55,829 bases of DNA from Campylobacterales bacterium (lineage in GTDB: Bacteria > Campylobacterota > Campylobacteria > Campylobacterales > QNZT01): NCBI GenBank assembly GCA_016744895.1, contig JADGDK010000004.1:1-55829 (forward strand), read 5' to 3'. A program made the position numbers and the translations under genes. The first letter of the stretch is position 1; the number at the start of each line of letters is the position of its first letter. Under the pieces are notes generated by a model that saw only the letters and a program-made list of their open reading frames with translations, was not told where the DNA came from and searched no databases. This document shows, one piece after another, positions 1-55,829 of this stretch.

Positions 1-2
1 AG

Positions 3-194
3 AAAAAAATCCCTCAAATGCCTCATACATTGAGAGAAGCACTTGAAGGTCTTATCGCTGATAATGACTTCTTACAACCAGTTATGACAAAAGACTTTAT
101 TGATACATTCCAACACTATCAATTTGAAAGACAAGTTTGGGCAAACGAAGCGCAACCAACAGCATTTGAATTTGAATCAACTTACAGTTGTTAG
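3..194 (+). CDS. glnA: glutamine synthetase, C-terminal fragment (partial)
   Basis: This open frame enters from the left edge and ends at TAG 192-194, giving the last 63 residues of a protein. The segment contains MPHTLREALEGL and ends AFEFESTYSC. From memory this matches the C-terminus of the type I glutamine synthetase of Campylobacterota, which joins ammonia and glutamate using ATP in the cytoplasm. The catalytic domain lies outside the window, so the call rests on the tail alone. A hairpin (203-228) follows at once and probably ends the transcript. Confidence 0.75.
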   Translation, partial: KKIPQMPHTLREALEGLIADNDFLQPVMTKDFIDTFQHYQFERQVWANEAQPTAFEFESTYSC

Positions 195-202
195 ATATTC
201 AG

Positions 203-228
203 GTATAAGGAGTAAAAACTCCTTATAC
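203..228. terminator. hairpin after glnA
   Basis: An 11-bp perfect stem (GTATAAGGAGT with its complement) around an AAAA loop starts 9 bases after the glnA stop. There is no clear T-run behind it. Its position suggests a transcription terminator or mRNA 3'-end stabiliser. Confidence 0.6.
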
Positions 229-298
229 TAGCTAACAAAAATACATTCTACTAAATTCTCTTATCTTCTTTTTTACACAATAATTTCACATTTATCAT

Positions 299-306
299 GT
301 TATAAT
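299..306 (+). promoter_or_regulatory. extended -10 promoter of comEA-like gene
   Basis: A TATAAT box at 301-306 sits behind a TG-type extension, about 34 bases before the ATG at 340. An AAGGAA ribosome site lies at 329-334. I see no strong -35 box, which is usual for sigma-70 promoters in this group. Confidence 0.5.
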
Positions 307-339
307 TCCAAAGTTAATAAATTATTTTAAGGAAATTAT

Positions 340-801
340 ATGTTGAAAAAACTATTTTTAGCACTTACATTTACGGCTGTATCGCTTTTTGCGATAAATT
401 TTCAAACTGCATCTAAAGATGAGCTTATGACAATCAAAGGGATAGGTGAAAAAAGAGCATCTGCTATCATGAAGTATAGAAAATCAAACAAGATAAAATC
501 TGCAACTGATCTTACTAAGGTTCCAGGGATTGGTACTGAAATTGCTGATAATGCAAAGAAAGGTCTTAAAAATGCAGTAAGTAAAAAAGCTAAATCTACA
601 ACAAAAAAAGCAACTTCAAAAGCAAAAAGTGTAAAAGAGAGAGCTAAGTCTAAAACAAAATCTACTAAAGAAAAAGCTTCTAAAAAAGTTAAAGAGAAAA
701 AAACAAAAGCTAAGAAAAAAACAAAGAAAAAAGCAGGTGATGCTACAAAAAGAGCTGAAAAAAAAGCTAAAAAAGATTCAAAGAAAAAAGTTAAAAAATA
801 G
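340..801 (+). CDS. comEA: ComEA-like helix-hairpin-helix protein with lysine-rich tail
   Basis: The 153-residue protein has a signal peptide (about 1-18), then a double helix-hairpin-helix unit (about 20-78) with the hairpins IKGIGEKRA and VPGIGTEIA, as in ComEA. ComEA binds double-stranded DNA in the periplasm and helps pull it in during natural transformation. Residues 79-153 are almost only Lys, Ala, Ser and Thr, resembling a histone H1 tail; this is unusual, since ComEA proteins of this group normally stop near the end of the HhH unit. It stands alone between two hairpins and has its own promoter. A role as a periplasmic DNA receptor is likely; cytoplasmic DNA binding would require the N-terminal segment not to be a working signal. 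Confidence 0.75.
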   Translation: MLKKLFLALTFTAVSLFAINFQTASKDELMTIKGIGEKRASAIMKYRKSNKIKSATDLTKVPGIGTEIADNAKKGLKNAVSKKAKSTTKKATSKAKSVKERAKSKTKSTKEKASKKVKEKKTKAKKKTKKKAGDATKRAEKKAKKDSKKKVKK

Positions 802-820
802 TTTTAACACAATAAAAAAC

Positions 821-851
821 TTTCAGTTACACATTGATAGTGTAACTGAAA
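821..851. terminator. bidirectional terminator between comEA and psd
   Basis: A 12-bp perfect stem (TTTCAGTTACAC with its complement) around a 7-base loop lies between convergent genes. Read on the minus strand it is followed by GTTTTTT, so it fits best as the end of the psd operon; on the plus strand a T-run follows 6 bases later. Confidence 0.75.
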
Positions 852-861
852 TCTCTGTTTT

Positions 862-1692
862 TTACAATTTATTTGCTATCGCTTCTCCAAAACGTACTTT
901 CTTTCCAACGTTACTTGCAAGTTCTACAAACCCCTCTTCAAAAATCATCACAACTGTTGAACCCATTTTAAACATACCAAGTTCATCACCTTTTTTAAGA
1001 TTTAAATTCTCATATTCGTAAACTTTTAGCTCAGAGGCATCTATATTGGTTTCAATTTTTGGTTCAAATGTTAGCGTCATTTTACCAACATTAAGTGCCC
1101 CTACTAAAATCATGTAAAAAAGTTTTCCACTGTTATCAAAACACTCTAAAATCACACGCTCATTTTTAACAAACAGAGAATGAACTTTTCTAAGATATGT
1201 AAAATTTACTGGGTAAAGAAGCCCTGGCACATGAATCGCTTTTGTCACTCTCATATCTGTTGGTACATGATATCTATGATAATCTTTTGGTGAAAGATAA
1301 AAATTTATGTATTTACCATCTATTACCTTCTCTTTGTTTTCATCAGAGATATGTTCTGTTAAAAGGTCTTTAATACAGTATTGAAAATCTTTTATTTGCA
1401 TTGCCGTACTCTCTTTCAAATCTCCAAGTTCAGAAATTAAAGAATCAGCAGGAGAAACGATCATAGTAGGATCTTTTGGCATCTCCCTTTTATATAAAAG
1501 TTCACGAGTAAAAAGTGAATTTAGCGTAGGATAATGACTTGAAGGATGGAAATTAGAGAGATCAACACCCATTAGTACAACATAGAGTTTATTAATCCCA
1601 TTTTGGATTAATGTAGGAAATTTATACGATGCGAATTTTCCAAAACCTCTTGAAATTCCATTGGTCCATGCTGCTTTAATGATCTTATTCAA
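862..1692 (-). CDS. psd: phosphatidylserine decarboxylase proenzyme
   Basis: This 276-residue protein belongs to the Psd family, which converts phosphatidylserine to phosphatidylethanolamine at the inner membrane. The self-cleavage site that creates the pyruvoyl group is seen near residue 243 as MGST, where most family members have LGST; the essential Gly-Ser is kept. A conserved DYHRYHVP segment lies mid-protein, matching the family's catalytic His region. It is the last gene of a three-gene operon and overlaps the ferritin-like gene by 8 bases, so the two are translationally coupled. Placing a lipid enzyme behind iron-handling genes is probably chance operon sharing. Confidence 0.9.
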   Translation of the reverse strand: MNKIIKAAWTNGISRGFGKFASYKFPTLIQNGINKLYVVLMGVDLSNFHPSSHYPTLNSLFTRELLYKREMPKDPTMIVSPADSLISELGDLKESTAMQIKDFQYCIKDLLTEHISDENKEKVIDGKYINFYLSPKDYHRYHVPTDMRVTKAIHVPGLLYPVNFTYLRKVHSLFVKNERVILECFDNSGKLFYMILVGALNVGKMTLTFEPKIETNIDASELKVYEYENLNLKKGDELGMFKMGSTVVMIFEEGFVELASNVGKKVRFGEAIANKL

Positions 1693-2530
1693 AATCTTTT
1701 CCTCTGATATGAACTAATGCTTTTTGCATAAGCTCTATATGATAATTTTCTTGAAAATTAATAAAATTAAAAAAGTTCCCAAGTGCTTCATTGTCAACAG
1801 CTTTTGCAAGTTTTAAACACTCCTCTTTAGCTGCTTCTTCTTCTTTAATACCATCAATTAAAAATGTTTCCAGATCATCAAACTTATAGATCTGCTCCAT
1901 CAATGTTCTAGGAACATGTAACAATCCCATTTCTCGAAGCATTCGTGCAAAACTTTTCAGATGAAACTGTGACTCATAAATAAGATCAATAAAAATACCA
2001 GATAAAAGTTTTGAATCTGTAAAAAAGTTAGCATAAAGATATACTAAAATCAATTCATACTCTTTATAACTCTCTTCAAACAAAAAATAAGTCAATGCAT
2101 CTGTCTGCTCTTTATTTAAATCATAATCTGTCATAACACGACTTTTACTGTATGCGGTAATCTCTTCTTTTTCATATCTAACTGCTAACTCATCCAGTTT
2201 TTGAATAAAATATATTTCATCACTTCTAAATCTATCATACATAACATCTACACCACTAGGATAATGAGACTGAGTTAGTTCAATATTTGCTTTTAACTTT
2301 TTATAAAGTGTATGTGTATCAGTAGCTTGAAAATCAATTTCATTTTTATCAAAATTAAATTCTACGCCCTCTTCCACATGCTTATCTCCAAGCCATGAAA
2401 GATGACGAAACTCAATCATCGCAAAATCATATAATATGTCAAAAACTTTATCATCTTGAACTGAAAATGCACCAAAAAGAAAACTCAACCACAACTCATG
2501 TTTTTTTTGAAAAATATTACTCTTGTTCAT
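1685..2530 (-). CDS. ferritin-like di-iron protein, function unknown
   Basis: The 281-residue soluble protein is nearly all helical and rich in Glu/His pairs placed as in ferritin-like bundles: E40xxH43, E152/E153, E186 with H190, E231/E232 and E261xxH264. Two four-helix units in one chain are possible. There is no signal peptide. It overlaps the upstream IscU-like gene by 14 bases and the downstream psd gene by 8, so all three are made together. The context points to iron storage, iron delivery to a scaffold, or a di-iron oxidase. I do not recognise a named family; the ferritin-like call rests on residue spacing and helix content. Confidence 0.6.
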   Translation of the reverse strand: MNKSNIFQKKHELWLSFLFGAFSVQDDKVFDILYDFAMIEFRHLSWLGDKHVEEGVEFNFDKNEIDFQATDTHTLYKKLKANIELTQSHYPSGVDVMYDRFRSDEIYFIQKLDELAVRYEKEEITAYSKSRVMTDYDLNKEQTDALTYFLFEESYKEYELILVYLYANFFTDSKLLSGIFIDLIYESQFHLKSFARMLREMGLLHVPRTLMEQIYKFDDLETFLIDGIKEEEAAKEECLKLAKAVDNEALGNFFNFINFQENYHIELMQKALVHIRGKDFE

Positions 2531-2960
2531 CTATTACGCAATCCTCACTTATTAACAATGTATACTCATCTTCATCTTTACCATTTTCTCGATTAGACAC
2601 ATTCACCAAAGCAGCCATAAAAGACTTTGCAACCATTTCACCACATGCCTTAGTCTCAGGTGGGGCATTATCAAGACCTTTGATAAAATCTTCCATTACG
2701 CTTTCAGCCTCTTCTATCGTTTCACCAGTTACCATTTCAGTAAAAATAGATCCTGTAATAATTGTACTCATACAGCCAATAGCTTGAAACTTAATATCCA
2801 CAAGTATATTTTGAGTTACTTTGAGATACATCTCCACTAACTCATTATTATTTGGATTTTTTCCAATTCCTTTTCCATTATAGTTTTCAATTTTCCCATA
2901 ATTTCTAGGATGCATCATGTGATCTATGTATTCATCTTTTAAAGCTTCGATATCAGCCAT
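2517..2960 (-). CDS. IscU/NifU N-terminal-type scaffold protein, atypical
   Basis: This 147-residue protein has the IscU-type fold signature: an N-terminal MHPRNYGKI segment, the second cysteine C63 in an IGCMST loop, and the third, C106, in TKACGE. Such proteins hold an Fe-S cluster while it is built. The first conserved ligand is missing: where the family has Cys-Gly-Asp, this one has Asn38-Asn39-Glu40. An extra Cys141 lies near the C-terminus. No cysteine desulfurase is nearby; the next gene is a ferritin-like protein. AAGGAA 8 bases before the ATG supports the start. It may be a divergent scaffold or iron donor rather than a housekeeping IscU. Confidence 0.75.
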   Translation of the reverse strand: MADIEALKDEYIDHMMHPRNYGKIENYNGKGIGKNPNNNELVEMYLKVTQNILVDIKFQAIGCMSTIITGSIFTEMVTGETIEEAESVMEDFIKGLDNAPPETKACGEMVAKSFMAALVNVSNRENGKDEDEYTLLISEDCVIDEQE

Positions 2961-3047
2961 AAAATTCCTTAGTTATCAAATTTTCCGATTCTAACAAGAT
3001 TTTATTTACTTTCAAGATAGTCAGGTAAAATAAAAAAAAGGATTTAT

Positions 3048-3422
3048 GTGAAAGTAAGAATATACTATAAGGATACAGACATGGGTGGTATTGTGTACCA
3101 CTCAAATTATTTTGATTTTTGTGAAATGGCACGAAGTGAACAGTTCTTTTCAGCAGGTAAATCACCTATGATAAACAATTGTCACTTTGCAATTAAAAAA
3201 ATTGAAGCAGATTTTATGAGCCCTTCATTTCTTGGGGATCTTTTAGAAATTAAAACAAATGTTACAAAGATTAAGAATACTAGCTTGGAACTCTATCATG
3301 AGATAGTACGGGATGAAACACTTATATTTAAACAAAAAGTAACTTTAGTTTTTTTATGCCAAGATGGTAAACCCCATCGAATAGATGAGGCTACAAAGGA
3401 ATTTTTTAAGCAGCTACTTTAA
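3048..3422 (+). CDS. ybgC: YbgC/FadM-type acyl-CoA thioesterase
   Basis: The 124-residue hot-dog-fold protein has the family's N-terminal signature, YYKDTDMGGIVYHSNYFDF, with the catalytic Asp in the DTDMGG turn and the HSNY motif. YbgC-type enzymes cleave short-chain or acyl-ACP/CoA thioesters in the cytoplasm and are often tied to phospholipid turnover. Translation starts at GTG 3048 behind AAAAGGA. It is divergent from the IscU-like gene and convergent with dnaE, overlapping the dnaE stop region by 17 bases. The exact substrate cannot be read from the sequence. Confidence 0.85.
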   Translation: MKVRIYYKDTDMGGIVYHSNYFDFCEMARSEQFFSAGKSPMINNCHFAIKKIEADFMSPSFLGDLLEIKTNVTKIKNTSLELYHEIVRDETLIFKQKVTLVFLCQDGKPHRIDEATKEFFKQLL

Positions 3423-6400
3423 TAGAAGTTATCGCCTCTAATTTCTCTACAATCATCTCATTTACAGAGATATTTGATTCGATAACAACATCTTGAAGTT
3501 TTGATGATAATATAAGCTTTAATGGTCGATTTCCAGGATATTCTTTGACCAATTTATGAAGTGCATTTAAAGTTTCTACTCCTGAACTAATTTCAACTTT
3601 TACAAAAATTGGTGAAATAACCTCTTTGATTACCTCTTTCTTGATATCTGTCTTCTCTTTCTTTGCACCATCTAAATCTGAAACTTTGAGAACTCTTTTA
3701 TTAATCCCTCGATCATCTTTTGTAATTTGTACCTTAAAAGCAATTGGTCTATTTTGATCCATCATAGCAATTTGCACTAGTGTCTTTTCAAATACCATAA
3801 ACTCGATATCTCCGTGAAAATCCATCAACTGAACGATACCAAACTTATTTCCCTTTTTACTAATTTTTTGAGTAATACTCTCTATCTTGCCTATAAAAAG
3901 CGTTTTAGATCCATCTGCAAAATCATCAATTTCACTCGAAAGCGTATGTTCAATCTTTCCAATCTCATCTCTAAATTCATCCAAAGGATGTCCTGAGACA
4001 TAAAATCCTAAAGTCTCTTTTTCCAAAGAGAGAATATCTTTACCATCATATTCTGGTAATTCATCAATTTCAACTGAAACTTTTGTAAGCTCTTCATCTT
4101 CGCCAAAAAGTGACCCGATTGCCATTTTTTGAGCACGTGCCGCTTCTTGTCCTGACTCAACAATCTTCTCTATTTGGTCTATTAATGCACGTCGTGAATA
4201 ACCAAAACTATCCATCGCACCCGATTTAATAAGTGCTTCTATCACTCGTTTATTAACCTTTGAACCATCAACTCTAGCAATAAAATCACTCATATCCTCA
4301 AATGGTTTCTGATCTCTTGCTTCAAGAATACTTTCTATCGCTTTACTGCCAACACCTTTAATCGCACCCATACCAAAAAGAATAGAGTCATGATCTCCAT
4401 CTTCATAGGGACTAAACTCAATACTACTCGCTATCACAGAAGGCGGTAAAAGCTCAATACCAACTCTTTTAACCTCATCCACATATTTAGCAACTTTGTC
4501 CGTATTTTGCGCTTCACTCGTAAGCAGTGCTGCCATAAACTCTGCTGGATAATAAGTTTTGAGATAAGAGGTTTCAAAAGTAATCATCGCATATGCCGCG
4601 GAGTGAGATTTATTAAAACCATATCCTGCAAACTTCACAATCAAATCAAAAAGTTCTTCAGCTTTTGGTCTGTTAAAACCTTTCTTCTGAGCACCATCTG
4701 CAAACTCACCTTTAAGCCGATCCATCTCCTCTTTGATCTTTTTACCCATCGCACGTCTTACAACATCCGCACCACCGAGTGAAAATCCACCGATAGTCTG
4801 AACAATTTGCATAACTTGTTCTTGGTAAACAATAACCCCATAAGTAGGTTTGAGTATAGGTTCAAGTTCTGGAAAATCATAAATAATTGATTGTCGACCA
4901 TGCTTTCTTTCGATAAAATCATCAAGCATACCTGATTCCATAGGTCCTGGTCGATAAAGTGCCAAGACCGCGATTAAATCCTCAAAGTTACTTGGTTTTA
5001 ACCGTTCATTTAGGGATTGCATACCATCAGACTCAATTTGAAACAGTCCAATCGTTGCGCCACTTTGAACCAGTTCATAAATCTTGGGATCATCAAAATC
5101 AATTTTATTAAAGTTTATCTTTTCATCATAACGCTTTTCAATCAACTTCAATGCATCATCAATTACAGTCAGAGTTTTAAGCCCCAAAAAGTCAAATTTG
5201 ATCAGATCTACATCTTCAAGATATTTCAATGAGTATTGCGTTACGTAAGGTTGATCTTCTCCTGAAGGTTTATAAATGGGAGATTTGTTCCAAAGTGCAT
5301 CATTACTTAATACCACACCAGCAGCATGCATACCCGAGTTTCGGTTTAATCCTTCTAATGCTAACGCAAACTCCCAAACTCTTTTTGCTTGAGAATTTGA
5401 CTCTATAAGTTCTTTGATTTTTGGCTCTTTTTCATAAGAACTTGCCAAATCTATACCCAACTCATCAGGAATCAGTTTTGCCATAGCATCTGCTTGGGCA
5501 TAAGGCATAGCCATCACTCGTGCAACATCTCTAATAACTCCCTTTGCCAAAAGCTTACCAAAAGTAATGACTTGAGCAACATTTTCTCGACCATATTTAT
5601 CTACAACATAATCAATCGACTCACCCCGTCTTTTTTGACAAAAATCAATATCAATATCGGGCATGCTCACACGTTCAGGATTAAGAAACCTCTCAAAAAG
5701 TAGATCATATTTCATAGGATCAATATCTGTAATTTCTAGTGAAAAAGCAACCAAACTTCCAGCTGCAGAACCCCGTCCAGGCCCTATAGGAATCCCCTTC
5801 TCTTTAGCATCACGAATAAAATCCCAAACAATCAGCATATACCCTGGAAATTTCATACTATTGATGATATCCATCTCAAATTCTAAGCGCTCTTTATACT
5901 CCTGATGTTTTTCAGAAGATACAATTTTTAAACGCTCTTCTAAGCCCTCTTTACATTTGTAAACAAAATAGTCTGCATCATTATCAAAATCTAACCCTTC
6001 TCTTTGTGCATACTCTTGGACAAATTTAAAATTTGGAGGTGTTGGATCCCCCAATTTAATTTCTAAATTACACTTATCCACAATCTCTTGTGTATTTTCA
6101 ATCGCTTCTGGGATATCAGAAAAAAGAGCATGCATCTGCTCAGGACTTTTTACAAAAAACTCATGAACACTATGCCGAAGACGATTTGGATCATCAAACT
6201 CTTTATTCATTGCAATACACATAAAAGCTTCATGTGCATCTGCTAAAGGTTGCTCAAGATAATGTGTATCATTAGTAGCAATAATCTTAATTCCTGTTTC
6301 AGCTGAGAGTTGAATCACTTGTTCATCAATATAGTGCTGATCCCCAATACCGTGGCGCATCAACTCCATATAAAAGTCATCTCCAAAAATCTCTTTGTAC

Positions 6401-6912
6401 TCTAATGCTACCTCTTTTGCTTTTTCATATCCCCCTGCCCCATTATTTCTATTTCGCTCACTGTTTAGATTTAGATGCCAATTAATCTCTCCTTGAAGAC
6501 ATGCAGAAGAGCAAATAAGCCCTTCACTATTTTCTCTAAGCATCTTTTTGCTTATACGAGGATAGTAGTAAAATCCATTGATAAAACTCTGTGAACTTAA
6601 ATACATCAAATTTTTATAACCAATGTCATTTTTAGCATAAAGACAAAGATGAAATCTCTGTTTTGTACTCTTATCTCCAATTTCATCTTGGTTATGCAAA
6701 TAGGCTTCTATCCCAATAATAGGTTTGATTCCCTCTTTTCTCATTGTGGTATAAAAATCAATTGCCCCAAACATATTCCCATGATCAGTCATAGCAACAG
6801 AATTCATACCTAATTCTTTTACTTTTTTCGCTAACTGTTTGATCTTATTAGCCCCATCAAGCAGTGAGTATTCGGTGTGTAAATGTAAATGTGTAAAATT
6901 AACTTTCCCCAT
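3406..6912 (-). CDS. dnaE: DNA polymerase III alpha subunit
   Basis: The 1168-residue protein has the usual DnaE length and order: an N-terminal PHP domain (HLHTEYSLLDGANKI, then TDHGNMFG), the polymerase core with catalytic aspartates in MPDIDIDFC near residue 400, the conserved NKSHSAAYA segment, a helix-hairpin-helix region near IKGVGSKA, and an OB-fold near residues 980-1060. It makes the DNA chain in the replicative polymerase holoenzyme. The gene stands alone, divergent from the GGDEF-EAL gene. Its 3' end overlaps the convergent thioesterase gene. Confidence 0.98.
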   Translation of the reverse strand: MGKVNFTHLHLHTEYSLLDGANKIKQLAKKVKELGMNSVAMTDHGNMFGAIDFYTTMRKEGIKPIIGIEAYLHNQDEIGDKSTKQRFHLCLYAKNDIGYKNLMYLSSQSFINGFYYYPRISKKMLRENSEGLICSSACLQGEINWHLNLNSERNRNNGAGGYEKAKEVALEYKEIFGDDFYMELMRHGIGDQHYIDEQVIQLSAETGIKIIATNDTHYLEQPLADAHEAFMCIAMNKEFDDPNRLRHSVHEFFVKSPEQMHALFSDIPEAIENTQEIVDKCNLEIKLGDPTPPNFKFVQEYAQREGLDFDNDADYFVYKCKEGLEERLKIVSSEKHQEYKERLEFEMDIINSMKFPGYMLIVWDFIRDAKEKGIPIGPGRGSAAGSLVAFSLEITDIDPMKYDLLFERFLNPERVSMPDIDIDFCQKRRGESIDYVVDKYGRENVAQVITFGKLLAKGVIRDVARVMAMPYAQADAMAKLIPDELGIDLASSYEKEPKIKELIESNSQAKRVWEFALALEGLNRNSGMHAAGVVLSNDALWNKSPIYKPSGEDQPYVTQYSLKYLEDVDLIKFDFLGLKTLTVIDDALKLIEKRYDEKINFNKIDFDDPKIYELVQSGATIGLFQIESDGMQSLNERLKPSNFEDLIAVLALYRPGPMESGMLDDFIERKHGRQSIIYDFPELEPILKPTYGVIVYQEQVMQIVQTIGGFSLGGADVVRRAMGKKIKEEMDRLKGEFADGAQKKGFNRPKAEELFDLIVKFAGYGFNKSHSAAYAMITFETSYLKTYYPAEFMAALLTSEAQNTDKVAKYVDEVKRVGIELLPPSVIASSIEFSPYEDGDHDSILFGMGAIKGVGSKAIESILEARDQKPFEDMSDFIARVDGSKVNKRVIEALIKSGAMDSFGYSRRALIDQIEKIVESGQEAARAQKMAIGSLFGEDEELTKVSVEIDELPEYDGKDILSLEKETLGFYVSGHPLDEFRDEIGKIEHTLSSEIDDFADGSKTLFIGKIESITQKISKKGNKFGIVQLMDFHGDIEFMVFEKTLVQIAMMDQNRPIAFKVQITKDDRGINKRVLKVSDLDGAKKEKTDIKKEVIKEVISPIFVKVEISSGVETLNALHKLVKEYPGNRPLKLILSSKLQDVVIESNISVNEMIVEKLEAITSIKVAA

Positions 6913-7022
6913 ATAATCCCCTTATATGTTTTTATTCTACAAAAAGCACACTTGTGATTTTATTTTTTTTAGAATTAGTCGATATTGAGAAACACAGATT
7001 AAGTTGGAAATAGGATGGGTAA

Positions 7023-9410
7023 ATGTTTAAAAAGCTAATTGGCGCAGATATTAGAGAAGCAAATGGTACCATAGAAACCATGATCAAAAACTTTCCAATT
7101 CCTATGTTCTATAAACATAATGAGAATAGTAGTTTTGTAACAAATAGTGCATTTGATACATTTGCTGGTACAAATCGCCAAAAGGTCTTAAATCAACTTC
7201 TTTCACTCAGCCAAACTAACAAAAGTAAATTTGAATTAGAGTTAGTAAATGATATTGGTCAAAAAATAGAGTCTATTACCTACGTCTCAGAAGTTGGAAA
7301 TGATAACGAAGCCAAGCTTGGAATCATTGTAGATATTAGTGAACAAAACAGTGCAAAGAGAACAATTAACTCTTTTAAAGAGCGTTATGAACTTGCAACA
7401 AATGGTTCTAATGAAGGACTTTGGGACTTTGATGTTGGTAGTGGTGAGGTTTTTTACTCTAGTCGTTTTAAAGAAATTATCGGATATTCAAATAGACCAA
7501 TAAAGAACCATATTTCGAGCTGGATTAACACTATTTTACCTGAAGATAGAGCACATGTCGCCAAAATATTAGAAAACCATATAAATGGTAAAAGTACAAA
7601 TTTTTATGCTGAGCACAGAGTTCGCATAAACAAACAAATAAAATGGGTCGCTATAAGAGGAAAAGCCTCGAAAAGTACAAATGGAAAATCTACTAGAGTT
7701 GTAGGGTTTTTAAATGATATTACAGAAATTAAAAAAGCGCAAATTGCCCTAAAAAATTCTCAAGAACAATTTCAACTCTTTATGGAAAATCTACCTGCAG
7801 GTGCTTTTATCAAAGATGAGCAAAATGATATTCTGTTTTCAAACAAATATCTAAATAACTTTTTTGGTATGGAAACACTTCAAGGTAAAAACATGACTGA
7901 TATTATAAGCCTTGAGGATCAAGACAAGATTATTAACAATGACTTACTCCTCAAAAGAGGAACCTTTACTGCAGAAGAAAAACTTTCCGATAAAACAGGA
8001 AAAAATCATTACTTTCAAACACATCGTTTTGTACTTAACAAAAATGGCCAAAAACTTTTTGGAGGTATTTACTCTGATATCAGTGAACAGAAAAAAACAG
8101 AAACAAAACTTAATATCCTAGCACATTATGATCTATTAACAAACTTGCCAAATCGTGCACTTTTCCAAGATTCATTAAGAAATGCCGTATCAAAAGCAAA
8201 AAGATCAACAAGTAAAATAGCACTTATGTTTATTGATCTTGATAACTTCAAAATGATTAATGATACTTTAGGACATGACTATGGAGATCTTCTCTTGATA
8301 GAGGTAGCCAAAAGAGTTAAAGCTGTTCTTAGAGCAGAAGATACTGTCTCTCGTCTTGGGGGTGATGAATTTACAGTTATTTTGGAAGATATTCAAGATA
8401 CCGCATATCCTTCAATTGTTGCGCAAAAAATTATTGATACCCTATCAGAGCCAATTGCTTTAAAAGATGAGATGGGTTATATCGGGGCAAGTGTAGGAAT
8501 TGCTATTTTCCCTGATGATGCAGATGATATCGAATCATTAATCAAAAATGCTGATATGGCAATGTACACTGCAAAAAATGGTGGTAAAAATATTTATAAA
8601 TATTTTACAGAAGATATGAATGCAGATGCCACAGAGCGACTAGAACTCTCTAATGATCTCAGAAGCGCTATCACCAATAATCAACTCAAACTATACTATC
8701 AACCCATAATGAATACACAAAAAGGTTCACTAGAAGCATTTGAAGCACTTGTAAGATGGAAACATCCAAAATATGGCATTATCACACCTGATAATTTTAT
8801 CCAACTTGCTGAAGAAGGTGGATTTATGGCAAAAGTAGGAAAATGGATCTTACAACGGTCTTGTGAACAAATTAAATTTATGCAAAATGAGGGTATAAGA
8901 GCTAAAATTGCAGTCAATATCTCAAGTAAACAATTAACCCAAAACCATTTAGAACAGACTTTGAAAAATATTGTTAAGGCCAGTGGCATTGACCCAAGGC
9001 TACTAGAACTTGAAGTGACTGAAGACTTTTTGATGGAAAATATAGATCAAGTCCAAAGTGTATTAAGCAATCTTAAACAGATTGGCATCAATACAGCTAT
9101 TGATGATTTTGGAACAGGTTACTCCTCTTTAAGTCATCTTAAAAAGCTACCAATTACAAAATTAAAAATTGATAAATCTTTTGTAGATGATATTCCAAGT
9201 GATAAAGATGGTATGCAAATTGCAGCGACTATTATCACACTAGCCCAACAGCTCTCACTTGAAGTGGTCGCCGAAGGTGTTGAAACAGAAAGACAAATAG
9301 AGTTTTTAAAATCTAAAGGATGCCATTTGATGCAAGGTTACTATTTTAGTGAACCTATTCCTGAAGATGAAATCAATCAGTTTATCAGAGAGATGAGTGC
9401 TACAGTATAA
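7023..9410 (+). CDS. PAS-PAS-PAS-GGDEF-EAL c-di-GMP enzyme
   Basis: This 795-residue protein has no obvious membrane segment. Three PAS-type sensor units fill about residues 15-365, followed by a GGDEF domain (about 370-530) and an EAL domain (about 545-790). The GGDEF motif is intact (RLGGDEF), and RAED sits five residues before it, as in an inhibitory I-site. The EAL side keeps EALVRW, NISSKQL, DDFGTGYSSL, LKIDKSF and the late Glu in VAEGVET, so both the cyclase and phosphodiesterase appear active on paper. It therefore probably makes or breaks c-di-GMP in response to a cytoplasmic signal. An AGGA ribosome site precedes the ATG. Confidence 0.93.
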   Translation: MFKKLIGADIREANGTIETMIKNFPIPMFYKHNENSSFVTNSAFDTFAGTNRQKVLNQLLSLSQTNKSKFELELVNDIGQKIESITYVSEVGNDNEAKLGIIVDISEQNSAKRTINSFKERYELATNGSNEGLWDFDVGSGEVFYSSRFKEIIGYSNRPIKNHISSWINTILPEDRAHVAKILENHINGKSTNFYAEHRVRINKQIKWVAIRGKASKSTNGKSTRVVGFLNDITEIKKAQIALKNSQEQFQLFMENLPAGAFIKDEQNDILFSNKYLNNFFGMETLQGKNMTDIISLEDQDKIINNDLLLKRGTFTAEEKLSDKTGKNHYFQTHRFVLNKNGQKLFGGIYSDISEQKKTETKLNILAHYDLLTNLPNRALFQDSLRNAVSKAKRSTSKIALMFIDLDNFKMINDTLGHDYGDLLLIEVAKRVKAVLRAEDTVSRLGGDEFTVILEDIQDTAYPSIVAQKIIDTLSEPIALKDEMGYIGASVGIAIFPDDADDIESLIKNADMAMYTAKNGGKNIYKYFTEDMNADATERLELSNDLRSAITNNQLKLYYQPIMNTQKGSLEAFEALVRWKHPKYGIITPDNFIQLAEEGGFMAKVGKWILQRSCEQIKFMQNEGIRAKIAVNISSKQLTQNHLEQTLKNIVKASGIDPRLLELEVTEDFLMENIDQVQSVLSNLKQIGINTAIDDFGTGYSSLSHLKKLPITKLKIDKSFVDDIPSDKDGMQIAATIITLAQQLSLEVVAEGVETERQIEFLKSKGCHLMQGYYFSEPIPEDEINQFIREMSATV

Positions 9411-9413
9411 AAT

Positions 9414-10241
9414 CTAAAGGATTTTATGGAGTGTTGTAGCAATTTTCATCCACTCTTTTAATGCCTCATTATCTTTATTCTTTATCATCTTTTTTACTTC
9501 TGCTAATTCAAATTCAAAACTTTCAATAGCATTTAAAAGGTTGGTACTATTTTGTTCAAAAATATCGCTCCACATATTTGGAGAACTTTTTGCAATTCGA
9601 CTCATATCTTTAAACCCGCCAGCCGCAAGTGCTAAAATACTTTTAGGATCTTCTTGTTTTAAAACACTATTTGCCAAAGCATAACTAATTGCGTGAGGAA
9701 GATGTGAGATATACGCAGCATGTTGATCATGATCTTTAGAATTCATATATGCAATTTGCATTTTTAATGCTTCAAAAATTTCGATTGCTCGATTTTTATG
9801 TAATGCACTATTTCTTTGTAAGTCACATAAAACTACAACACTTCCAGCATACAAATCCTCAAAAGCTGCATGGGGTCCAAATTTTTCAATACCAGCCATA
9901 GGATGTGCAGCTATTACATTTGCCTCTATCACTTTGGGAGTAAACGCTACAATTTTCTCTTTTGTACTACCAAGATCAATAATCGTTGTATCCTTAGAAA
10001 CATCTTTCAAATCTTCAAATATTTGGATAATCCCTATAACGGGTATTGCTAAAATAATAACATCACTCTTTTTTAACATATCAAAAGTAACAATTTCATC
10101 TATAAGGCCAAGGGCTCTAGCTTGATCACAATGTTGTTGATTATGATCGAACCCTACTATTTTTACATTATCTATAGCTTTCTTTAGTGCCAACCCTAAA
10201 GATCCACCCATCAAACCTAGTCCTACAATTCCTACAATCAT
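9414..10241 (-). CDS. tyrA: prephenate dehydrogenase
   Basis: The 275-residue protein starts with an NAD(P)-binding Rossmann motif (GLGLMGGSLGLAL) and continues with AHPMAGIE and SHLPHAISYAL, both signatures of TyrA-type prephenate dehydrogenases. It oxidises prephenate to 4-hydroxyphenylpyruvate for tyrosine synthesis. The length fits a monofunctional enzyme without a chorismate mutase or ACT domain. It is divergent from bamA across a gap carrying a direct repeat, and it converges on the GGDEF-EAL gene with only 3 bases between stops. Confidence 0.93.
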   Translation of the reverse strand: MIVGIVGLGLMGGSLGLALKKAIDNVKIVGFDHNQQHCDQARALGLIDEIVTFDMLKKSDVIILAIPVIGIIQIFEDLKDVSKDTTIIDLGSTKEKIVAFTPKVIEANVIAAHPMAGIEKFGPHAAFEDLYAGSVVVLCDLQRNSALHKNRAIEIFEALKMQIAYMNSKDHDQHAAYISHLPHAISYALANSVLKQEDPKSILALAAGGFKDMSRIAKSSPNMWSDIFEQNSTNLLNAIESFEFELAEVKKMIKNKDNEALKEWMKIATTLHKIL

Positions 10242-10293
10242 TCTTTTATTCTCTCATATTTTCTTATCATCTTATTTAGACTTTTTTTTAATT

Positions 10294-10333
10294 ATTAAAA
10301 TGATAGTATATTTACATTAAAATGTTAGTATAT
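10294..10333. repeat. 18-bp direct repeat in the tyrA-bamA gap
   Basis: ATTAAAATGATAGTATAT at 10294-10311 recurs at 10316-10333 with one change (ATG-A to ATG-T). The copies are 22 bp apart start to start, two turns of the helix. The site lies 45-84 bases before the bamA ATG and between two divergent genes, which suits an operator for a dimeric regulator. The protein that would bind is unknown. Confidence 0.6.
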
Positions 10334-10377
10334 CGGTCACATATATTTTACAACTTACATAAAAAGGTACATTTTCT

Positions 10378-12618
10378 ATGATACGCAAAATTTTTCCCAT
10401 CTTAGCTCTAGTGAGTATTACAACACTTCAAGCTACTACAATTAAAGATATTCAATTTGATGGTCTTATTCATATATCTGATGCTATAGCAAAAGAGATA
10501 ATTGACATTAAAAATGGAGACGAACTTGATCCTATCGCAGTTGATGAAAGTATCAAAAAACTTTATTCACAACAATATTTTGAAGATATTTGGGTCGAAG
10601 AGAATGGTGGTGTACTTACCTACCATTTAAAAGAGAAACCTATGATTGCCAAAGTAGAGCTTAGTGGTCTCTCTAAAGAAAAAAATGAAGAGACACTTCA
10701 AGCAGCTGGTATTAAAAAAGGTGACATATACGATGAAACAAAAATAAAGTCCGTTAAAAATAGAATTGAAAAAGACCTTGAATCAAAAGGTTACTTTGAC
10801 TCTGTCGTTGAGATAGAGAATGAAGCGATCAATAACAGTTCACTTCAAACCAATATCGCTGTGAATAAAGGTGAAAATATTCATATTAAAGATATTCAAT
10901 TTTATGGTGCAAAAGATTTTGGATATAAAGATTTTAAACCTTATCTTGCCAATAAAAAAGAGCAATCAATGGGTTGGTTTTTTGGTAGGGATGATGGTGT
11001 ACTCAAAGCAGATCAACTCAAAATTGACTCTATGCGTATTAAAGAATTTTATCTTAAAAATGGATATCTCGATGCAAACGTAGGAGAACCTGTTTTAAGA
11101 ACACACTTTGATGACTATAGTGCAAGTCTAGCTTATAAAATTATAGAGGGACCACAATATAAAGTTGGTAATGTCGCTATAACAATAGATGAAGATATTG
11201 CAGACCCAAAAGTACTAAAAGAAAATTTTAAACTTCATTCTGGAGATGTTTTCAATGTTGAAAAACTACGAAAAGATATTGGCAAAATTAAAGAAATGGT
11301 TTCTAACAATGGTTATGCTTTTTCAAATGTCACTCCTGATGTCAAACAAGACAAAGAAAATAAAATTGCAAACGTCACGTACATTGTTAAGCCCAATGAA
11401 AAGGTTTACGTAAATAATGTCACGATTGCAGGAAATTCTAGAACTGTCGACAGGGTAATAAGAAGAGAGTTATATCTTACAGAAGGTGAAGCATTTAGTC
11501 AAAAAGATCTTGCAGACTCTACCAATGCACTCAAAAGAACGGGTTATTTTGATAATGCCACAATTACTCCGAAACAGATTGAAAAAGATAAAATGGATCT
11601 TATTGTAAATGTTAATGAAGCAAGTACAGGAAGTATTATGGGTGGTATTTCCTACGGAAGTTATGATGGATTTGGGGTCAATGCAGGAATTTCTGATAGA
11701 AACTTTTTAGGAAGCGGAATTGAAGTGGGTATGGACGTAGATACTTCAGAGAAAACACTTCGTGGAAGTTTACACTTTTTTAACCCACGTATTTTTGATT
11801 CACTTTATAGTTTGGGAGGAAATGTCTTTAAAAAAGATTATGATTACTATGATTATGATGAAAAATCAATTGGTGGAAGTCTAAAACTTGGTCGAAAAAT
11901 AGGGAGACATGTTCACGCTTCACTCACCTACCTTTATGAAGATGTAGAGCTTACTAATGTGTCACCCAGTTTGACAGATAGTATCTTTTATCAAGAAGGA
12001 CGAGTTATAAAAAGTGCCCTTGCTCCTTCAATCTCTTATGACAATACTGATGATTATTATTTACCCCGCTCAGGTGTTAATATCACTGCAGGCTTTGAAT
12101 ATGCTGGACTTAATGGAGAAGCTAAGTTTTTAAGAAATACCCTCTCTGCAAAGTTTTATTATGGACTTGATGATCTCATTGATTATGATCTTATTTTTAG
12201 ACTTAAAGGACGTGTAAGTACCGTCAAAAATAGAGGAACTGAGGCTAAACATCTTCCACTCAATGAAAGACTTTATCTTGGAGGAATGGGTACAGTAAGA
12301 GGCTTTAAGTCTGGAACACTCTCTCCTAAAAATGATGATGGAGCACTCATAGGTGCAGAAAAAATGGCTGCAGGGTCTATAGAATTATCACTGCCTCTTA
12401 TTGAATCAGTACAAATGAGGATATTAAGCTTTTATGATTATGGTATGACAGGAAATGATAAATTTGATGAAACACACAGATCTTCTATAGGAGCTGGGAT
12501 TGAATGGGCAAAATCACCACTTGGTGTTCCACTTCAACTATTTTATGCAAAAGCACTTGATGATGAAGAAGGTGATAGAACTTCTAAAATTGAATTTAGT
12601 CTAGGAAGAAGATTTTAA
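10378..12618 (+). CDS. bamA: outer-membrane assembly factor BamA (Omp85)
   Basis: The 746-residue protein has a signal peptide (about 1-20), five POTRA-type repeats (about 21-400), and a C-terminal 16-strand barrel region. The barrel carries the Omp85 signature VRGF (in GTVRGFKSG) and ends in Phe. BamA inserts beta-barrel proteins into the outer membrane. The gene stands alone behind a divergent promoter region with a direct repeat and ends in a strong hairpin shared with ppx. Confidence 0.97.
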   Translation: MIRKIFPILALVSITTLQATTIKDIQFDGLIHISDAIAKEIIDIKNGDELDPIAVDESIKKLYSQQYFEDIWVEENGGVLTYHLKEKPMIAKVELSGLSKEKNEETLQAAGIKKGDIYDETKIKSVKNRIEKDLESKGYFDSVVEIENEAINNSSLQTNIAVNKGENIHIKDIQFYGAKDFGYKDFKPYLANKKEQSMGWFFGRDDGVLKADQLKIDSMRIKEFYLKNGYLDANVGEPVLRTHFDDYSASLAYKIIEGPQYKVGNVAITIDEDIADPKVLKENFKLHSGDVFNVEKLRKDIGKIKEMVSNNGYAFSNVTPDVKQDKENKIANVTYIVKPNEKVYVNNVTIAGNSRTVDRVIRRELYLTEGEAFSQKDLADSTNALKRTGYFDNATITPKQIEKDKMDLIVNVNEASTGSIMGGISYGSYDGFGVNAGISDRNFLGSGIEVGMDVDTSEKTLRGSLHFFNPRIFDSLYSLGGNVFKKDYDYYDYDEKSIGGSLKLGRKIGRHVHASLTYLYEDVELTNVSPSLTDSIFYQEGRVIKSALAPSISYDNTDDYYLPRSGVNITAGFEYAGLNGEAKFLRNTLSAKFYYGLDDLIDYDLIFRLKGRVSTVKNRGTEAKHLPLNERLYLGGMGTVRGFKSGTLSPKNDDGALIGAEKMAAGSIELSLPLIESVQMRILSFYDYGMTGNDKFDETHRSSIGAGIEWAKSPLGVPLQLFYAKALDDEEGDRTSKIEFSLGRRF

Positions 12619-12620
12619 TA

Positions 12621-12657
12621 CCATAAGCAAAATAGATCTACTCTATTTTGCTTATGG
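12621..12657. terminator. bidirectional hairpin between bamA and ppx
   Basis: A 16-bp perfect stem (CCATAAGCAAAATAGA with its complement) around a 5-base loop starts 2 bases after the bamA stop and ends 1 base before the ppx stop. It serves two convergent genes. No long T-run follows on either side. Confidence 0.75.
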
Positions 12658-12658
12658 A

Positions 12659-14125
12659 TTAAAGAAATCTAAGCGTAAAAGAGGCTGGTTTTTTAATCTT
12701 TTTGATGCACTGAGACGCTAAAAACATTTTTGATTCAGTTTTAACAGAAAGTTCACTTTCATCAAATAATATCTCAATCTTTTGAATTTTTTTGTTTTTA
12801 TTAATACATACTGTTAAAGAGAGTATAAAACTAAGCCATTTGATAACTTCAATAGAAGGAGCAAGTTCTTTAAACTTCTTTATCTCTTTTTCATTTGTAT
12901 TATTTTGATGGGCATATTTTAAAATAAGAGCTATAACAATTTTCTGTTCATGAGAAAGTGAAAAGTTTAAATTTTCAACTAAAAAACCAAAGCTCATATC
13001 AGAGTTAGAATAGATATTAAGTCGTCTTGTAATAAGCAAAAGTTTTGAACTCATCATAATAATTTCTCTATAGTACTCACCTTTGTCAAAAACATGATGT
13101 GTTTGATCATAAATTGCAATCGCTGTTTTTTGAACCTGTGTAATATTTTTATTATAGATAGCAAACCGATCTACAAGACTTTTAATACTAATATTAAAAT
13201 TATGTGGGAATATATGATCACAATTTCTTAAAATATCACTAAGATATACCCCCTCTCTTACCCCTGCTTTACTTGTGATAATTTTTTCAGCTCCTAATTG
13301 CTCACAAAGCATAAAAAAGATGGAACTCCCTTCTCTAATCGTATCATAACGACTTCTCGGAATGGAAGTATTTTTCAATTTTAAGACTTCTGATTGTGCG
13401 ATAGACATTACAAAATTTTTATGTTCTTGATACATATATTCAAAAGCATGGAGTGAATCAATTGGATACTTAGTATCGATCAATATAGTGGAAGAAAGTG
13501 CTCTTATCGTACCACCAATACCTATGACATTTGAACTTTTAAAGGTTTTGGGAAGTTGTTTTAGAATCTCATTAATATAATCAATAACCAATGAATACTC
13601 TTTTTTCTTTTCAAAAAAAAGCTCCTTTAAACGTACTGTTCCTATATTTAATGAGATAGTGTCTACAATCTTCCCATTTTCAATTTTAGCAAGCTCAGTA
13701 GAGCCTCCTCCAATATCAATAGTTGTAGCATTGTTAATTTTAGGTAACAAGTTGAGTGATGCAACAGCTCCAAAATAAGCCTCTTTTTTACCATCAATAA
13801 TTTTAATATTGAGTTTTAGTCCGTCACTCACTCTTTTTAAAAAAACTTTTTTATTAGGAGCATCACGCAAAGCAGAAGTTGCAACAGCTAAAATTTTTGT
13901 ACAATTTAAACTTTTGGAAACAGATAAAAAATCTTCTAAAGTATTATATGCTTTATCCATAACTTCATCTCGAAGATGACCATTATTTTCATAAGCACCC
14001 TCGCCAATTCGTACTTTACTTCTTACTTTTTCAATCAAATGAAATGCATATCGTGAACTCTTTTCATAGATAACCAAAGAGATAGAATTTGAGCCTATAT
14101 CAATAATTGCTGTTCGTTTTGCCAC
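12659..14125 (-). CDS. ppx: Ppx/GppA-family exopolyphosphatase
   Basis: The 488-residue protein has the ASKHA-fold N-terminal motif IDIGSNSISLVIYE and the phosphate loop TIDIGGGSTELA, both diagnostic of Ppx/GppA phosphatases, which trim polyphosphate or remove phosphate from pppGpp. The C-terminal half is an HD-like helical region. Translation starts at GTG directly after the ferredoxin stop codon, so it depends on that upstream gene. It is the last member of the cosR-kinase-ferredoxin-ppx operon. Substrate choice between polyphosphate and pppGpp cannot be judged here. Confidence 0.9.
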   Translation of the reverse strand: MAKRTAIIDIGSNSISLVIYEKSSRYAFHLIEKVRSKVRIGEGAYENNGHLRDEVMDKAYNTLEDFLSVSKSLNCTKILAVATSALRDAPNKKVFLKRVSDGLKLNIKIIDGKKEAYFGAVASLNLLPKINNATTIDIGGGSTELAKIENGKIVDTISLNIGTVRLKELFFEKKKEYSLVIDYINEILKQLPKTFKSSNVIGIGGTIRALSSTILIDTKYPIDSLHAFEYMYQEHKNFVMSIAQSEVLKLKNTSIPRSRYDTIREGSSIFFMLCEQLGAEKIITSKAGVREGVYLSDILRNCDHIFPHNFNISIKSLVDRFAIYNKNITQVQKTAIAIYDQTHHVFDKGEYYREIIMMSSKLLLITRRLNIYSNSDMSFGFLVENLNFSLSHEQKIVIALILKYAHQNNTNEKEIKKFKELAPSIEVIKWLSFILSLTVCINKNKKIQKIEILFDESELSVKTESKMFLASQCIKKIKKPASFTLRFL

Positions 14126-14371
14126 TTAATTTATACTACTTTCATATTTTTTTACTAACATTTCTTTAGATTCAGGACTGGTCTCATCTAAAACAATCGC
14201 ATCTACTGGACAAACTTTAACACAAGAAGGTTCATCGTGATACCCAACACATTCGCAACATATATCAAACTCAATAACATAGATAGGATCAGCAGCTTCA
14301 ATAGCAATAGTAGGACATACTTCCACGCAAGCATCACAGGCTATACATTCATCAATAATCTTTAGTGCCAA
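14126..14371 (-). CDS. fdxB: YfhL-type 2[4Fe-4S] ferredoxin
   Basis: The 81-residue protein has two cysteine clusters: CIACDACVEVCP near the N-terminus, and a second with CCECVGYHDEPSCVKVCP, which has the longer insert between the second and third Cys seen in YfhL/Alvin-type ferredoxins. It should carry two 4Fe-4S clusters and act as a low-potential electron carrier in the cytoplasm. It sits 9 bases behind the kinase gene and abuts ppx. From memory, C. jejuni also has a ferredoxin between its CosR and phosphatase genes. Confidence 0.92.
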   Translation of the reverse strand: MALKIIDECIACDACVEVCPTIAIEAADPIYVIEFDICCECVGYHDEPSCVKVCPVDAIVLDETSPESKEMLVKKYESSIN

Positions 14372-14380
14372 TTATAAGAC

Positions 14381-15742
14381 CTATACATCTCTCTTAAATG
14401 CACTAAATATTCCACCACTACTAATATCATCATCCATAGGACAATAATTTTTAGATCTCAATACTACAGTTGCAACCGCACCCTTACCATCTTTTCTATT
14501 TTTAAGACTTAATTCCGCACCGATAGCATCTGCTGCACCCTTTGCCAAAAATAGACCAAGACCTGCGCCACCTTTGTTACCTACTCTTTTAAAAGGAGCA
14601 AAAAGATCATCAGATTCATTAACACCCTCACCTTCATCAATAACTTCAATTCTAAAATCATCTCCAACAAGTCTACTTTTAATATGAACGGTTCCACCCT
14701 TAGGCGTAAACTTCACTGCATTTTGAACAAAATTTTGTAAAATATGTGTTAATAAAGTTGGCTGAGAAACAATACAGTACTTATGAGGTTCAAAATCAGC
14801 AGCAATATTCTTATCCACATTTTTAGCTATTAAGTTAAAATCTTTTGATTTATCTTTTAAAAACTGTACTAGATCAACTTCAACAGGCTTTTCAAACTGA
14901 GCACCCTCTTGACGGCCAATCTCCAAAATAGAGCTGATCATACTACTCATTTCATCGATAGTTTTATTACTAAGCTTTAAAGTTTCTTGGTATTTTTCAC
15001 TTTGACGTTCACGCATTAATGTTACTTCATTTTTAGCTTTCATAACAGCAAGTGGGGTTTTAAGCTCATGTGCAGTTCCTATAAAAAGCTCTTTTTGATA
15101 TTTCACAAAATTTTGGATTCTATCAATAAGCTTATTGATACTCTCTCCAAGTGGAATAAACTCATCTGGAAGTGTTTGAGTCTCAATAGGTTCTAAAAAG
15201 TTTTCATTCATTCGTGCCAGTCTTCTAGTAATAGACTTTACAGGATAAAGCAAAGTCTCTGACAAAAACATGGCATAAGCTAAAATCAAAAATAGTGTTA
15301 AAAAGTTAACAAGAACGATACTTTTTAAAATATTTCCAAGTAATTTATCCGTACCAGTAACATCTCTTTCAATTTTCAAATAACTAGATCTAATAGGATT
15401 AAAAATATGAAAAATACTAAGATACTTCTTTCCCTCTTTTTCATACTGTTCATAAGAGATATCCTCTTTCTTATCAACCCTGATAACTACACTACTTTTA
15501 TCTGTCCCACATTGTGAAGATGTATCAAATACATTGACAGCATTCCTTTTAGAAAACGGCATCTTTTTTTTGGAGTTTTTAATGTACATTACTGCTTCAG
15601 TCTTAAGACTTTGCATCGTATCATCTAAGATAGAAATTTTAATATAATTATAAAGAATGATCGAAAAAATTACAATTAGTGTCACCGAAGCGATCACTAA
15701 TTGTATAAGGAACTTACGCTTTATACTTTTTTGGGATAACAA
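14381..15742 (-). CDS. sensor histidine kinase paired with CosR-type regulator
   Basis: The 453-residue protein has two membrane segments (about 11-32 and 139-161) enclosing a periplasmic sensor of about 105 residues, then a HAMP-like linker, an H-box with the phosphorylated His at about 225 (FIGTAHELKTPLAV), and an ATPase domain with NFVQNAVKFTP, DEGEG and GGAGLGLFLAK. All catalytic boxes look intact. Its start lies 22 bases inside the upstream regulator gene, so the pair is coupled. The sensor has one Cys, too few to suggest a disulfide switch. In Campylobacter and Helicobacter the matching regulator has no kinase, which makes this gene notable. Confidence 0.93.
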   Translation of the reverse strand: MLSQKSIKRKFLIQLVIASVTLIVIFSIILYNYIKISILDDTMQSLKTEAVMYIKNSKKKMPFSKRNAVNVFDTSSQCGTDKSSVVIRVDKKEDISYEQYEKEGKKYLSIFHIFNPIRSSYLKIERDVTGTDKLLGNILKSIVLVNFLTLFLILAYAMFLSETLLYPVKSITRRLARMNENFLEPIETQTLPDEFIPLGESINKLIDRIQNFVKYQKELFIGTAHELKTPLAVMKAKNEVTLMRERQSEKYQETLKLSNKTIDEMSSMISSILEIGRQEGAQFEKPVEVDLVQFLKDKSKDFNLIAKNVDKNIAADFEPHKYCIVSQPTLLTHILQNFVQNAVKFTPKGGTVHIKSRLVGDDFRIEVIDEGEGVNESDDLFAPFKRVGNKGGAGLGLFLAKGAADAIGAELSLKNRKDGKGAVATVVLRSKNYCPMDDDISSGGIFSAFKRDV

Positions 15743-16392
15743 AATCTATAACCTCTTCGTCTTACAGTTTCAATTGTAGAGATATTTAACGGTTTGTCCA
15801 TTTTTTGTCTAATTTGGTTAATTGCAACTTCAATAACATTTGGAGTAACAAGCTCTGGCTCTTCCCAAATTGCATCAAGTAATTGCTCTTTAGATACGAT
15901 TTGGTCACTATGACGTGCAAGATGTGTTAATACTTCAAAAGGTTTACCTTTAAGCTCAATATCTTGACCTTTATAGGTAATTTTTTCTTCATCAGGATCA
16001 ATAGTTAAATCATCTATTTTAATGACATTAGTCCCACCAAATCGAAGTCTTGCCTCTAATCTTGCAGCTAAGATATCAAAATCAAATGGCTTTTTGATAT
16101 AGTCATCTGCACCAGATTTAAGTGCTTTAATTTCACTCTCTTTATCATCTTTTGCAGAAAGTACAACGCATGCAGTTCTTGGCGTTTTTTGTTTAATTGC
16201 AGTTACTAATTCTACACCGTCACCATCAGGAAGCATCCAGTCAGTAAGTACTAAATCATAATTTCTAATCCCAATATAATACTCTGCATCTTTAAAATTT
16301 TCACAACTATCAGCTTGATAGCCATACTCTTGTAGGCCTTCTACCAACGTTCTATTTAATGTAACTTCATCTTCAACTATGAGTATTCTCAT
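15721..16392 (-). CDS. cosR: CosR/HsrA-type OmpR-family response regulator
   Basis: The 223-residue protein has a receiver domain (1-115) and a winged-helix DNA-binding domain (about 125-220). The C-terminal half, with GKPFEVLTHLARHSDQIVSK and VRRRGYRFCYPKK, closely matches what I recall of C. jejuni CosR and H. pylori HsrA, the essential regulators of oxidative stress and redox genes. Unlike those orphan proteins, this one keeps every receiver residue: E7/D8, acceptor D51 (LTDWMLPDGDG), S79 and K101. The kinase gene overlaps its 3' end. Regulation by phosphorylation is therefore plausible here. Confidence 0.9.
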   Translation of the reverse strand: MRILIVEDEVTLNRTLVEGLQEYGYQADSCENFKDAEYYIGIRNYDLVLTDWMLPDGDGVELVTAIKQKTPRTACVVLSAKDDKESEIKALKSGADDYIKKPFDFDILAARLEARLRFGGTNVIKIDDLTIDPDEEKITYKGQDIELKGKPFEVLTHLARHSDQIVSKEQLLDAIWEEPELVTPNVIEVAINQIRQKMDKPLNISTIETVRRRGYRFCYPKKV

Positions 16393-16469
16393 TATTTTCC
16401 TTACCTTTGTAAAATTTTTATGGATTATATCACAATTTCGTCAAAAATTAAAGTTTTTTTAAAAAATTT

Positions 16470-16799
16470 TTAAATTTTCCTGAAAGCTTCAACACCAACA
16501 ATACAATTATCTAAAATTTTTGGCTTAGAAAGTTTAAGTCGTATAGATTTTATCTGTTTATATTTTATTATAAGAGCTTCGATAATCTCATCAAGTGCCT
16601 CTTCAATTAAAGCATACTTTTGAGTAACTAACATCTGTTCTATAAAAGTAACAACTTCAGCATAGTTAATAAAGTCATCATTTTCTTTAATATATTCTAT
16701 TTTACACTGGATAGTAATAGGTTGAGGCTTCACTCTTTCGAAGTCTAATATACCGATAACTGCCTCAACTTTAAGATCTTCTATATAAATAGTATACAT
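16470..16799 (-). CDS. folB: dihydroneopterin aldolase
   Basis: The 109-residue protein begins YTIYIEDLKVEAVIGILDFER, the usual FolB opening with the conserved Gly-Ile-x-x-x-Glu turn, and has the short tunnel-fold length. FolB splits dihydroneopterin to 6-hydroxymethyl-dihydropterin in folate synthesis. I chose ATG 16799; an adjoining in-frame TTG at 16802 is possible. Its stop codon precedes cosR, and plsY lies just upstream, so it may share a transcript with plsY. C. jejuni also has folB next to CosR, from memory. Confidence 0.88.
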   Translation of the reverse strand: MYTIYIEDLKVEAVIGILDFERVKPQPITIQCKIEYIKENDDFINYAEVVTFIEQMLVTQKYALIEEALDEIIEALIIKYKQIKSIRLKLSKPKILDNCIVGVEAFRKI

Positions 16800-16803
16800 C
16801 AAA

Positions 16804-17418
16804 CTATGCTATTTTACTTTCTGCTCCAGAAAATAGTCTATAGATATTCTCTGAATGTTTATAAAATATAATAAAAGCAATAATAACAACTGGTGTGTGA
16901 ATCATCTCTGGATACATCACAAATGAAGCAGCAGCAGCAGCAACAACACCAATAAGTGAAGCTAAAGAGACCACTTTAAAAACTTTTGCACTAATAAGCC
17001 ATACACCAATACCAATGAGTGCACAAATAGGAATCATGTACATTAATACACCCAAACCAGTTGCCACACCTTTACCACCCTCACCCATTAAAAAAATACT
17101 AAAACAGTGTCCAATTACAGCAAATACAGCAATTGCCCACATGGTAGCTTCACTTGCACCTACTAAGTGTCCTATTAAAAGAGCAATGATACCCTTAAGT
17201 GCGTCAAGTGCTAAAGTCGCACCTCCTAATTTTTTTGCCAGAGTTGGATTTTTCTCTTTGAGTACTCGAAGTACATTAGTGGCACCTATATTTCCACTAC
17301 CCTCGTTTCTAATATCAACTTTACCAATAAATTTTGCTAAAAGAAGTCCAAATGGAATACTTCCAATGAGATATGCCATGATATAAAGTTGTACGTTTGT
17401 GTTTGATAGAAATTCCAA
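16804..17418 (-). CDS. plsY: acyl-phosphate:glycerol-3-phosphate acyltransferase
   Basis: The 204-residue membrane protein has about five hydrophobic spans and the three PlsY motifs: GSIPFG, RNEGSGNIGATNVLR, and GEGGKGVATGLG. It transfers the acyl group from acyl-phosphate to glycerol-3-phosphate, the first step of phospholipid synthesis, at the inner membrane. It lies directly upstream of folB and divergent from nadA. The length is normal. Confidence 0.95.
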   Translation of the reverse strand: MEFLSNTNVQLYIMAYLIGSIPFGLLLAKFIGKVDIRNEGSGNIGATNVLRVLKEKNPTLAKKLGGATLALDALKGIIALLIGHLVGASEATMWAIAVFAVIGHCFSIFLMGEGGKGVATGLGVLMYMIPICALIGIGVWLISAKVFKVVSLASLIGVVAAAAASFVMYPEMIHTPVVIIAFIIFYKHSENIYRLFSGAESKIA

Positions 17419-17453
17419 TTTTTAAATCCTAATTTTGTAATATTTAATTTAGC

Positions 17454-17462
17454 TGATATAAT
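17454..17462 (+). promoter_or_regulatory. extended -10 promoter of nadA-nadC
   Basis: TG-A-TATAAT: the -10 box is at 17457-17462 with a TG extension. The expected start of the RNA is near 17470, 24 bases before the TTG start, and a GAGGA ribosome site sits at 17481-17485. Confidence 0.55.
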
Positions 17463-17493
17463 ACCCAAACCAATCTAAATGAGGATTTAAAAA

Positions 17494-18486
17494 TTGACAA
17501 ATGAAGATTATAAAAAAGAGATCATACGACTAAAAGATGAACTTGATGTCACTATTGTTGCACACTTTTATCAGAAAGATGAAGTATTTGATATGGCTGA
17601 TATTTCAGGAGATAGTTTACAACTTGCACAAATGGCTATGGATGATGATAATCCATACCTTATCTTTTGCGGTGTTGGATTTATGGGCGAAAGTGTCAAG
17701 ATTCTTTCACCTGAAAAAAGAGTACTGATGCCAAAAATTGCCTGTTGTGCCATGGCTAGAATGATTGATGGGGAACATTATGATACAAGTGTTGCGATCC
17801 TTGAAAAATCAGGACTTAAAAAAGAGGATATTTTACCTATCACATACATCAACTCTTCGGCAGAAGTTAAAGCAAAAGTAGGTGAAATGGGAGGCATGGT
17901 CTGTACCAGTTCAAATGCCAAAAAGATTATAGAAAAAGGGCTCAAAAGTGGTAAAAAAATTCTTTTTGTACCTGATAAATGCCTAGGACAAAATATTGCA
18001 ATTATGATGGGTCTTACATCTTGTGTAATAGGTGATGGAAGCGATCCAAAAGAATCTGATATCATCTGTTATAATGGTTTTTGTTCCGTTCATCAATTAT
18101 TTGATGTAGAAGATATTGAATTTTATAGAAATAAATATCCTGACATTAAAATCATTTCACACCCTGAATGTAAACCAGAAGTGTGTGAAGCTTCTGATTT
18201 TGTAGGTTCTACAAGTCAAATTATTAAATATATCAAAGAGTTAGACCCAGAACAAAAAGTTGCAGTGGGAACAGAGTTTAATCTTGTAAATCGTTTAAGA
18301 GAAAAAAACACTTATGTACTCTCATCAACAAAACCAGAGTGCCCAACTATGAATGAAACTACTTTAGAAGATCTTTACAATACATTAAAATCTATAGAAG
18401 ATGATAAAATCATGAATGAAGTACAAGTCCAACCAGAAGTAGCTAAATGGGCGAAAATTGCGCTTGAAAGGATGTTTGAGATATGA
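17494..18486 (+). CDS. nadA: quinolinate synthase
   Basis: The 330-residue protein is a NadA-type 4Fe-4S enzyme that condenses iminoaspartate with dihydroxyacetone phosphate to quinolinate. Visible family marks include VAHFYQKDEVFDMAD, FCGVGFMGESVKIL, the cluster cysteines in MVCTSSNA and CSVHQLF, and a later Cys in TKPECPTMNE. Translation starts at TTG 17494 behind GAGGA. Its stop overlaps the nadC start by 4 bases (ATGA), so the two consecutive steps are made together. Confidence 0.96.
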   Translation: MTNEDYKKEIIRLKDELDVTIVAHFYQKDEVFDMADISGDSLQLAQMAMDDDNPYLIFCGVGFMGESVKILSPEKRVLMPKIACCAMARMIDGEHYDTSVAILEKSGLKKEDILPITYINSSAEVKAKVGEMGGMVCTSSNAKKIIEKGLKSGKKILFVPDKCLGQNIAIMMGLTSCVIGDGSDPKESDIICYNGFCSVHQLFDVEDIEFYRNKYPDIKIISHPECKPEVCEASDFVGSTSQIIKYIKELDPEQKVAVGTEFNLVNRLREKNTYVLSSTKPECPTMNETTLEDLYNTLKSIEDDKIMNEVQVQPEVAKWAKIALERMFEI

Positions 18487-19307
18487 GAGTCAAAGAGACC
18501 GTAAGAGAAGCCATACTTGAAGATATAGGCCGAGGAGATCTCTTCTCGCTTGTAAGTGACCGTCGAATGGTAGAAGCAAAAGTCATTGCAAAAGAAGATG
18601 GTATATTTGCTGGGAAACTCTATATCCAAGAGTTGGCTGAGATGGAACACATAGAAATTGAATTTATATTATTTGATGGAGATATCATTAAAAAAGGTGA
18701 TACAATTCTTTATGTACGAAGTACAGCAAATAAAGTACTTATGTATGAACGTGTTATCCTAAACATCATGCAACACTGCAGTGGAATTGCTACTAATACC
18801 GCTTCATTTTGTGCTCTTGTAAAAGATTATGATATTAAACTATTAGATACAAGAAAAACAAGACCAGGGCTAAGAGTTATGGAAAAATATGCTGTTAGAT
18901 GTGGTGGTGGAACCAACCATCGACTTGGACTAGATGATTGTCTTATGCTTAAAGATACTCATTTAGCTGCTATTGATGATTTAGATCAATTTATCAAGAT
19001 TGCAAGAAAAAAGATTCCTTATACTTCTAAAATAGAAGTAGAGTGTGAAAATATAGAAGCAACACATGAAGCAATGTCAGCAGGTGCAGACCTTATTATG
19101 TGTGACAACATGAATGTGAATGATATTACAAAAGTAGTAGATTATAGAAATAAAAACTTCCCACATGTGTTTATAGAAGCTAGTGGGAATGTGGATAAAG
19201 AGAATATTCTTCAATTTGCTAAAACTGGTGTTGATGCTATCAGTAGTGGTAGCCTCATACATAAAGCAGTTTGGATTGATTTTTCAATGAGAATTGAAGA
19301 TAGATAA
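18483..19307 (+). CDS. nadC: nicotinate-nucleotide pyrophosphorylase (carboxylating)
   Basis: The 274-residue protein carries the NadC signatures MQHCSGIATNTA, LLDTRKTRPGLR and GGTNHRLGL with the catalytic Arg/Lys/His set, followed by ASGNVDKENI in the phosphate loop. It turns quinolinate and PRPP into nicotinate mononucleotide. It overlaps nadA by 4 bases and ends in a hairpin shared with the convergent HD-GYP gene. Confidence 0.96.
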   Translation: MRVKETVREAILEDIGRGDLFSLVSDRRMVEAKVIAKEDGIFAGKLYIQELAEMEHIEIEFILFDGDIIKKGDTILYVRSTANKVLMYERVILNIMQHCSGIATNTASFCALVKDYDIKLLDTRKTRPGLRVMEKYAVRCGGGTNHRLGLDDCLMLKDTHLAAIDDLDQFIKIARKKIPYTSKIEVECENIEATHEAMSAGADLIMCDNMNVNDITKVVDYRNKNFPHVFIEASGNVDKENILQFAKTGVDAISSGSLIHKAVWIDFSMRIEDR

Positions 19308-19312
19308 GATCA

Positions 19313-19350
19313 TTAATTCTAGTTACACTTAATTGTGTACCTAGAATTAA
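19313..19350. terminator. bidirectional hairpin between nadC and HD-GYP gene
   Basis: Arms of 16 bases (TTAATTCTAGTTACAC and complement, one mismatch) enclose a 6-base loop. The right arm covers the HD-GYP gene's stop codon. It separates two convergent genes and lacks a T-run. Confidence 0.65.
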
Positions 19351-20483
19351 CTCAACACAGGCTCTTTTTCCTCTAAAAGTGCATTTAAAAGATCTTTTTC
19401 ACTAACATCTTGATATCTATCTCGAATCACTAAAAACTCTTCTAAATTTTCTAAAAATAGATCTATAATTTTAGGATCAAAAGAGACACCTCTCTCCTCT
19501 TTCAAATATGTTAAAATTCGATCTAATTCCCATGCTTTTTTGTAAACCCTCTCACTACCAAGTGCATCAAAAACATCTGCCACAGAAGTAATACGCCCAT
19601 AAATATGAATATCCTCACCTTTCAACCCTCTAGGATACCCCTTTCCATTATACTTTTCATGATGTTGATGCGCAACAATAGCTGCAACTTTTAAAATATC
19701 CCTCGTTGAGTATTTTAGTAAATCATAACCAAGTTCCGCATGCATTTTCATGATTTCAAACTCTTCATAAGTTAACTTCCCAGGTTTATTTAAAATTGCA
19801 TCTGGTATTCCTACTTTACCTATATCATGCATCGGACTTGCAACACGAATCATTTCAGCTTCTCTCTCACTTAATCCAAGTTTTAACGCTAATAATTTAG
19901 AATATTCTGCAACTCTTTTTACATGATTTCCCGTCTCTTTAGATCTAGTTTCTCCAATCATCCCCATAAGATCAACAATCTCAATTTGGGTATCTTCTAT
20001 CTCATTTTGTAGATTTACAACTGTACTAATATCCGTAACATAAGTAAAAAAAGCATTCATCTGAGTAACATATTTTATATTGACTTGATATGTCAAATTA
20101 TTTTTCTGATATTGTATATGTGACATCTGTGTATAATTACGACAGCCAAAGTCATTAATAGTTTTAATCTCTGGTAATAATTCTTTAGAAATCCTATTTT
20201 GAAAACCAATTTTTCCTTCTGCTGTAAATATAAACACCGGTGAAGGGTTATATTTTGGTAAAAAATTAAGATAATAATTAAGTTTTAACATAGATTTATT
20301 AATACCAAATAATGAATAAGTAATACACGATCGACTTACTGCGGTAAAAAGCAGAAAGGCAGAAATAGGAACAAGTAGAACTTGTTCTTGAGTAATACCT
20401 ATATAAAATAAAGTTGTTGCTACTACCGCTCTTATAAAAGCATCAATTAGGTTTACATTTTCTTTATCATTAAAAAAATACAT
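19347..20483 (-). CDS. membrane-bound HD-GYP phosphodiesterase
   Basis: The 378-residue protein has two N-terminal membrane spans (about 13-32 and 33-58), a small PAS-like region (about 75-155), a short coil, and an HD-GYP domain (about 170-350). The metal-binding HD pair is at H219-D220 (MHDIGKVGIPD) and the GYP motif at 282-284 (NGKGYPRGLKG); both are intact. HD-GYP enzymes break c-di-GMP to GMP. With the GGDEF-EAL protein at 7-9.4 kb it forms part of the cell's c-di-GMP network. It is divergent from flhB, which may link it loosely to motility. Confidence 0.92.
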   Translation of the reverse strand: MYFFNDKENVNLIDAFIRAVVATTLFYIGITQEQVLLVPISAFLLFTAVSRSCITYSLFGINKSMLKLNYYLNFLPKYNPSPVFIFTAEGKIGFQNRISKELLPEIKTINDFGCRNYTQMSHIQYQKNNLTYQVNIKYVTQMNAFFTYVTDISTVVNLQNEIEDTQIEIVDLMGMIGETRSKETGNHVKRVAEYSKLLALKLGLSEREAEMIRVASPMHDIGKVGIPDAILNKPGKLTYEEFEIMKMHAELGYDLLKYSTRDILKVAAIVAHQHHEKYNGKGYPRGLKGEDIHIYGRITSVADVFDALGSERVYKKAWELDRILTYLKEERGVSFDPKIIDLFLENLEEFLVIRDRYQDVSEKDLLNALLEEKEPVLS

Positions 20484-20554
20484 ACAACTTCCTTTTGTAT
20501 TAGTTTCTATAATATCGGTCTTTAATCACAATTTTTTATCAATCTTACATCTTT

Positions 20555-20575
20555 TTTGTGGGATAATCCCACAAA
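20555..20575. promoter_or_regulatory. 21-bp palindrome before flhB
   Basis: TTTGTGGGAT and its exact complement flank a single central A; the flhB ATG is 26 bases downstream. The centre reads GATAAT, which could be a -10 box, so a protein binding here would block the promoter. As RNA it would form a hairpin just ahead of the ribosome site. Confidence 0.5.
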
Positions 20576-20600
20576 TGTTACCAAAAGGAGGTATGAATAT

Positions 20601-21662
20601 ATGGCTGATGATATGGAAAAGACTGAAGAACCTACCTCCAAAAAAATTGAAGATGCTCGAAAAGAAGGAAATGTTCCAAAAAGCCAAGATACAAGTAGCT
20701 TTGTAACTTTGTTAGTTGCGGTAATTGCAGTTTATGCTTTTACATTTTTTATCACAAGTCGGCTCCATTATCTTTATGAGTATTACATCTCCTTTGTTGG
20801 AACTCCTTTAACTAAAAATCTTATTTTTGAGATTGGATTTGTATCACTAAGAGAGTTAGTTTTTATGATTGTTCCTGTAGCTTCTATTGTAGCAGTATCT
20901 GGAATTTTAGCAGGTGTGATGCAGTTTGGTTTTGTATTTACTACTAAACCCTTAACTCCTGACTTAAAAAAGATTGATCCTATCAAAGGTTTTGGAAAAC
21001 TCTTTGGCTTAAAAAAACTAATTGAAGGTATCAAAATCACAGCTAAGGTTATCATCGTCTTTTCTATCGCTTTTTACTTTCTCATCACTTACATTAAAGA
21101 ACTTCCAACTGTAATCAACTACAACTTGATGGAACAAATGCAGTGGCTTGCAGAAAAAATTATTATTTTAGTTTTGATTATGTTGCTTATCTTTTTTATA
21201 TTAGGAATGATTGACCTTATGATTGTTAGATATCAATACTTTAAAGATCTTAAAATGAGTAAACAAGAGATTAAAGATGAATATAAACAGATGGAAGGTG
21301 ATCCACATATAAAAGCAAAAATTAGGCAAGTACAGATGCAAATTGCACAAAAGAGAATGATGAGTGAACTTCCAAGTGCTGATGTTATTATTACAAATCC
21401 AACACACTATGCCGTAGCACTAAGATATGATAAAGAAAGAGAAAGTGCACCAGTAGTTGTAGCAAAAGGTGTTGATAATATTGCACTAAAAATTAAAGAG
21501 ATAGGTAGAGATAACCTTATCCAAATCATTGAAAACCCTCCTCTTGCACGACAACTTTATGGCTCAGCAGAACTAGGTGAAATCATACCTGAGAACCTTT
21601 ATAAAGCAGTTGCAGAGGTATTAGCTTTTGTTTTTAGGAGTAAGAATAAGGCACTTAACTAA
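20601..21662 (+). CDS. flhB: flagellar type III export protein FlhB
   Basis: The 353-residue protein begins EKTEEPTSKKIEDARKEG, the classic FlhB opening, and has four membrane spans followed by a cytoplasmic domain with the self-cleaving NPTH motif (IITNPTHYAVALRY) around residue 262. FlhB switches flagellar export from rod/hook to filament subunits. I start it at ATG 20601, behind AAGGAGG, rather than at an in-frame TTG at 20556 that lies inside a palindrome. It is the only flagellar gene in the window. Confidence 0.96.
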   Translation: MADDMEKTEEPTSKKIEDARKEGNVPKSQDTSSFVTLLVAVIAVYAFTFFITSRLHYLYEYYISFVGTPLTKNLIFEIGFVSLRELVFMIVPVASIVAVSGILAGVMQFGFVFTTKPLTPDLKKIDPIKGFGKLFGLKKLIEGIKITAKVIIVFSIAFYFLITYIKELPTVINYNLMEQMQWLAEKIIILVLIMLLIFFILGMIDLMIVRYQYFKDLKMSKQEIKDEYKQMEGDPHIKAKIRQVQMQIAQKRMMSELPSADVIITNPTHYAVALRYDKERESAPVVVAKGVDNIALKIKEIGRDNLIQIIENPPLARQLYGSAELGEIIPENLYKAVAEVLAFVFRSKNKALN

Positions 21663-21731
21663 CTTCACAAAATAAACATCTTTTTAGTAATTTTTCAATA
21701 CACTCCATGAATCTAAAAAATTGAAGGTATT

Positions 21732-22667
21732 TTGTTGTACAAACACGTCTGGAAACTCATTGATGAGTGTCATTACATCACACTTATCTCTCATATAAAC
21801 CCAGATGGAGATACACTAGGGGCTGCACTTTCATTTTATCCAACACTTAAACAGATGGGAAAAAATGTCTCCCTCGTGAACACAACAAAAGAGATTGCAA
21901 ATAAATACGACTTTCTGCCAAACTTTAAAAAAATAAAAAAATCACTTCCTGAAAAATGTGAACTTTTAATCTCATTTGACTGTGGTAGTCTTGATCGACT
22001 AGGTATTAAAAAAGGTAATTTTAAAATTATCAATATAGATCATCACCAAAGCAATACTCTCTTTGGAGATATCAATATTGTAGAAACCTCTTATGCTAGC
22101 AGCACACTTGTTGCACTTGAAATTTTAGAGCACCATCACAAGATCACCAAAGATGAAGCACTCTGTATCTATACGGGGCTGGTAGAAGATACTGGTTTTT
22201 TTACACATCCAAATACAGATGTATTAGCTTTTGAATCAGCATCCAGACTAATCTCAAGAGGGGTAAATCCTTCAGAAGTATCACAAAATCTAAAAATGAG
22301 AAATTCACTTGCTAAAACACGACTGACTGCACTTTTTATCAATAGTATTGAATTACTAAATGATGCAAAAATAGCAGTGGGTACTATCAGCCAAAAAGAT
22401 TTAAAAAAAACAGGTGCACTAAAAAATGATACAGACCATTTAGTCGATATCTTAAGAAACTTAGCAACAGTAGAGTTGGCAATCTTAATATTAGAAGAAA
22501 AAGATAGTAATTATAAAATTTCTCTAAGAAGCAAGAGTCATCTTGATGTCTCAACTATTGCCCAATCTTTTAATGGCGGAGGCCATAAAAGAGCTGCTGG
22601 GTTTGAGTCAACAAATAAAAATATAGAGACAATTATAAAACAAATTAGAGAGAAGGCAACACTATGA
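21732..22667 (+). CDS. DHH-family phosphoesterase (NrnA-like)
   Basis: The 311-residue protein has the DHH motifs ISHINPDGDTLGAAL, SFDCGS, and NIDHHQSN, and a DHHA1 tail with FNGGGHKRAAGF. NrnA-type enzymes break short oligoribonucleotides (nanoRNA) and 3'-phosphoadenosine phosphate; related enzymes act on cyclic-di-AMP products. Translation starts at TTG 21732 or the adjoining TTG 21735, behind GAAGG. Its stop overlaps the M23 gene by 4 bases. The precise substrate is not readable from sequence. Confidence 0.87.
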   Translation: MLYKHVWKLIDECHYITLISHINPDGDTLGAALSFYPTLKQMGKNVSLVNTTKEIANKYDFLPNFKKIKKSLPEKCELLISFDCGSLDRLGIKKGNFKIINIDHHQSNTLFGDINIVETSYASSTLVALEILEHHHKITKDEALCIYTGLVEDTGFFTHPNTDVLAFESASRLISRGVNPSEVSQNLKMRNSLAKTRLTALFINSIELLNDAKIAVGTISQKDLKKTGALKNDTDHLVDILRNLATVELAILILEEKDSNYKISLRSKSHLDVSTIAQSFNGGGHKRAAGFESTNKNIETIIKQIREKATL

Positions 22668-24052
22668 AAGACTATAAATTAAAACAAAAAGGATTTTCAC
22701 TAGGTTTGCTTCTAGTTTTATTGATTTTAATCGGTATTGCACTTTGGGTTTATTCAAAAATTAATTCCCCATTATTTGAAAGAAATACCCCGGTGATAAA
22801 TTTGGCAAAATCTGGATATTGGAATCCAAACAAACCAATGAAAGTTACAATATCAGATGATACGGGACTTAAACATATCCAAGCATTTTTAAGTGATGGC
22901 AAAAATCGTATTAAAATCCTTGATGAAAATTTTAAAAGCTCCACAAAGACTTATCTGTTAAATATAGAATATCCAAAAATTGGATTACCCAATGCTAAAG
23001 ATCTTTTAAAGCTTACTATTGAAACAACAGATATTAGTAAATGGAATTTTTTATCTGGGAATAGTATACAAAAAGAGTCAATTTTAACACTTGATCATCA
23101 AAAACCAGATGTTTTTTCACTTATCACTTCTTATGGAATTACAAAAGGAGGTGCTGCTTTAGCAATATTTAAAGCTGAAGATAAAAACCTCAAAGAACTC
23201 TATATAGAAACCAATTTTGGAAAAAAATTCTATCCTACTAAATTTTACAAAGAGGGTTATTATGCTGTTTTAGTAGCTTGGCCATTAGTTGAAAAACGTT
23301 TTTCAGCAAAAGTAATTGCTATCGATAAAGCAGGCAATAAAACAAGATCAAGACTTAGTTTTTTTCTCAAAAATAAAAAGTATCGAACGTCATATCTCAA
23401 AGCAAAAGAGAGTTTTATCAATGGAAAAATATCTGATTTAGCAGAAGATAGACCAGAACTTACTAAAGATCTTTCGCCAACAGAGAAACTTGATTTTATC
23501 AATCGTATTTATAGAGATGAAAACGATAAACTAATTAAAGAAGTCTCAACTAAGATTGACTCAAATCAAATCTCAAATTTTGATATAAAACCTTTCTATC
23601 CACTGCGTAATGGTAAAGTAGTTGGAAGTTATGGAGATCATAGATTTTACTATTATAAAGATAAGAACAATACAATTAGTGAAGCTTACCATTTAGGACT
23701 TGACTTAGCCAGTATTAGAATGGATGATATTAGAATTACAAACCCTGGTGTTTGTGTATATGCTAACTATAATGGAATTTATGGAAATAATCTCATCGTA
23801 TATCATGGACTAGGTCTATATACACTTTATGGACATGCTTCTACAATCCTAGTCAAACGTGGAGATTTAATAGATGCAGGAGATGTTGGAGCAAAAACAG
23901 GGGCAACAGGACTCGCACTTGGAGATCATCTGCATATAAGCATGCTCGTACAGGGTATATTTGTGAGACCAGCTGAATGGATGGATTCAAAGTGGATACA
24001 AACAAATATAACAGATGTCATAAATGGTGCTAAAAAAATGATTGACAAGTAA
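22664..24052 (+). CDS. membrane-anchored M23 peptidoglycan endopeptidase
   Basis: The 462-residue protein has one N-terminal membrane span (about 12-31), a long periplasmic region, and a C-terminal LytM/M23 domain with the zinc ligands in YHLGLDLAS (His, Asp) and GDHLHISM (HxH). M23 enzymes cut peptidoglycan cross-links; in Helicobacter and Campylobacter similar proteins shape the cell. It is followed by minC and lpxC in what looks like one envelope/division operon. The middle region has no domain I recognise. Confidence 0.88.
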   Translation: MKDYKLKQKGFSLGLLLVLLILIGIALWVYSKINSPLFERNTPVINLAKSGYWNPNKPMKVTISDDTGLKHIQAFLSDGKNRIKILDENFKSSTKTYLLNIEYPKIGLPNAKDLLKLTIETTDISKWNFLSGNSIQKESILTLDHQKPDVFSLITSYGITKGGAALAIFKAEDKNLKELYIETNFGKKFYPTKFYKEGYYAVLVAWPLVEKRFSAKVIAIDKAGNKTRSRLSFFLKNKKYRTSYLKAKESFINGKISDLAEDRPELTKDLSPTEKLDFINRIYRDENDKLIKEVSTKIDSNQISNFDIKPFYPLRNGKVVGSYGDHRFYYYKDKNNTISEAYHLGLDLASIRMDDIRITNPGVCVYANYNGIYGNNLIVYHGLGLYTLYGHASTILVKRGDLIDAGDVGAKTGATGLALGDHLHISMLVQGIFVRPAEWMDSKWIQTNITDVINGAKKMIDK

Positions 24053-24064
24053 AGGAAAAAATCA

Positions 24065-24688
24065 ATGATCAAAGCAAAACAAAAAACTGTAAGAATTTTT
24101 GATATCAATATAGAAAAAGAAGAAGATTTTTTTCCGTATATGGATAAGAACTTAGTATTACTCAAAGAATACATGCTCGTTATAACTGGTGATTTGACAC
24201 AAAGAGTTACAAATTATCTTGAAAGTCACAATATTTGCTTTATAATTGCTGAAGATTGTAATTTAAAAATAAAAGATAAGTCAGAAAACCATATTAAAAG
24301 TGATATAATGCCAAAAAGTGAACAAAAAAATGTACATCAAAACACAATTAATTCACAACCTAAAGATATAATTAAAGAAAGTCCAAAAATAACAACACTT
24401 CTCTTAGAGAGACCAGTACGATCTGGAGAAGAAATAATTCATAGTGGTGACATTACTATTTTTGGAAGAGTTAATAGTGCTTCTAAGGTTATAGCGGAAG
24501 GAAATGTAGAAGTTTATGGCTTAATTGATGGACTTGTACAATGTGATGGAAAATACATGATTCTCAAGGATATTGGGAAAGGACATGTTATTTTTAATGG
24601 TGATATATTAGAGCGTGAACAATTTGATGGTAATTTAAAAAAGATTACAGACACTCCTTCGGGGGTAATGATAAAGGATATTTTTTGA
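24065..24688 (+). CDS. minC: septum site-determining protein MinC
   Basis: The 207-residue protein has a poorly conserved N-terminal domain (about 1-75), a linker, and the beta-helix C-terminal domain (about 110-207) marked by VRSGEEIIHSGDITIFG and ILKDIGKGHVIFNG-type repeats. MinC blocks FtsZ ring assembly away from mid-cell, together with MinD, which is not in this window. AAGGA precedes the ATG. It overlaps the lpxC start by 4 bases. Confidence 0.88.
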   Translation: MIKAKQKTVRIFDINIEKEEDFFPYMDKNLVLLKEYMLVITGDLTQRVTNYLESHNICFIIAEDCNLKIKDKSENHIKSDIMPKSEQKNVHQNTINSQPKDIIKESPKITTLLLERPVRSGEEIIHSGDITIFGRVNSASKVIAEGNVEVYGLIDGLVQCDGKYMILKDIGKGHVIFNGDILEREQFDGNLKKITDTPSGVMIKDIF

Positions 24689-25569
24689 AACAACTTACAA
24701 TTAAGAAAAAAATTGAAGGTGTTGGAATAGGACTACATAAAGGTGAACCTATCCCCTTCTCTTTTCATCCACTTGAAGCAAATAGTGGAATTGTCTTTTA
24801 TAGAACAGATACTAAAACTTATATTGAAGCAAAACCAGAGAATGTAGTCAATACTCAAATGGCAACAGTTATTGCAAAAGATGGCAATGAAATATCAACA
24901 ATTGAACATATGCTATCTGCTATTTATGCTTTTGGAATTGATAATATTCTTATAAAAATTGGGGCCTCCGAAGTACCTGTTATGGATGGAAGTAGTGCAA
25001 GCTTTTGTATGATGCTTAGTGAAGTTGGTGTAGTAGCACAAAATGCACATAAAAAAGTGATGGTTTTAACTAAAGAAGTTGAAGTAAAAGATGGAGATAA
25101 ATACTCAAAAATTTCTCCAGATAATAATAGTGAATTTCTATTTACTGTAGATTTTAAACATCCTGCAATTGGCTTTCAAAAATATCATTTTAACTTTAGT
25201 AAAAAAAGCTATATTGAACAAATCTCACGTGCAAGGACTTTTGGTTTTTTAAAGGACGTCCAAATGCTAAGAGCAAATAATCTTGCCCTTGGTGCCTCAC
25301 TTGACAATGCAATTGTATTAGATGATCAAAAAATCATTAATGAAGATGGCTTAAGATTTGGAAATGAGTTTGTAAGACATAAAATTCTTGATGCAATTGG
25401 GGATTTAGCACTTCTTGGCATGCCATATATTGGAAAGTATGAGTCATTTGCAGGAAGCCACCACTTAAATCATCTCCTTACAAAAGAGATATTGAGTTCT
25501 CGTGAAAATTACCAAATAAAAGAGCTACAAAGTGAAGCTGATAGCTCATTTTCAAAGGTCTATGCATAA
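24685..25569 (+). CDS. lpxC: UDP-3-O-acyl-N-acetylglucosamine deacetylase
   Basis: The 294-residue zinc enzyme carries out the committed step of lipid A synthesis. Family marks are all present: STIEHMLSAIYAFGIDN with the zinc His, EVPVMDGSS, the HKILDAIGDLALLG segment with His and Asp zinc ligands, and GSHHLNH near the end. Translation starts at TTG 24685 inside the minC stop region. The length is normal. Confidence 0.97.
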   Translation: MKQLTIKKKIEGVGIGLHKGEPIPFSFHPLEANSGIVFYRTDTKTYIEAKPENVVNTQMATVIAKDGNEISTIEHMLSAIYAFGIDNILIKIGASEVPVMDGSSASFCMMLSEVGVVAQNAHKKVMVLTKEVEVKDGDKYSKISPDNNSEFLFTVDFKHPAIGFQKYHFNFSKKSYIEQISRARTFGFLKDVQMLRANNLALGASLDNAIVLDDQKIINEDGLRFGNEFVRHKILDAIGDLALLGMPYIGKYESFAGSHHLNHLLTKEILSSRENYQIKELQSEADSSFSKVYA

Positions 25570-26030
25570 AAGAGGTAGATATACTTGTTATTTCACTCAC
25601 CTCTCCTCTTTTGATTGGTGTTTATGATAACCAAGTTTTAATAGAAAAATTTGCAAGTCGTGAAAAAACAAGTGATATTCTACCAAAATTATTTGATTTA
25701 ATTTTAAAAAAATATAACTGTAAAAATCTCTACCTTGCTAAAGGTCCAGGAAGTTTTATGGCAATTAAAATTACCTATCTCTTCTTAAAAACACTTACAA
25801 TCACGAAAAACATGCAACTTTTTGCAACAACAGGATTTACTTTTAATGAAAATAGTCCTATAAAAGCTGTAGGTGCTCTTTATTTTATAATAAAAGATGG
25901 TAAGATTGCGACTCAAAAAATAAATGACGATGAAATTAAGAGGATTAACCCATTCACTCTTCCTGAAAGATTGAATTATAAAGTCTTCACAACGGATAAC
26001 GAGCCGCTATATATTTTACCGGCAATCTAA
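25566..26030 (+). CDS. tsaB: TsaB-like tRNA threonylcarbamoyl-adenosine protein, unusual start
   Basis: The frame encodes a short TsaB/YeaZ-type protein: an N-terminal strand with VDILVISLTSPLLIGVYDN, the AKGPGSF loop (usual GPGSFTG), and a truncated C-terminal half common in this group. TsaB partners TsaD to make t6A37 in tRNA. The first ordinary start codon in frame is TTG 25611, but starting there removes the first beta strand and leaves no ribosome site. An AAAGG sits 7 bases before ATA 25566, so I place the start there provisionally. The gene overlaps the lpxC stop by 4 bases. Confidence 0.7.
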   Translation: MKEVDILVISLTSPLLIGVYDNQVLIEKFASREKTSDILPKLFDLILKKYNCKNLYLAKGPGSFMAIKITYLFLKTLTITKNMQLFATTGFTFNENSPIKAVGALYFIIKDGKIATQKINDDEIKRINPFTLPERLNYKVFTTDNEPLYILPAI

Positions 26031-26042
26031 AGAGGTAAAAAC

Positions 26043-26927
26043 TTGAAAATATATGTACCGGCAACAAGTGCAAATTTAGGTCCAGGGTTTGATTCGTTAG
26101 GTTTAGCTCTAGATTTAAATAATGAAATTTCTATAAAACCCTCAGATTTTCTAACAATCTCCATTAGAGGAGAGGGGTCAAACAAACCAAAACTCAAAAC
26201 TAATAATCAATTTGTAAGTATATTTTACAATTTTTATATCAAACTCATAGGTAGACGAGATAACTTTAGATTCGAATTTAATAACAACATACCATTTTCA
26301 AGAGGATTAGGTAGTTCATCAGCTGTTATAGTTTCTGCAATTGCGAGTGCTTACCATTTGGCTGGGGTTAAGCTATCTCGAGAATCAATTTTAAACAAAG
26401 CACTATTTTATGAAACCCATCCAGATAATATTGCTCCAGCAGTCTTTGGTGGCTTTACGGCATCATTAACTGTTAAAAATGAAAAGGTTATCACTCAAAA
26501 AAAAGAGATCCCATCACACTTAAGAGCTGTTATGGTAATACCTAATAAACCCATGTCTACTTTTAAATCACGTGCAAAAATGCCAAAAAATATTTCGATG
26601 CAAAAAACAGTTTTTAACCTTTCACATAGTGCAGTATTAACAGCTGCATTTTTTAATGAAGATTGGAAAACACTTCAAATCGCATCACAAGATAAACTGC
26701 ATCAATATGTTAGAATGGGTGCTATGAGAGAATTATTTGAAGTACAAAAGATTGCTTTACAAAATGGTGCATTGATGAGTACCCTTTCTGGAAGTGGATC
26801 ATCATTTTTTAGTATGATATATGAAGATGAAGCTGAAAATTTGAAAAAGAAATTAAAAGAAAGTTTCCCTCATTTTAGGGTAGAAATCTACAATTTTAAT
26901 AATCTAGGATATAGAATCGAGGATTAG
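26043..26927 (+). CDS. thrB: homoserine kinase
   Basis: The 294-residue GHMP kinase starts IYVPATSANLGPGFDSLGLAL, has the ATP loop PFSRGLGSSSAVIVS, and ends with the third GHMP motif TLSGSGSSFF. It phosphorylates homoserine for threonine synthesis. Translation starts at TTG 26043 behind AGAGGT. It sits 12 bases after tsaB in the same run of genes. Confidence 0.96.
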   Translation: MKIYVPATSANLGPGFDSLGLALDLNNEISIKPSDFLTISIRGEGSNKPKLKTNNQFVSIFYNFYIKLIGRRDNFRFEFNNNIPFSRGLGSSSAVIVSAIASAYHLAGVKLSRESILNKALFYETHPDNIAPAVFGGFTASLTVKNEKVITQKKEIPSHLRAVMVIPNKPMSTFKSRAKMPKNISMQKTVFNLSHSAVLTAAFFNEDWKTLQIASQDKLHQYVRMGAMRELFEVQKIALQNGALMSTLSGSGSSFFSMIYEDEAENLKKKLKESFPHFRVEIYNFNNLGYRIED

Positions 26928-26990
26928 TCCTATTTTTAGAGGTGTCCTTAAGAATATTTACCTATAATGCAACGGAGATTTATCTAAATT

Positions 26991-27224
26991 ATGTCTAACC
27001 CAATCAGGATGTGTATAAACTGCAAAACGAGAGCCCTTCAAACTGACTTAATAAGATTGCAGTGTAAGGATAAAACATTAATGTATTATACAAATTTTGG
27101 TAGAAGTTTTTATATCTGCCAGACATGTATTGAAACAAAAGATAAAAGATTACTAAAAGCTCTTAGCAGAGCATGTAAAAAAGAGATAAAAATTACAAAC
27201 CTGGAGTGTTTAATAAATGGATAA
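26991..27224 (+). CDS. ylxR: YlxR-family (DUF448) protein
   Basis: The 77-residue basic protein has the YlxR hallmark RMCINCKTR at the N-terminus with a second CxxC (YICQTC) and the GRSFYIC segment. YlxR proteins are found before infB in many bacteria; reported roles include binding RNA, RNase P and nucleoid-type regulation. Here it overlaps infB by 8 bases, the usual position. Confidence 0.88.
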   Translation: MSNPIRMCINCKTRALQTDLIRLQCKDKTLMYYTNFGRSFYICQTCIETKDKRLLKALSRACKKEIKITNLECLING

Positions 27225-29901
27225 AGTTCGAATCAGTGAGATCGCCCAAGAACTTGGAATGGAAGCGAAGGATATACTTGTAAAAGCAAAAGAAGTTGAT
27301 TTAGCTGTAAAGGCTGCAAATAGTACAGTGAGTACTGAAGAAGCTGGTAACTTGATGGATTATGTTTTGACAGGAGTCTACAAAGGTGGACAAGAAAAGG
27401 TTGAAGAGAAGCAACCAGAAGCTGCTAAACCTGTAGTTAAAAAAACTGTAAAAAAAGAGACAACAGCAAAACCTAAAGCTACCCCTGAGAAAGTATCTAC
27501 TCCAGTAGAACCAGTCATTAAAAAAACTGAACCAAAAGTTGAAGTAAAAAAAGAGACTCCGGTAAAACAGGAAAGTATTAAAAAAGTTGAAAAACCTATT
27601 GAAAAAGAAGTTCCTAAAAAAATAGAGCCTGTAGTAGAAAAAAAAGCTGAACCTGTAGCTGAACCAAAAGAGAAAGAAGCAGAAACTCCAAAAAAAGAGA
27701 CTATAGCCCAAGCAAGCCTTAAAAAAAGAAGAGGTTTGGTTATCGTTAGAAAGAAGAAAAAAGAACCTATCAATGAACCTACAACCATAACTTCAGGTAG
27801 AAAGAAAATCATTGAAATGCCTCAAATAGTTGACGGAGCACAAAAGAAAAAGAAAAAAGTCAAAAAAGGTGCAAGTGCTAAGCAAGATGGTCTCCAAAGA
27901 ATTGACATGTTTGGGGGCGGAGATATATCAAGTATCGAAATTCTTGGGGAAGATGAGATGGTTGTACTACATGACTTTGATTTTACAGATAAAAAAACTT
28001 TTGATACAGAGACTGCAACAAAGAAAAAATTTGATCCTACAAAAATGCGTGCAACAAAACAAAGTAGCTTTACACAATTTCGTGGTATTAGTAGAAAATC
28101 AAAAAAGAGAAGAAAGAGAAAAGAGGAGCCACTAGTCGAAAATATAAGTAGTATTGAGATTCCAGAAGATATTAGAGTTTACGAATTTGCTGAGAAATTA
28201 AATCGCCCTATTAGCGATATAATTAAAGTACTTTTTACACTTGGTGTAATGGTTACTAAAAATGACTTTTTAGATAAAGATGCTATTGAAATTCTTGCTG
28301 AAGAGTTTGAAGTTGAAGTAGTAACTGTAAATCCTCTGGATGAGTTTGATTATGAAAGCGACTATGAAGAAGGTCAAGGAGAAGGTGAAAGTAGACCTCC
28401 TGTCATTACAATCATGGGACATGTTGATCATGGTAAAACTTCACTTTTAGATAAAATTCGTTCTACTAAAGTAGCTTCTGGTGAACATGGTGGAATCACT
28501 CAGCATATCGGTGCTTATATGATAGAAAAAGATGGTCAAAACATTACTTTTATCGATACTCCTGGACATGCTGCATTTACTGAAATGAGAAGTAGAGGTG
28601 CGCAAGCAACAGATATAGTTGTAATTGTTGTTGCTGCAGATGATGGAGTCAAACCTCAAACAAAAGAGGCAGTTGAGCATGCAAAAGCTGCAAATGTACC
28701 ATTTGTTATTGCGATCAATAAGATAGATAAAGAAGCAGCAAATCCAGATCTTGCAAAAGCAGGACTTGCAGAACTTGGTGTTACTCCGACTGATTGGGGT
28801 GGAGAGCATGAGTTTATCAATGTATCTGCACACACTGGTGAAGGGATAGATGAACTTTTAGAAGTACTTTTACTTCAAGCAGAAATTCTTGAACTTAAAG
28901 CACAAAAAGATACAAAAGCAAAAGCCACGGTTATTGAAAGTTCACTTCAAAAAGGTCGAGGTCCAGTTGCTACGATTATCGTGAACAACGGAACACTTAA
29001 TATTGGAGATACTATAGTATGTGGTGTTGCATATGGAAAAGTAAAACTATTACTAAATGAAGATGGCGAAAAATTAAAACAAATACTTCCAGGAGAACCA
29101 GGAGTTGTTGTAGGACTTAGTGAAGTACCTGGTGCTGGCGAATCACTAGTCAGTGTAGAGAGTGATAAAGTTGCTAGAGAATTTGCAAATAAAAGAGCAG
29201 ACTATATTAGACAAAAAGAGCTTTCAAAATCAACTAAAGTAACTATCGAAGATCTTGGTGCACAAATAGCAGAAGGTAATATCAAAAGTCTTCCTGTTAT
29301 TCTTAAAGCTGATGTTGCAGGAAGTTTAGAAGCGCTTAAAGGAAGTCTTGAAAAACTCAGAAATGAAGAAGTCAAGGTTAACGTTATTAGCTCAGGTGTA
29401 GGTGGTGTTACAGAGAGTGATATTACACTTGCAGAAGCTAGTGAAAATTGTGTTATTCTAGGATTTAATGTACGTCCAACAGGTAGTGTCAAAGAGAAAG
29501 CAAAAAGACAAGGTGTTGAAATCAGTACCTATAATATTATCTATGATTTAATTGATGATGTTAAAAATCTTCTTGGTGGACTACTATCTCCAATTATTAA
29601 AGAAGAAAATCTTGGACAAGCAGAAGTTAGAGAAGTATTCTCTGTACCAAAACTAGGTCATATTGCCGGTTCAATTGTTACTGATGGTGTCATAAACAGA
29701 GGGGCAAAAGTGAGAGTAATCCGTGAAGGTGTTGTTATCTATGAAGGTGAAGTTTCATCACTTAAACGCTTTAAAGATGATGTTAAAGAGGTTAGTAAAG
29801 GATATGAATGTGGTATTGGTGTTGTTGGATATAGTGACATTAAACCTGGTGATTATCTAGAGAGCTTTAAAGAAGTCCAAGAGCGAGCAACTTTAGACTA
29901 A
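27217..29901 (+). CDS. infB: translation initiation factor IF-2
   Basis: The 894-residue GTPase has an N-terminal IF2N unit (about 3-50), a long linker of Lys/Glu/Pro/Val repeats (about 65-170), a second IF2N-like unit (about 310-365), then the G domain with [17 protein letters not shown] and NKID, and the C-terminal domains that hold initiator tRNA. It delivers fMet-tRNA to the 30S subunit. It lies between ylxR and rbfA, overlapping both, as in most bacteria. Confidence 0.98.
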
Positions 29902-30266
29902 TGGATAAAAGTGTCAAACTCTTAAGAGTTGAATCCGTTTTAAGAGAGTTGGTCCCTGAGGCTATCTCCTCTTTATCAGATCCCCAAATTAATAATATTC
30001 CAGTTCTTGACGTTAAATGTTCACGTGGAAAGTATGATGCAGAAGTCTATTTAGATCCATCTTTTACGGACCTAAAAGATGAAAAGTATATTGTAAAACA
30101 TTTATCACAAGCAAGTAGTTATATAGAGAACTATTGCAAACAAGCAGAGGGCTGGTATCGTTGTCCTAAGTTTAAATTTAAATTTGACCATTCACTTGAA
30201 AAACAGAATAATATAGATGCAATATTTGAAAAAATAGAAAAAGAGTTACATAAAAAAGATGGATAA
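29901..30266 (+). CDS. rbfA: 30S ribosome-binding factor RbfA
   Basis: The 121-residue protein has the KH-like RbfA pattern: an N-terminal helix (VESVLRELVPEAISSL), a strand with VKCSRGKYDAEVYLD, and a C-terminal region with a KFKFKFDHS strand. RbfA helps mature 16S rRNA in the small subunit. It starts at the last base of infB (TAATG junction) and overlaps rimP by 8 bases. Confidence 0.87.
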   Translation: MDKSVKLLRVESVLRELVPEAISSLSDPQINNIPVLDVKCSRGKYDAEVYLDPSFTDLKDEKYIVKHLSQASSYIENYCKQAEGWYRCPKFKFKFDHSLEKQNNIDAIFEKIEKELHKKDG

Positions 30267-30690
30267 TCAAACACTAAAACGACTTATCGAAGATAGCGGA
30301 ATGAACCTTTATGATACAGAAATTGTGACAGAGGGCGAAAAAAGAATATATCGTATATTTATCACTTCAAAAGATGGAGTATCCTTAGACAAGTGTAGTG
30401 AAATTACAAAAATTATCTCACCAATTCTTGATATAGATCCACCGGTTAATGGTGAATATACGCTAGAAGTAAGTTCTCCTGGAATTGAAAGAAAGCTTAC
30501 TTCCATCGATCACTTTAAAAACTCAATCAATGAATTAGTCAAAATTAAACTTTTAGATGGTGAAAAATTTAAATGCAAAATTCTAAAAGTAGAAAATAAA
30601 ACCATTACAATATATGATAAAGGTGAAAAGATAGAAAAAGAGCTTGATTTCCCCAATATCATCAAAGCTAAAACCTATTTTGAATGGTAG
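30259..30690 (+). CDS. rimP: ribosome maturation factor RimP
   Basis: The 143-residue protein shows the two RimP domains: an N-terminal alpha-beta unit with RIYRIFITSKDGVSLDKC and YTLEVSSPGIERKL, and a small C-terminal SH3-like barrel. RimP takes part in 30S assembly. It overlaps rbfA upstream and ribD downstream (7 bases), so the four genes infB-rbfA-rimP-ribD form one translation unit. Confidence 0.92.
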   Translation: MDNQTLKRLIEDSGMNLYDTEIVTEGEKRIYRIFITSKDGVSLDKCSEITKIISPILDIDPPVNGEYTLEVSSPGIERKLTSIDHFKNSINELVKIKLLDGEKFKCKILKVENKTITIYDKGEKIEKELDFPNIIKAKTYFEW

Positions 30691-31679
30691 ATGATAATTT
30701 CTATATGAATCTATGCCTAAAAGAGGCATGGAAATATCAAGGATTAACCTATCCAAACCCTGCGGTTGGTTCACTTATACTAAACAATCATGGTAAATTA
30801 CTTGCAATTGCAGCTCATCACGAAGCTGGAAAACCACATGCAGAACTTAATGTCATATCTAAGACTTTAGAACTTTTAGGTGATACCAACATTGCACACA
30901 TACAAAATCCATCAGAAAAACATCAATATATTTTAGAAAATCACAATAATAAATTTAAAGACTTTACTATCTATGTCACATTAGAACCATGTAATCATAT
31001 AGGAAGTACCCCTCCCTGTTCTATACTAATCAAAACACTAGGCTTTAAAAAAGTAGTGATTGGCACTATGGATCCAAATAAAAAAGCAACTGGTGGTGCA
31101 CAACTTTTAGAATCTAGTGGTATCAAAGTCATTAAAAACATACTAAAACAAGAGTGTAACTTACTTTTAGAACCTTTTCATAAATGGCAAAAAAATAAAC
31201 CTTACATTTTTTTTAAATTAGCAATTACTAAAAATGGTATTTATGATGGTGGTACGATCAGTTCATCCCAATCTCGTACCCATGTCCATAAACTAAGAGA
31301 AAAAATTGATCTTTTAGTAATTGGTGGCAATACAGTAAGAGTAGATAGACCTACTTTAGATTGTAGACTAAGTGGAGGTCCTCCACCAGATATTTTAATA
31401 TACTCAAAACAAAATAATTTTGATATGACCAATCCATTATTTCATATAAAAGGGCGAAAAGTTTTTATTGAGAATAGTCTTGATCGGATTCAAAAATATC
31501 ATTTTGTTATGATTGAAGGAACAGATACATTATTTAAAGAGACTCTTGATATTGTTGATAGTTATCTTATATATACTGCACCAAACTGCAAAGTAGGTAA
31601 AACAATTCAAATTGACAAGAAACTTAAAGTTTTAAATCAATATCAAACAGATCTAGATACCATAGAATGGTTTAAATAA
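30684..31679 (+). CDS. ribD: riboflavin deaminase/reductase RibD
   Basis: The 331-residue bifunctional enzyme has an N-terminal cytidine-deaminase-like domain with the zinc set HAELNV and PCNHIGSTPPC, then a reductase domain (about 170-331) with FFKLAITKNG and LVIGGNTVRVDRPTL. It performs two early steps of riboflavin synthesis. The deaminase part has an insert of about 30 residues between the HAE and PCxxxxxxPPC motifs. The ATG overlaps the rimP stop by 7 bases. Confidence 0.92.
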   Translation: MVDDNFYMNLCLKEAWKYQGLTYPNPAVGSLILNNHGKLLAIAAHHEAGKPHAELNVISKTLELLGDTNIAHIQNPSEKHQYILENHNNKFKDFTIYVTLEPCNHIGSTPPCSILIKTLGFKKVVIGTMDPNKKATGGAQLLESSGIKVIKNILKQECNLLLEPFHKWQKNKPYIFFKLAITKNGIYDGGTISSSQSRTHVHKLREKIDLLVIGGNTVRVDRPTLDCRLSGGPPPDILIYSKQNNFDMTNPLFHIKGRKVFIENSLDRIQKYHFVMIEGTDTLFKETLDIVDSYLIYTAPNCKVGKTIQIDKKLKVLNQYQTDLDTIEWFK

Positions 31680-31711
31680 TTTTAGATAATATTCTAAAAA
31701 AAGGATGACTT

Positions 31712-32221
31712 ATGCATTTTCGAAATTTATTATTTACACTTATCATAGCTGCTCTCTTTTCAGGATGTTCAGCACGATCCAAAGGCTTTTTTGAAGATAT
31801 CTACTCTGCAACAGAAGTTCGATCTGCAACAAATAAAGACTATACAGAGATCAAAGCACCTGAAAACGCATCAATTATCAAAGATATAGAACCTGAATCA
31901 ACAGATAAAAAACAGAGTAAAGGTTATATTAGTGATGCATCACAAGTTTATCATGGAACTGGAAAAATTATAGATGCTGACTATGACAAAGATGTAAATC
32001 TTTATGTCTATGCATTTTTAAAAAGTGGTACATCAAATCCTATTTCATTTTATTTTGATAAAGATTTAAGACCTATTGGTGGGGTTGTTACAATTACAGT
32101 AAAAGATAATTTCTTAACATCTATTTCAACAAATAATTCACAACCATCACAGCGAACAACAACAAAAAGAAAACGATCAAGAATTAAAACGCCTACTGTA
32201 GAAAAAATTAATACTTTGTAG
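31712..32221 (+). CDS. predicted lipoprotein, unknown function
   Basis: The 169-residue protein has a lipoprotein signal with the lipobox LFSGC, placing the lipidated Cys at position 19. The mature part is hydrophilic, with one beta-rich stretch (about 85-145) containing GTGKIIDADYDKDVNLYVY, and ends in a basic Ser/Arg/Lys tail. AAAAAAGGA precedes the ATG. It lies 32 bases after ribD and may share its transcript. I do not recognise a family. Confidence 0.75.
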   Translation: MHFRNLLFTLIIAALFSGCSARSKGFFEDIYSATEVRSATNKDYTEIKAPENASIIKDIEPESTDKKQSKGYISDASQVYHGTGKIIDADYDKDVNLYVYAFLKSGTSNPISFYFDKDLRPIGGVVTITVKDNFLTSISTNNSQPSQRTTTKRKRSRIKTPTVEKINTL

Positions 32222-32243
32222 AAAAAAGGGTGGGCGATTAACT

Positions 32244-32383
32244 ATTTGTTTACTTTAATGTCTTATACTTTCAGAGTAAACAAATTCATTCAACACTCCT
32301 TTTGAATGTAAGAAGATTTAAAGATGCGGGTCTTTAAACTTTTTGCCTTGTTGGTCGACAATTGCGGAACTGTCGACTAACAA
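32244..32383. other. cluster of four inverted repeats between convergent genes
   Basis: Four separate perfect or near-perfect inverted repeats lie one after another: ATTTGTTTACT at 32244-32254 with 32275-32285; CATTCAA at 32287-32293 with 32302-32308; TTTAAAGA at 32317-32324 with 32331-32338, followed by CTTTTT; and TTGTTGGTCGACA at 32348-32360 with 32371-32383 (one mismatch or G-U). Only the third looks like a standard terminator for the upstream lipoprotein gene. The others could be terminators for the opposite gene, protein sites, or parts of a small structured RNA. There is no tRNA pattern and no coding frame of note. Confidence 0.6.
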
Positions 32384-32434
32384 TATAACTTCTAATTATA
32401 TTTTAAAATGGTTTAATCTTTTCTTAAATTTATT

Positions 32435-34072
32435 TTACATGACTTCCTTTAACACATCAGCTACACGAAAAGCATTTGCATAAATTGTCCATGTATAAGG
32501 TACACTTCCACCTGTTGGCATAAAACTTCCATCAGTCACAAAAAGATTTGGAACTTCATGTGATCTACATTCTTTATCTAACACAGAAGTTTTAGGATCA
32601 TTTCCAAAACGACATCCTCCAGCTTGTAAATTTTGTGGCGGATATGGACTTACAGAGCTTGAAATATTTTTTGCTCCCATTTTTTGTAACACTCGTTCTG
32701 TTTTTTTAGCTAATAATTTACCTACTTCTACATTTTTAGGATGTGACTCTATTCTAATTTTAGCTACAGGTATACCATATTTATCTAAATAGTGTGAATC
32801 CACATCAACAAAACAATTATCATGCGGTATCCAATCATTAAAAATCTCAAAATCAAGTTGTTTTTTATGGTTAAATTTATCATAAATTTTTTCTTGAAGT
32901 GCTTCCCCCCATAATATTGATCCACTTCCCCATTTCTGTCTATTTGCTTTTACAATAGGATTTGCATGCTCAAAGAGTGCTTCAGATATACCACCTTTAC
33001 GATTTTCATCTAAAAAATACCAATCTTTGATGGTACGATTAACAAACAATCCTTCAACCATTAAATCTTTTAATTTCATTGCACTTTCATCAAACGTGCC
33101 ATTTACAACTCCTCCCGCAGAAAAAAGTAAGTTTTTCCCTACTTGTCCACTATTATTCGCCAAACCATTAGGAAAATTTTCTGATTTTGAATTTAGTAAA
33201 AGTCTTGAACTCTCTACAGCTTGTGCTGCTACAACAAATATCTTAGCTTTTACTGTTTTACTATTCCCCAAAATATCAATATATTCTACCTCTTTAACAC
33301 TCCCGTCTCGCTCATTCAATTTCTTCACAAAAGCGTGGGTAATAATAGTTAAATTTCCTGTTTTTAAAGCGGGTTGTAAGAGTGCTGCACGAGAACTACC
33401 TTTTGCTCCACTACTACATCCATAACTACCACAATAGTTTGAATAATAACATGCATTTCTATCTTCTTTGGCAACACTCATAATAGCTCTAGGAGTTTTA
33501 ACCACAGTAATACCTAAATCCTTACAACTTTTATCAATTAGTTTTGAGATAGGATGTTCCGTAGTCGGTGGGTATGGAAAATCTTTTGTACTTCTTGGTT
33601 CTTGAAATTTATAAGGTGTTACTTCACCACTAATACCTACAATTCTTTCAACCTTTTCATAGTATGGCTCCATATCTTCATAAGATATAGGCCAATCTAC
33701 TATATTTGCCCCTTCAATCGCTCCAAACTCACTCAATAACCTAAAGTCTTTAGGATGTAATCTATGAAAGAAACCACTCATAAAATTTGAAGACCCTCCT
33801 ACGATATTTCCATTCCAAAAATCCCAACCTGATTTATATGTAGGAGTTGCTTTCCATGTAATACCCTCTTTTTCTTCAATAAGATGGTATTGCTCTTTTA
33901 ATTTTGAGCTTACTACACTTCGTCTACAAAAGGCAATCTCATCTTTGGAAAAATCTTCCTCTTTATAAAAACCACCTTTCTCCAAAATCACTACTTTTTT
34001 ACCACATTTAGTCAACTCATAAGCAATAGGTCCAGCTCCAGCTCCACTTCCTACGATACAAATATCATACAT
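32435..34072 (-). CDS. GMC-family oxidoreductase, large subunit type
   Basis: The 545-residue flavoprotein begins with a Rossmann FAD site (CIVGSGAGAGPIAYEL), has a GGSSNFMSG segment, a Cys-rich stretch (CYYSNYCGSYGCSSGAKGSS) as in the large subunits of gluconate- and sorbitol-type dehydrogenases, and the C-terminal GMC motif VTDGSFMPTGGSVPYTWTIYA. It probably oxidises an alcohol or sugar acid. It has no signal peptide of its own; the upstream small-subunit gene overlaps it by 8 bases and carries a Tat-like signal, so the pair may be exported together. No cytochrome c subunit is nearby. The substrate is unknown. Confidence 0.85.
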   Translation of the reverse strand: MYDICIVGSGAGAGPIAYELTKCGKKVVILEKGGFYKEEDFSKDEIAFCRRSVVSSKLKEQYHLIEEKEGITWKATPTYKSGWDFWNGNIVGGSSNFMSGFFHRLHPKDFRLLSEFGAIEGANIVDWPISYEDMEPYYEKVERIVGISGEVTPYKFQEPRSTKDFPYPPTTEHPISKLIDKSCKDLGITVVKTPRAIMSVAKEDRNACYYSNYCGSYGCSSGAKGSSRAALLQPALKTGNLTIITHAFVKKLNERDGSVKEVEYIDILGNSKTVKAKIFVVAAQAVESSRLLLNSKSENFPNGLANNSGQVGKNLLFSAGGVVNGTFDESAMKLKDLMVEGLFVNRTIKDWYFLDENRKGGISEALFEHANPIVKANRQKWGSGSILWGEALQEKIYDKFNHKKQLDFEIFNDWIPHDNCFVDVDSHYLDKYGIPVAKIRIESHPKNVEVGKLLAKKTERVLQKMGAKNISSSVSPYPPQNLQAGGCRFGNDPKTSVLDKECRSHEVPNLFVTDGSFMPTGGSVPYTWTIYANAFRVADVLKEVM

Positions 34073-34550
34073 GATGAATTACTCCAAATCTTTTTTTAGG
34101 TCTTGGTAATCCAGGATTATGATTAAAACTTTGCCAACCAATCTCTTTTACATTACCACCATATAGAGGATCACTAAAAAGTGCTTCTAGTGTATAATTT
34201 AAAACCATTGAAATCCAATTTTCTCCAAATCTCTCCTGTGAAAACTCTTTCAAAAGTTTCTCTTTTTCCATAAAAGAGAGCCCATTTCTGTATCCCCTAC
34301 CCTGTATCTCTTGGAGACCTCTAAATAAAAACTCTAAATCATCTCTATCAAATGAATTATCTTTAGAAACTATTTTTAAATATCTAATTGCTTCAAATTC
34401 AGAAGCTGAGGGGTAATGTTTTGTTTTAGGAAACAGATGATTTTGAATAGACTCTAAAACATCCCACTTATCCTCCTTTTTCAAAAAAGAGAAAAATCCA
34501 AAAGCCAATGTTGAAAAAAGTGGTAAAAAAATAAATAATCTTCGTGTCAT
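34065..34550 (-). CDS. gluconate 2-dehydrogenase subunit 3-type protein
   Basis: The 161-residue protein starts MTRRLFIFLPLFSTLAFGFF, a short twin-arginine-like signal, and continues with a helical domain (NHLFPKTKHYPSASEFEAIR) typical of subunit 3 of gluconate 2-dehydrogenases. I start it at ATG 34550, behind AAGGGG; an in-frame codon 27 bases earlier has no ribosome site. It overlaps the GMC gene by 8 bases. Its likely job is to carry the folded flavoprotein through the Tat system and help assemble the complex. Confidence 0.75.
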   Translation of the reverse strand: MTRRLFIFLPLFSTLAFGFFSFLKKEDKWDVLESIQNHLFPKTKHYPSASEFEAIRYLKIVSKDNSFDRDDLEFLFRGLQEIQGRGYRNGLSFMEKEKLLKEFSQERFGENWISMVLNYTLEALFSDPLYGGNVKEIGWQSFNHNPGLPRPKKRFGVIHHV

Positions 34551-34578
34551 AAAATACCCCTTGTAGAATGATAACACA

Positions 34579-34615
34579 AGAGTGTGTAGTAAATGTGGAA
34601 TATTCTACACACTCT
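34579..34615. promoter_or_regulatory. inverted repeat between divergent genes
   Basis: AGAGTGTGTAG at 34579-34589 and its complement at 34605-34615 flank 15 bases. The site lies between the start of the GMC operon and the small secreted-protein gene at 34664, where a shared operator would be expected. It could also form an RNA hairpin in either 5' leader. Confidence 0.45.
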
Positions 34616-34663
34616 ATACACAATAAATTATTAGAATGCGACATCTTAAAATAAGGAAAAGAG

Positions 34664-34813
34664 ATGAAAAACATGATCATAACCATAGTTGTAGGAGCAT
34701 TTTTAGCCTCCTACTTAATTGCAGCAGATGTAGCGCCAAAAGCTGTTACAGTAGAAACAAACACGTCTACAACACAAGAAGTCAACAAATGTGGAGCAGG
34801 AAAATGTAGTTAA
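34664..34813 (+). CDS. 49-residue secreted peptide with KCGAGKC tail
   Basis: A signal peptide (about 1-20, cut near SYLIA-AD) is followed by a 29-residue mature part rich in Thr and Val and ending NKCGAGKCS. AAGGA lies 6 bases before the ATG. The tail resembles the KCG/GKC motifs of copper-binding bufferin/HvfA-type peptides, but only one copy is present and no DUF692-type modifying enzyme is in the window. It opens a run of tiny Cys-containing exported proteins. Metal or thiol chemistry is a guess. Confidence 0.6.
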   Translation: MKNMIITIVVGAFLASYLIAADVAPKAVTVETNTSTTQEVNKCGAGKCS

Positions 34814-34886
34814 TTACTATTACAAAGCGTAACAAGAGATAAAAAAATAGCATAGACTAGTAATTTAATTTTTACTTATACTTCTT

Positions 34887-34907
34887 TTTTGGTAAACTAT
34901 ATTTATC
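34887..34907 (+). promoter_or_regulatory. 21-bp promoter box, copy 1
   Basis: TTTTGGTAAACT-A-TATTTATC lies 20 bases before the ATG of the lipoprotein at 34928. The same box, with T in place of the central A, occurs at 35244-35264 before the next paralog. The match of 20 of 21 bases outside coding sequence suggests a shared promoter or operator. Confidence 0.55.
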
Positions 34908-34927
34908 CAAATTTAAAAGGAGTTCTG

Positions 34928-35059
34928 ATGAAAAAGTTAATTTTAAGCTCAATCTTAGCAGTAGCTGTTATGGCTATTTCTGGATGCAGTAGTAAATGTG
35001 GTGGTACTTGTGCTCCAAGTTACCCAACTTGTGTCAAACCAGCTTGTGGCTGTAAATAA
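34928..35059 (+). CDS. 43-residue Cys-rich lipoprotein, paralog 1
   Basis: A lipoprotein signal ends in ISGC with the lipidated Cys at 20. The mature 24 residues hold five further Cys (positions 24, 28, 35, 40, 42), in KCGGTCAP and ACGCK. AAAAGGAG precedes the ATG. Signal length, lipobox position and Cys content match the proteins at 35282 and 35564, so the three are paralogs. A membrane-tethered metal- or thiol-binding role is an inference from Cys density alone. Confidence 0.75.
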   Translation: MKKLILSSILAVAVMAISGCSSKCGGTCAPSYPTCVKPACGCK

Positions 35060-35064
35060 GCCTA

Positions 35065-35091
35065 AATAAGGAGATTTTATTTCTCCTTATT
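35065..35091. terminator. hairpin after lipoprotein paralog 1
   Basis: A 10-bp perfect stem (AATAAGGAGA and complement) with a 7-base loop begins 5 bases after the stop. No strong T-run follows. It probably ends or protects the small transcript. Confidence 0.6.
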
Positions 35092-35243
35092 ACTTCATAT
35101 ATCTCACCCTTCTAAACTAAATTTCTTTAAATTCACTGGTTATACTTAAATTATACAGAAGAAAATCTTCTTAAGCTTACATTTTGTAACAGATTCTATA
35201 AAAAGCTTATAAATAATCTATTGTTATTGCATTTTTTATTCTA

Positions 35244-35264
35244 TTTTGGTAAACTTTATTTATC
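35244..35264 (+). promoter_or_regulatory. 21-bp promoter box, copy 2
   Basis: This is the second copy of the TTTTGGTAAACT...TATTTATC box, 17 bases before the ATG at 35282 and 13 before the ribosome site is complete. Only one base differs from copy 1 at 34887-34907. Confidence 0.55.
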
Positions 35265-35281
35265 TTTAATAAGGAGTGGTA

Positions 35282-35452
35282 ATGAATAAATTACTTTTAG
35301 GATCTTTTGTTGCAGTTGCAATGATCGCTTTTAGTGGATGTACTTATAAGCCTGCGACAGTAGCAAAAGCTAAATCAGTTTGCGTGGGTTGTGATAATCT
35401 ACCTGATTGTGTCCCTGGACCATATGGCGATTGTCTTCCAAAACAGAAATAA
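35282..35452 (+). CDS. 56-residue Cys-containing lipoprotein, paralog 2
   Basis: The lipobox FSGC places the lipidated Cys at 20, exactly as in its neighbours, followed by TYKPA, then VCVGCDNLPDC and a final Cys near residue 51. TAAGGAG precedes the ATG. Compared with paralog 1 it is longer and has fewer Cys per length. It has its own copy of the promoter box and its own hairpin behind it, so it can be transcribed alone. Confidence 0.72.
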   Translation: MNKLLLGSFVAVAMIAFSGCTYKPATVAKAKSVCVGCDNLPDCVPGPYGDCLPKQK

Positions 35453-35469
35453 ATTTAAAAAGCTATTAC

Positions 35470-35500
35470 CTAAAGTACAACACTTTGTGTTGTACTTTAG
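35470..35500. terminator. 14-bp hairpin after lipoprotein paralog 2
   Basis: CTAAAGTACAACAC pairs fully with its complement around a TTT loop. It lies 17 bases past the stop. A second, 9-bp inverted repeat (TTTTAACTG, 35512-35520 with 35530-35538) follows before paralog 3 and could control it. Confidence 0.65.
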
Positions 35501-35563
35501 TATCGTGTAAATTTTAACTGAGCTTAGCCCAGTTAAAAATAAAAATCTAAAAAAGGAGAAATC

Positions 35564-35704
35564 ATGAAAAAGATTATTGTTGGTTCAGTTTTAGCATTAG
35601 CTGTAGTTGCATTCAGTGGATGTACTTACAAAAGCTCATGTGCACCAAAACTTCCTACTTGTGCATCAGCTGTTTCAGCAGCACCTTGTGGCTGCCCTAA
35701 GTAA
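35564..35704 (+). CDS. 46-residue Cys-rich lipoprotein, paralog 3
   Basis: The lipobox FSGC gives a lipidated Cys at 20; the mature part starts CTYK, as in paralog 2, and holds Cys at 26, 33, 42 and 44, ending PCGCPK as paralog 1 ends ACGCK. It thus shares one end with each neighbour. AAAAAGGAG precedes the ATG. It lacks the 21-bp promoter box and has two inverted repeats upstream instead. Function unknown. Confidence 0.75.
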   Translation: MKKIIVGSVLALAVVAFSGCTYKSSCAPKLPTCASAVSAAPCGCPK

Positions 35705-35716
35705 ATAACATGATTT

Positions 35717-35742
35717 TGAAGTAGGAGTATTTTCTTACTTCA
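35717..35742. terminator. bidirectional hairpin after paralog 3
   Basis: An 11-bp stem with two G-U pairs (TGAAGTAGGAG with TTCTTACTTCA) around a 4-base loop covers the gap and the stop of the convergent esterase-like gene. Confidence 0.55.
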
Positions 35743-36691
35743 GATCAACAACCTCAAACATGGTTAATATCGTATCTTGTAAAAAAAATCCATTATCATC
35801 ACTTATCATAAAATAGATATTGTCTTTATAATGTGTCAAGCCCTCAAAATTATCTAAATTCCAACCCGCATCACTTTTCATAACTGCTAAATTTTTTGTG
35901 CTACATATACCATCAATAATCTCATCCAAATAGACTTTTTTTAGTGTGATACTGATCTTAAAAGTTTTCTTTTCAAAATCCCTCTGTAAAACAAGCAAAT
36001 TATTATCAGGCATAATTTCAAACTCAGTAACAGCATTATCAAAATAATCTTTTTTAAACTTACACACTTCACCATCAGAATTAAAAATTCCTTGATAACC
36101 ACTTTTTTGATCTTTTAATGGAAACTCAGCCGTTGTCAAAATTCCATATTCTGGATGATAAGTTAAAGCTTCTAAAGCACCATTTTTTCCCTGATAATTT
36201 TTAATATTTTTCAATCTTGTGGGCAAAGTAATTGTTTGATTTTTAGTACCATGACCAAATATATCAAACTTCATAATTTTAGGATAACGCTCAAATGAAA
36301 CTAAAAGTGCTTTTTGATCTCCATTTTGAATCAAAGCTAACCCCTCAGAGTCACTTCTGGGTTTTAAAAGTTTTCTACCGTGCTCATCATAAAGACGATG
36401 TCCACTAATTGGTTTAAGATCTTTAATTTTATTATCTTTTACTAGAATCCTAAAATGAAAAAGTCGTCCTCTATCATTTAATGCATATAAAACATCATGC
36501 TTCTCATCATATGAAATTCCAGAAATTCCATAAAATTTTTCACCATCTACTCTAGATATATCAACCAAACGACTGTCTAAAATTTTAATACCCATAAACT
36601 TGCCATCAGTAATGGAGTCTGGGTTAATTTGATATTTTTCCAATGCTTGACCAAAAACAGCCAAGAGAACAACTAAAATATATATCCTCAC
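35735..36691 (-). CDS. secreted phytase-like esterase domain protein
   Basis: The 318-residue protein has a signal peptide (about 1-16) and then a beta-propeller-like sequence with GISGISYDEKHDVLYALNDRG and PRSDSEGLALI, which fit the 'esterase-like activity of phytase' family. Members are exported; some are said to release phosphate from organic esters. It overlaps the tcdA gene by 4 bases, in an operon surE-tcdA-esterase. The actual substrate is unknown. Confidence 0.72.
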   Translation of the reverse strand: MRIYILVVLLAVFGQALEKYQINPDSITDGKFMGIKILDSRLVDISRVDGEKFYGISGISYDEKHDVLYALNDRGRLFHFRILVKDNKIKDLKPISGHRLYDEHGRKLLKPRSDSEGLALIQNGDQKALLVSFERYPKIMKFDIFGHGTKNQTITLPTRLKNIKNYQGKNGALEALTYHPEYGILTTAEFPLKDQKSGYQGIFNSDGEVCKFKKDYFDNAVTEFEIMPDNNLLVLQRDFEKKTFKISITLKKVYLDEIIDGICSTKNLAVMKSDAGWNLDNFEGLTHYKDNIYFMISDDNGFFLQDTILTMFEVVDLK

Positions 36692-37326
36692 TTGATCACT
36701 TCTTCAACAGCCTTTGAACAAAGTGCCAATCCAAAAGCTCCTGTCACCCCAACAAATGAACCAAGATCCGTACATTTTGGCTCTTCAGGAGAAAAAACAA
36801 CAGAAAAATCTCCTTTAAATCCACTCTTTTTTAGTTCATATCGAAACTTTTTTGCTAAGGCATCTCCATGGGTTTTCCAAATAGATTTCATCTCTATTTT
36901 TGTAGGGTCTAATTTTTTTGCTCCACCAGTTGCGCTAATTAACTTTTCACTTACAACATGAGCCAAAGCCACTTTTGCAGGCATGTCATCTATTGCATCT
37001 ATCACTAAATCATATTTGGAAAAATCAAACATTTCACACCACTCTTTGGTCACTTTTTGATGCAAAGATTTCACCGTAGGATATATACTCTTTAAATGAA
37101 TCACTTTGATTGCATCTACTGCTTCACTTCCGATTTGTCTATTTTGATTGGTGATATCAAAACTATCATTATCAACAATCGTAATATCTTGTAAACCACT
37201 TCGAAAAAGGCAATCCAAACAAAAGCCTCCAACACCACCAACACCTAAAAGAAGAACTTTTGCAGATTGAAGTTTTTCAAAATCTGAACCAAAGATCGAG
37301 CGACTTCGGGTAAATCTCATAACCAC
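36688..37326 (-). CDS. tcdA: ThiF-family tRNA threonylcarbamoyladenosine dehydratase
   Basis: The 212-residue E1-like enzyme has the ATP loop LLLGVGGVGGFCLDCLFRSG, the NRQIG segment and DAIDDMPAK, the pattern of TcdA (CsdL), which cyclises t6A37 in tRNA. It is shorter than the E. coli protein (about 268), lacking the C-terminal membrane helix. It overlaps surE by 10 bases. tsaB, which makes the substrate, is elsewhere in the window. A general ThiF-type role is the alternative. Confidence 0.82.
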   Translation of the reverse strand: MVMRFTRSRSIFGSDFEKLQSAKVLLLGVGGVGGFCLDCLFRSGLQDITIVDNDSFDITNQNRQIGSEAVDAIKVIHLKSIYPTVKSLHQKVTKEWCEMFDFSKYDLVIDAIDDMPAKVALAHVVSEKLISATGGAKKLDPTKIEMKSIWKTHGDALAKKFRYELKKSGFKGDFSVVFSPEEPKCTDLGSFVGVTGAFGLALCSKAVEEVIK

Positions 37327-38108
37327 ACTTCCAAAGTTTTGATATCTTCATGTGAAGTCATATCAAGATGGATAGGGGTGATAGAAACATACCCTTTTTC
37401 AATAGCAGAAAGATCACAAATCTGTGCATCTTGACTTTCACGCCACTCTAAACCAGGAAGACCAATCCAATAATACTCTTCTCCTCTTGGATTTCGATGC
37501 AGATGTGCACTATTTGCATAGAGCCTATATCCTGCTTTTGTCACTTTATAACCCTTAAATTCTGACTTTTTTACAGGAGGAATATTGATATTTAAAAGTT
37601 TTCGTTCACCCAGTGGAAAAGAGCCTTCAAGAATTTTTGTCGCCAATTCTCTTACCACTTCACCTGCCAATTCATACCCAAAATCAAAGATATTTTGACA
37701 CTTATCTTTACACACTTGAGAAACTGCAATAGAAGGAATTCCAAACAAAACACCCTCCATAGCGCCAGCAACAGTACCGCTATAGGTGATATCTTCTCCC
37801 ATATTGGAACCTCTGTTGATACCGCTAATAATCAAATCTGGTTTTTCATTTTCACTAAAATAGGAGTTTAAAGCAAGAAAGATACAATCTGTTGGAGTAC
37901 CATCATCAAGCTTATAAAAATCATCATCCACTTCGATAAACCGCATTGGACGTGTTAAAGTTAAACTATGTGCACAGGCTGATTTCTCAGTTGAAGGTGC
38001 CACTACAACAACACGGGCAATAGATCTTGCCACCTCTATAAGAGTCTTTAAACCCTCACTTTCGTATCCATCATCATTTGTTATAAGTATTGTTTTTTGT
38101 TTTATCAT
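37317..38108 (-). CDS. surE: 5'/3'-nucleotidase SurE
   Basis: The 263-residue protein starts ILITNDDGYESEGL with the metal-binding Asp-Asp pair, then has the GTPTDC, SGINRGSNMGEDITYSGTVAGA motifs that define SurE, a stationary-phase nucleotidase. It leads the surE-tcdA-esterase operon. The length is normal for the family. Confidence 0.96.
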   Translation of the reverse strand: MIKQKTILITNDDGYESEGLKTLIEVARSIARVVVVAPSTEKSACAHSLTLTRPMRFIEVDDDFYKLDDGTPTDCIFLALNSYFSENEKPDLIISGINRGSNMGEDITYSGTVAGAMEGVLFGIPSIAVSQVCKDKCQNIFDFGYELAGEVVRELATKILEGSFPLGERKLLNINIPPVKKSEFKGYKVTKAGYRLYANSAHLHRNPRGEEYYWIGLPGLEWRESQDAQICDLSAIEKGYVSITPIHLDMTSHEDIKTLEVWL

Positions 38109-38162
38109 GGGAGTATTATATAGAAAAGAATTAAAAAATCCTCCTCTATATTTTAAATATCC

Positions 38163-38369
38163 CTACGAATAATATGCAGGTTTTGAATGGCTTCTAAAAT
38201 TTCTTAATAAGGCGTCATATTGAAGCTTAGGCACTTTATAATTTCCAACTTTTTCAAAAGCATATTTTAAACCTTCTGCTACAGCACCAACTACAAGCAT
38301 CGCTATCATTGTTATAAATAAAGATACTACACTAAACAAACCCATTGAAACTTTTAATACGTTCATCAT
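38163..38369 (-). CDS. small single-pass membrane protein, unknown
   Basis: A 68-residue protein with one long hydrophobic span (about 8-33) and a hydrophilic tail ending AYYS. The start is ATG 38369 (or the next codon, also ATG), behind GAGAAGGA. A longer frame reaching 38483 has no ribosome site and would run into the promoter of the divergent gene, so I reject it. No family is recognised. Confidence 0.6.
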   Translation of the reverse strand: MMNVLKVSMGLFSVVSLFITMIAMLVVGAVAEGLKYAFEKVGNYKVPKLQYDALLRNFRSHSKPAYYS

Positions 38370-38476
38370 AAATCCTTCTCTTTTTTTAATATATTTGAAA
38401 TCATAGCGTAAGTATATCAACAGAATGTGTACGGAATGTGTAATTATTTTAATTTTGAAAATGATTGACAGTTTAC

Positions 38477-38505
38477 TTGACATAAACTCAAATACTTACT
38501 ACAAT
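38477..38505 (+). promoter_or_regulatory. consensus promoter of the repeat-protein gene
   Basis: TTGACA (38477-38482), 17 bases, TACAAT (38500-38505). The RNA should start near 38512, which is the A of the gene's ATG, so the message may be leaderless. The block CTTGACATAA...TACTACAATTT is nearly repeated before the MoxR gene at 42731-42762. Confidence 0.7.
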
Positions 38506-38511
38506 TTGCAG

Positions 38512-39873
38512 ATGATAAAAAATATAGATAGCGACTTTGAAAATTCGCGGGGCAAATCAATACTTTTTTTGGGTAAATTCCACTCTTTAAGCAAAGAGGA
38601 ATTAGAACAATTTTTAGAACAATTTGACATTAACTATAAAGATATTTTAGCGGATGATATTCAAATGGTTGTTGAAGGTACGATCATGTCACCTCTTGAA
38701 GAAGAGATTGCATATGATGCCTATAAAAAGAAAATTCCTACATACAATACAGAGCAATTTGAGAAACTCTACGCTTCAAACTTAAACAATGACTCACTAT
38801 TGATGAGCCTAAAACTCTCCAATGATCAGACAAGATTAGCCAAACTGCTACACAATATACATCTTGATGATGCACTATTTTTAAAACTCTTTCGCATGTA
38901 TGATTGGGGTGAAGAGGGGTTATTTGACAATAGTGAAAACATGGAGATTTCTACACTTTTTACAAAAAGGTTTTATAAAAAAGAGCGTTTTGATCCTGCT
39001 ACTTTTCACTCTCCTATCTCTATCTTTGAGATCGCGATCATTAGTGAAAATGAAGCAGTTTTAGAAGTACTTTTTTCTATGCCAAACCTTACCGTAAAAC
39101 AGAGTCGTTCAGGTCAGAAACGACCCATTGATATCAAAGAAGCCTTATCAACCAATAGTTTTTTAAACCAAGATACATTTAAAAGGCTTGTGCGATTAAA
39201 CAGCAGTAGTGTAGATTATTTTTTAGCACAAAATCCACTACTAACTACAGAGAGTGCAAATACACTCTATCAAAGAAGTGACGAAGAAGTCAAAACAGCC
39301 CTTGCCACCAACGACAATATCAGCGATGATATCTTCAAAGCACTACTTGAAGATGAAAAAATTGCACAAACGCTTCTTCTATACCAAAAAATTGACCTTC
39401 CTCGTTATAAACTTATCACTAAACTACACCCAAATATCGGAGAAAATGAAACGCTAAGTGATGAAGTAATACAACTTCTTATTGATGAAAATAAAGTAGA
39501 AATTATTCAAAACCTCAGCGCGAATGAAAGCGTATCTTCTACATTTTTAGAGCAAATTCATGCCTTAAATACTCCAGAATACTTTCCATATCTTGCTGCA
39601 AACAAAAACTTATCGCAAAAGCATATAACAACACTTTACGAGAAAAAAGATTTTGAGATTGACAAGTCTTTGGCTTTTAATACTTCAACACCTATGACAA
39701 TTTTAGACAATTTTTATAATAGAGACAATTTTGAAATCAATAAATCTTTAGCACTGAATGAGTCGCTACCTATTGAGTATTTACAACAACTTCAACTCGA
39801 TACAAGGCTAATGAATCACCTCAAAGAAAATAAGACTTTTACAGAAAATATATTAAACAACTTGGGTATTTAA
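38512..39873 (+). CDS. repeat protein with BRCT-like N-terminus and LRV-type repeats
   Basis: The 453-residue soluble protein has an N-terminal unit (about 10-90) with strand-helix order like a BRCT domain (KSILFLGKF, IQMVVEGTI, KKKIPTYNTEQFEKLY). The rest is helical, with repeats of about 24 residues near the C-terminus (LSANESVSS, LAANKNLSQ, LAFNTSTPM, LALNESLPI), resembling the leucine-rich repeat variant. The start is ATG 38512; earlier ATGs would put the promoter inside the gene, and no ribosome site is seen. Its promoter is almost the same as that of the MoxR/VWA pair, hinting at joint work. Function unknown. Confidence 0.68.
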   Translation: MIKNIDSDFENSRGKSILFLGKFHSLSKEELEQFLEQFDINYKDILADDIQMVVEGTIMSPLEEEIAYDAYKKKIPTYNTEQFEKLYASNLNNDSLLMSLKLSNDQTRLAKLLHNIHLDDALFLKLFRMYDWGEEGLFDNSENMEISTLFTKRFYKKERFDPATFHSPISIFEIAIISENEAVLEVLFSMPNLTVKQSRSGQKRPIDIKEALSTNSFLNQDTFKRLVRLNSSSVDYFLAQNPLLTTESANTLYQRSDEEVKTALATNDNISDDIFKALLEDEKIAQTLLLYQKIDLPRYKLITKLHPNIGENETLSDEVIQLLIDENKVEIIQNLSANESVSSTFLEQIHALNTPEYFPYLAANKNLSQKHITTLYEKKDFEIDKSLAFNTSTPMTILDNFYNRDNFEINKSLALNESLPIEYLQQLQLDTRLMNHLKENKTFTENILNNLGI

Positions 39874-39892
39874 TACCCCATCTTTCATCTCT

Positions 39893-39933
39893 GTCCTTAA
39901 AAAATCCTTCATAGTGAGGATAATTTTAAGGAC
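39893..39933. terminator. hairpin after the repeat-protein gene
   Basis: GTCCTTAAAA at 39893-39902 pairs with 39924-39933, with an inner ATCCT/AGGAT pairing. It lies between convergent genes. A small GGGTATT/AATACCC dyad overlaps the stop just before it. Confidence 0.6.
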
Positions 39934-39955
39934 ACTACTTAGTCATTATATTCTT

Positions 39956-40768
39956 TTATATACCAAATGTTTTTTGAATCTTTTGTTCAAATTCTTTATC
40001 ATCTAATGTACGTCTAAGTGGAACAAATGTTTCAGCTTCTCCACCAACAGGTACAAAAATATCAGCATCTTCATCTTCTATAATATTTTTCACAGCATCT
40101 GCTATAGGTTGAGGAGATGGACCTTCATTGATTGCTTTTGCGACTATGGGAACAAAGTGGCTGACTAGTGCCTTATAAGGAGAATTTTCACTAGTTGTCT
40201 GAGCATTAGCAACCAATCCATTTTCTACAAAGTTTGTACCAAAAAGCCCTGACTGGATTGAATGTACCCTAATACCAAAAGGTAAACTCTCAAATCTCAA
40301 TGAATCCACAATACCTTCAACAGCATATTTAGAAGCATTATAATGTGCTAAAAGTGGTAGTCCCATCTTCCCTAAAAATGAAGAGATATTGATAATTACA
40401 CCAGATTTTTTATTTCTCATGTATGGTAGTACTTCTCTTGTAACTCTTAACACACCAAATACATTCACATCAAACTGATTAAGCATCTCTTCATCAGTTC
40501 CATCTTCTACTGTAGCTAACAACCCGTACCCTGCATTATTTACAAGGACATCTATTTGACCCTCTTTTTGAATGATAGTTTTGATTGCATCTTTTATCGT
40601 TTGTGTTTTTGTAACATCTAGGTAAATGTTATGTAAATTCCCTTGAGTGTTTTCAGCATCTTTATCTCTTGTTCCAGCATACACTATATAGCCATTCTCT
40701 GATAAAAAGGTCGCTGTAAGTTCACCCATTCCTGAGCTTGCACCTGTGATTAATACTACTTTTGACAT
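39956..40768 (-). CDS. short-chain dehydrogenase/reductase, paralog 1
   Basis: The 270-residue protein has the SDR cofactor site TGASSGMG, the NNAGYG motif and the catalytic YNASKYAVEG, so it should be an active NAD(P)-dependent oxidoreductase. I start it at ATG 40768 behind AAAGGAG; the frame continues 20 codons upstream without a ribosome site. It is closely similar to the SDR at 41747-42547 through its whole length. An AraC-type regulator lies between them. The substrate is unknown. Confidence 0.88.
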   Translation of the reverse strand: MSKVVLITGASSGMGELTATFLSENGYIVYAGTRDKDAENTQGNLHNIYLDVTKTQTIKDAIKTIIQKEGQIDVLVNNAGYGLLATVEDGTDEEMLNQFDVNVFGVLRVTREVLPYMRNKKSGVIINISSFLGKMGLPLLAHYNASKYAVEGIVDSLRFESLPFGIRVHSIQSGLFGTNFVENGLVANAQTTSENSPYKALVSHFVPIVAKAINEGPSPQPIADAVKNIIEDEDADIFVPVGGEAETFVPLRRTLDDKEFEQKIQKTFGI

Positions 40769-40869
40769 TCTAACTCCTTTAATTTTTATACTATAAATTA
40801 TAATAGACATAAAAATTATAAGCAACAATTTTTTAGCACGAAAGGGATTTTATTTTAGCAGTATCAGAA

Positions 40870-41733
40870 TTATTTTTTTAATAAATCTTTAGGATAAACT
40901 CCGTAGGTATCAAAAAAAAGAGTACTAAAATGTCCTTGATGTTTATATCCCACTAACTTTGCAATCTCTCCAACGTTCAAAAGTTTATCTTTTAACAATA
41001 GATTTGCTTTTTCAAGACGTAGCTTTTGCACATATCCATAAATAGTAGTTTTATACACTTGTTTAAAAATCTTTTTTAACTTAGATTCATTTGTTGCACA
41101 AAGGTGTGCTAAAAGCTCTATTTTAGGTGGTGATACATAATCTGATAAGAGTATTTCTTTTGCTTTATTGGCAATATCACGCATTTCATCACTGATACTT
41201 TTATCACACATATCCAATAAAGAAAATCTATGAATCAATAACTCTATCACATTATGTTCACATTTTATACTATTCATGCCCAAATTTTGTTTTGTAATTT
41301 TATTGATTATATAAAGGCTCAAAGCATCTAATGGTTGAGAGTTTATAAGTTCTAAAGAGCTTTCAGATTGGACTTTGTTATAAAGAAAATCAATAGGTTC
41401 ATTCTCTTTTTTACTAATATATCTCTTCAGAAAAAAATCTGCAATAAAAAGAATAAAAACTTCCCCGCATGCATCAATAGTGAAGTCTTGTCTTGACGAC
41501 GTATAAATATCACTATGGCTATCTTGGGTAATAAACTTTTTATTTGCCAGCGTATCTGTGATGGTTACTGTACCCTTTTTCACAACTACTATCATGATAA
41601 ATCTATCAAAATTTTTAAGATGACAATGTAACTCTGTTTTAGTATTAAAAAAGACAACACCATTTGAAATATCTACACGGTCACCTGAAACTTTATAACT
41701 TTCATCTGTCATATTGAAAAAAAAACTATCCAT
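40870..41733 (-). CDS. AraC-family transcription regulator
   Basis: The 287-residue protein has a cupin-like N-terminal half (about 1-110) and a C-terminal double helix-turn-helix (about 190-285) with LCATNESKLKKIFKQVYKT and VGEIAKLVGYKHQGHFSTLF, the AraC/XylS signature. It sits between two paralogous SDR genes, 13 bases after SDR 2, and probably controls them. The ligand is unknown. Confidence 0.9.
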   Translation of the reverse strand: MDSFFFNMTDESYKVSGDRVDISNGVVFFNTKTELHCHLKNFDRFIMIVVVKKGTVTITDTLANKKFITQDSHSDIYTSSRQDFTIDACGEVFILFIADFFLKRYISKKENEPIDFLYNKVQSESSLELINSQPLDALSLYIINKITKQNLGMNSIKCEHNVIELLIHRFSLLDMCDKSISDEMRDIANKAKEILLSDYVSPPKIELLAHLCATNESKLKKIFKQVYKTTIYGYVQKLRLEKANLLLKDKLLNVGEIAKLVGYKHQGHFSTLFFDTYGVYPKDLLKK

Positions 41734-41746
41734 TAATAGCTACTTT

Positions 41747-42547
41747 TCATAGGTTATAATACTCTCTCACACGCCGCTCAAAATCTTCATCACTAAGCTC
41801 TTTTTTCATAGGAATAAATTTTTTAGCTTTATCACCTACTGTTACACGTGCTTGGTATTTATCATTTTCTATAACCTCTAAAATCTTCTTGGCTACTTCA
41901 ATTGCTTCATTACCTTGATTTATTTGTTCCACAATAAGAGGAGTGAGATTTGATACAGTTTTGGCATAAGGAGAATTTTCATCAAACGTTTCAAGATTCG
42001 TTTTTAAGTTTTCTCTTGCAAATTCTGTATTAAAAAATCCAGGCATGATAGAATGTACTCGAATATTAAAATCACTTAGTTCATATCGTAAAGAGTCCGT
42101 AATCCCTTCTACAGCATATTTACTTGCATTATAAAGCGTCAATAAAGGCAATCCTATCTTTCCTAAAAAAGAAGAGATATTGATGATAATACCATCATTT
42201 TGTTCTCTCATCGTTGGGATAACAGCTTTACAAAGGCGTAAAACTCCAAATACATTGATATTAAATTGATCTTCCATCTGCTCTTCACTAACCTCTTCAA
42301 CACTAGCAACTAAGCCATAACCAGCATTGTTAATAAGGATATCTATTCTTCCTATTGCATCTATATTCTTTTGAATATTCTTAAAGTCTGTAACATCAAG
42401 GAAAAATGGATGAATATTTTCAAGGTTACTTAATTTATCAGGAGTTCTACTGCCCGCGTAAACAGTAAAACCTTTTGAAGCTAAAAAAATGGCAGTAGCA
42501 TATCCCATTCCTGAGCTTGCACCTGTAATAAGAACTACCTTATTCAT
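41747..42547 (-). CDS. short-chain dehydrogenase/reductase, paralog 2
   Basis: The 266-residue protein shows the SDR marks TGASSGMG, NNAGYG and YNASKYAVEG and reads like a sister of the SDR at 39956-40768, sharing stretches such as INISSFLGK and the C-terminal KFIPM/SDEDFERRV-type ending. ATG 42547 is chosen; TTG 42550 directly before it is an option, and neither has a strong ribosome site. It leads the SDR-AraC-SDR group. Confidence 0.87.
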   Translation of the reverse strand: MNKVVLITGASSGMGYATAIFLASKGFTVYAGSRTPDKLSNLENIHPFFLDVTDFKNIQKNIDAIGRIDILINNAGYGLVASVEEVSEEQMEDQFNINVFGVLRLCKAVIPTMREQNDGIIINISSFLGKIGLPLLTLYNASKYAVEGITDSLRYELSDFNIRVHSIMPGFFNTEFARENLKTNLETFDENSPYAKTVSNLTPLIVEQINQGNEAIEVAKKILEVIENDKYQARVTVGDKAKKFIPMKKELSDEDFERRVREYYNL

Positions 42548-42568
42548 CAAGATAACTTTTTATCACAT

Positions 42569-42634
42569 CTAATGTATATGCTCAGCATAAAAAGGCAAGG
42601 ACAAAAGAATTAATATTAAAAATACTTTTTTCAT
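42569..42634 (-). pseudogene. 21-residue signal-peptide mini-ORF
   Basis: An ATG frame reads MKKVFLILILLSLPFYAEHIH and stops. It is a complete-looking signal peptide with an FYA cut site and only four residues left. It lies 21 bases upstream of the SDR paralog 2 gene on the same strand. It may be the remnant of a secreted protein, a leader peptide, or chance. Confidence 0.35.
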
Positions 42635-42731
42635 AACAACTATTATAGAAAAATATAGACTCTAAAAACTTGAGGTTAATCAATCCATCATGTTTATGAA
42701 TTAAATTTAGTCTCTTAAAAATGATATAAAC

Positions 42732-42760
42732 TTGACATAATGATAAATACTCACTACAAT
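42732..42760 (+). promoter_or_regulatory. consensus promoter of the MoxR-VWA pair
   Basis: TTGACA (42732-42737), 17 bases, TACAAT (42755-42760). The sequence between and around the boxes closely matches the promoter at 38477-38505. The RNA should start near 42767, leaving a leader of about 20 bases with an AGGGG ribosome site before ATG 42787. Confidence 0.72.
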
Positions 42761-42786
42761 TTCGTTTACATATATAGGGGTATATT

Positions 42787-43791
42787 ATGAAATTAACTGA
42801 CATCTATGATGCACTTGAACACTTTACAAAGTCAAATTTACCTGTTTTTATCTGGGGACCTCCAGGAATTGGAAAGTCATCAGTTGTAAAACAGATCGCA
42901 AGTGACCACAAACTCGAATTTGTAGACTTACGACTTTCACTTCTTGATCCAACAGATTTGAAAGGAATTCCTTTTTTTGACAATGAGAATAATGAAGCCG
43001 TCTGGGCATCTCCAAACTTCTTACCAAAAGATAAAAACTCCAAAGGCATTCTGTTTTTAGATGAAATCAATACAGCCGCACCTTCAGTGCAAGCTTCTGC
43101 TTATCAACTAGTACTTGATCGAAAAGTAGGTGACTATACACTTCCTGAGGGTTGGAGTATCGTCGCAGCTGGAAATCGTGAAAATGACCGAGGCGTAACA
43201 TATCGCATGCCACCTCCTTTGGCAAATCGTTTTGTACATCTAGAGATGGATGTTGATTTTGAAGATTGGAAACTTTGGGCATATAAAAGTGGTATTGACG
43301 CATCGATCATTGGGTTTTTAAACTTTGATAAAGAGAAATTATTTGACTTTGATCCAAACAAAAATGAAAAAAGTTTTCCTACACCAAGAAGTTGGGAGTA
43401 TGTCAATAAAATTCTCAAATCTGGACTCAAGGAAAAACTACTTCTTGAATCAATTTCTGGTGCCATTGGGAAAGACAATAGTGTAGAATTTATGAGTTAC
43501 CGAAAAGTTATGGATAAATTGCCAGATATCAAAAAAGTTGCAAGTGGTGAGATTAAAGATATTGATGAACAAGAACATAAAGTACTTTTTGCACTATGTG
43601 CAGGTCTGGTAAATCACCTTAAAGAGTTTGATAATAAAGAAGAGATAGACAATATTTTACTATTTTCTATGGATCTACCTAGTGAATTTTCAATCATGCT
43701 TGTCAAAGATATGCAAAAAAATAGCATTGGCGTGGAGCGTGTACCTTCATGGGAAAGCTGGGTACGAAAGTTTAGCTACTTACTCTCATGA
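42787..43791 (+). CDS. MoxR-like AAA+ ATPase
   Basis: The 334-residue protein has Walker A (GPPGIGKS, 24-31), Walker B (GILFLDEINTA), a sensor segment AAGNRENDRG and the arginine stretch PPPLANRFVHLEM. MoxR ATPases act with VWA proteins as chaperones that insert metals, assemble complexes or remodel targets. The next gene, overlapping by 4 bases, is such a VWA protein. AGGGG precedes the ATG. Confidence 0.92.
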   Translation: MKLTDIYDALEHFTKSNLPVFIWGPPGIGKSSVVKQIASDHKLEFVDLRLSLLDPTDLKGIPFFDNENNEAVWASPNFLPKDKNSKGILFLDEINTAAPSVQASAYQLVLDRKVGDYTLPEGWSIVAAGNRENDRGVTYRMPPPLANRFVHLEMDVDFEDWKLWAYKSGIDASIIGFLNFDKEKLFDFDPNKNEKSFPTPRSWEYVNKILKSGLKEKLLLESISGAIGKDNSVEFMSYRKVMDKLPDIKKVASGEIKDIDEQEHKVLFALCAGLVNHLKEFDNKEEIDNILLFSMDLPSEFSIMLVKDMQKNSIGVERVPSWESWVRKFSYLLS

Positions 43792-44873
43792 TAGAAGAGA
43801 AACTCCAAAAAGCCAAAGCAAAATTGATGCTAGAGCATCCCTACTTTGGCTCCATCGCAAGTGCACTCGAATTTAAAACAAACGACGACATCGAATCATT
43901 TACCAGCGATGGTAATCTTTTTGAATACAACGATGAATATTTAGAAAATTTAACCGTTTCAGAGATGGAGTTTGCACTTGCCAACTCTGCAATGCATTAT
44001 GCACTCAGTCATAAAAACCGTATTAACCAAAGAGAAGATTGGCTTTGGCAATTGGCAACAGACTACTCTATCAACTCCATGCTTGTCAAAAATGATATGT
44101 TTCCACCTGAACGTATCAATCTTCAAGCACGTTTTGAAGATATGTATGCAGAAGAAATTTATGCAATTTTAGAGAGTGAAGTAGACGAAAAAGAGTACGC
44201 AGAACAAGAAGAACAATATCAAAAAAGTAAAAAAGAGCAAGTCTCAGCAAATGACAAAGAGTCCATTGATGAAGAGTTTTTAAACCAGATCAATCAAAAG
44301 ATCAAAGAACAAGGGGAATTACCAAAAGATTTTAAACGACACTTTCCTGAACTTTTTGCAAACACCATCGACTGGCGTTCAGAACTACATCGATATCTTA
44401 ATGTCCATGCGAAAGAGGATTATCAATTTTTCCCACCCAATAAAAAGTATATCCATCAAGGATTTGCCCTACCCTCGCTCAAAAGTGAACTTTTAAAAAT
44501 TGTCGTCGCTATAGATACTTCAGGCTCCATAGACACAGATCTTTTAGCAATTTTTTTCTCCCATTTCCAATCTATCATGGAGAGTTTTAAATCCTACGAA
44601 ATAGACCTCATCGAATGTGATGCAAAGATACAAGAACATCGTGTCTTTTATCCAGGAGATATGATAGAGTACAAAGCAGTTGGCGGTGGAGGAACAGACT
44701 TTCGTCCACTTTTTGAGTATGTCGATATCGAAATCCCCGATGCTAAAATCGTCATCTATTTTACAGATGGATTTGGTACATTCCCAGAATTTCGACCTTC
44801 ACATGATACACTTTGGGTTATGCCACAAAAGATAGATGTACCTTTTGGTGAAGTTTTAGAAATCATAAGTTAA
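43788..44873 (+). CDS. VWA-domain protein, DUF2201-like with degenerate zinc motif
   Basis: The 361-residue protein has an N-terminal region like the putative metallopeptidase domain of DUF2201 proteins (about 1-130), an acidic linker (about 130-165), and a C-terminal VWA-like domain with the metal-site triad in AIDTSGSID, GGTDFRPL and YFTDGFG. In the N-terminal part the usual HExxH is replaced: the aligned stretch is ANSAMHYALSH, with Asn66 and Ser67 where His-Glu should be. A peptidase role is thus doubtful. It is the partner of the MoxR ATPase just upstream. Confidence 0.8.
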   Translation: MIEEKLQKAKAKLMLEHPYFGSIASALEFKTNDDIESFTSDGNLFEYNDEYLENLTVSEMEFALANSAMHYALSHKNRINQREDWLWQLATDYSINSMLVKNDMFPPERINLQARFEDMYAEEIYAILESEVDEKEYAEQEEQYQKSKKEQVSANDKESIDEEFLNQINQKIKEQGELPKDFKRHFPELFANTIDWRSELHRYLNVHAKEDYQFFPPNKKYIHQGFALPSLKSELLKIVVAIDTSGSIDTDLLAIFFSHFQSIMESFKSYEIDLIECDAKIQEHRVFYPGDMIEYKAVGGGGTDFRPLFEYVDIEIPDAKIVIYFTDGFGTFPEFRPSHDTLWVMPQKIDVPFGEVLEIIS

Positions 44874-44880
44874 CTCATCT

Positions 44881-44886
44881 TATAAT
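44881..44886 (+). promoter_or_regulatory. -10 box of alpha-carbonic anhydrase 1
   Basis: A perfect TATAAT lies 27 bases before the ATG at 44913 and just past the VWA stop. AAGGA follows before the start. No clear -35 box. Confidence 0.45.
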
Positions 44887-44912
44887 CATATACTAAATTA
44901 TAAGGAATATTT

Positions 44913-45647
44913 ATGAAGAAAACTTTATCAATCGCACTTTTTACCACCGTTTCACTTTTCGCTGGCGCACACTCATCTGCTCATTGGGCTTATGGTGGAA
45001 CTGAAGGTCCAGAATTTTGGGGAGAACTTTCTGAAAAATATGCAATGTGTAAACAGGGTAAAAACCAATCACCTATAAATCTTACCAGTCTTACTGAGGC
45101 AGATATGAAACCTCTAGATCTTAAATATAGAGGACTTTCACAAGATTTTATCAATAATGGACATACAGTACAAGTCAATTTTGGTGAAGGAAGTACACTT
45201 AGTATTGATGATAAAAGTTTTGACCTTAAACAGTTTCATTTTCATACACCAAGTGAAAATCATATTGATGGCAACAGCTATCCTATGGAAGCACATCTTG
45301 TACATGCAAGTAAAGAGGGTGAACTTGCAGTAATTGCAGTAATGTTTAAAGAGGGGAAAAGTAATCCATACTTTCAAAAACTTATCTCAGAGCTTCCTAA
45401 AAAAGCAAAAGATAAAAATGACTTAAAAAATGCGAAGCTTAATGCATATGATATGCTTCCAAAAGACAAAGACTATTATCGTTTTAACGGTTCACTTACA
45501 ACACCACCATGTAGTGAAGGTGTACGATGGATTGTCTTAAAAACTCCTGTTGAACTATCAAAAGATGAGCTAACAGCATTTAGTGCAGTTATGGGAGAAA
45601 ATAATCGTCCAATCCAACCTGTAAATGCAAGAAAAATTTTAAAATAA
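44913..45647 (+). CDS. periplasmic alpha-carbonic anhydrase
   Basis: The 244-residue protein has a signal peptide (about 1-19) and a full alpha-type carbonic anhydrase: zinc ligands H109, H111 and H128 (QFHFHTPSE, MEAHLVH), the proton-relay region NGHTVQV, and LTTPPCSEGV with the active-site Thr. Cys46 and the Cys of PPCSEG can form the usual disulfide. It converts CO2 and bicarbonate in the periplasm, relevant to CO2 fixation or acid balance. A lipidated paralog follows. Confidence 0.95.
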   Translation: MKKTLSIALFTTVSLFAGAHSSAHWAYGGTEGPEFWGELSEKYAMCKQGKNQSPINLTSLTEADMKPLDLKYRGLSQDFINNGHTVQVNFGEGSTLSIDDKSFDLKQFHFHTPSENHIDGNSYPMEAHLVHASKEGELAVIAVMFKEGKSNPYFQKLISELPKKAKDKNDLKNAKLNAYDMLPKDKDYYRFNGSLTTPPCSEGVRWIVLKTPVELSKDELTAFSAVMGENNRPIQPVNARKILK

Positions 45648-45653
45648 GACCAA

Positions 45654-45686
45654 GTTGCATATTACTGATATACTGTAATATGCAAC
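45654..45686. terminator. hairpin between the carbonic anhydrase genes
   Basis: GTTGCATATTAC (12 bp) pairs exactly with its complement around 9 bases, 6 bases after the stop. It suggests the two carbonic anhydrase genes are separate transcripts. Confidence 0.6.
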
Positions 45687-45777
45687 AAAATGTTAAGTAA
45701 CATTGAATAAACAGCCCTCCTAAAAACCTTAAGTTAAATAATTATAACATTTCATATAACTTTTTTAAGGAATTTCT

Positions 45778-46554
45778 ATGAAAAAAATCATTTCAGTATC
45801 GTTAGCAATTGCATTTTTACTTACTGGTTGTACTTCACATCAAAAGAGTGTCCAAAAGCATGTCAAAGCAAAAGTACATGAGGCACACTGGGGTTATATT
45901 GGAGAGTACGGTCCTCAAAATTGGGGTGATATGAAAGAGTCATACAAGATGTGTAAATTGGGTAAAAACCAATCTCCTGTAAATTTGACAGGTTTTAAAG
46001 ACCCATTCATGTACCCTTTAAAAATAAAATATGTAACAGGTTCAACTAGTTTTATCAATAATGGACATACAGTACAAGTCAATTTTAAAGAGGGAAGTGA
46101 ACTTTACATAGATAAAAAAATCTATAAATTAAAACAATTTCATTTCCACACGCCAAGTGAAAATAAACTCTATGATAAAAGTTTTCCAATGGAAGCACAT
46201 TTAGTACATGCTACTGATAATGGTGAATTAGCAGTTGTTGCAGTCATGTTTAGCGGCGGATTTAATGATAATCCATTTTTAGCAAAATTTATCTCAAAAA
46301 TGCCAATGACTAAGGGTGCTAAAAGTGATTTAACAAAAGAGAACCTCAATGCCTATGATATGATGCCGGAGGATAAAAACTACTATCGATTTAATGGTTC
46401 ACTCACAACTCCACCATGTAGTGAGGGTGTACTTTGGCTAGTTTTGAAAAATCCAGTACCTATCTCAGAGAACCAACTCAACGCATTTAGAAAAGTACTA
46501 GGAAACAATAACAGACCAGTTCAGCCAAAAAATGCAAGGGCATTTTTAAAGTAG
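45778..46554 (+). CDS. alpha-carbonic anhydrase, predicted lipoprotein
   Basis: The 258-residue protein is a paralog of the one before it, with zinc ligands H122, H124 and H141 and the same LTTPPCSEGV motif. Its signal differs: the lipobox LLTGC puts a lipidated Cys at 18, followed by a Lys/His-rich spacer of about 18 residues before the catalytic domain. It should therefore be tied to a membrane. TAAGGAA precedes the ATG. Together the two give one free and one anchored enzyme. Confidence 0.92.
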   Translation: MKKIISVSLAIAFLLTGCTSHQKSVQKHVKAKVHEAHWGYIGEYGPQNWGDMKESYKMCKLGKNQSPVNLTGFKDPFMYPLKIKYVTGSTSFINNGHTVQVNFKEGSELYIDKKIYKLKQFHFHTPSENKLYDKSFPMEAHLVHATDNGELAVVAVMFSGGFNDNPFLAKFISKMPMTKGAKSDLTKENLNAYDMMPEDKNYYRFNGSLTTPPCSEGVLWLVLKNPVPISENQLNAFRKVLGNNNRPVQPKNARAFLK

Positions 46555-46609
46555 GGTTAACTATTGTATGCTACACTAGCGCTTTAAAAATTTGAAATAA
46601 GGAATCTTT

Positions 46610-46789
46610 ATGGATTTTAATAAAATTAGAGCATTTTGTAGCCCTTTTAGAATTGTGTTAGGTTTAGCACTTATTGGTTACGGTTTTTACTCGGGTAATA
46701 ACTGGTTTTTCTTAGGTGTTATTCCTTTGATCGCTGGACTTACAAAGTTTTGTCCACTTTGCATCGTCTCTAAAAAATGCGACGCATAA
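46610..46789 (+). CDS. DUF2892 (YgaP-type) small membrane protein
   Basis: The 59-residue protein has two membrane spans (about 14-28 and 31-46) and a C-terminal tail with FCPLCIVSKKC; a fourth Cys lies at position 10. It matches the DUF2892 pattern, the membrane part of YgaP-type rhodaneses, but the Cys-rich tail is more marked than in the family as I know it. AAGGAA precedes the ATG. Role unknown; persulfide or metal handling is possible. Confidence 0.75.
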   Translation: MDFNKIRAFCSPFRIVLGLALIGYGFYSGNNWFFLGVIPLIAGLTKFCPLCIVSKKCDA

Positions 46790-46798
46790 TGAATCTTT

Positions 46799-46826
46799 TA
46801 TAGCACTACTTTAAAGTAGTGCTATA
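46799..46826. terminator. 28-bp perfect palindrome, bidirectional terminator
   Basis: TATAGCACTACTTT is followed directly by its complement. The site lies between convergent genes and covers the rdgB stop codon. On the minus strand it is preceded by A-rich and followed by T-rich bases (TAAAAG read outward), so it may terminate both genes. Confidence 0.65.
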
Positions 46827-47415
46827 AACCCTCTAAAACCAACTTTGCCAATTTCAAAGCTTTAGTTCTGTGTGAAAATGCTTGTTTCACCTCTTTATCC
46901 AAATCCCCTAAAGTCTCTTCATATCCTTCGGGAATAAACATCGGATCATAACCAAAACCACCCTCACCTCTTGCCTGCGCAAGTACATCACCGTGCATCC
47001 ATCCATGCACCGTAAATGAACCTTTTTCACTAACTATTGCCATCGCAGCAGTATAATAAGCTGGGGTTCTTTTGATACCTTTTTCTTTAAGTGTGTCAAT
47101 CAACTTATAAAGATTGTCTTTGTCACTTGCACCCTCACCTGCATATCGCGCACTATAAATTCCAGGGGTATTTCCAAGAGCTGGCACAGAGATACCACTA
47201 TCATCTGCTAAAACAACAAAATTTTCTTCTCTATCTTTTAATTTATCATAAATCGTTTGGGCTTTTATAAGTGCATTTTCTTGATACGTCAATCCATCTT
47301 CAACAATTTCAAAAGGTTCGATAATATCAGAGTACGCAAGCACTTCACTCTCCATGCAATACTCTTTAATTTCCTTAATTTTACCCTTATTGCCACTTGC
47401 TAAAATTATCTTCAT
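46822..47415 (-). CDS. rdgB: non-canonical purine NTP pyrophosphatase (RdgB/HAM1)
   Basis: The 197-residue protein starts [18 protein letters not shown] and has [21 protein letters not shown] and [16 protein letters not shown], all diagnostic of the ITP/XTP-cleaving HAM1 family that keeps deaminated purines out of DNA. I start it at ATG 47415 behind AAGGT; a longer frame to 47511 overlaps the divergent transporter gene. The length is normal. Confidence 0.95.
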
Positions 47416-47489
47416 ACCCAACCTTAATGCATTTAGGACTATAATTGTCCCTTTATTAAATACTATTATAACATATAAGGGGTTTTGGG

Positions 47490-48827
47490 ATGATAAAAAC
47501 TGTTCTTCCATTGAGTCTTATCGTAGCACTACGATTTTTAGGACTTTTCATCGTACTTCCGGTACTTTCAGCTTATGCACTTTCACTAGATGGATCTAAT
47601 GCATTTTTAGTAGGAATTGTTGTGGGTGGTTATGCATTGACACAGACAATTTTTCAGGTACCTTTTGGTCTGATGAGTGATAAACTCGGCCGTAAGAAAA
47701 CACTCCTTTTTGGTTTGATTATTTTCATTATCGGATCAATCATTGCAGCGCTAAGTGACAATATCTATATGCTCATGTTTGGACGATTTTTACAAGGTGC
47801 TGGAGCTATCGGATCCGTAGTAACTGCTATGATAAGTGATCTTGTAAAAGAAGAGTCACGTGCACATGCTATGGCAATCATGGGTGGTACAATTGCGATG
47901 AGTTTTGCTGTGGCTATGGTTGTTGGCCCACTTGTTGGTGGTTATTATGGAGTTGATAAGCTATTTTGGATTACTGCATTTTTAGCGACTGCTGCTATCT
48001 TGATACTTTTTACAAGTGTTCCTACACCTCCAAAAATCATACATACTTACTCAGAAGAAGAGAGTAAAATGAAACATGTGTTTAAAGATGAGAGTCTTAA
48101 ACGTATGTATATCACGTTTTTATTTCACAGTTCTATCATGACAATGGCATTTTTAATCATTCCTATCATTATGACAGGTTCAACTGAAGATGGTGGTTTT
48201 GGATGGGATGTAAAAGAACTTTGGAAAGTTTATATTCCTGCAATGATATTAGGTCTTATCGCAATGGGACCAGCTGCAGTATTTGGTGAAAAGTATGATA
48301 AAGGAAAAGAGATCTTTATGATCTCAATTGCAAGTATCGCACTTGGATTTTTATTGATGGGATTTGCTACCAATGCCATACTATTTATCATAGGTGTCTG
48401 TCTCTTTTTTATCGGCTTTAACATGTTTGAACCTTTGCTTCAATCTTTTGTCTCTAAATTTGCAAAAGTACACCAAAAAGGTGCTGCGCTTGGTGTAGCA
48501 AACTCATTTGCCTATTTTGGAGCATTTGTAGGTGGTGTTTTAGGTGGTTGGTTACTTCATAGTTTTTCACGTGGTACTTTAGCACTTATGGTTCTTGGAC
48601 TTTGTCTTGTTTGGTTCTGGTGGATTTCCAAGCTTAGAAATCCAGGTCATAGAGGTAATGTTTACATGGAGTTTGACAGATACTCTAGAGAAAAAGTCCT
48701 AACTATGGGTGAAAACATGGAAGGAATTCTTGAACATTATTCAAATGAAACAGAAGGTATCATCGTCGTAAAATATGACAAAGATATCGCAAATGAAGAT
48801 GACATAAGAGCGTATTTAGTCAAATAA
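47490..48827 (+). CDS. YajR-type MFS transporter with C-terminal YAM-like domain
   Basis: The 445-residue protein has 12 membrane spans and the MFS loop motif [11 protein letters not shown] between spans 2 and 3. After the last span a soluble tail of about 60 residues (from [13 protein letters not shown] to the end) has a ferredoxin-like strand/helix pattern, as in the YAM domain of E. coli YajR. Substrate unknown. The next gene begins 4 bases after its stop. Confidence 0.82.
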
Positions 48828-48830
48828 CTC

Positions 48831-49241
48831 TTGGTCTATTTCACGCTCTTTAGCATTTCACTTCTGGCAGCAACACTGCTGCCTGGAGGAAGTGAAGCAC
48901 TCTTACTTTATAATCTCTCTTTGGGATATGATCCTATTTTACTGATACTCTTTGCAACCATTGGAAATACACTCGGCTCTATCATTAACTACTTTTTAGG
49001 CTATAAAGGTATTAATTTTTTGATAGACAAAGGTTATGCAAAATCAAAACAACTTCAAAAGGCAACCCAAACATTTCAAAAATATGGCGCTTTTTCGTTA
49101 CTCCTGTCATGGATGCCAATCATAGGAGATCCTATTACATTTGTTGCCGGTATTTTAAAATATGATATTAAGAAATTTATAGCTGTCGTTTTTATTGCAA
49201 AAGGGGTGCGATATAGTGTCGTAAGTTTACTAATCACTTAG
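48831..49241 (+). CDS. YqaA-type DedA-family membrane protein
   Basis: The 136-residue protein has about four hydrophobic spans and the DedA/VTT-like segments LLPGGSEALLL, TIGNTLGSIINYFLG and WMPIIGDPITFVAGIL. It matches the short YqaA group. These proteins may move lipids between leaflets. It starts at TTG 48831, right after the transporter gene, so both are probably translated together. The convergent kinase gene overlaps its end by 4 bases. Confidence 0.82.
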   Translation: MVYFTLFSISLLAATLLPGGSEALLLYNLSLGYDPILLILFATIGNTLGSIINYFLGYKGINFLIDKGYAKSKQLQKATQTFQKYGAFSLLLSWMPIIGDPITFVAGILKYDIKKFIAVVFIAKGVRYSVVSLLIT

Positions 49242-50302
49242 TTTTCAAAATATAACTTTATGATAAAAATATCTCCATCTACCTCAACTGTTTTTTTGAT
49301 TTTTAACTCTTCACATAACTTTTGCACGATATGAAGCCCTATGCCCAATCCTCTCTCACCCTCTTTATAAAAACGCTCAAAGATCTTTTTAGGCTCTTTG
49401 ACTCCATAGCTACTATTTGAAATCGTTACTTGCTGATTTTCTACCTTGATAGAGATGAAGCCTGCACTGGTATTGTATCTACATGCATTGCTGAGGAGAT
49501 TGTAGACAATTCTACTTAGAGAATTTTTATCACTTAAAACTGTAAAATCTTTGATCTCTACTTCCCATGAAAGATAATCATATGAAGCTTTAAAAAAATC
49601 AACCTGCTCTTGTATGATAGTTTTTATAGAAAGAGATTGGCTTTGCAGGTTGCTCTCTTGTAGATAATCATCAAGGTTTTTATGTAGCATAGAGATCGTT
49701 TTGGCACTATGTTTAATACTTTGAACCTCTTCATTTTTACCATCCATCATTTTAAGGTTGATAAGAATTGACGTAATAGGTGTATTAAGATCATGAATAA
49801 TATCTTTAATAAACTCTTCCAAAAGTTTCAAAGCATCACGCATTGGTGTCAATGCATAAAAAGAGAAAAATAGAGAGATCAAAATCGCAGCCAAAGAGAA
49901 AAAGAGAAACTGCATCACAATGTTTTCACGTATCTTAGAGAGCATCAATTCAAATGCACTTCTTGGATAAAAAACTTGTAAAAGATCCTCTAAATTTTCA
50001 CCCATAGGTACCAAAATAAAAAGAAGCATTTCATCCATATACAGTTCATACAATTTACTCGTTTTCTGTTTTGGAAGGATATCAATCTCAAAACGATCAT
50101 CATCAAAAAAGAAACTATAATTTTTCATCTCCAAAAAAAGTTGTTCTTTAAGATGTTTCTCTTCTAGTTTGTAGTAATTGAAAAAAATAAAAGCTAAAAA
50201 AAGTTCCATAACAACAAAAAATAGTAAAAAGCTCTTGATAAGAGATTCATTTTGAGAAAGTTTAAATTTTATAACCAACTCCTCTGACACTTTTGATTTC
50301 AA
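49238..50302 (-). CDS. sensor histidine kinase with altered G1 box
   Basis: The 354-residue protein has two membrane spans (about 22-42 and 128-149), a periplasmic part of about 85 residues, an H-box DIIHDLNTPITS, an N-box NLLSNACRYN and a G2 box GLGIGLHIV. The G1 box that is normally DxGxG reads SNSSYG. This could lower ATP turnover. The start is uncertain: the frame opens at TTG 50302, overlapping the regulator gene by 41 bases. The pair ends an operon of envelope genes. Confidence 0.85.
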   Translation of the reverse strand: MKSKVSEELVIKFKLSQNESLIKSFLLFFVVMELFLAFIFFNYYKLEEKHLKEQLFLEMKNYSFFFDDDRFEIDILPKQKTSKLYELYMDEMLLFILVPMGENLEDLLQVFYPRSAFELMLSKIRENIVMQFLFFSLAAILISLFFSFYALTPMRDALKLLEEFIKDIIHDLNTPITSILINLKMMDGKNEEVQSIKHSAKTISMLHKNLDDYLQESNLQSQSLSIKTIIQEQVDFFKASYDYLSWEVEIKDFTVLSDKNSLSRIVYNLLSNACRYNTSAGFISIKVENQQVTISNSSYGVKEPKKIFERFYKEGERGLGIGLHIVQKLCEELKIKKTVEVDGDIFIIKLYFEN

Positions 50303-50888
50303 CTTTTAGATTTTTTTTAAGCTTTGCAATATTAACACGTAGAGCAAGATCCGTCGGTTTTTCTAAAAGTAGTAAAAGTTCATCCTTTACTACAGGATTA
50401 GGATGATTTTGCATCAACGAAATCAGCAAACTCTTTTGTACTTCACCAAGTTTTAATAATTCACCATTTTGATACACTTCTCTCACAGCGACATCTACTT
50501 CCAAATCTCCTAAAACAAGTCGCTCTTTAAGTTGTGCTGTCTTGGCTTTGATACGCACCAATAACTCTTCAGGATCAAAAGGCTTTTTAACATAATCATC
50601 TGCTCCTGCAATAAACCCTTTTGTCACCGACTTTACATCTTGAAGCGCACTGATGATAATTGTTGGTGTAAAATCTTCTGCTTCACGTAAAGCTGTCAAA
50701 AGATCTATACCATTGAGCAGTGGTACGTTGATGTCAAAAAGATAGATATCATAACGACTCACATAGCTTAAATCTATCGCCTCTTCTCCATTTTTTGCCC
50801 AATCAATCTCCATATTCTCTTGAGAAAGGTATTTGATCAATGTTTTTGATAATACAGGGTCATCTTCTAATAATAGTATTTTAATCAA
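50262..50888 (-). CDS. OmpR-family response regulator
   Basis: The 208-residue protein has a receiver with D9/D10, acceptor D52 (LFDINVPLLNG) and the KKPFDP lysine, then a short winged-helix domain ending VRGVGYKI. I start it at TTG 50888, 6 bases behind GGAG, rather than at TTG 50900, which has no ribosome site. It overlaps the kinase gene, and the barrel-protein gene is directly upstream, suggesting it controls that group. Confidence 0.88.
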   Translation of the reverse strand: MIKILLLEDDPVLSKTLIKYLSQENMEIDWAKNGEEAIDLSYVSRYDIYLFDINVPLLNGIDLLTALREAEDFTPTIIISALQDVKSVTKGFIAGADDYVKKPFDPEELLVRIKAKTAQLKERLVLGDLEVDVAVREVYQNGELLKLGEVQKSLLISLMQNHPNPVVKDELLLLLEKPTDLALRVNIAKLKKNLKVEIKSVRGVGYKI

Positions 50889-51663
50889 AATGAACTCCAA
50901 ATTTTAGTGAAAATGTATGATCAAATGACAAATCATCTAATCCATAGGCATAATTAAATGTCGTAAAATAACGCTTGGAAAATGAGTAGCTATGAAACCA
51001 TGAAAGTGCTGTGTAGTTATCATTCCCAGAATATGCAGATTGACTATAATCATAAGATAATGCACTATAATATTTACTATTAAATGCATACCCTCCTCCT
51101 ATAGAAAATGTAAAAAAATTCTCATAATCCACTTCTCTACTATCACCACTTACTGTATACCCACCGTAAACAAAGATATCTCTTTTCTCATCGATAAAAT
51201 AATCTAAACTGAGGGAAGCATAATAATCATTTTCACCTGTACCGATATCATCACTCACTGAAAGCTTACTTCCTAAAGTAACAAATGTATGAAAATTCTC
51301 ATTTTTAATACGATATCCACCACTAAGATATAGATCTCCAATACCAGTATAAGAATCTTGATAACTCTCATAATAGCTATAGTTTGAAAGCGTAAAAGTA
51401 AAATCATCAAAACTATATGAAGTAAAAAGATTTAAAGAGGAAGTTTTATCAGATAAAGTATCAAAACTGATATCTGTACCAATCTTAAAAATCAACTCTC
51501 CAGTTTTTTTCTCATCCAAGGCACATCCATCTTCACCCACTAACTGATCAAATGGAGTATCAGGACATCGATCTTGTGCATCTTCAACACCATCAATATC
51601 ATAATCTTGAAATGCAAAAACAGTCCCTGAAAGTAATATTAAAATAACAGCTATTTTCTTCAT
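50881..51663 (-). CDS. outer-membrane beta-barrel protein with calcium-type repeat
   Basis: The 260-residue protein has a signal peptide (about 1-18), then a short Asp-rich thrombospondin-3-like motif (DYDIDGVEDAQDRCPDTP) with two Cys, and then alternating aromatic/polar strands (many Ser, Tyr, Phe) that suit a barrel of about 10-12 strands, ending FSLKFGVHFD. It lies 12 bases after the basic-protein gene and overlaps the regulator. It could be a porin or a sensor for the two-component system. Confidence 0.75.
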   Translation of the reverse strand: MKKIAVILILLSGTVFAFQDYDIDGVEDAQDRCPDTPFDQLVGEDGCALDEKKTGELIFKIGTDISFDTLSDKTSSLNLFTSYSFDDFTFTLSNYSYYESYQDSYTGIGDLYLSGGYRIKNENFHTFVTLGSKLSVSDDIGTGENDYYASLSLDYFIDEKRDIFVYGGYTVSGDSREVDYENFFTFSIGGGYAFNSKYYSALSYDYSQSAYSGNDNYTALSWFHSYSFSKRYFTTFNYAYGLDDLSFDHTFSLKFGVHFD

Positions 51664-51675
51664 CAGGTACTCACT

Positions 51676-52050
51676 TTACCTTTTATGTGGTAAACGATCT
51701 TTATACGGTTTCTGAACAGTTGGGAGCTTTGGATTTTTGTAGGGTTGATTTGTCTGATGATCAAAATTTGGAGTCATTTTTTGCTCTGGTTTTGGTGCTT
51801 TTTTATTTGGAGCTTGTGAAAGTTGCTTAGAAGACTTACTACGAAATGATTTACGAAGCTCTGCCATAGCAGCTACTCTTGAAGAGTGGTTTGCACTACG
51901 AAGTTTCAGTTTCAGACTGTTCATAAGTACTCTTTTTTCAGATGGTTGTGCACTTTTTATCTGTGTTATAAGATCACTTACCTCATCAGAAATAAGATAA
52001 ATAGGAAGCAAAACAGATATACCGATAATAAATGCAATTTTTTGTATCAA
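51676..52050 (-). CDS. small basic membrane-anchored helical protein, unknown
   Basis: The 124-residue protein has an N-terminal hydrophobic span (about 4-22), a charged helix (LITQIKSAQPSEKRVLM, then a Lys/Arg/Ser stretch), and a Pro/Lys/Asn-rich tail. I start it at TTG 52050, behind AAGGAT, rather than at TTG 52074 next to the -10 box. The helical part resembles the DUF1104 protein at 53420 in general character. It may be a Spy/CpxP-like envelope helper; this is a guess from composition. Confidence 0.55.
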   Translation of the reverse strand: MIQKIAFIIGISVLLPIYLISDEVSDLITQIKSAQPSEKRVLMNSLKLKLRSANHSSRVAAMAELRKSFRSKSSKQLSQAPNKKAPKPEQKMTPNFDHQTNQPYKNPKLPTVQKPYKDRLPHKR

Positions 52051-52077
52051 ACACCAATCCTTAATTTTAATCAATAA

Positions 52078-52086
52078 ATTATACCA
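52078..52086 (-). promoter_or_regulatory. extended -10 promoter of the envelope operon
   Basis: On the minus strand, TGG-TATAAT has its -10 hexamer at 52083-52078. The RNA would start near 52071, 21 bases before TTG 52050. It would drive the basic protein, the barrel protein, the regulator and the kinase. Confidence 0.55.
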
Positions 52087-52137
52087 TAACCATAAAGCAG
52101 TGATACAACGATCACTACTTTATAACATATAGCTATC

Positions 52138-53337
52138 TTATTCCTCCGTACCCTCTGTTATTTCAGTTTCATCCTCAATCATACTTGCCAACACGGTTTC
52201 AAAAGCATTCAGATGTCTTTGACTCCCATTTAACAGACGTGTATAGATAAGCTCAAGATCTTCAGGAACACCTGCTTCTATTGATTCATTGAGATCTGCA
52301 ATATCACTCTCTTCAATAGCGATACCCACTTCTAACGCATCTGTTTCAGATAAAGCCCCTTTTTCTAAAAACCCATCATATGCAGTTTGTAATTCACTAT
52401 CATTAAAAACACCCACTTGGGAATAAGTCTCAGGTAAAATCAATTCATATCTCTCTATCAAGAGATTTATAAGCCTCATATGTTTTGACTCTGCTTTTGC
52501 AATATTTCTAAAGATTCTTGTTCCCCAAGTCTCATACATATTTACATATATATCATGGGCTAACTTCTCCTCTTCTGCCATATAAAGTATCTGTTCTGAT
52601 TGTACGTCTGTCAACTCTGAAATATTGATATCATCTAAATTGATATGCGTATGATGTTTCGAGCTATTAAGATCTCCATGTACTTTTCCATGTCGTTTAG
52701 GTCCAATTTTATGATGTCCACCAAGTCTTCCAAACATTTTCTCTTCAAAAAAGGCAACACTTTTATTGCTATCTGCATACTCTGCAATCAACGCATCAAT
52801 AGTCTCTTGAAGTGCTGTAAAATCATCTTCTGTTAACTCTGATGGAGTGGTATTATGATCCACACAATATTTATAAACTGCATCTGATATAGCTGCTATC
52901 GCGCTGCTAGAACCTGGTGTGTGTGAATGGATGATAGCATCGCTGAGTCCAAAATTTCTATTTAGTAATGATCGTGTTTGTGTATTTGAAGCAACTGTTG
53001 TTGCCATTGTGATTACTGAACCACTATCGGCTTGCATAGAGAAACCAAGCATTGACTCATCTTCATCAATCACACCACTTCTATCGATATCTACATATCC
53101 ACCATCTGCTGTAATTGGATAAGATGGTACTGAATCAAAACGATATATTCCTTTACCAATAAATGTCGCTTGTTCACCATCTGTATCCAAAACCAATGCA
53201 CCGTGAACAGGTCCTCTCTCTACCGTAATATCTGTACTGTCCATAGCAATTGAATCACTTGCTGTATCAGTACTACCTCCACAACCTACTAAAAGCAATG
53301 CTGCAACTGATGAAATCATAAGATAATTTTTTAACAT
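52138..53337 (-). CDS. DUF2202 ferritin-like lipoprotein
   Basis: The 399-residue protein has a lipobox LLLVGC (Cys19), a middle part with a calcium-loop-like DIDRSGVIDEDE, a His-rich stretch (GGHHKIGPKRHGKVHG), and a C-terminal DUF2202 domain (about 235-385) with ferritin-like Glu/His pairs (MAEEEKLAHDIY, AESKHMRL, SQRHLNAFE). It is started at ATG 53337 behind AAGGAAA. A periplasmic or outer-membrane metal-binding role is likely. It precedes the two-component operon on the same strand. Confidence 0.82.
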   Translation of the reverse strand: MLKNYLMISSVAALLLVGCGGSTDTASDSIAMDSTDITVERGPVHGALVLDTDGEQATFIGKGIYRFDSVPSYPITADGGYVDIDRSGVIDEDESMLGFSMQADSGSVITMATTVASNTQTRSLLNRNFGLSDAIIHSHTPGSSSAIAAISDAVYKYCVDHNTTPSELTEDDFTALQETIDALIAEYADSNKSVAFFEEKMFGRLGGHHKIGPKRHGKVHGDLNSSKHHTHINLDDINISELTDVQSEQILYMAEEEKLAHDIYVNMYETWGTRIFRNIAKAESKHMRLINLLIERYELILPETYSQVGVFNDSELQTAYDGFLEKGALSETDALEVGIAIEESDIADLNESIEAGVPEDLELIYTRLLNGSQRHLNAFETVLASMIEDETEITEGTEE

Positions 53338-53419
53338 GATATTTTCCTTCAAAGATTTTTTTAAAGTCATTTAAACTTTAATGACGATGAAAGTATAAAA
53401 TATTTTTGTTACTTGTATG

Positions 53420-53743
53420 TTACTTTAAAATTTTAAGTATTTTTTTCTTTTTTTTCAAAACAACATCTTGTAATTTTTGATTACACTCCTGCATATGATA
53501 GCTACTTCTATGAGTCATACTTTGATTTGCCACATTGTGTTGTCTCTCTTTGACAAATTTTGTCCTCTGGCTTTTACTCATTAATTTTACTCTTTTTTGA
53601 ACCTCCTGCCTAAAAGCCTCTTTATCCTCAACAGAGATCTGCGTTCGCATACTATTAAGCTCTTCTAAACTCATTTGAGAAAAGTCTGTAGCATAGGCAT
53701 TAAATATGATACCAATATATATAATAGATAATTTTTTTATCAT
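53420..53743 (-). CDS. DUF1104-family periplasmic protein
   Basis: The 107-residue protein has a signal peptide (about 1-18) followed by DFSQMSLEELNSMR, QISVEDKEAFRQEVQKR and MSKSQRTKF, the DUF1104 pattern known from Helicobacter and Campylobacter. The tail is rich in Lys. AAGGAAA precedes the ATG. The helical, charged design is like Spy/CpxP chaperones, but I know of no proven role. It lies upstream of the DUF2202 gene. Confidence 0.78.
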   Translation of the reverse strand: MIKKLSIIYIGIIFNAYATDFSQMSLEELNSMRTQISVEDKEAFRQEVQKRVKLMSKSQRTKFVKERQHNVANQSMTHRSSYHMQECNQKLQDVVLKKKKKILKILK

Positions 53744-53847
53744 GAAGATTTCCTTTATATGATTAATAATATAAAGGAAATTTGTTAGTTATATGTTACT
53801 TGACATAGTGACAGTAGAGATATAAAGAGTTTTTCTAACTCTTTATA

Positions 53848-54732
53848 TTATTGAAATGTTTGGCAGTTGCTTAGTTTTCCACCTTGAAGACCATGCTTAA
53901 ACCATGTCATTCTCTGCTTTGAACTTCCGTGTGTAAACGCATCTGGTTGCACATAACCTGTAGCTTGTTTTTGTAATCTATCATCACCAATAGAGTTTGC
54001 AGCATTAAATGCTTCATCGATATCACCAGGCTCTAACATGCCAAATAGTTTATGTGCATGGTTTGCCCAAATCCCTGCATAACAATCTGCTTGTAGTTCA
54101 ACCTTTACTTGAAGTTTATTTGAACCTGTTTTACCATAAGAGTGTTTTGCTCTCTCAACCTCTTGAAGTGTCCCTTGAAGATTTTGAATATGATGTCCTA
54201 CTTCATGCGCTAAGATATAAGCCTCAGCAAAATCTCCTGAAGCACCAAATTTTTGTTGGAGTTCATCATAAAAACCAAGATCGATATAAATTGTCTGATC
54301 TGCTGGACAGTAAAAAGGCCCTACTTGTGAATTTGCACGACCACATCCACTAGTCGTCTCTCCACGGTAAAGTACCATCTTTGGCTCTTTATATTTATAC
54401 CCTGCTTGAGCAAAAACTTTACCCCATACTACTTCAGTATCAGCAAGTACTGTAGCAACAAAAGCTGCTGTTTCATCATCTGCTTTTTGATCTTTTACCG
54501 CAGTAAAACTTGAACTTTGTCCTACTAAAGAGAGTGGATTAAAACCACTCATATAAGCAACCGCACCAAGTCCAACAACTGCCAAGCCAAGCTTACTTTT
54601 TAACAATGGCTTAATAATTGGAAATATAAAAAATAGTGTTTGCAAAGAAGGCATCTGAAAACCTCCACCGCCACCACTTGCATTTCGTCTATCATCTACA
54701 TTTTGACTCTGTCTTCTATTTTTCCATTTCAT
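53848..54732 (-). CDS. ypfJ: YpfJ-type neutral zinc metallopeptidase
   Basis: The 294-residue protein has a basic, Gly-rich N-terminus (RRNASGGGGGFQMP), one membrane span (about 45-65), and a peptidase domain with HEVGHHIQNLQG (HExxH) and an ELQADCYAGIWANH segment supplying a further ligand. This is the putative neutral zinc metallopeptidase family (PF04228). GAGGT precedes the ATG. Its targets are unknown; it is not obviously part of a multi-gene unit. Confidence 0.93.
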   Translation of the reverse strand: MKWKNRRQSQNVDDRRNASGGGGGFQMPSLQTLFFIFPIIKPLLKSKLGLAVVGLGAVAYMSGFNPLSLVGQSSSFTAVKDQKADDETAAFVATVLADTEVVWGKVFAQAGYKYKEPKMVLYRGETTSGCGRANSQVGPFYCPADQTIYIDLGFYDELQQKFGASGDFAEAYILAHEVGHHIQNLQGTLQEVERAKHSYGKTGSNKLQVKVELQADCYAGIWANHAHKLFGMLEPGDIDEAFNAANSIGDDRLQKQATGYVQPDAFTHGSSKQRMTWFKHGLQGGKLSNCQTFQ

Positions 54733-54805
54733 TATTTTTACCTCATAAATTTATAGTTGTATTTACTTTATCAAAGATTGGTTAAAAATGAGTATAAGTA
54801 AAAAT

Positions 54806-55829
54806 TTAGGAAAACTCTTTTAGCTGTTCTTCATACTTTGCCAATACCTCATCCAAAGTCTCACTAGCAACTTCGAGTCTCTCAAACAGAGCATCTATCT
54901 CATTTGTCATCTTAGAAACATTTTGAGAGTGTTCTATAATTGCTGAATTATCCCCAGCATTTGAAGCTATTTGCAACTTTTCATTTTCCTCATCTACCTG
55001 TGCTTCAAGCTCCATGATCTGTTCTTCACAAAAACTAACTTCTTTTTTATAAGGTGCACTCTCTTTACTTCGTGATTGAATCAGCTCAGCACGGATTTTT
55101 TTCTGCTCTTTTTGGTTTATTTTTGGTTTCTCTTTTTTGATAGGCTCTGCTTCACCCTCCTCTTCCCAACCAATTTGTTCCAAAAAGTCATCATAATTTC
55201 CTTCAAAATAAGTCGCTCCACCTTGATGAAAAATCACAAGTGCATCAGCAAGCCGTCGTAAAAGCATTTCGGAGTGCGTGACCATGATCGTAGCACCTTT
55301 AAAAGACTCTATCGCATCACAAAGCGCATCGATAGATTGCATGTCAAGGTGATTTGTTGGCTCATCTAGCAGAAGTAAATTTGCAGGCGTGGCGATAATT
55401 TTTCCAAGCATCACACGGCTTCGCTCTCCACCAGAGAGTATTTCTATCTTTTTATCCGCTAACTCACCTGAAAACATCATAGTGCCACAAATGGATCGTA
55501 TTTGAGATATGCTCATGCTTTTAACAACAGAGTTGATCTCTTCAGTGATACTGCTTTTGACATTAAGTCTTTCGATATTTGTCTGTCCAAAATGCGCTAA
55601 AGCAGTAGAAGGATGCAAAGAAATTTCCCCCTGCTGATGTGGCAACTCACGTGCGATATAGTTTAAAAGTGTTGATTTACCTTTACCATTTTTACCAATG
55701 ATTCCAAGGCACTCCCCTTTTTCTAAAGTAAAAGAGATGTTATTAAAAAGGATATTTTCAGGTGTGTAACCAAAACTCAAATCTTTCACATCGAGTAAAA
55801 TTTTTGCAGGGGTATCTTTGAAGTTGAAG
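54806..55829 (-). CDS. ABC-F ATPase, C-terminal half (partial)
   Basis: The frame runs off the right edge, so the N-terminus is missing; a Met at 55789 is internal, since coding sequence continues upstream of it to the edge (DVKDLSFGY). It holds one ATPase cassette with Walker A GKNGKGKST, signature LSGGERSRV and LLLLDEPTNHLD, followed by a charged coiled coil (about the last 120 residues). This is the second cassette of an ABC-F protein of the Uup/YheS type, which act on ribosomes or DNA rather than in transport. Confidence 0.9.
   Translation of the reverse strand, partial: FNFKDTPAKILLDVKDLSFGYTPENILFNNISFTLEKGECLGIIGKNGKGKSTLLNYIARELPHQQGEISLHPSTALAHFGQTNIERLNVKSSITEEINSVVKSMSISQIRSICGTMMFSGELADKKIEILSGGERSRVMLGKIIATPANLLLLDEPTNHLDMQSIDALCDAIESFKGATIMVTHSEMLLRRLADALVIFHQGGATYFEGNYDDFLEQIGWEEEGEAEPIKKEKPKINQKEQKKIRAELIQSRSKESAPYKKEVSFCEEQIMELEAQVDEENEKLQIASNAGDNSAIIEHSQNVSKMTNEIDALFERLEVASETLDEVLAKYEEQLKEFS

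Follow-up and report, generated by a model that had tools for sequence, protein, structure and literature searches.

Are four very short, cysteine-rich open reading frames, packed into about 1 kb of DNA, real genes, and if so, in which process would their products take part? The window, a stretch of 55,829 nucleotides, corresponds to contig C315 in a genome that is incomplete; among named records, MAGs of uncultured Campylobacterales (e.g., SZUA-1433) come closest to it. A sequence-only reading of the window had described the four as tiny exported proteins, three of them paralogous lipoproteins, and had suggested metal or thiol chemistry at the cell surface. The three lipoproteins are named A, B and C here by gene order, and the 49-aa KCG protein is named H (Table 1). 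Relatives were surveyed in 259 genomes of the order, comprising 22 from the family of the window genome (f1, with genera g1-g6) and 237 others; labels such as f2 and f6 denote other families of the order. Elsewhere in the window (44913-46554), two tandem similar ORFs resemble alpha-type carbonic anhydrases by eye, one of them a predicted lipoprotein.

Table 1. Features of the array, its promoter elements and the divergent gene pair (window positions).
Feature	Position	Strand	Description
GMC flavoenzyme	32435..34072	-	Leu and Pro at the positions of the catalytic His and downstream Asn of FAD-GDH/FDH; all three Fe-S Cys present
Gluconate_2-dh3 small subunit	34065..34550	-	Tat-like start MTRRLF; Pfam PF13618, E=2.6e-9
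Inverted repeat AGAGTGTGTAG-N15-CTACACACTCT	34579..34615		Divergent promoter region; putative shared operator
H	34664..34813	+	49-aa exported protein, C-terminal end KCGAGKCS
TTTTGGTAAACTATATTTATC	34887..34907	+	Promoter/operator-like element upstream of A
A	34928..35059	+	43-aa lipoprotein; lipid Cys20, then CGGTC...SYPTC...CGCK
TTTTGGTAAACTTTATTTATC	35244..35264	+	Promoter/operator-like element upstream of B
B	35282..35452	+	56-aa lipoprotein; lipid Cys20, near-invariant CxGC..lPxCVPGPyGDC
C	35564..35704	+	46-aa lipoprotein; lipid Cys20, SSC...PTC...CGCPK; paralogue of A

The description of the array given by the sequence-only reading was borne out in most respects. All four ORFs were found where it had placed them, at the lengths listed in Table 1, and a GGA/GGAG-type ribosome site precedes each. 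A lipobox Cys at position 20 was present in A, B and C, followed by the expected 4-5 additional Cys (5 in A, 4 in B and 4 in C), and the fourth protein, H, does end in KCGAGKCS. The three lipoproteins also have the features of bacterial lipoproteins, with a positively charged start, a hydrophobic core and SGC at positions 18-20, where cleavage and lipidation are predicted. Chance ORFs were ruled out on two grounds. The 1158-bp stretch holds three lipobox ORFs with at least three further Cys, and among 1000 dinucleotide shuffles of it no such ORF arose in 996, one arose in 4 and more than one never did. Additionally, codon comparison between congeners gave pN/pS values of 0.03-0.41 across the array genes (A, 0.07-0.26; B, 0.21-0.41; C, 0.03-0.30), instead of the dN/dS near 1 in close relatives that had been proposed as the sign of non-conserved reading frames. 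The four ORFs are real, conserved genes under purifying selection. No Pfam or NCBIfam family matched any of the four proteins above its cut-off.

The claim that the three lipoproteins are paralogues stood only for one pair. The mature parts of A and C align better than 999 of 1000 shuffles, and by this alignment A and C are paralogues, mature part included. The mature parts of B and C gave a marginal result, with 11 of 1000 shuffles reaching the alignment score, and for A and B the score was reached by 177 of 1000, so that paralogy of these two is unsupported; B is alike mainly in the signal peptide and SGCTYK. Common descent of all three was rejected, as outside the signal peptide only A and C hold together.

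A was present in 11 of the 22 f1 genomes and full-length B in 10 of them, the latter in none of the 237 other genomes of the order; the array genes are confined to one family of uncultured Campylobacterales, and the Cys spacing of A, B and C is kept across relatives. In sister genera, A sits between HvfA-like genes and ahead of DoxX (L030, L031), B comes after DoxX and a membrane protein with a Glu_synthase domain (L032), and C-like genes come after the Glu_synthase-domain protein (L036, L114). The membrane-anchored Glu_synthase-domain protein was itself observed in HvfA-like/DoxX operons at L032 1741-3423, L036 6328-8028 and L125 2917-4602. In genome G019, B and C are located away from the GMC/Gluconate_2-dh3 pair. 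Near SurE/ThiF/phytase-like genes of the same genome, a 960-aa Cas9-like protein followed by two ORFs in Cas1/Cas2 positions was noted by eye (L037 9884-14000).

H carries a single KCG motif and had no match in NCBIfam. Its orthologue in congener G021 (L026:359-571) is 70 aa long, contains three KC motifs and reaches 25.0 bits against NF050137, the NCBIfam model of the HvfA family (KCGExKCG twice; cut-off 19.5 bits). Judged by its sequence, H is a shortened relative of the HvfA-like KCGxGKCG proteins. The KCG copy of genome G017 is a remnant that lacks a signal peptide and reads MCSECGAGKCGTSGKCGTGKCG (L025, about 3725-3793); in view of this remnant and the single motif in the window, H may be dispensable here. 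At a second locus of the window genome (L125), an HvfA-like lipoprotein is encoded together with DoxX, the Glu_synthase-domain protein and NosL, and a third HvfA-like gene lies on contig C335 (L038). A small DUF4266 lipoprotein ending in GGCGCK is encoded on the latter contig (L038 6912-7124). DoxX is absent from the window cluster; it adjoins the HvfA-like gene at L125 and in sister genera. In genome G023, a KCG-rich protein of about 235 aa is followed by DoxX (L119 8149-9290).

Divergent from the array lies the pair of a GMC flavoenzyme and a Gluconate_2-dh3 small subunit. The GMC protein is nearest by sequence to FAD glucose dehydrogenase (FAD-GDH) and fructose dehydrogenase (FDH), and its AlphaFold model (pLDDT 87.5) had as best PDB folds the FDH large subunit and FAD-GDH, with a TM of about 0.8; a sequence search of the PDB with the small subunit found no relative. 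The catalytic His is Leu in 47/47 aligned members of this GMC subfamily, and the downstream Asn is Pro in 44 and Ala in 3 of the 47. The three Fe-S cysteines are retained in all 51 aligned GMC sequences, and His and Asn are kept only by three true gluconate dehydrogenases in the alignment. The PDB includes the fructose dehydrogenase variants H1147A and N1190A; going by the alignment and general knowledge of the family, we take these two residues to match the lost His and Asn. Given this loss across the subfamily, the window enzyme is unlikely to be a sugar dehydrogenase. A gluconate dehydrogenase of the Campylobacter type was considered and rejected, as the true ones form a separate group, keep His and Asn and have no KCG neighbour.

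The array and this pair have one divergent promoter region in common. The inverted repeat found there is of the type TGTGTA(G)-N-(C)TACACA, which had 15 matches in 973 kb of loci, 13 of them in such divergent promoter regions (f1, f6, f20), compared with 2 matches in one base-shuffled control set. The same type of repeat was seen by eye between the KCG gene and the GMC pair of plasmid pSulSP. The elements upstream of A and B correspond to GGTAAACTwTATTTATC, which matched 12 times in 973 kb; 11 of these matches immediately precede A, B or C-like genes, and for the remaining one, in L035, no start codon was traced. Co-regulation of the array with the GMC pair through the putative operator is suggested by this arrangement.

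The linkage extends well beyond the window. Across the 259 genomes of the order, a KCG-rich small protein was found within 6.5 kb of the GMC pair at 31/54 loci, in seven families, and DoxX was found near the pair at 21/54. By the 6.5-kb criterion no KCG protein was found at the remaining 23/54 loci, and thus the pair may serve additional functions. Sequence lying more than 6.5 kb away from it (152 kb) held only 5 KCG ORFs, each an HvfA-like gene on a contig retrieved for the array or because of a KCG hit. Chance KCG ORFs are thus rare. The KCG gene and the pair are divergent in f1, f6 and f20 and form a single operon in L108, L109, L112 and L113.

MNIO (PF05114), the iron enzyme that usually modifies peptides of the HvfA type, was found in 23/259 genomes of the order and in 0/22 of f1, and DUF2063/PME1 was likewise found in 0/22, in searches that gave positive matches in control genomes; neither gene turned up elsewhere in the window genome. 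PF13618, the Gluconate_2-dh3 marker of the GMC pair, was present in 20/23 KCG genomes without MNIO versus 2/10 with it (Fisher p=4e-4, genomes being counted as independent of ancestry), and outside f1 the corresponding counts were 12/12 and 2/10 (p=1.4e-4, ancestry ignored). The three KCG genomes with neither MNIO nor PF13618 are incomplete MAGs, and the two genomes with both (G229 and G253) have no KCG gene at their GMC locus. KCG proteins adjoining MNIO and those adjoining the GMC pair match one and the same model. The published survey of MNIO systems counted 67 genomes without MNIO among 2583 with EGKCG precursors (PMC12452194), against an entire family here; the words 'GMC' and 'oxidoreductase' are absent from its main text (PMC12452194), and a literature search for a link between GMC, DoxX and HvfA found nothing. 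The divergent GMC pair, the operator-like repeat and the missing MNIO are a more unusual part of this locus than the Cys proteins on which the sequence-only reading had dwelt.

A connection to copper comes from relatives and from another contig of the genome, as the 1-kb array of the window holds no copper genes of its own. Genes for a CopA-type ATPase, CusA-type efflux, a multicopper oxidase and CrdA-like YtkA lie beside related loci (L110, L111, L115, L120, L133, L138, L139), and NosL adjoins the HvfA-DoxX locus on the other contig. Proteins that join GAGKCG to a YtkA-type domain occur in G001, G015, G019 and G020, and the YtkA domain of the L115 and L116 fusions contains MPEMPGMPYMEY, which closely resembles the CrdA copper motif of H. 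pylori (PMC9182242). Peptide products of the EGKCG type bind copper (PMC13097082). Together with the HvfA-like proteins and DoxX in the same operons, these copper genes lend support to the proposed metal or thiol chemistry at the surface. A histidine kinase and response regulator at 49238-50900 of the window distantly resemble the kinase and regulator that adjoin the CusA locus in L120.

A cassette on pSulSP (Sulfurospirillum sp. 'SP') joins a KCG protein and the GMC pair with a two-component system, MsrP and a ferric-reductase-like (MsrQ-type) protein, and some EGKCG clusters of the MNIO survey include oxidored_molybd and ferric reductase genes (PMC12452194). Both suggest oxidant stress as a live alternative or companion signal. 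The cassette looks mobile (L177 1818-7653; MsrP, ferric-reductase-like protein, histidine kinase, response regulator, KCG, Gluconate_2-dh3 and GMC), being flanked by toxin-antitoxin genes and transposases.

We consider it fairly probable that the array encodes thiolate copper-buffering envelope proteins of an HvfA/DoxX-type module that lacks MNIO and has the GMC enzyme as its redox partner. The array proteins would form the buffering end of an envelope module for copper (soft-metal) and redox stress, in which their thiols (CGC, CxxC, KCGxGKC), once exported, would capture Cu(I) at the outer membrane or within the periplasm and retain it until the metal is pumped out or oxidised. The Tat-type Gluconate_2-dh3/GMC pair, presumably co-regulated and active in the same compartment, would be the redox enzyme of the module and may feed electrons into the respiratory chain by way of FAD and an Fe-S cluster. 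In this scheme we infer the export route, copper as the metal, the co-regulation, the electron path of the GMC enzyme, and that it works on the Cys proteins or alongside them.

The role of the GMC pair could be a different one, that of a maturase that replaces MNIO/DUF2063 and oxidatively modifies cysteines in the KCG proteins, and perhaps in A-C, in the periplasm after export. Its occurrence where MNIO is missing, its position in one operon with KCG genes at four loci, the loss of the sugar-oxidising His in every aligned member and the single model matched by the KCG proteins beside either enzyme all speak for such a role. We nevertheless hold it to be doubtful, since two genomes possess both enzymes, 23 of the 54 GMC loci have no nearby KCG gene and we know of no GMC enzyme that makes thiooxazoles. 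If it were true, the four proteins would give rise, as precursors, to modified copper peptides of a new class, and a branch of Campylobacterota would make modified copper-binding peptides by a second route that is unrelated to the first.

A further reading, in which the four proteins act without modification as thiol buffers that counter oxidants, hypochlorite or reactive sulfur instead of binding metal, with the GMC pair and DoxX keeping the quinone/thiol balance, draws on the gene content of the pSulSP cassette and on a DoxX homologue linked to oxidative or sulfur stress (PMC12452194); the copper-related neighbour genes in several families argue against it, and we judge it unlikely. It is also conceivable, albeit improbable, that A-C are family-specific surface proteins that came to lie beside the HvfA-like/GMC module by happenstance. 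Their restriction to one family and the separation of B and C from the GMC pair in G019 would fit, but A-C stand inside HvfA-like/DoxX operons in sister genera, the GGTAAACTwTATTTATC element is common to the upstream regions of A, B and C-like genes, and the Cys spacing is conserved.

The reading as a copper-buffering module with a GMC redox partner gives the short and easily overlooked lipoproteins a testable role. The same applies to an enzyme that, as a 'GMC family oxidoreductase', would otherwise pass for a sugar dehydrogenase despite its lost catalytic residues. A family that lacks MNIO would offer either a maturase of a new kind, or a new type of redox partner for copper-binding peptides, or a route to the role of unmodified KCG proteins.

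Among known systems, the bufferins (Buf1 DUF2282, Buf2) are likewise small exported Cys proteins that occur with DoxX, some of them lipoproteins, but none of the four window proteins has a DUF2282 Pfam match and MNIO is missing. The PG1828 family (NF050142) also consists of short lipoproteins; B scores 20.6 bits, far below the cut-off of 50, in an alignment of residues 1-35, which are for the most part signal peptide. Relatives at similar loci come close to the CrdA/YtkA copper proteins in that GAGKCG is joined there to a YtkA domain whose Met motif is CrdA-like, whereas the four window proteins have no YtkA domain. HvfA/oxazolin and the EGKCG captophorins (HvfABCD, fontiphorin, gonophorin) share export, repeated GKCG, DoxX in the operon and the copper link, and Campylobacterota relatives score above the NF050137 cut-off. 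In contrast to these systems, f1 lacks the known maturases MNIO and DUF2063 and has the GMC/Gluconate_2-dh3 pair instead, and the window has the extra short lipoproteins A-C and a KCG protein with a single motif. Finally, the GMC pair resembles FAD-GDH, FDH and Campylobacter gluconate dehydrogenase in fold, small subunit and three Fe-S cysteines, but the whole GMC subfamily here has Leu in place of His and Pro or Ala in place of Asn, and unlike the sugar dehydrogenases, enzymes of the window type are found in the company of KCG proteins, DoxX and metal efflux.
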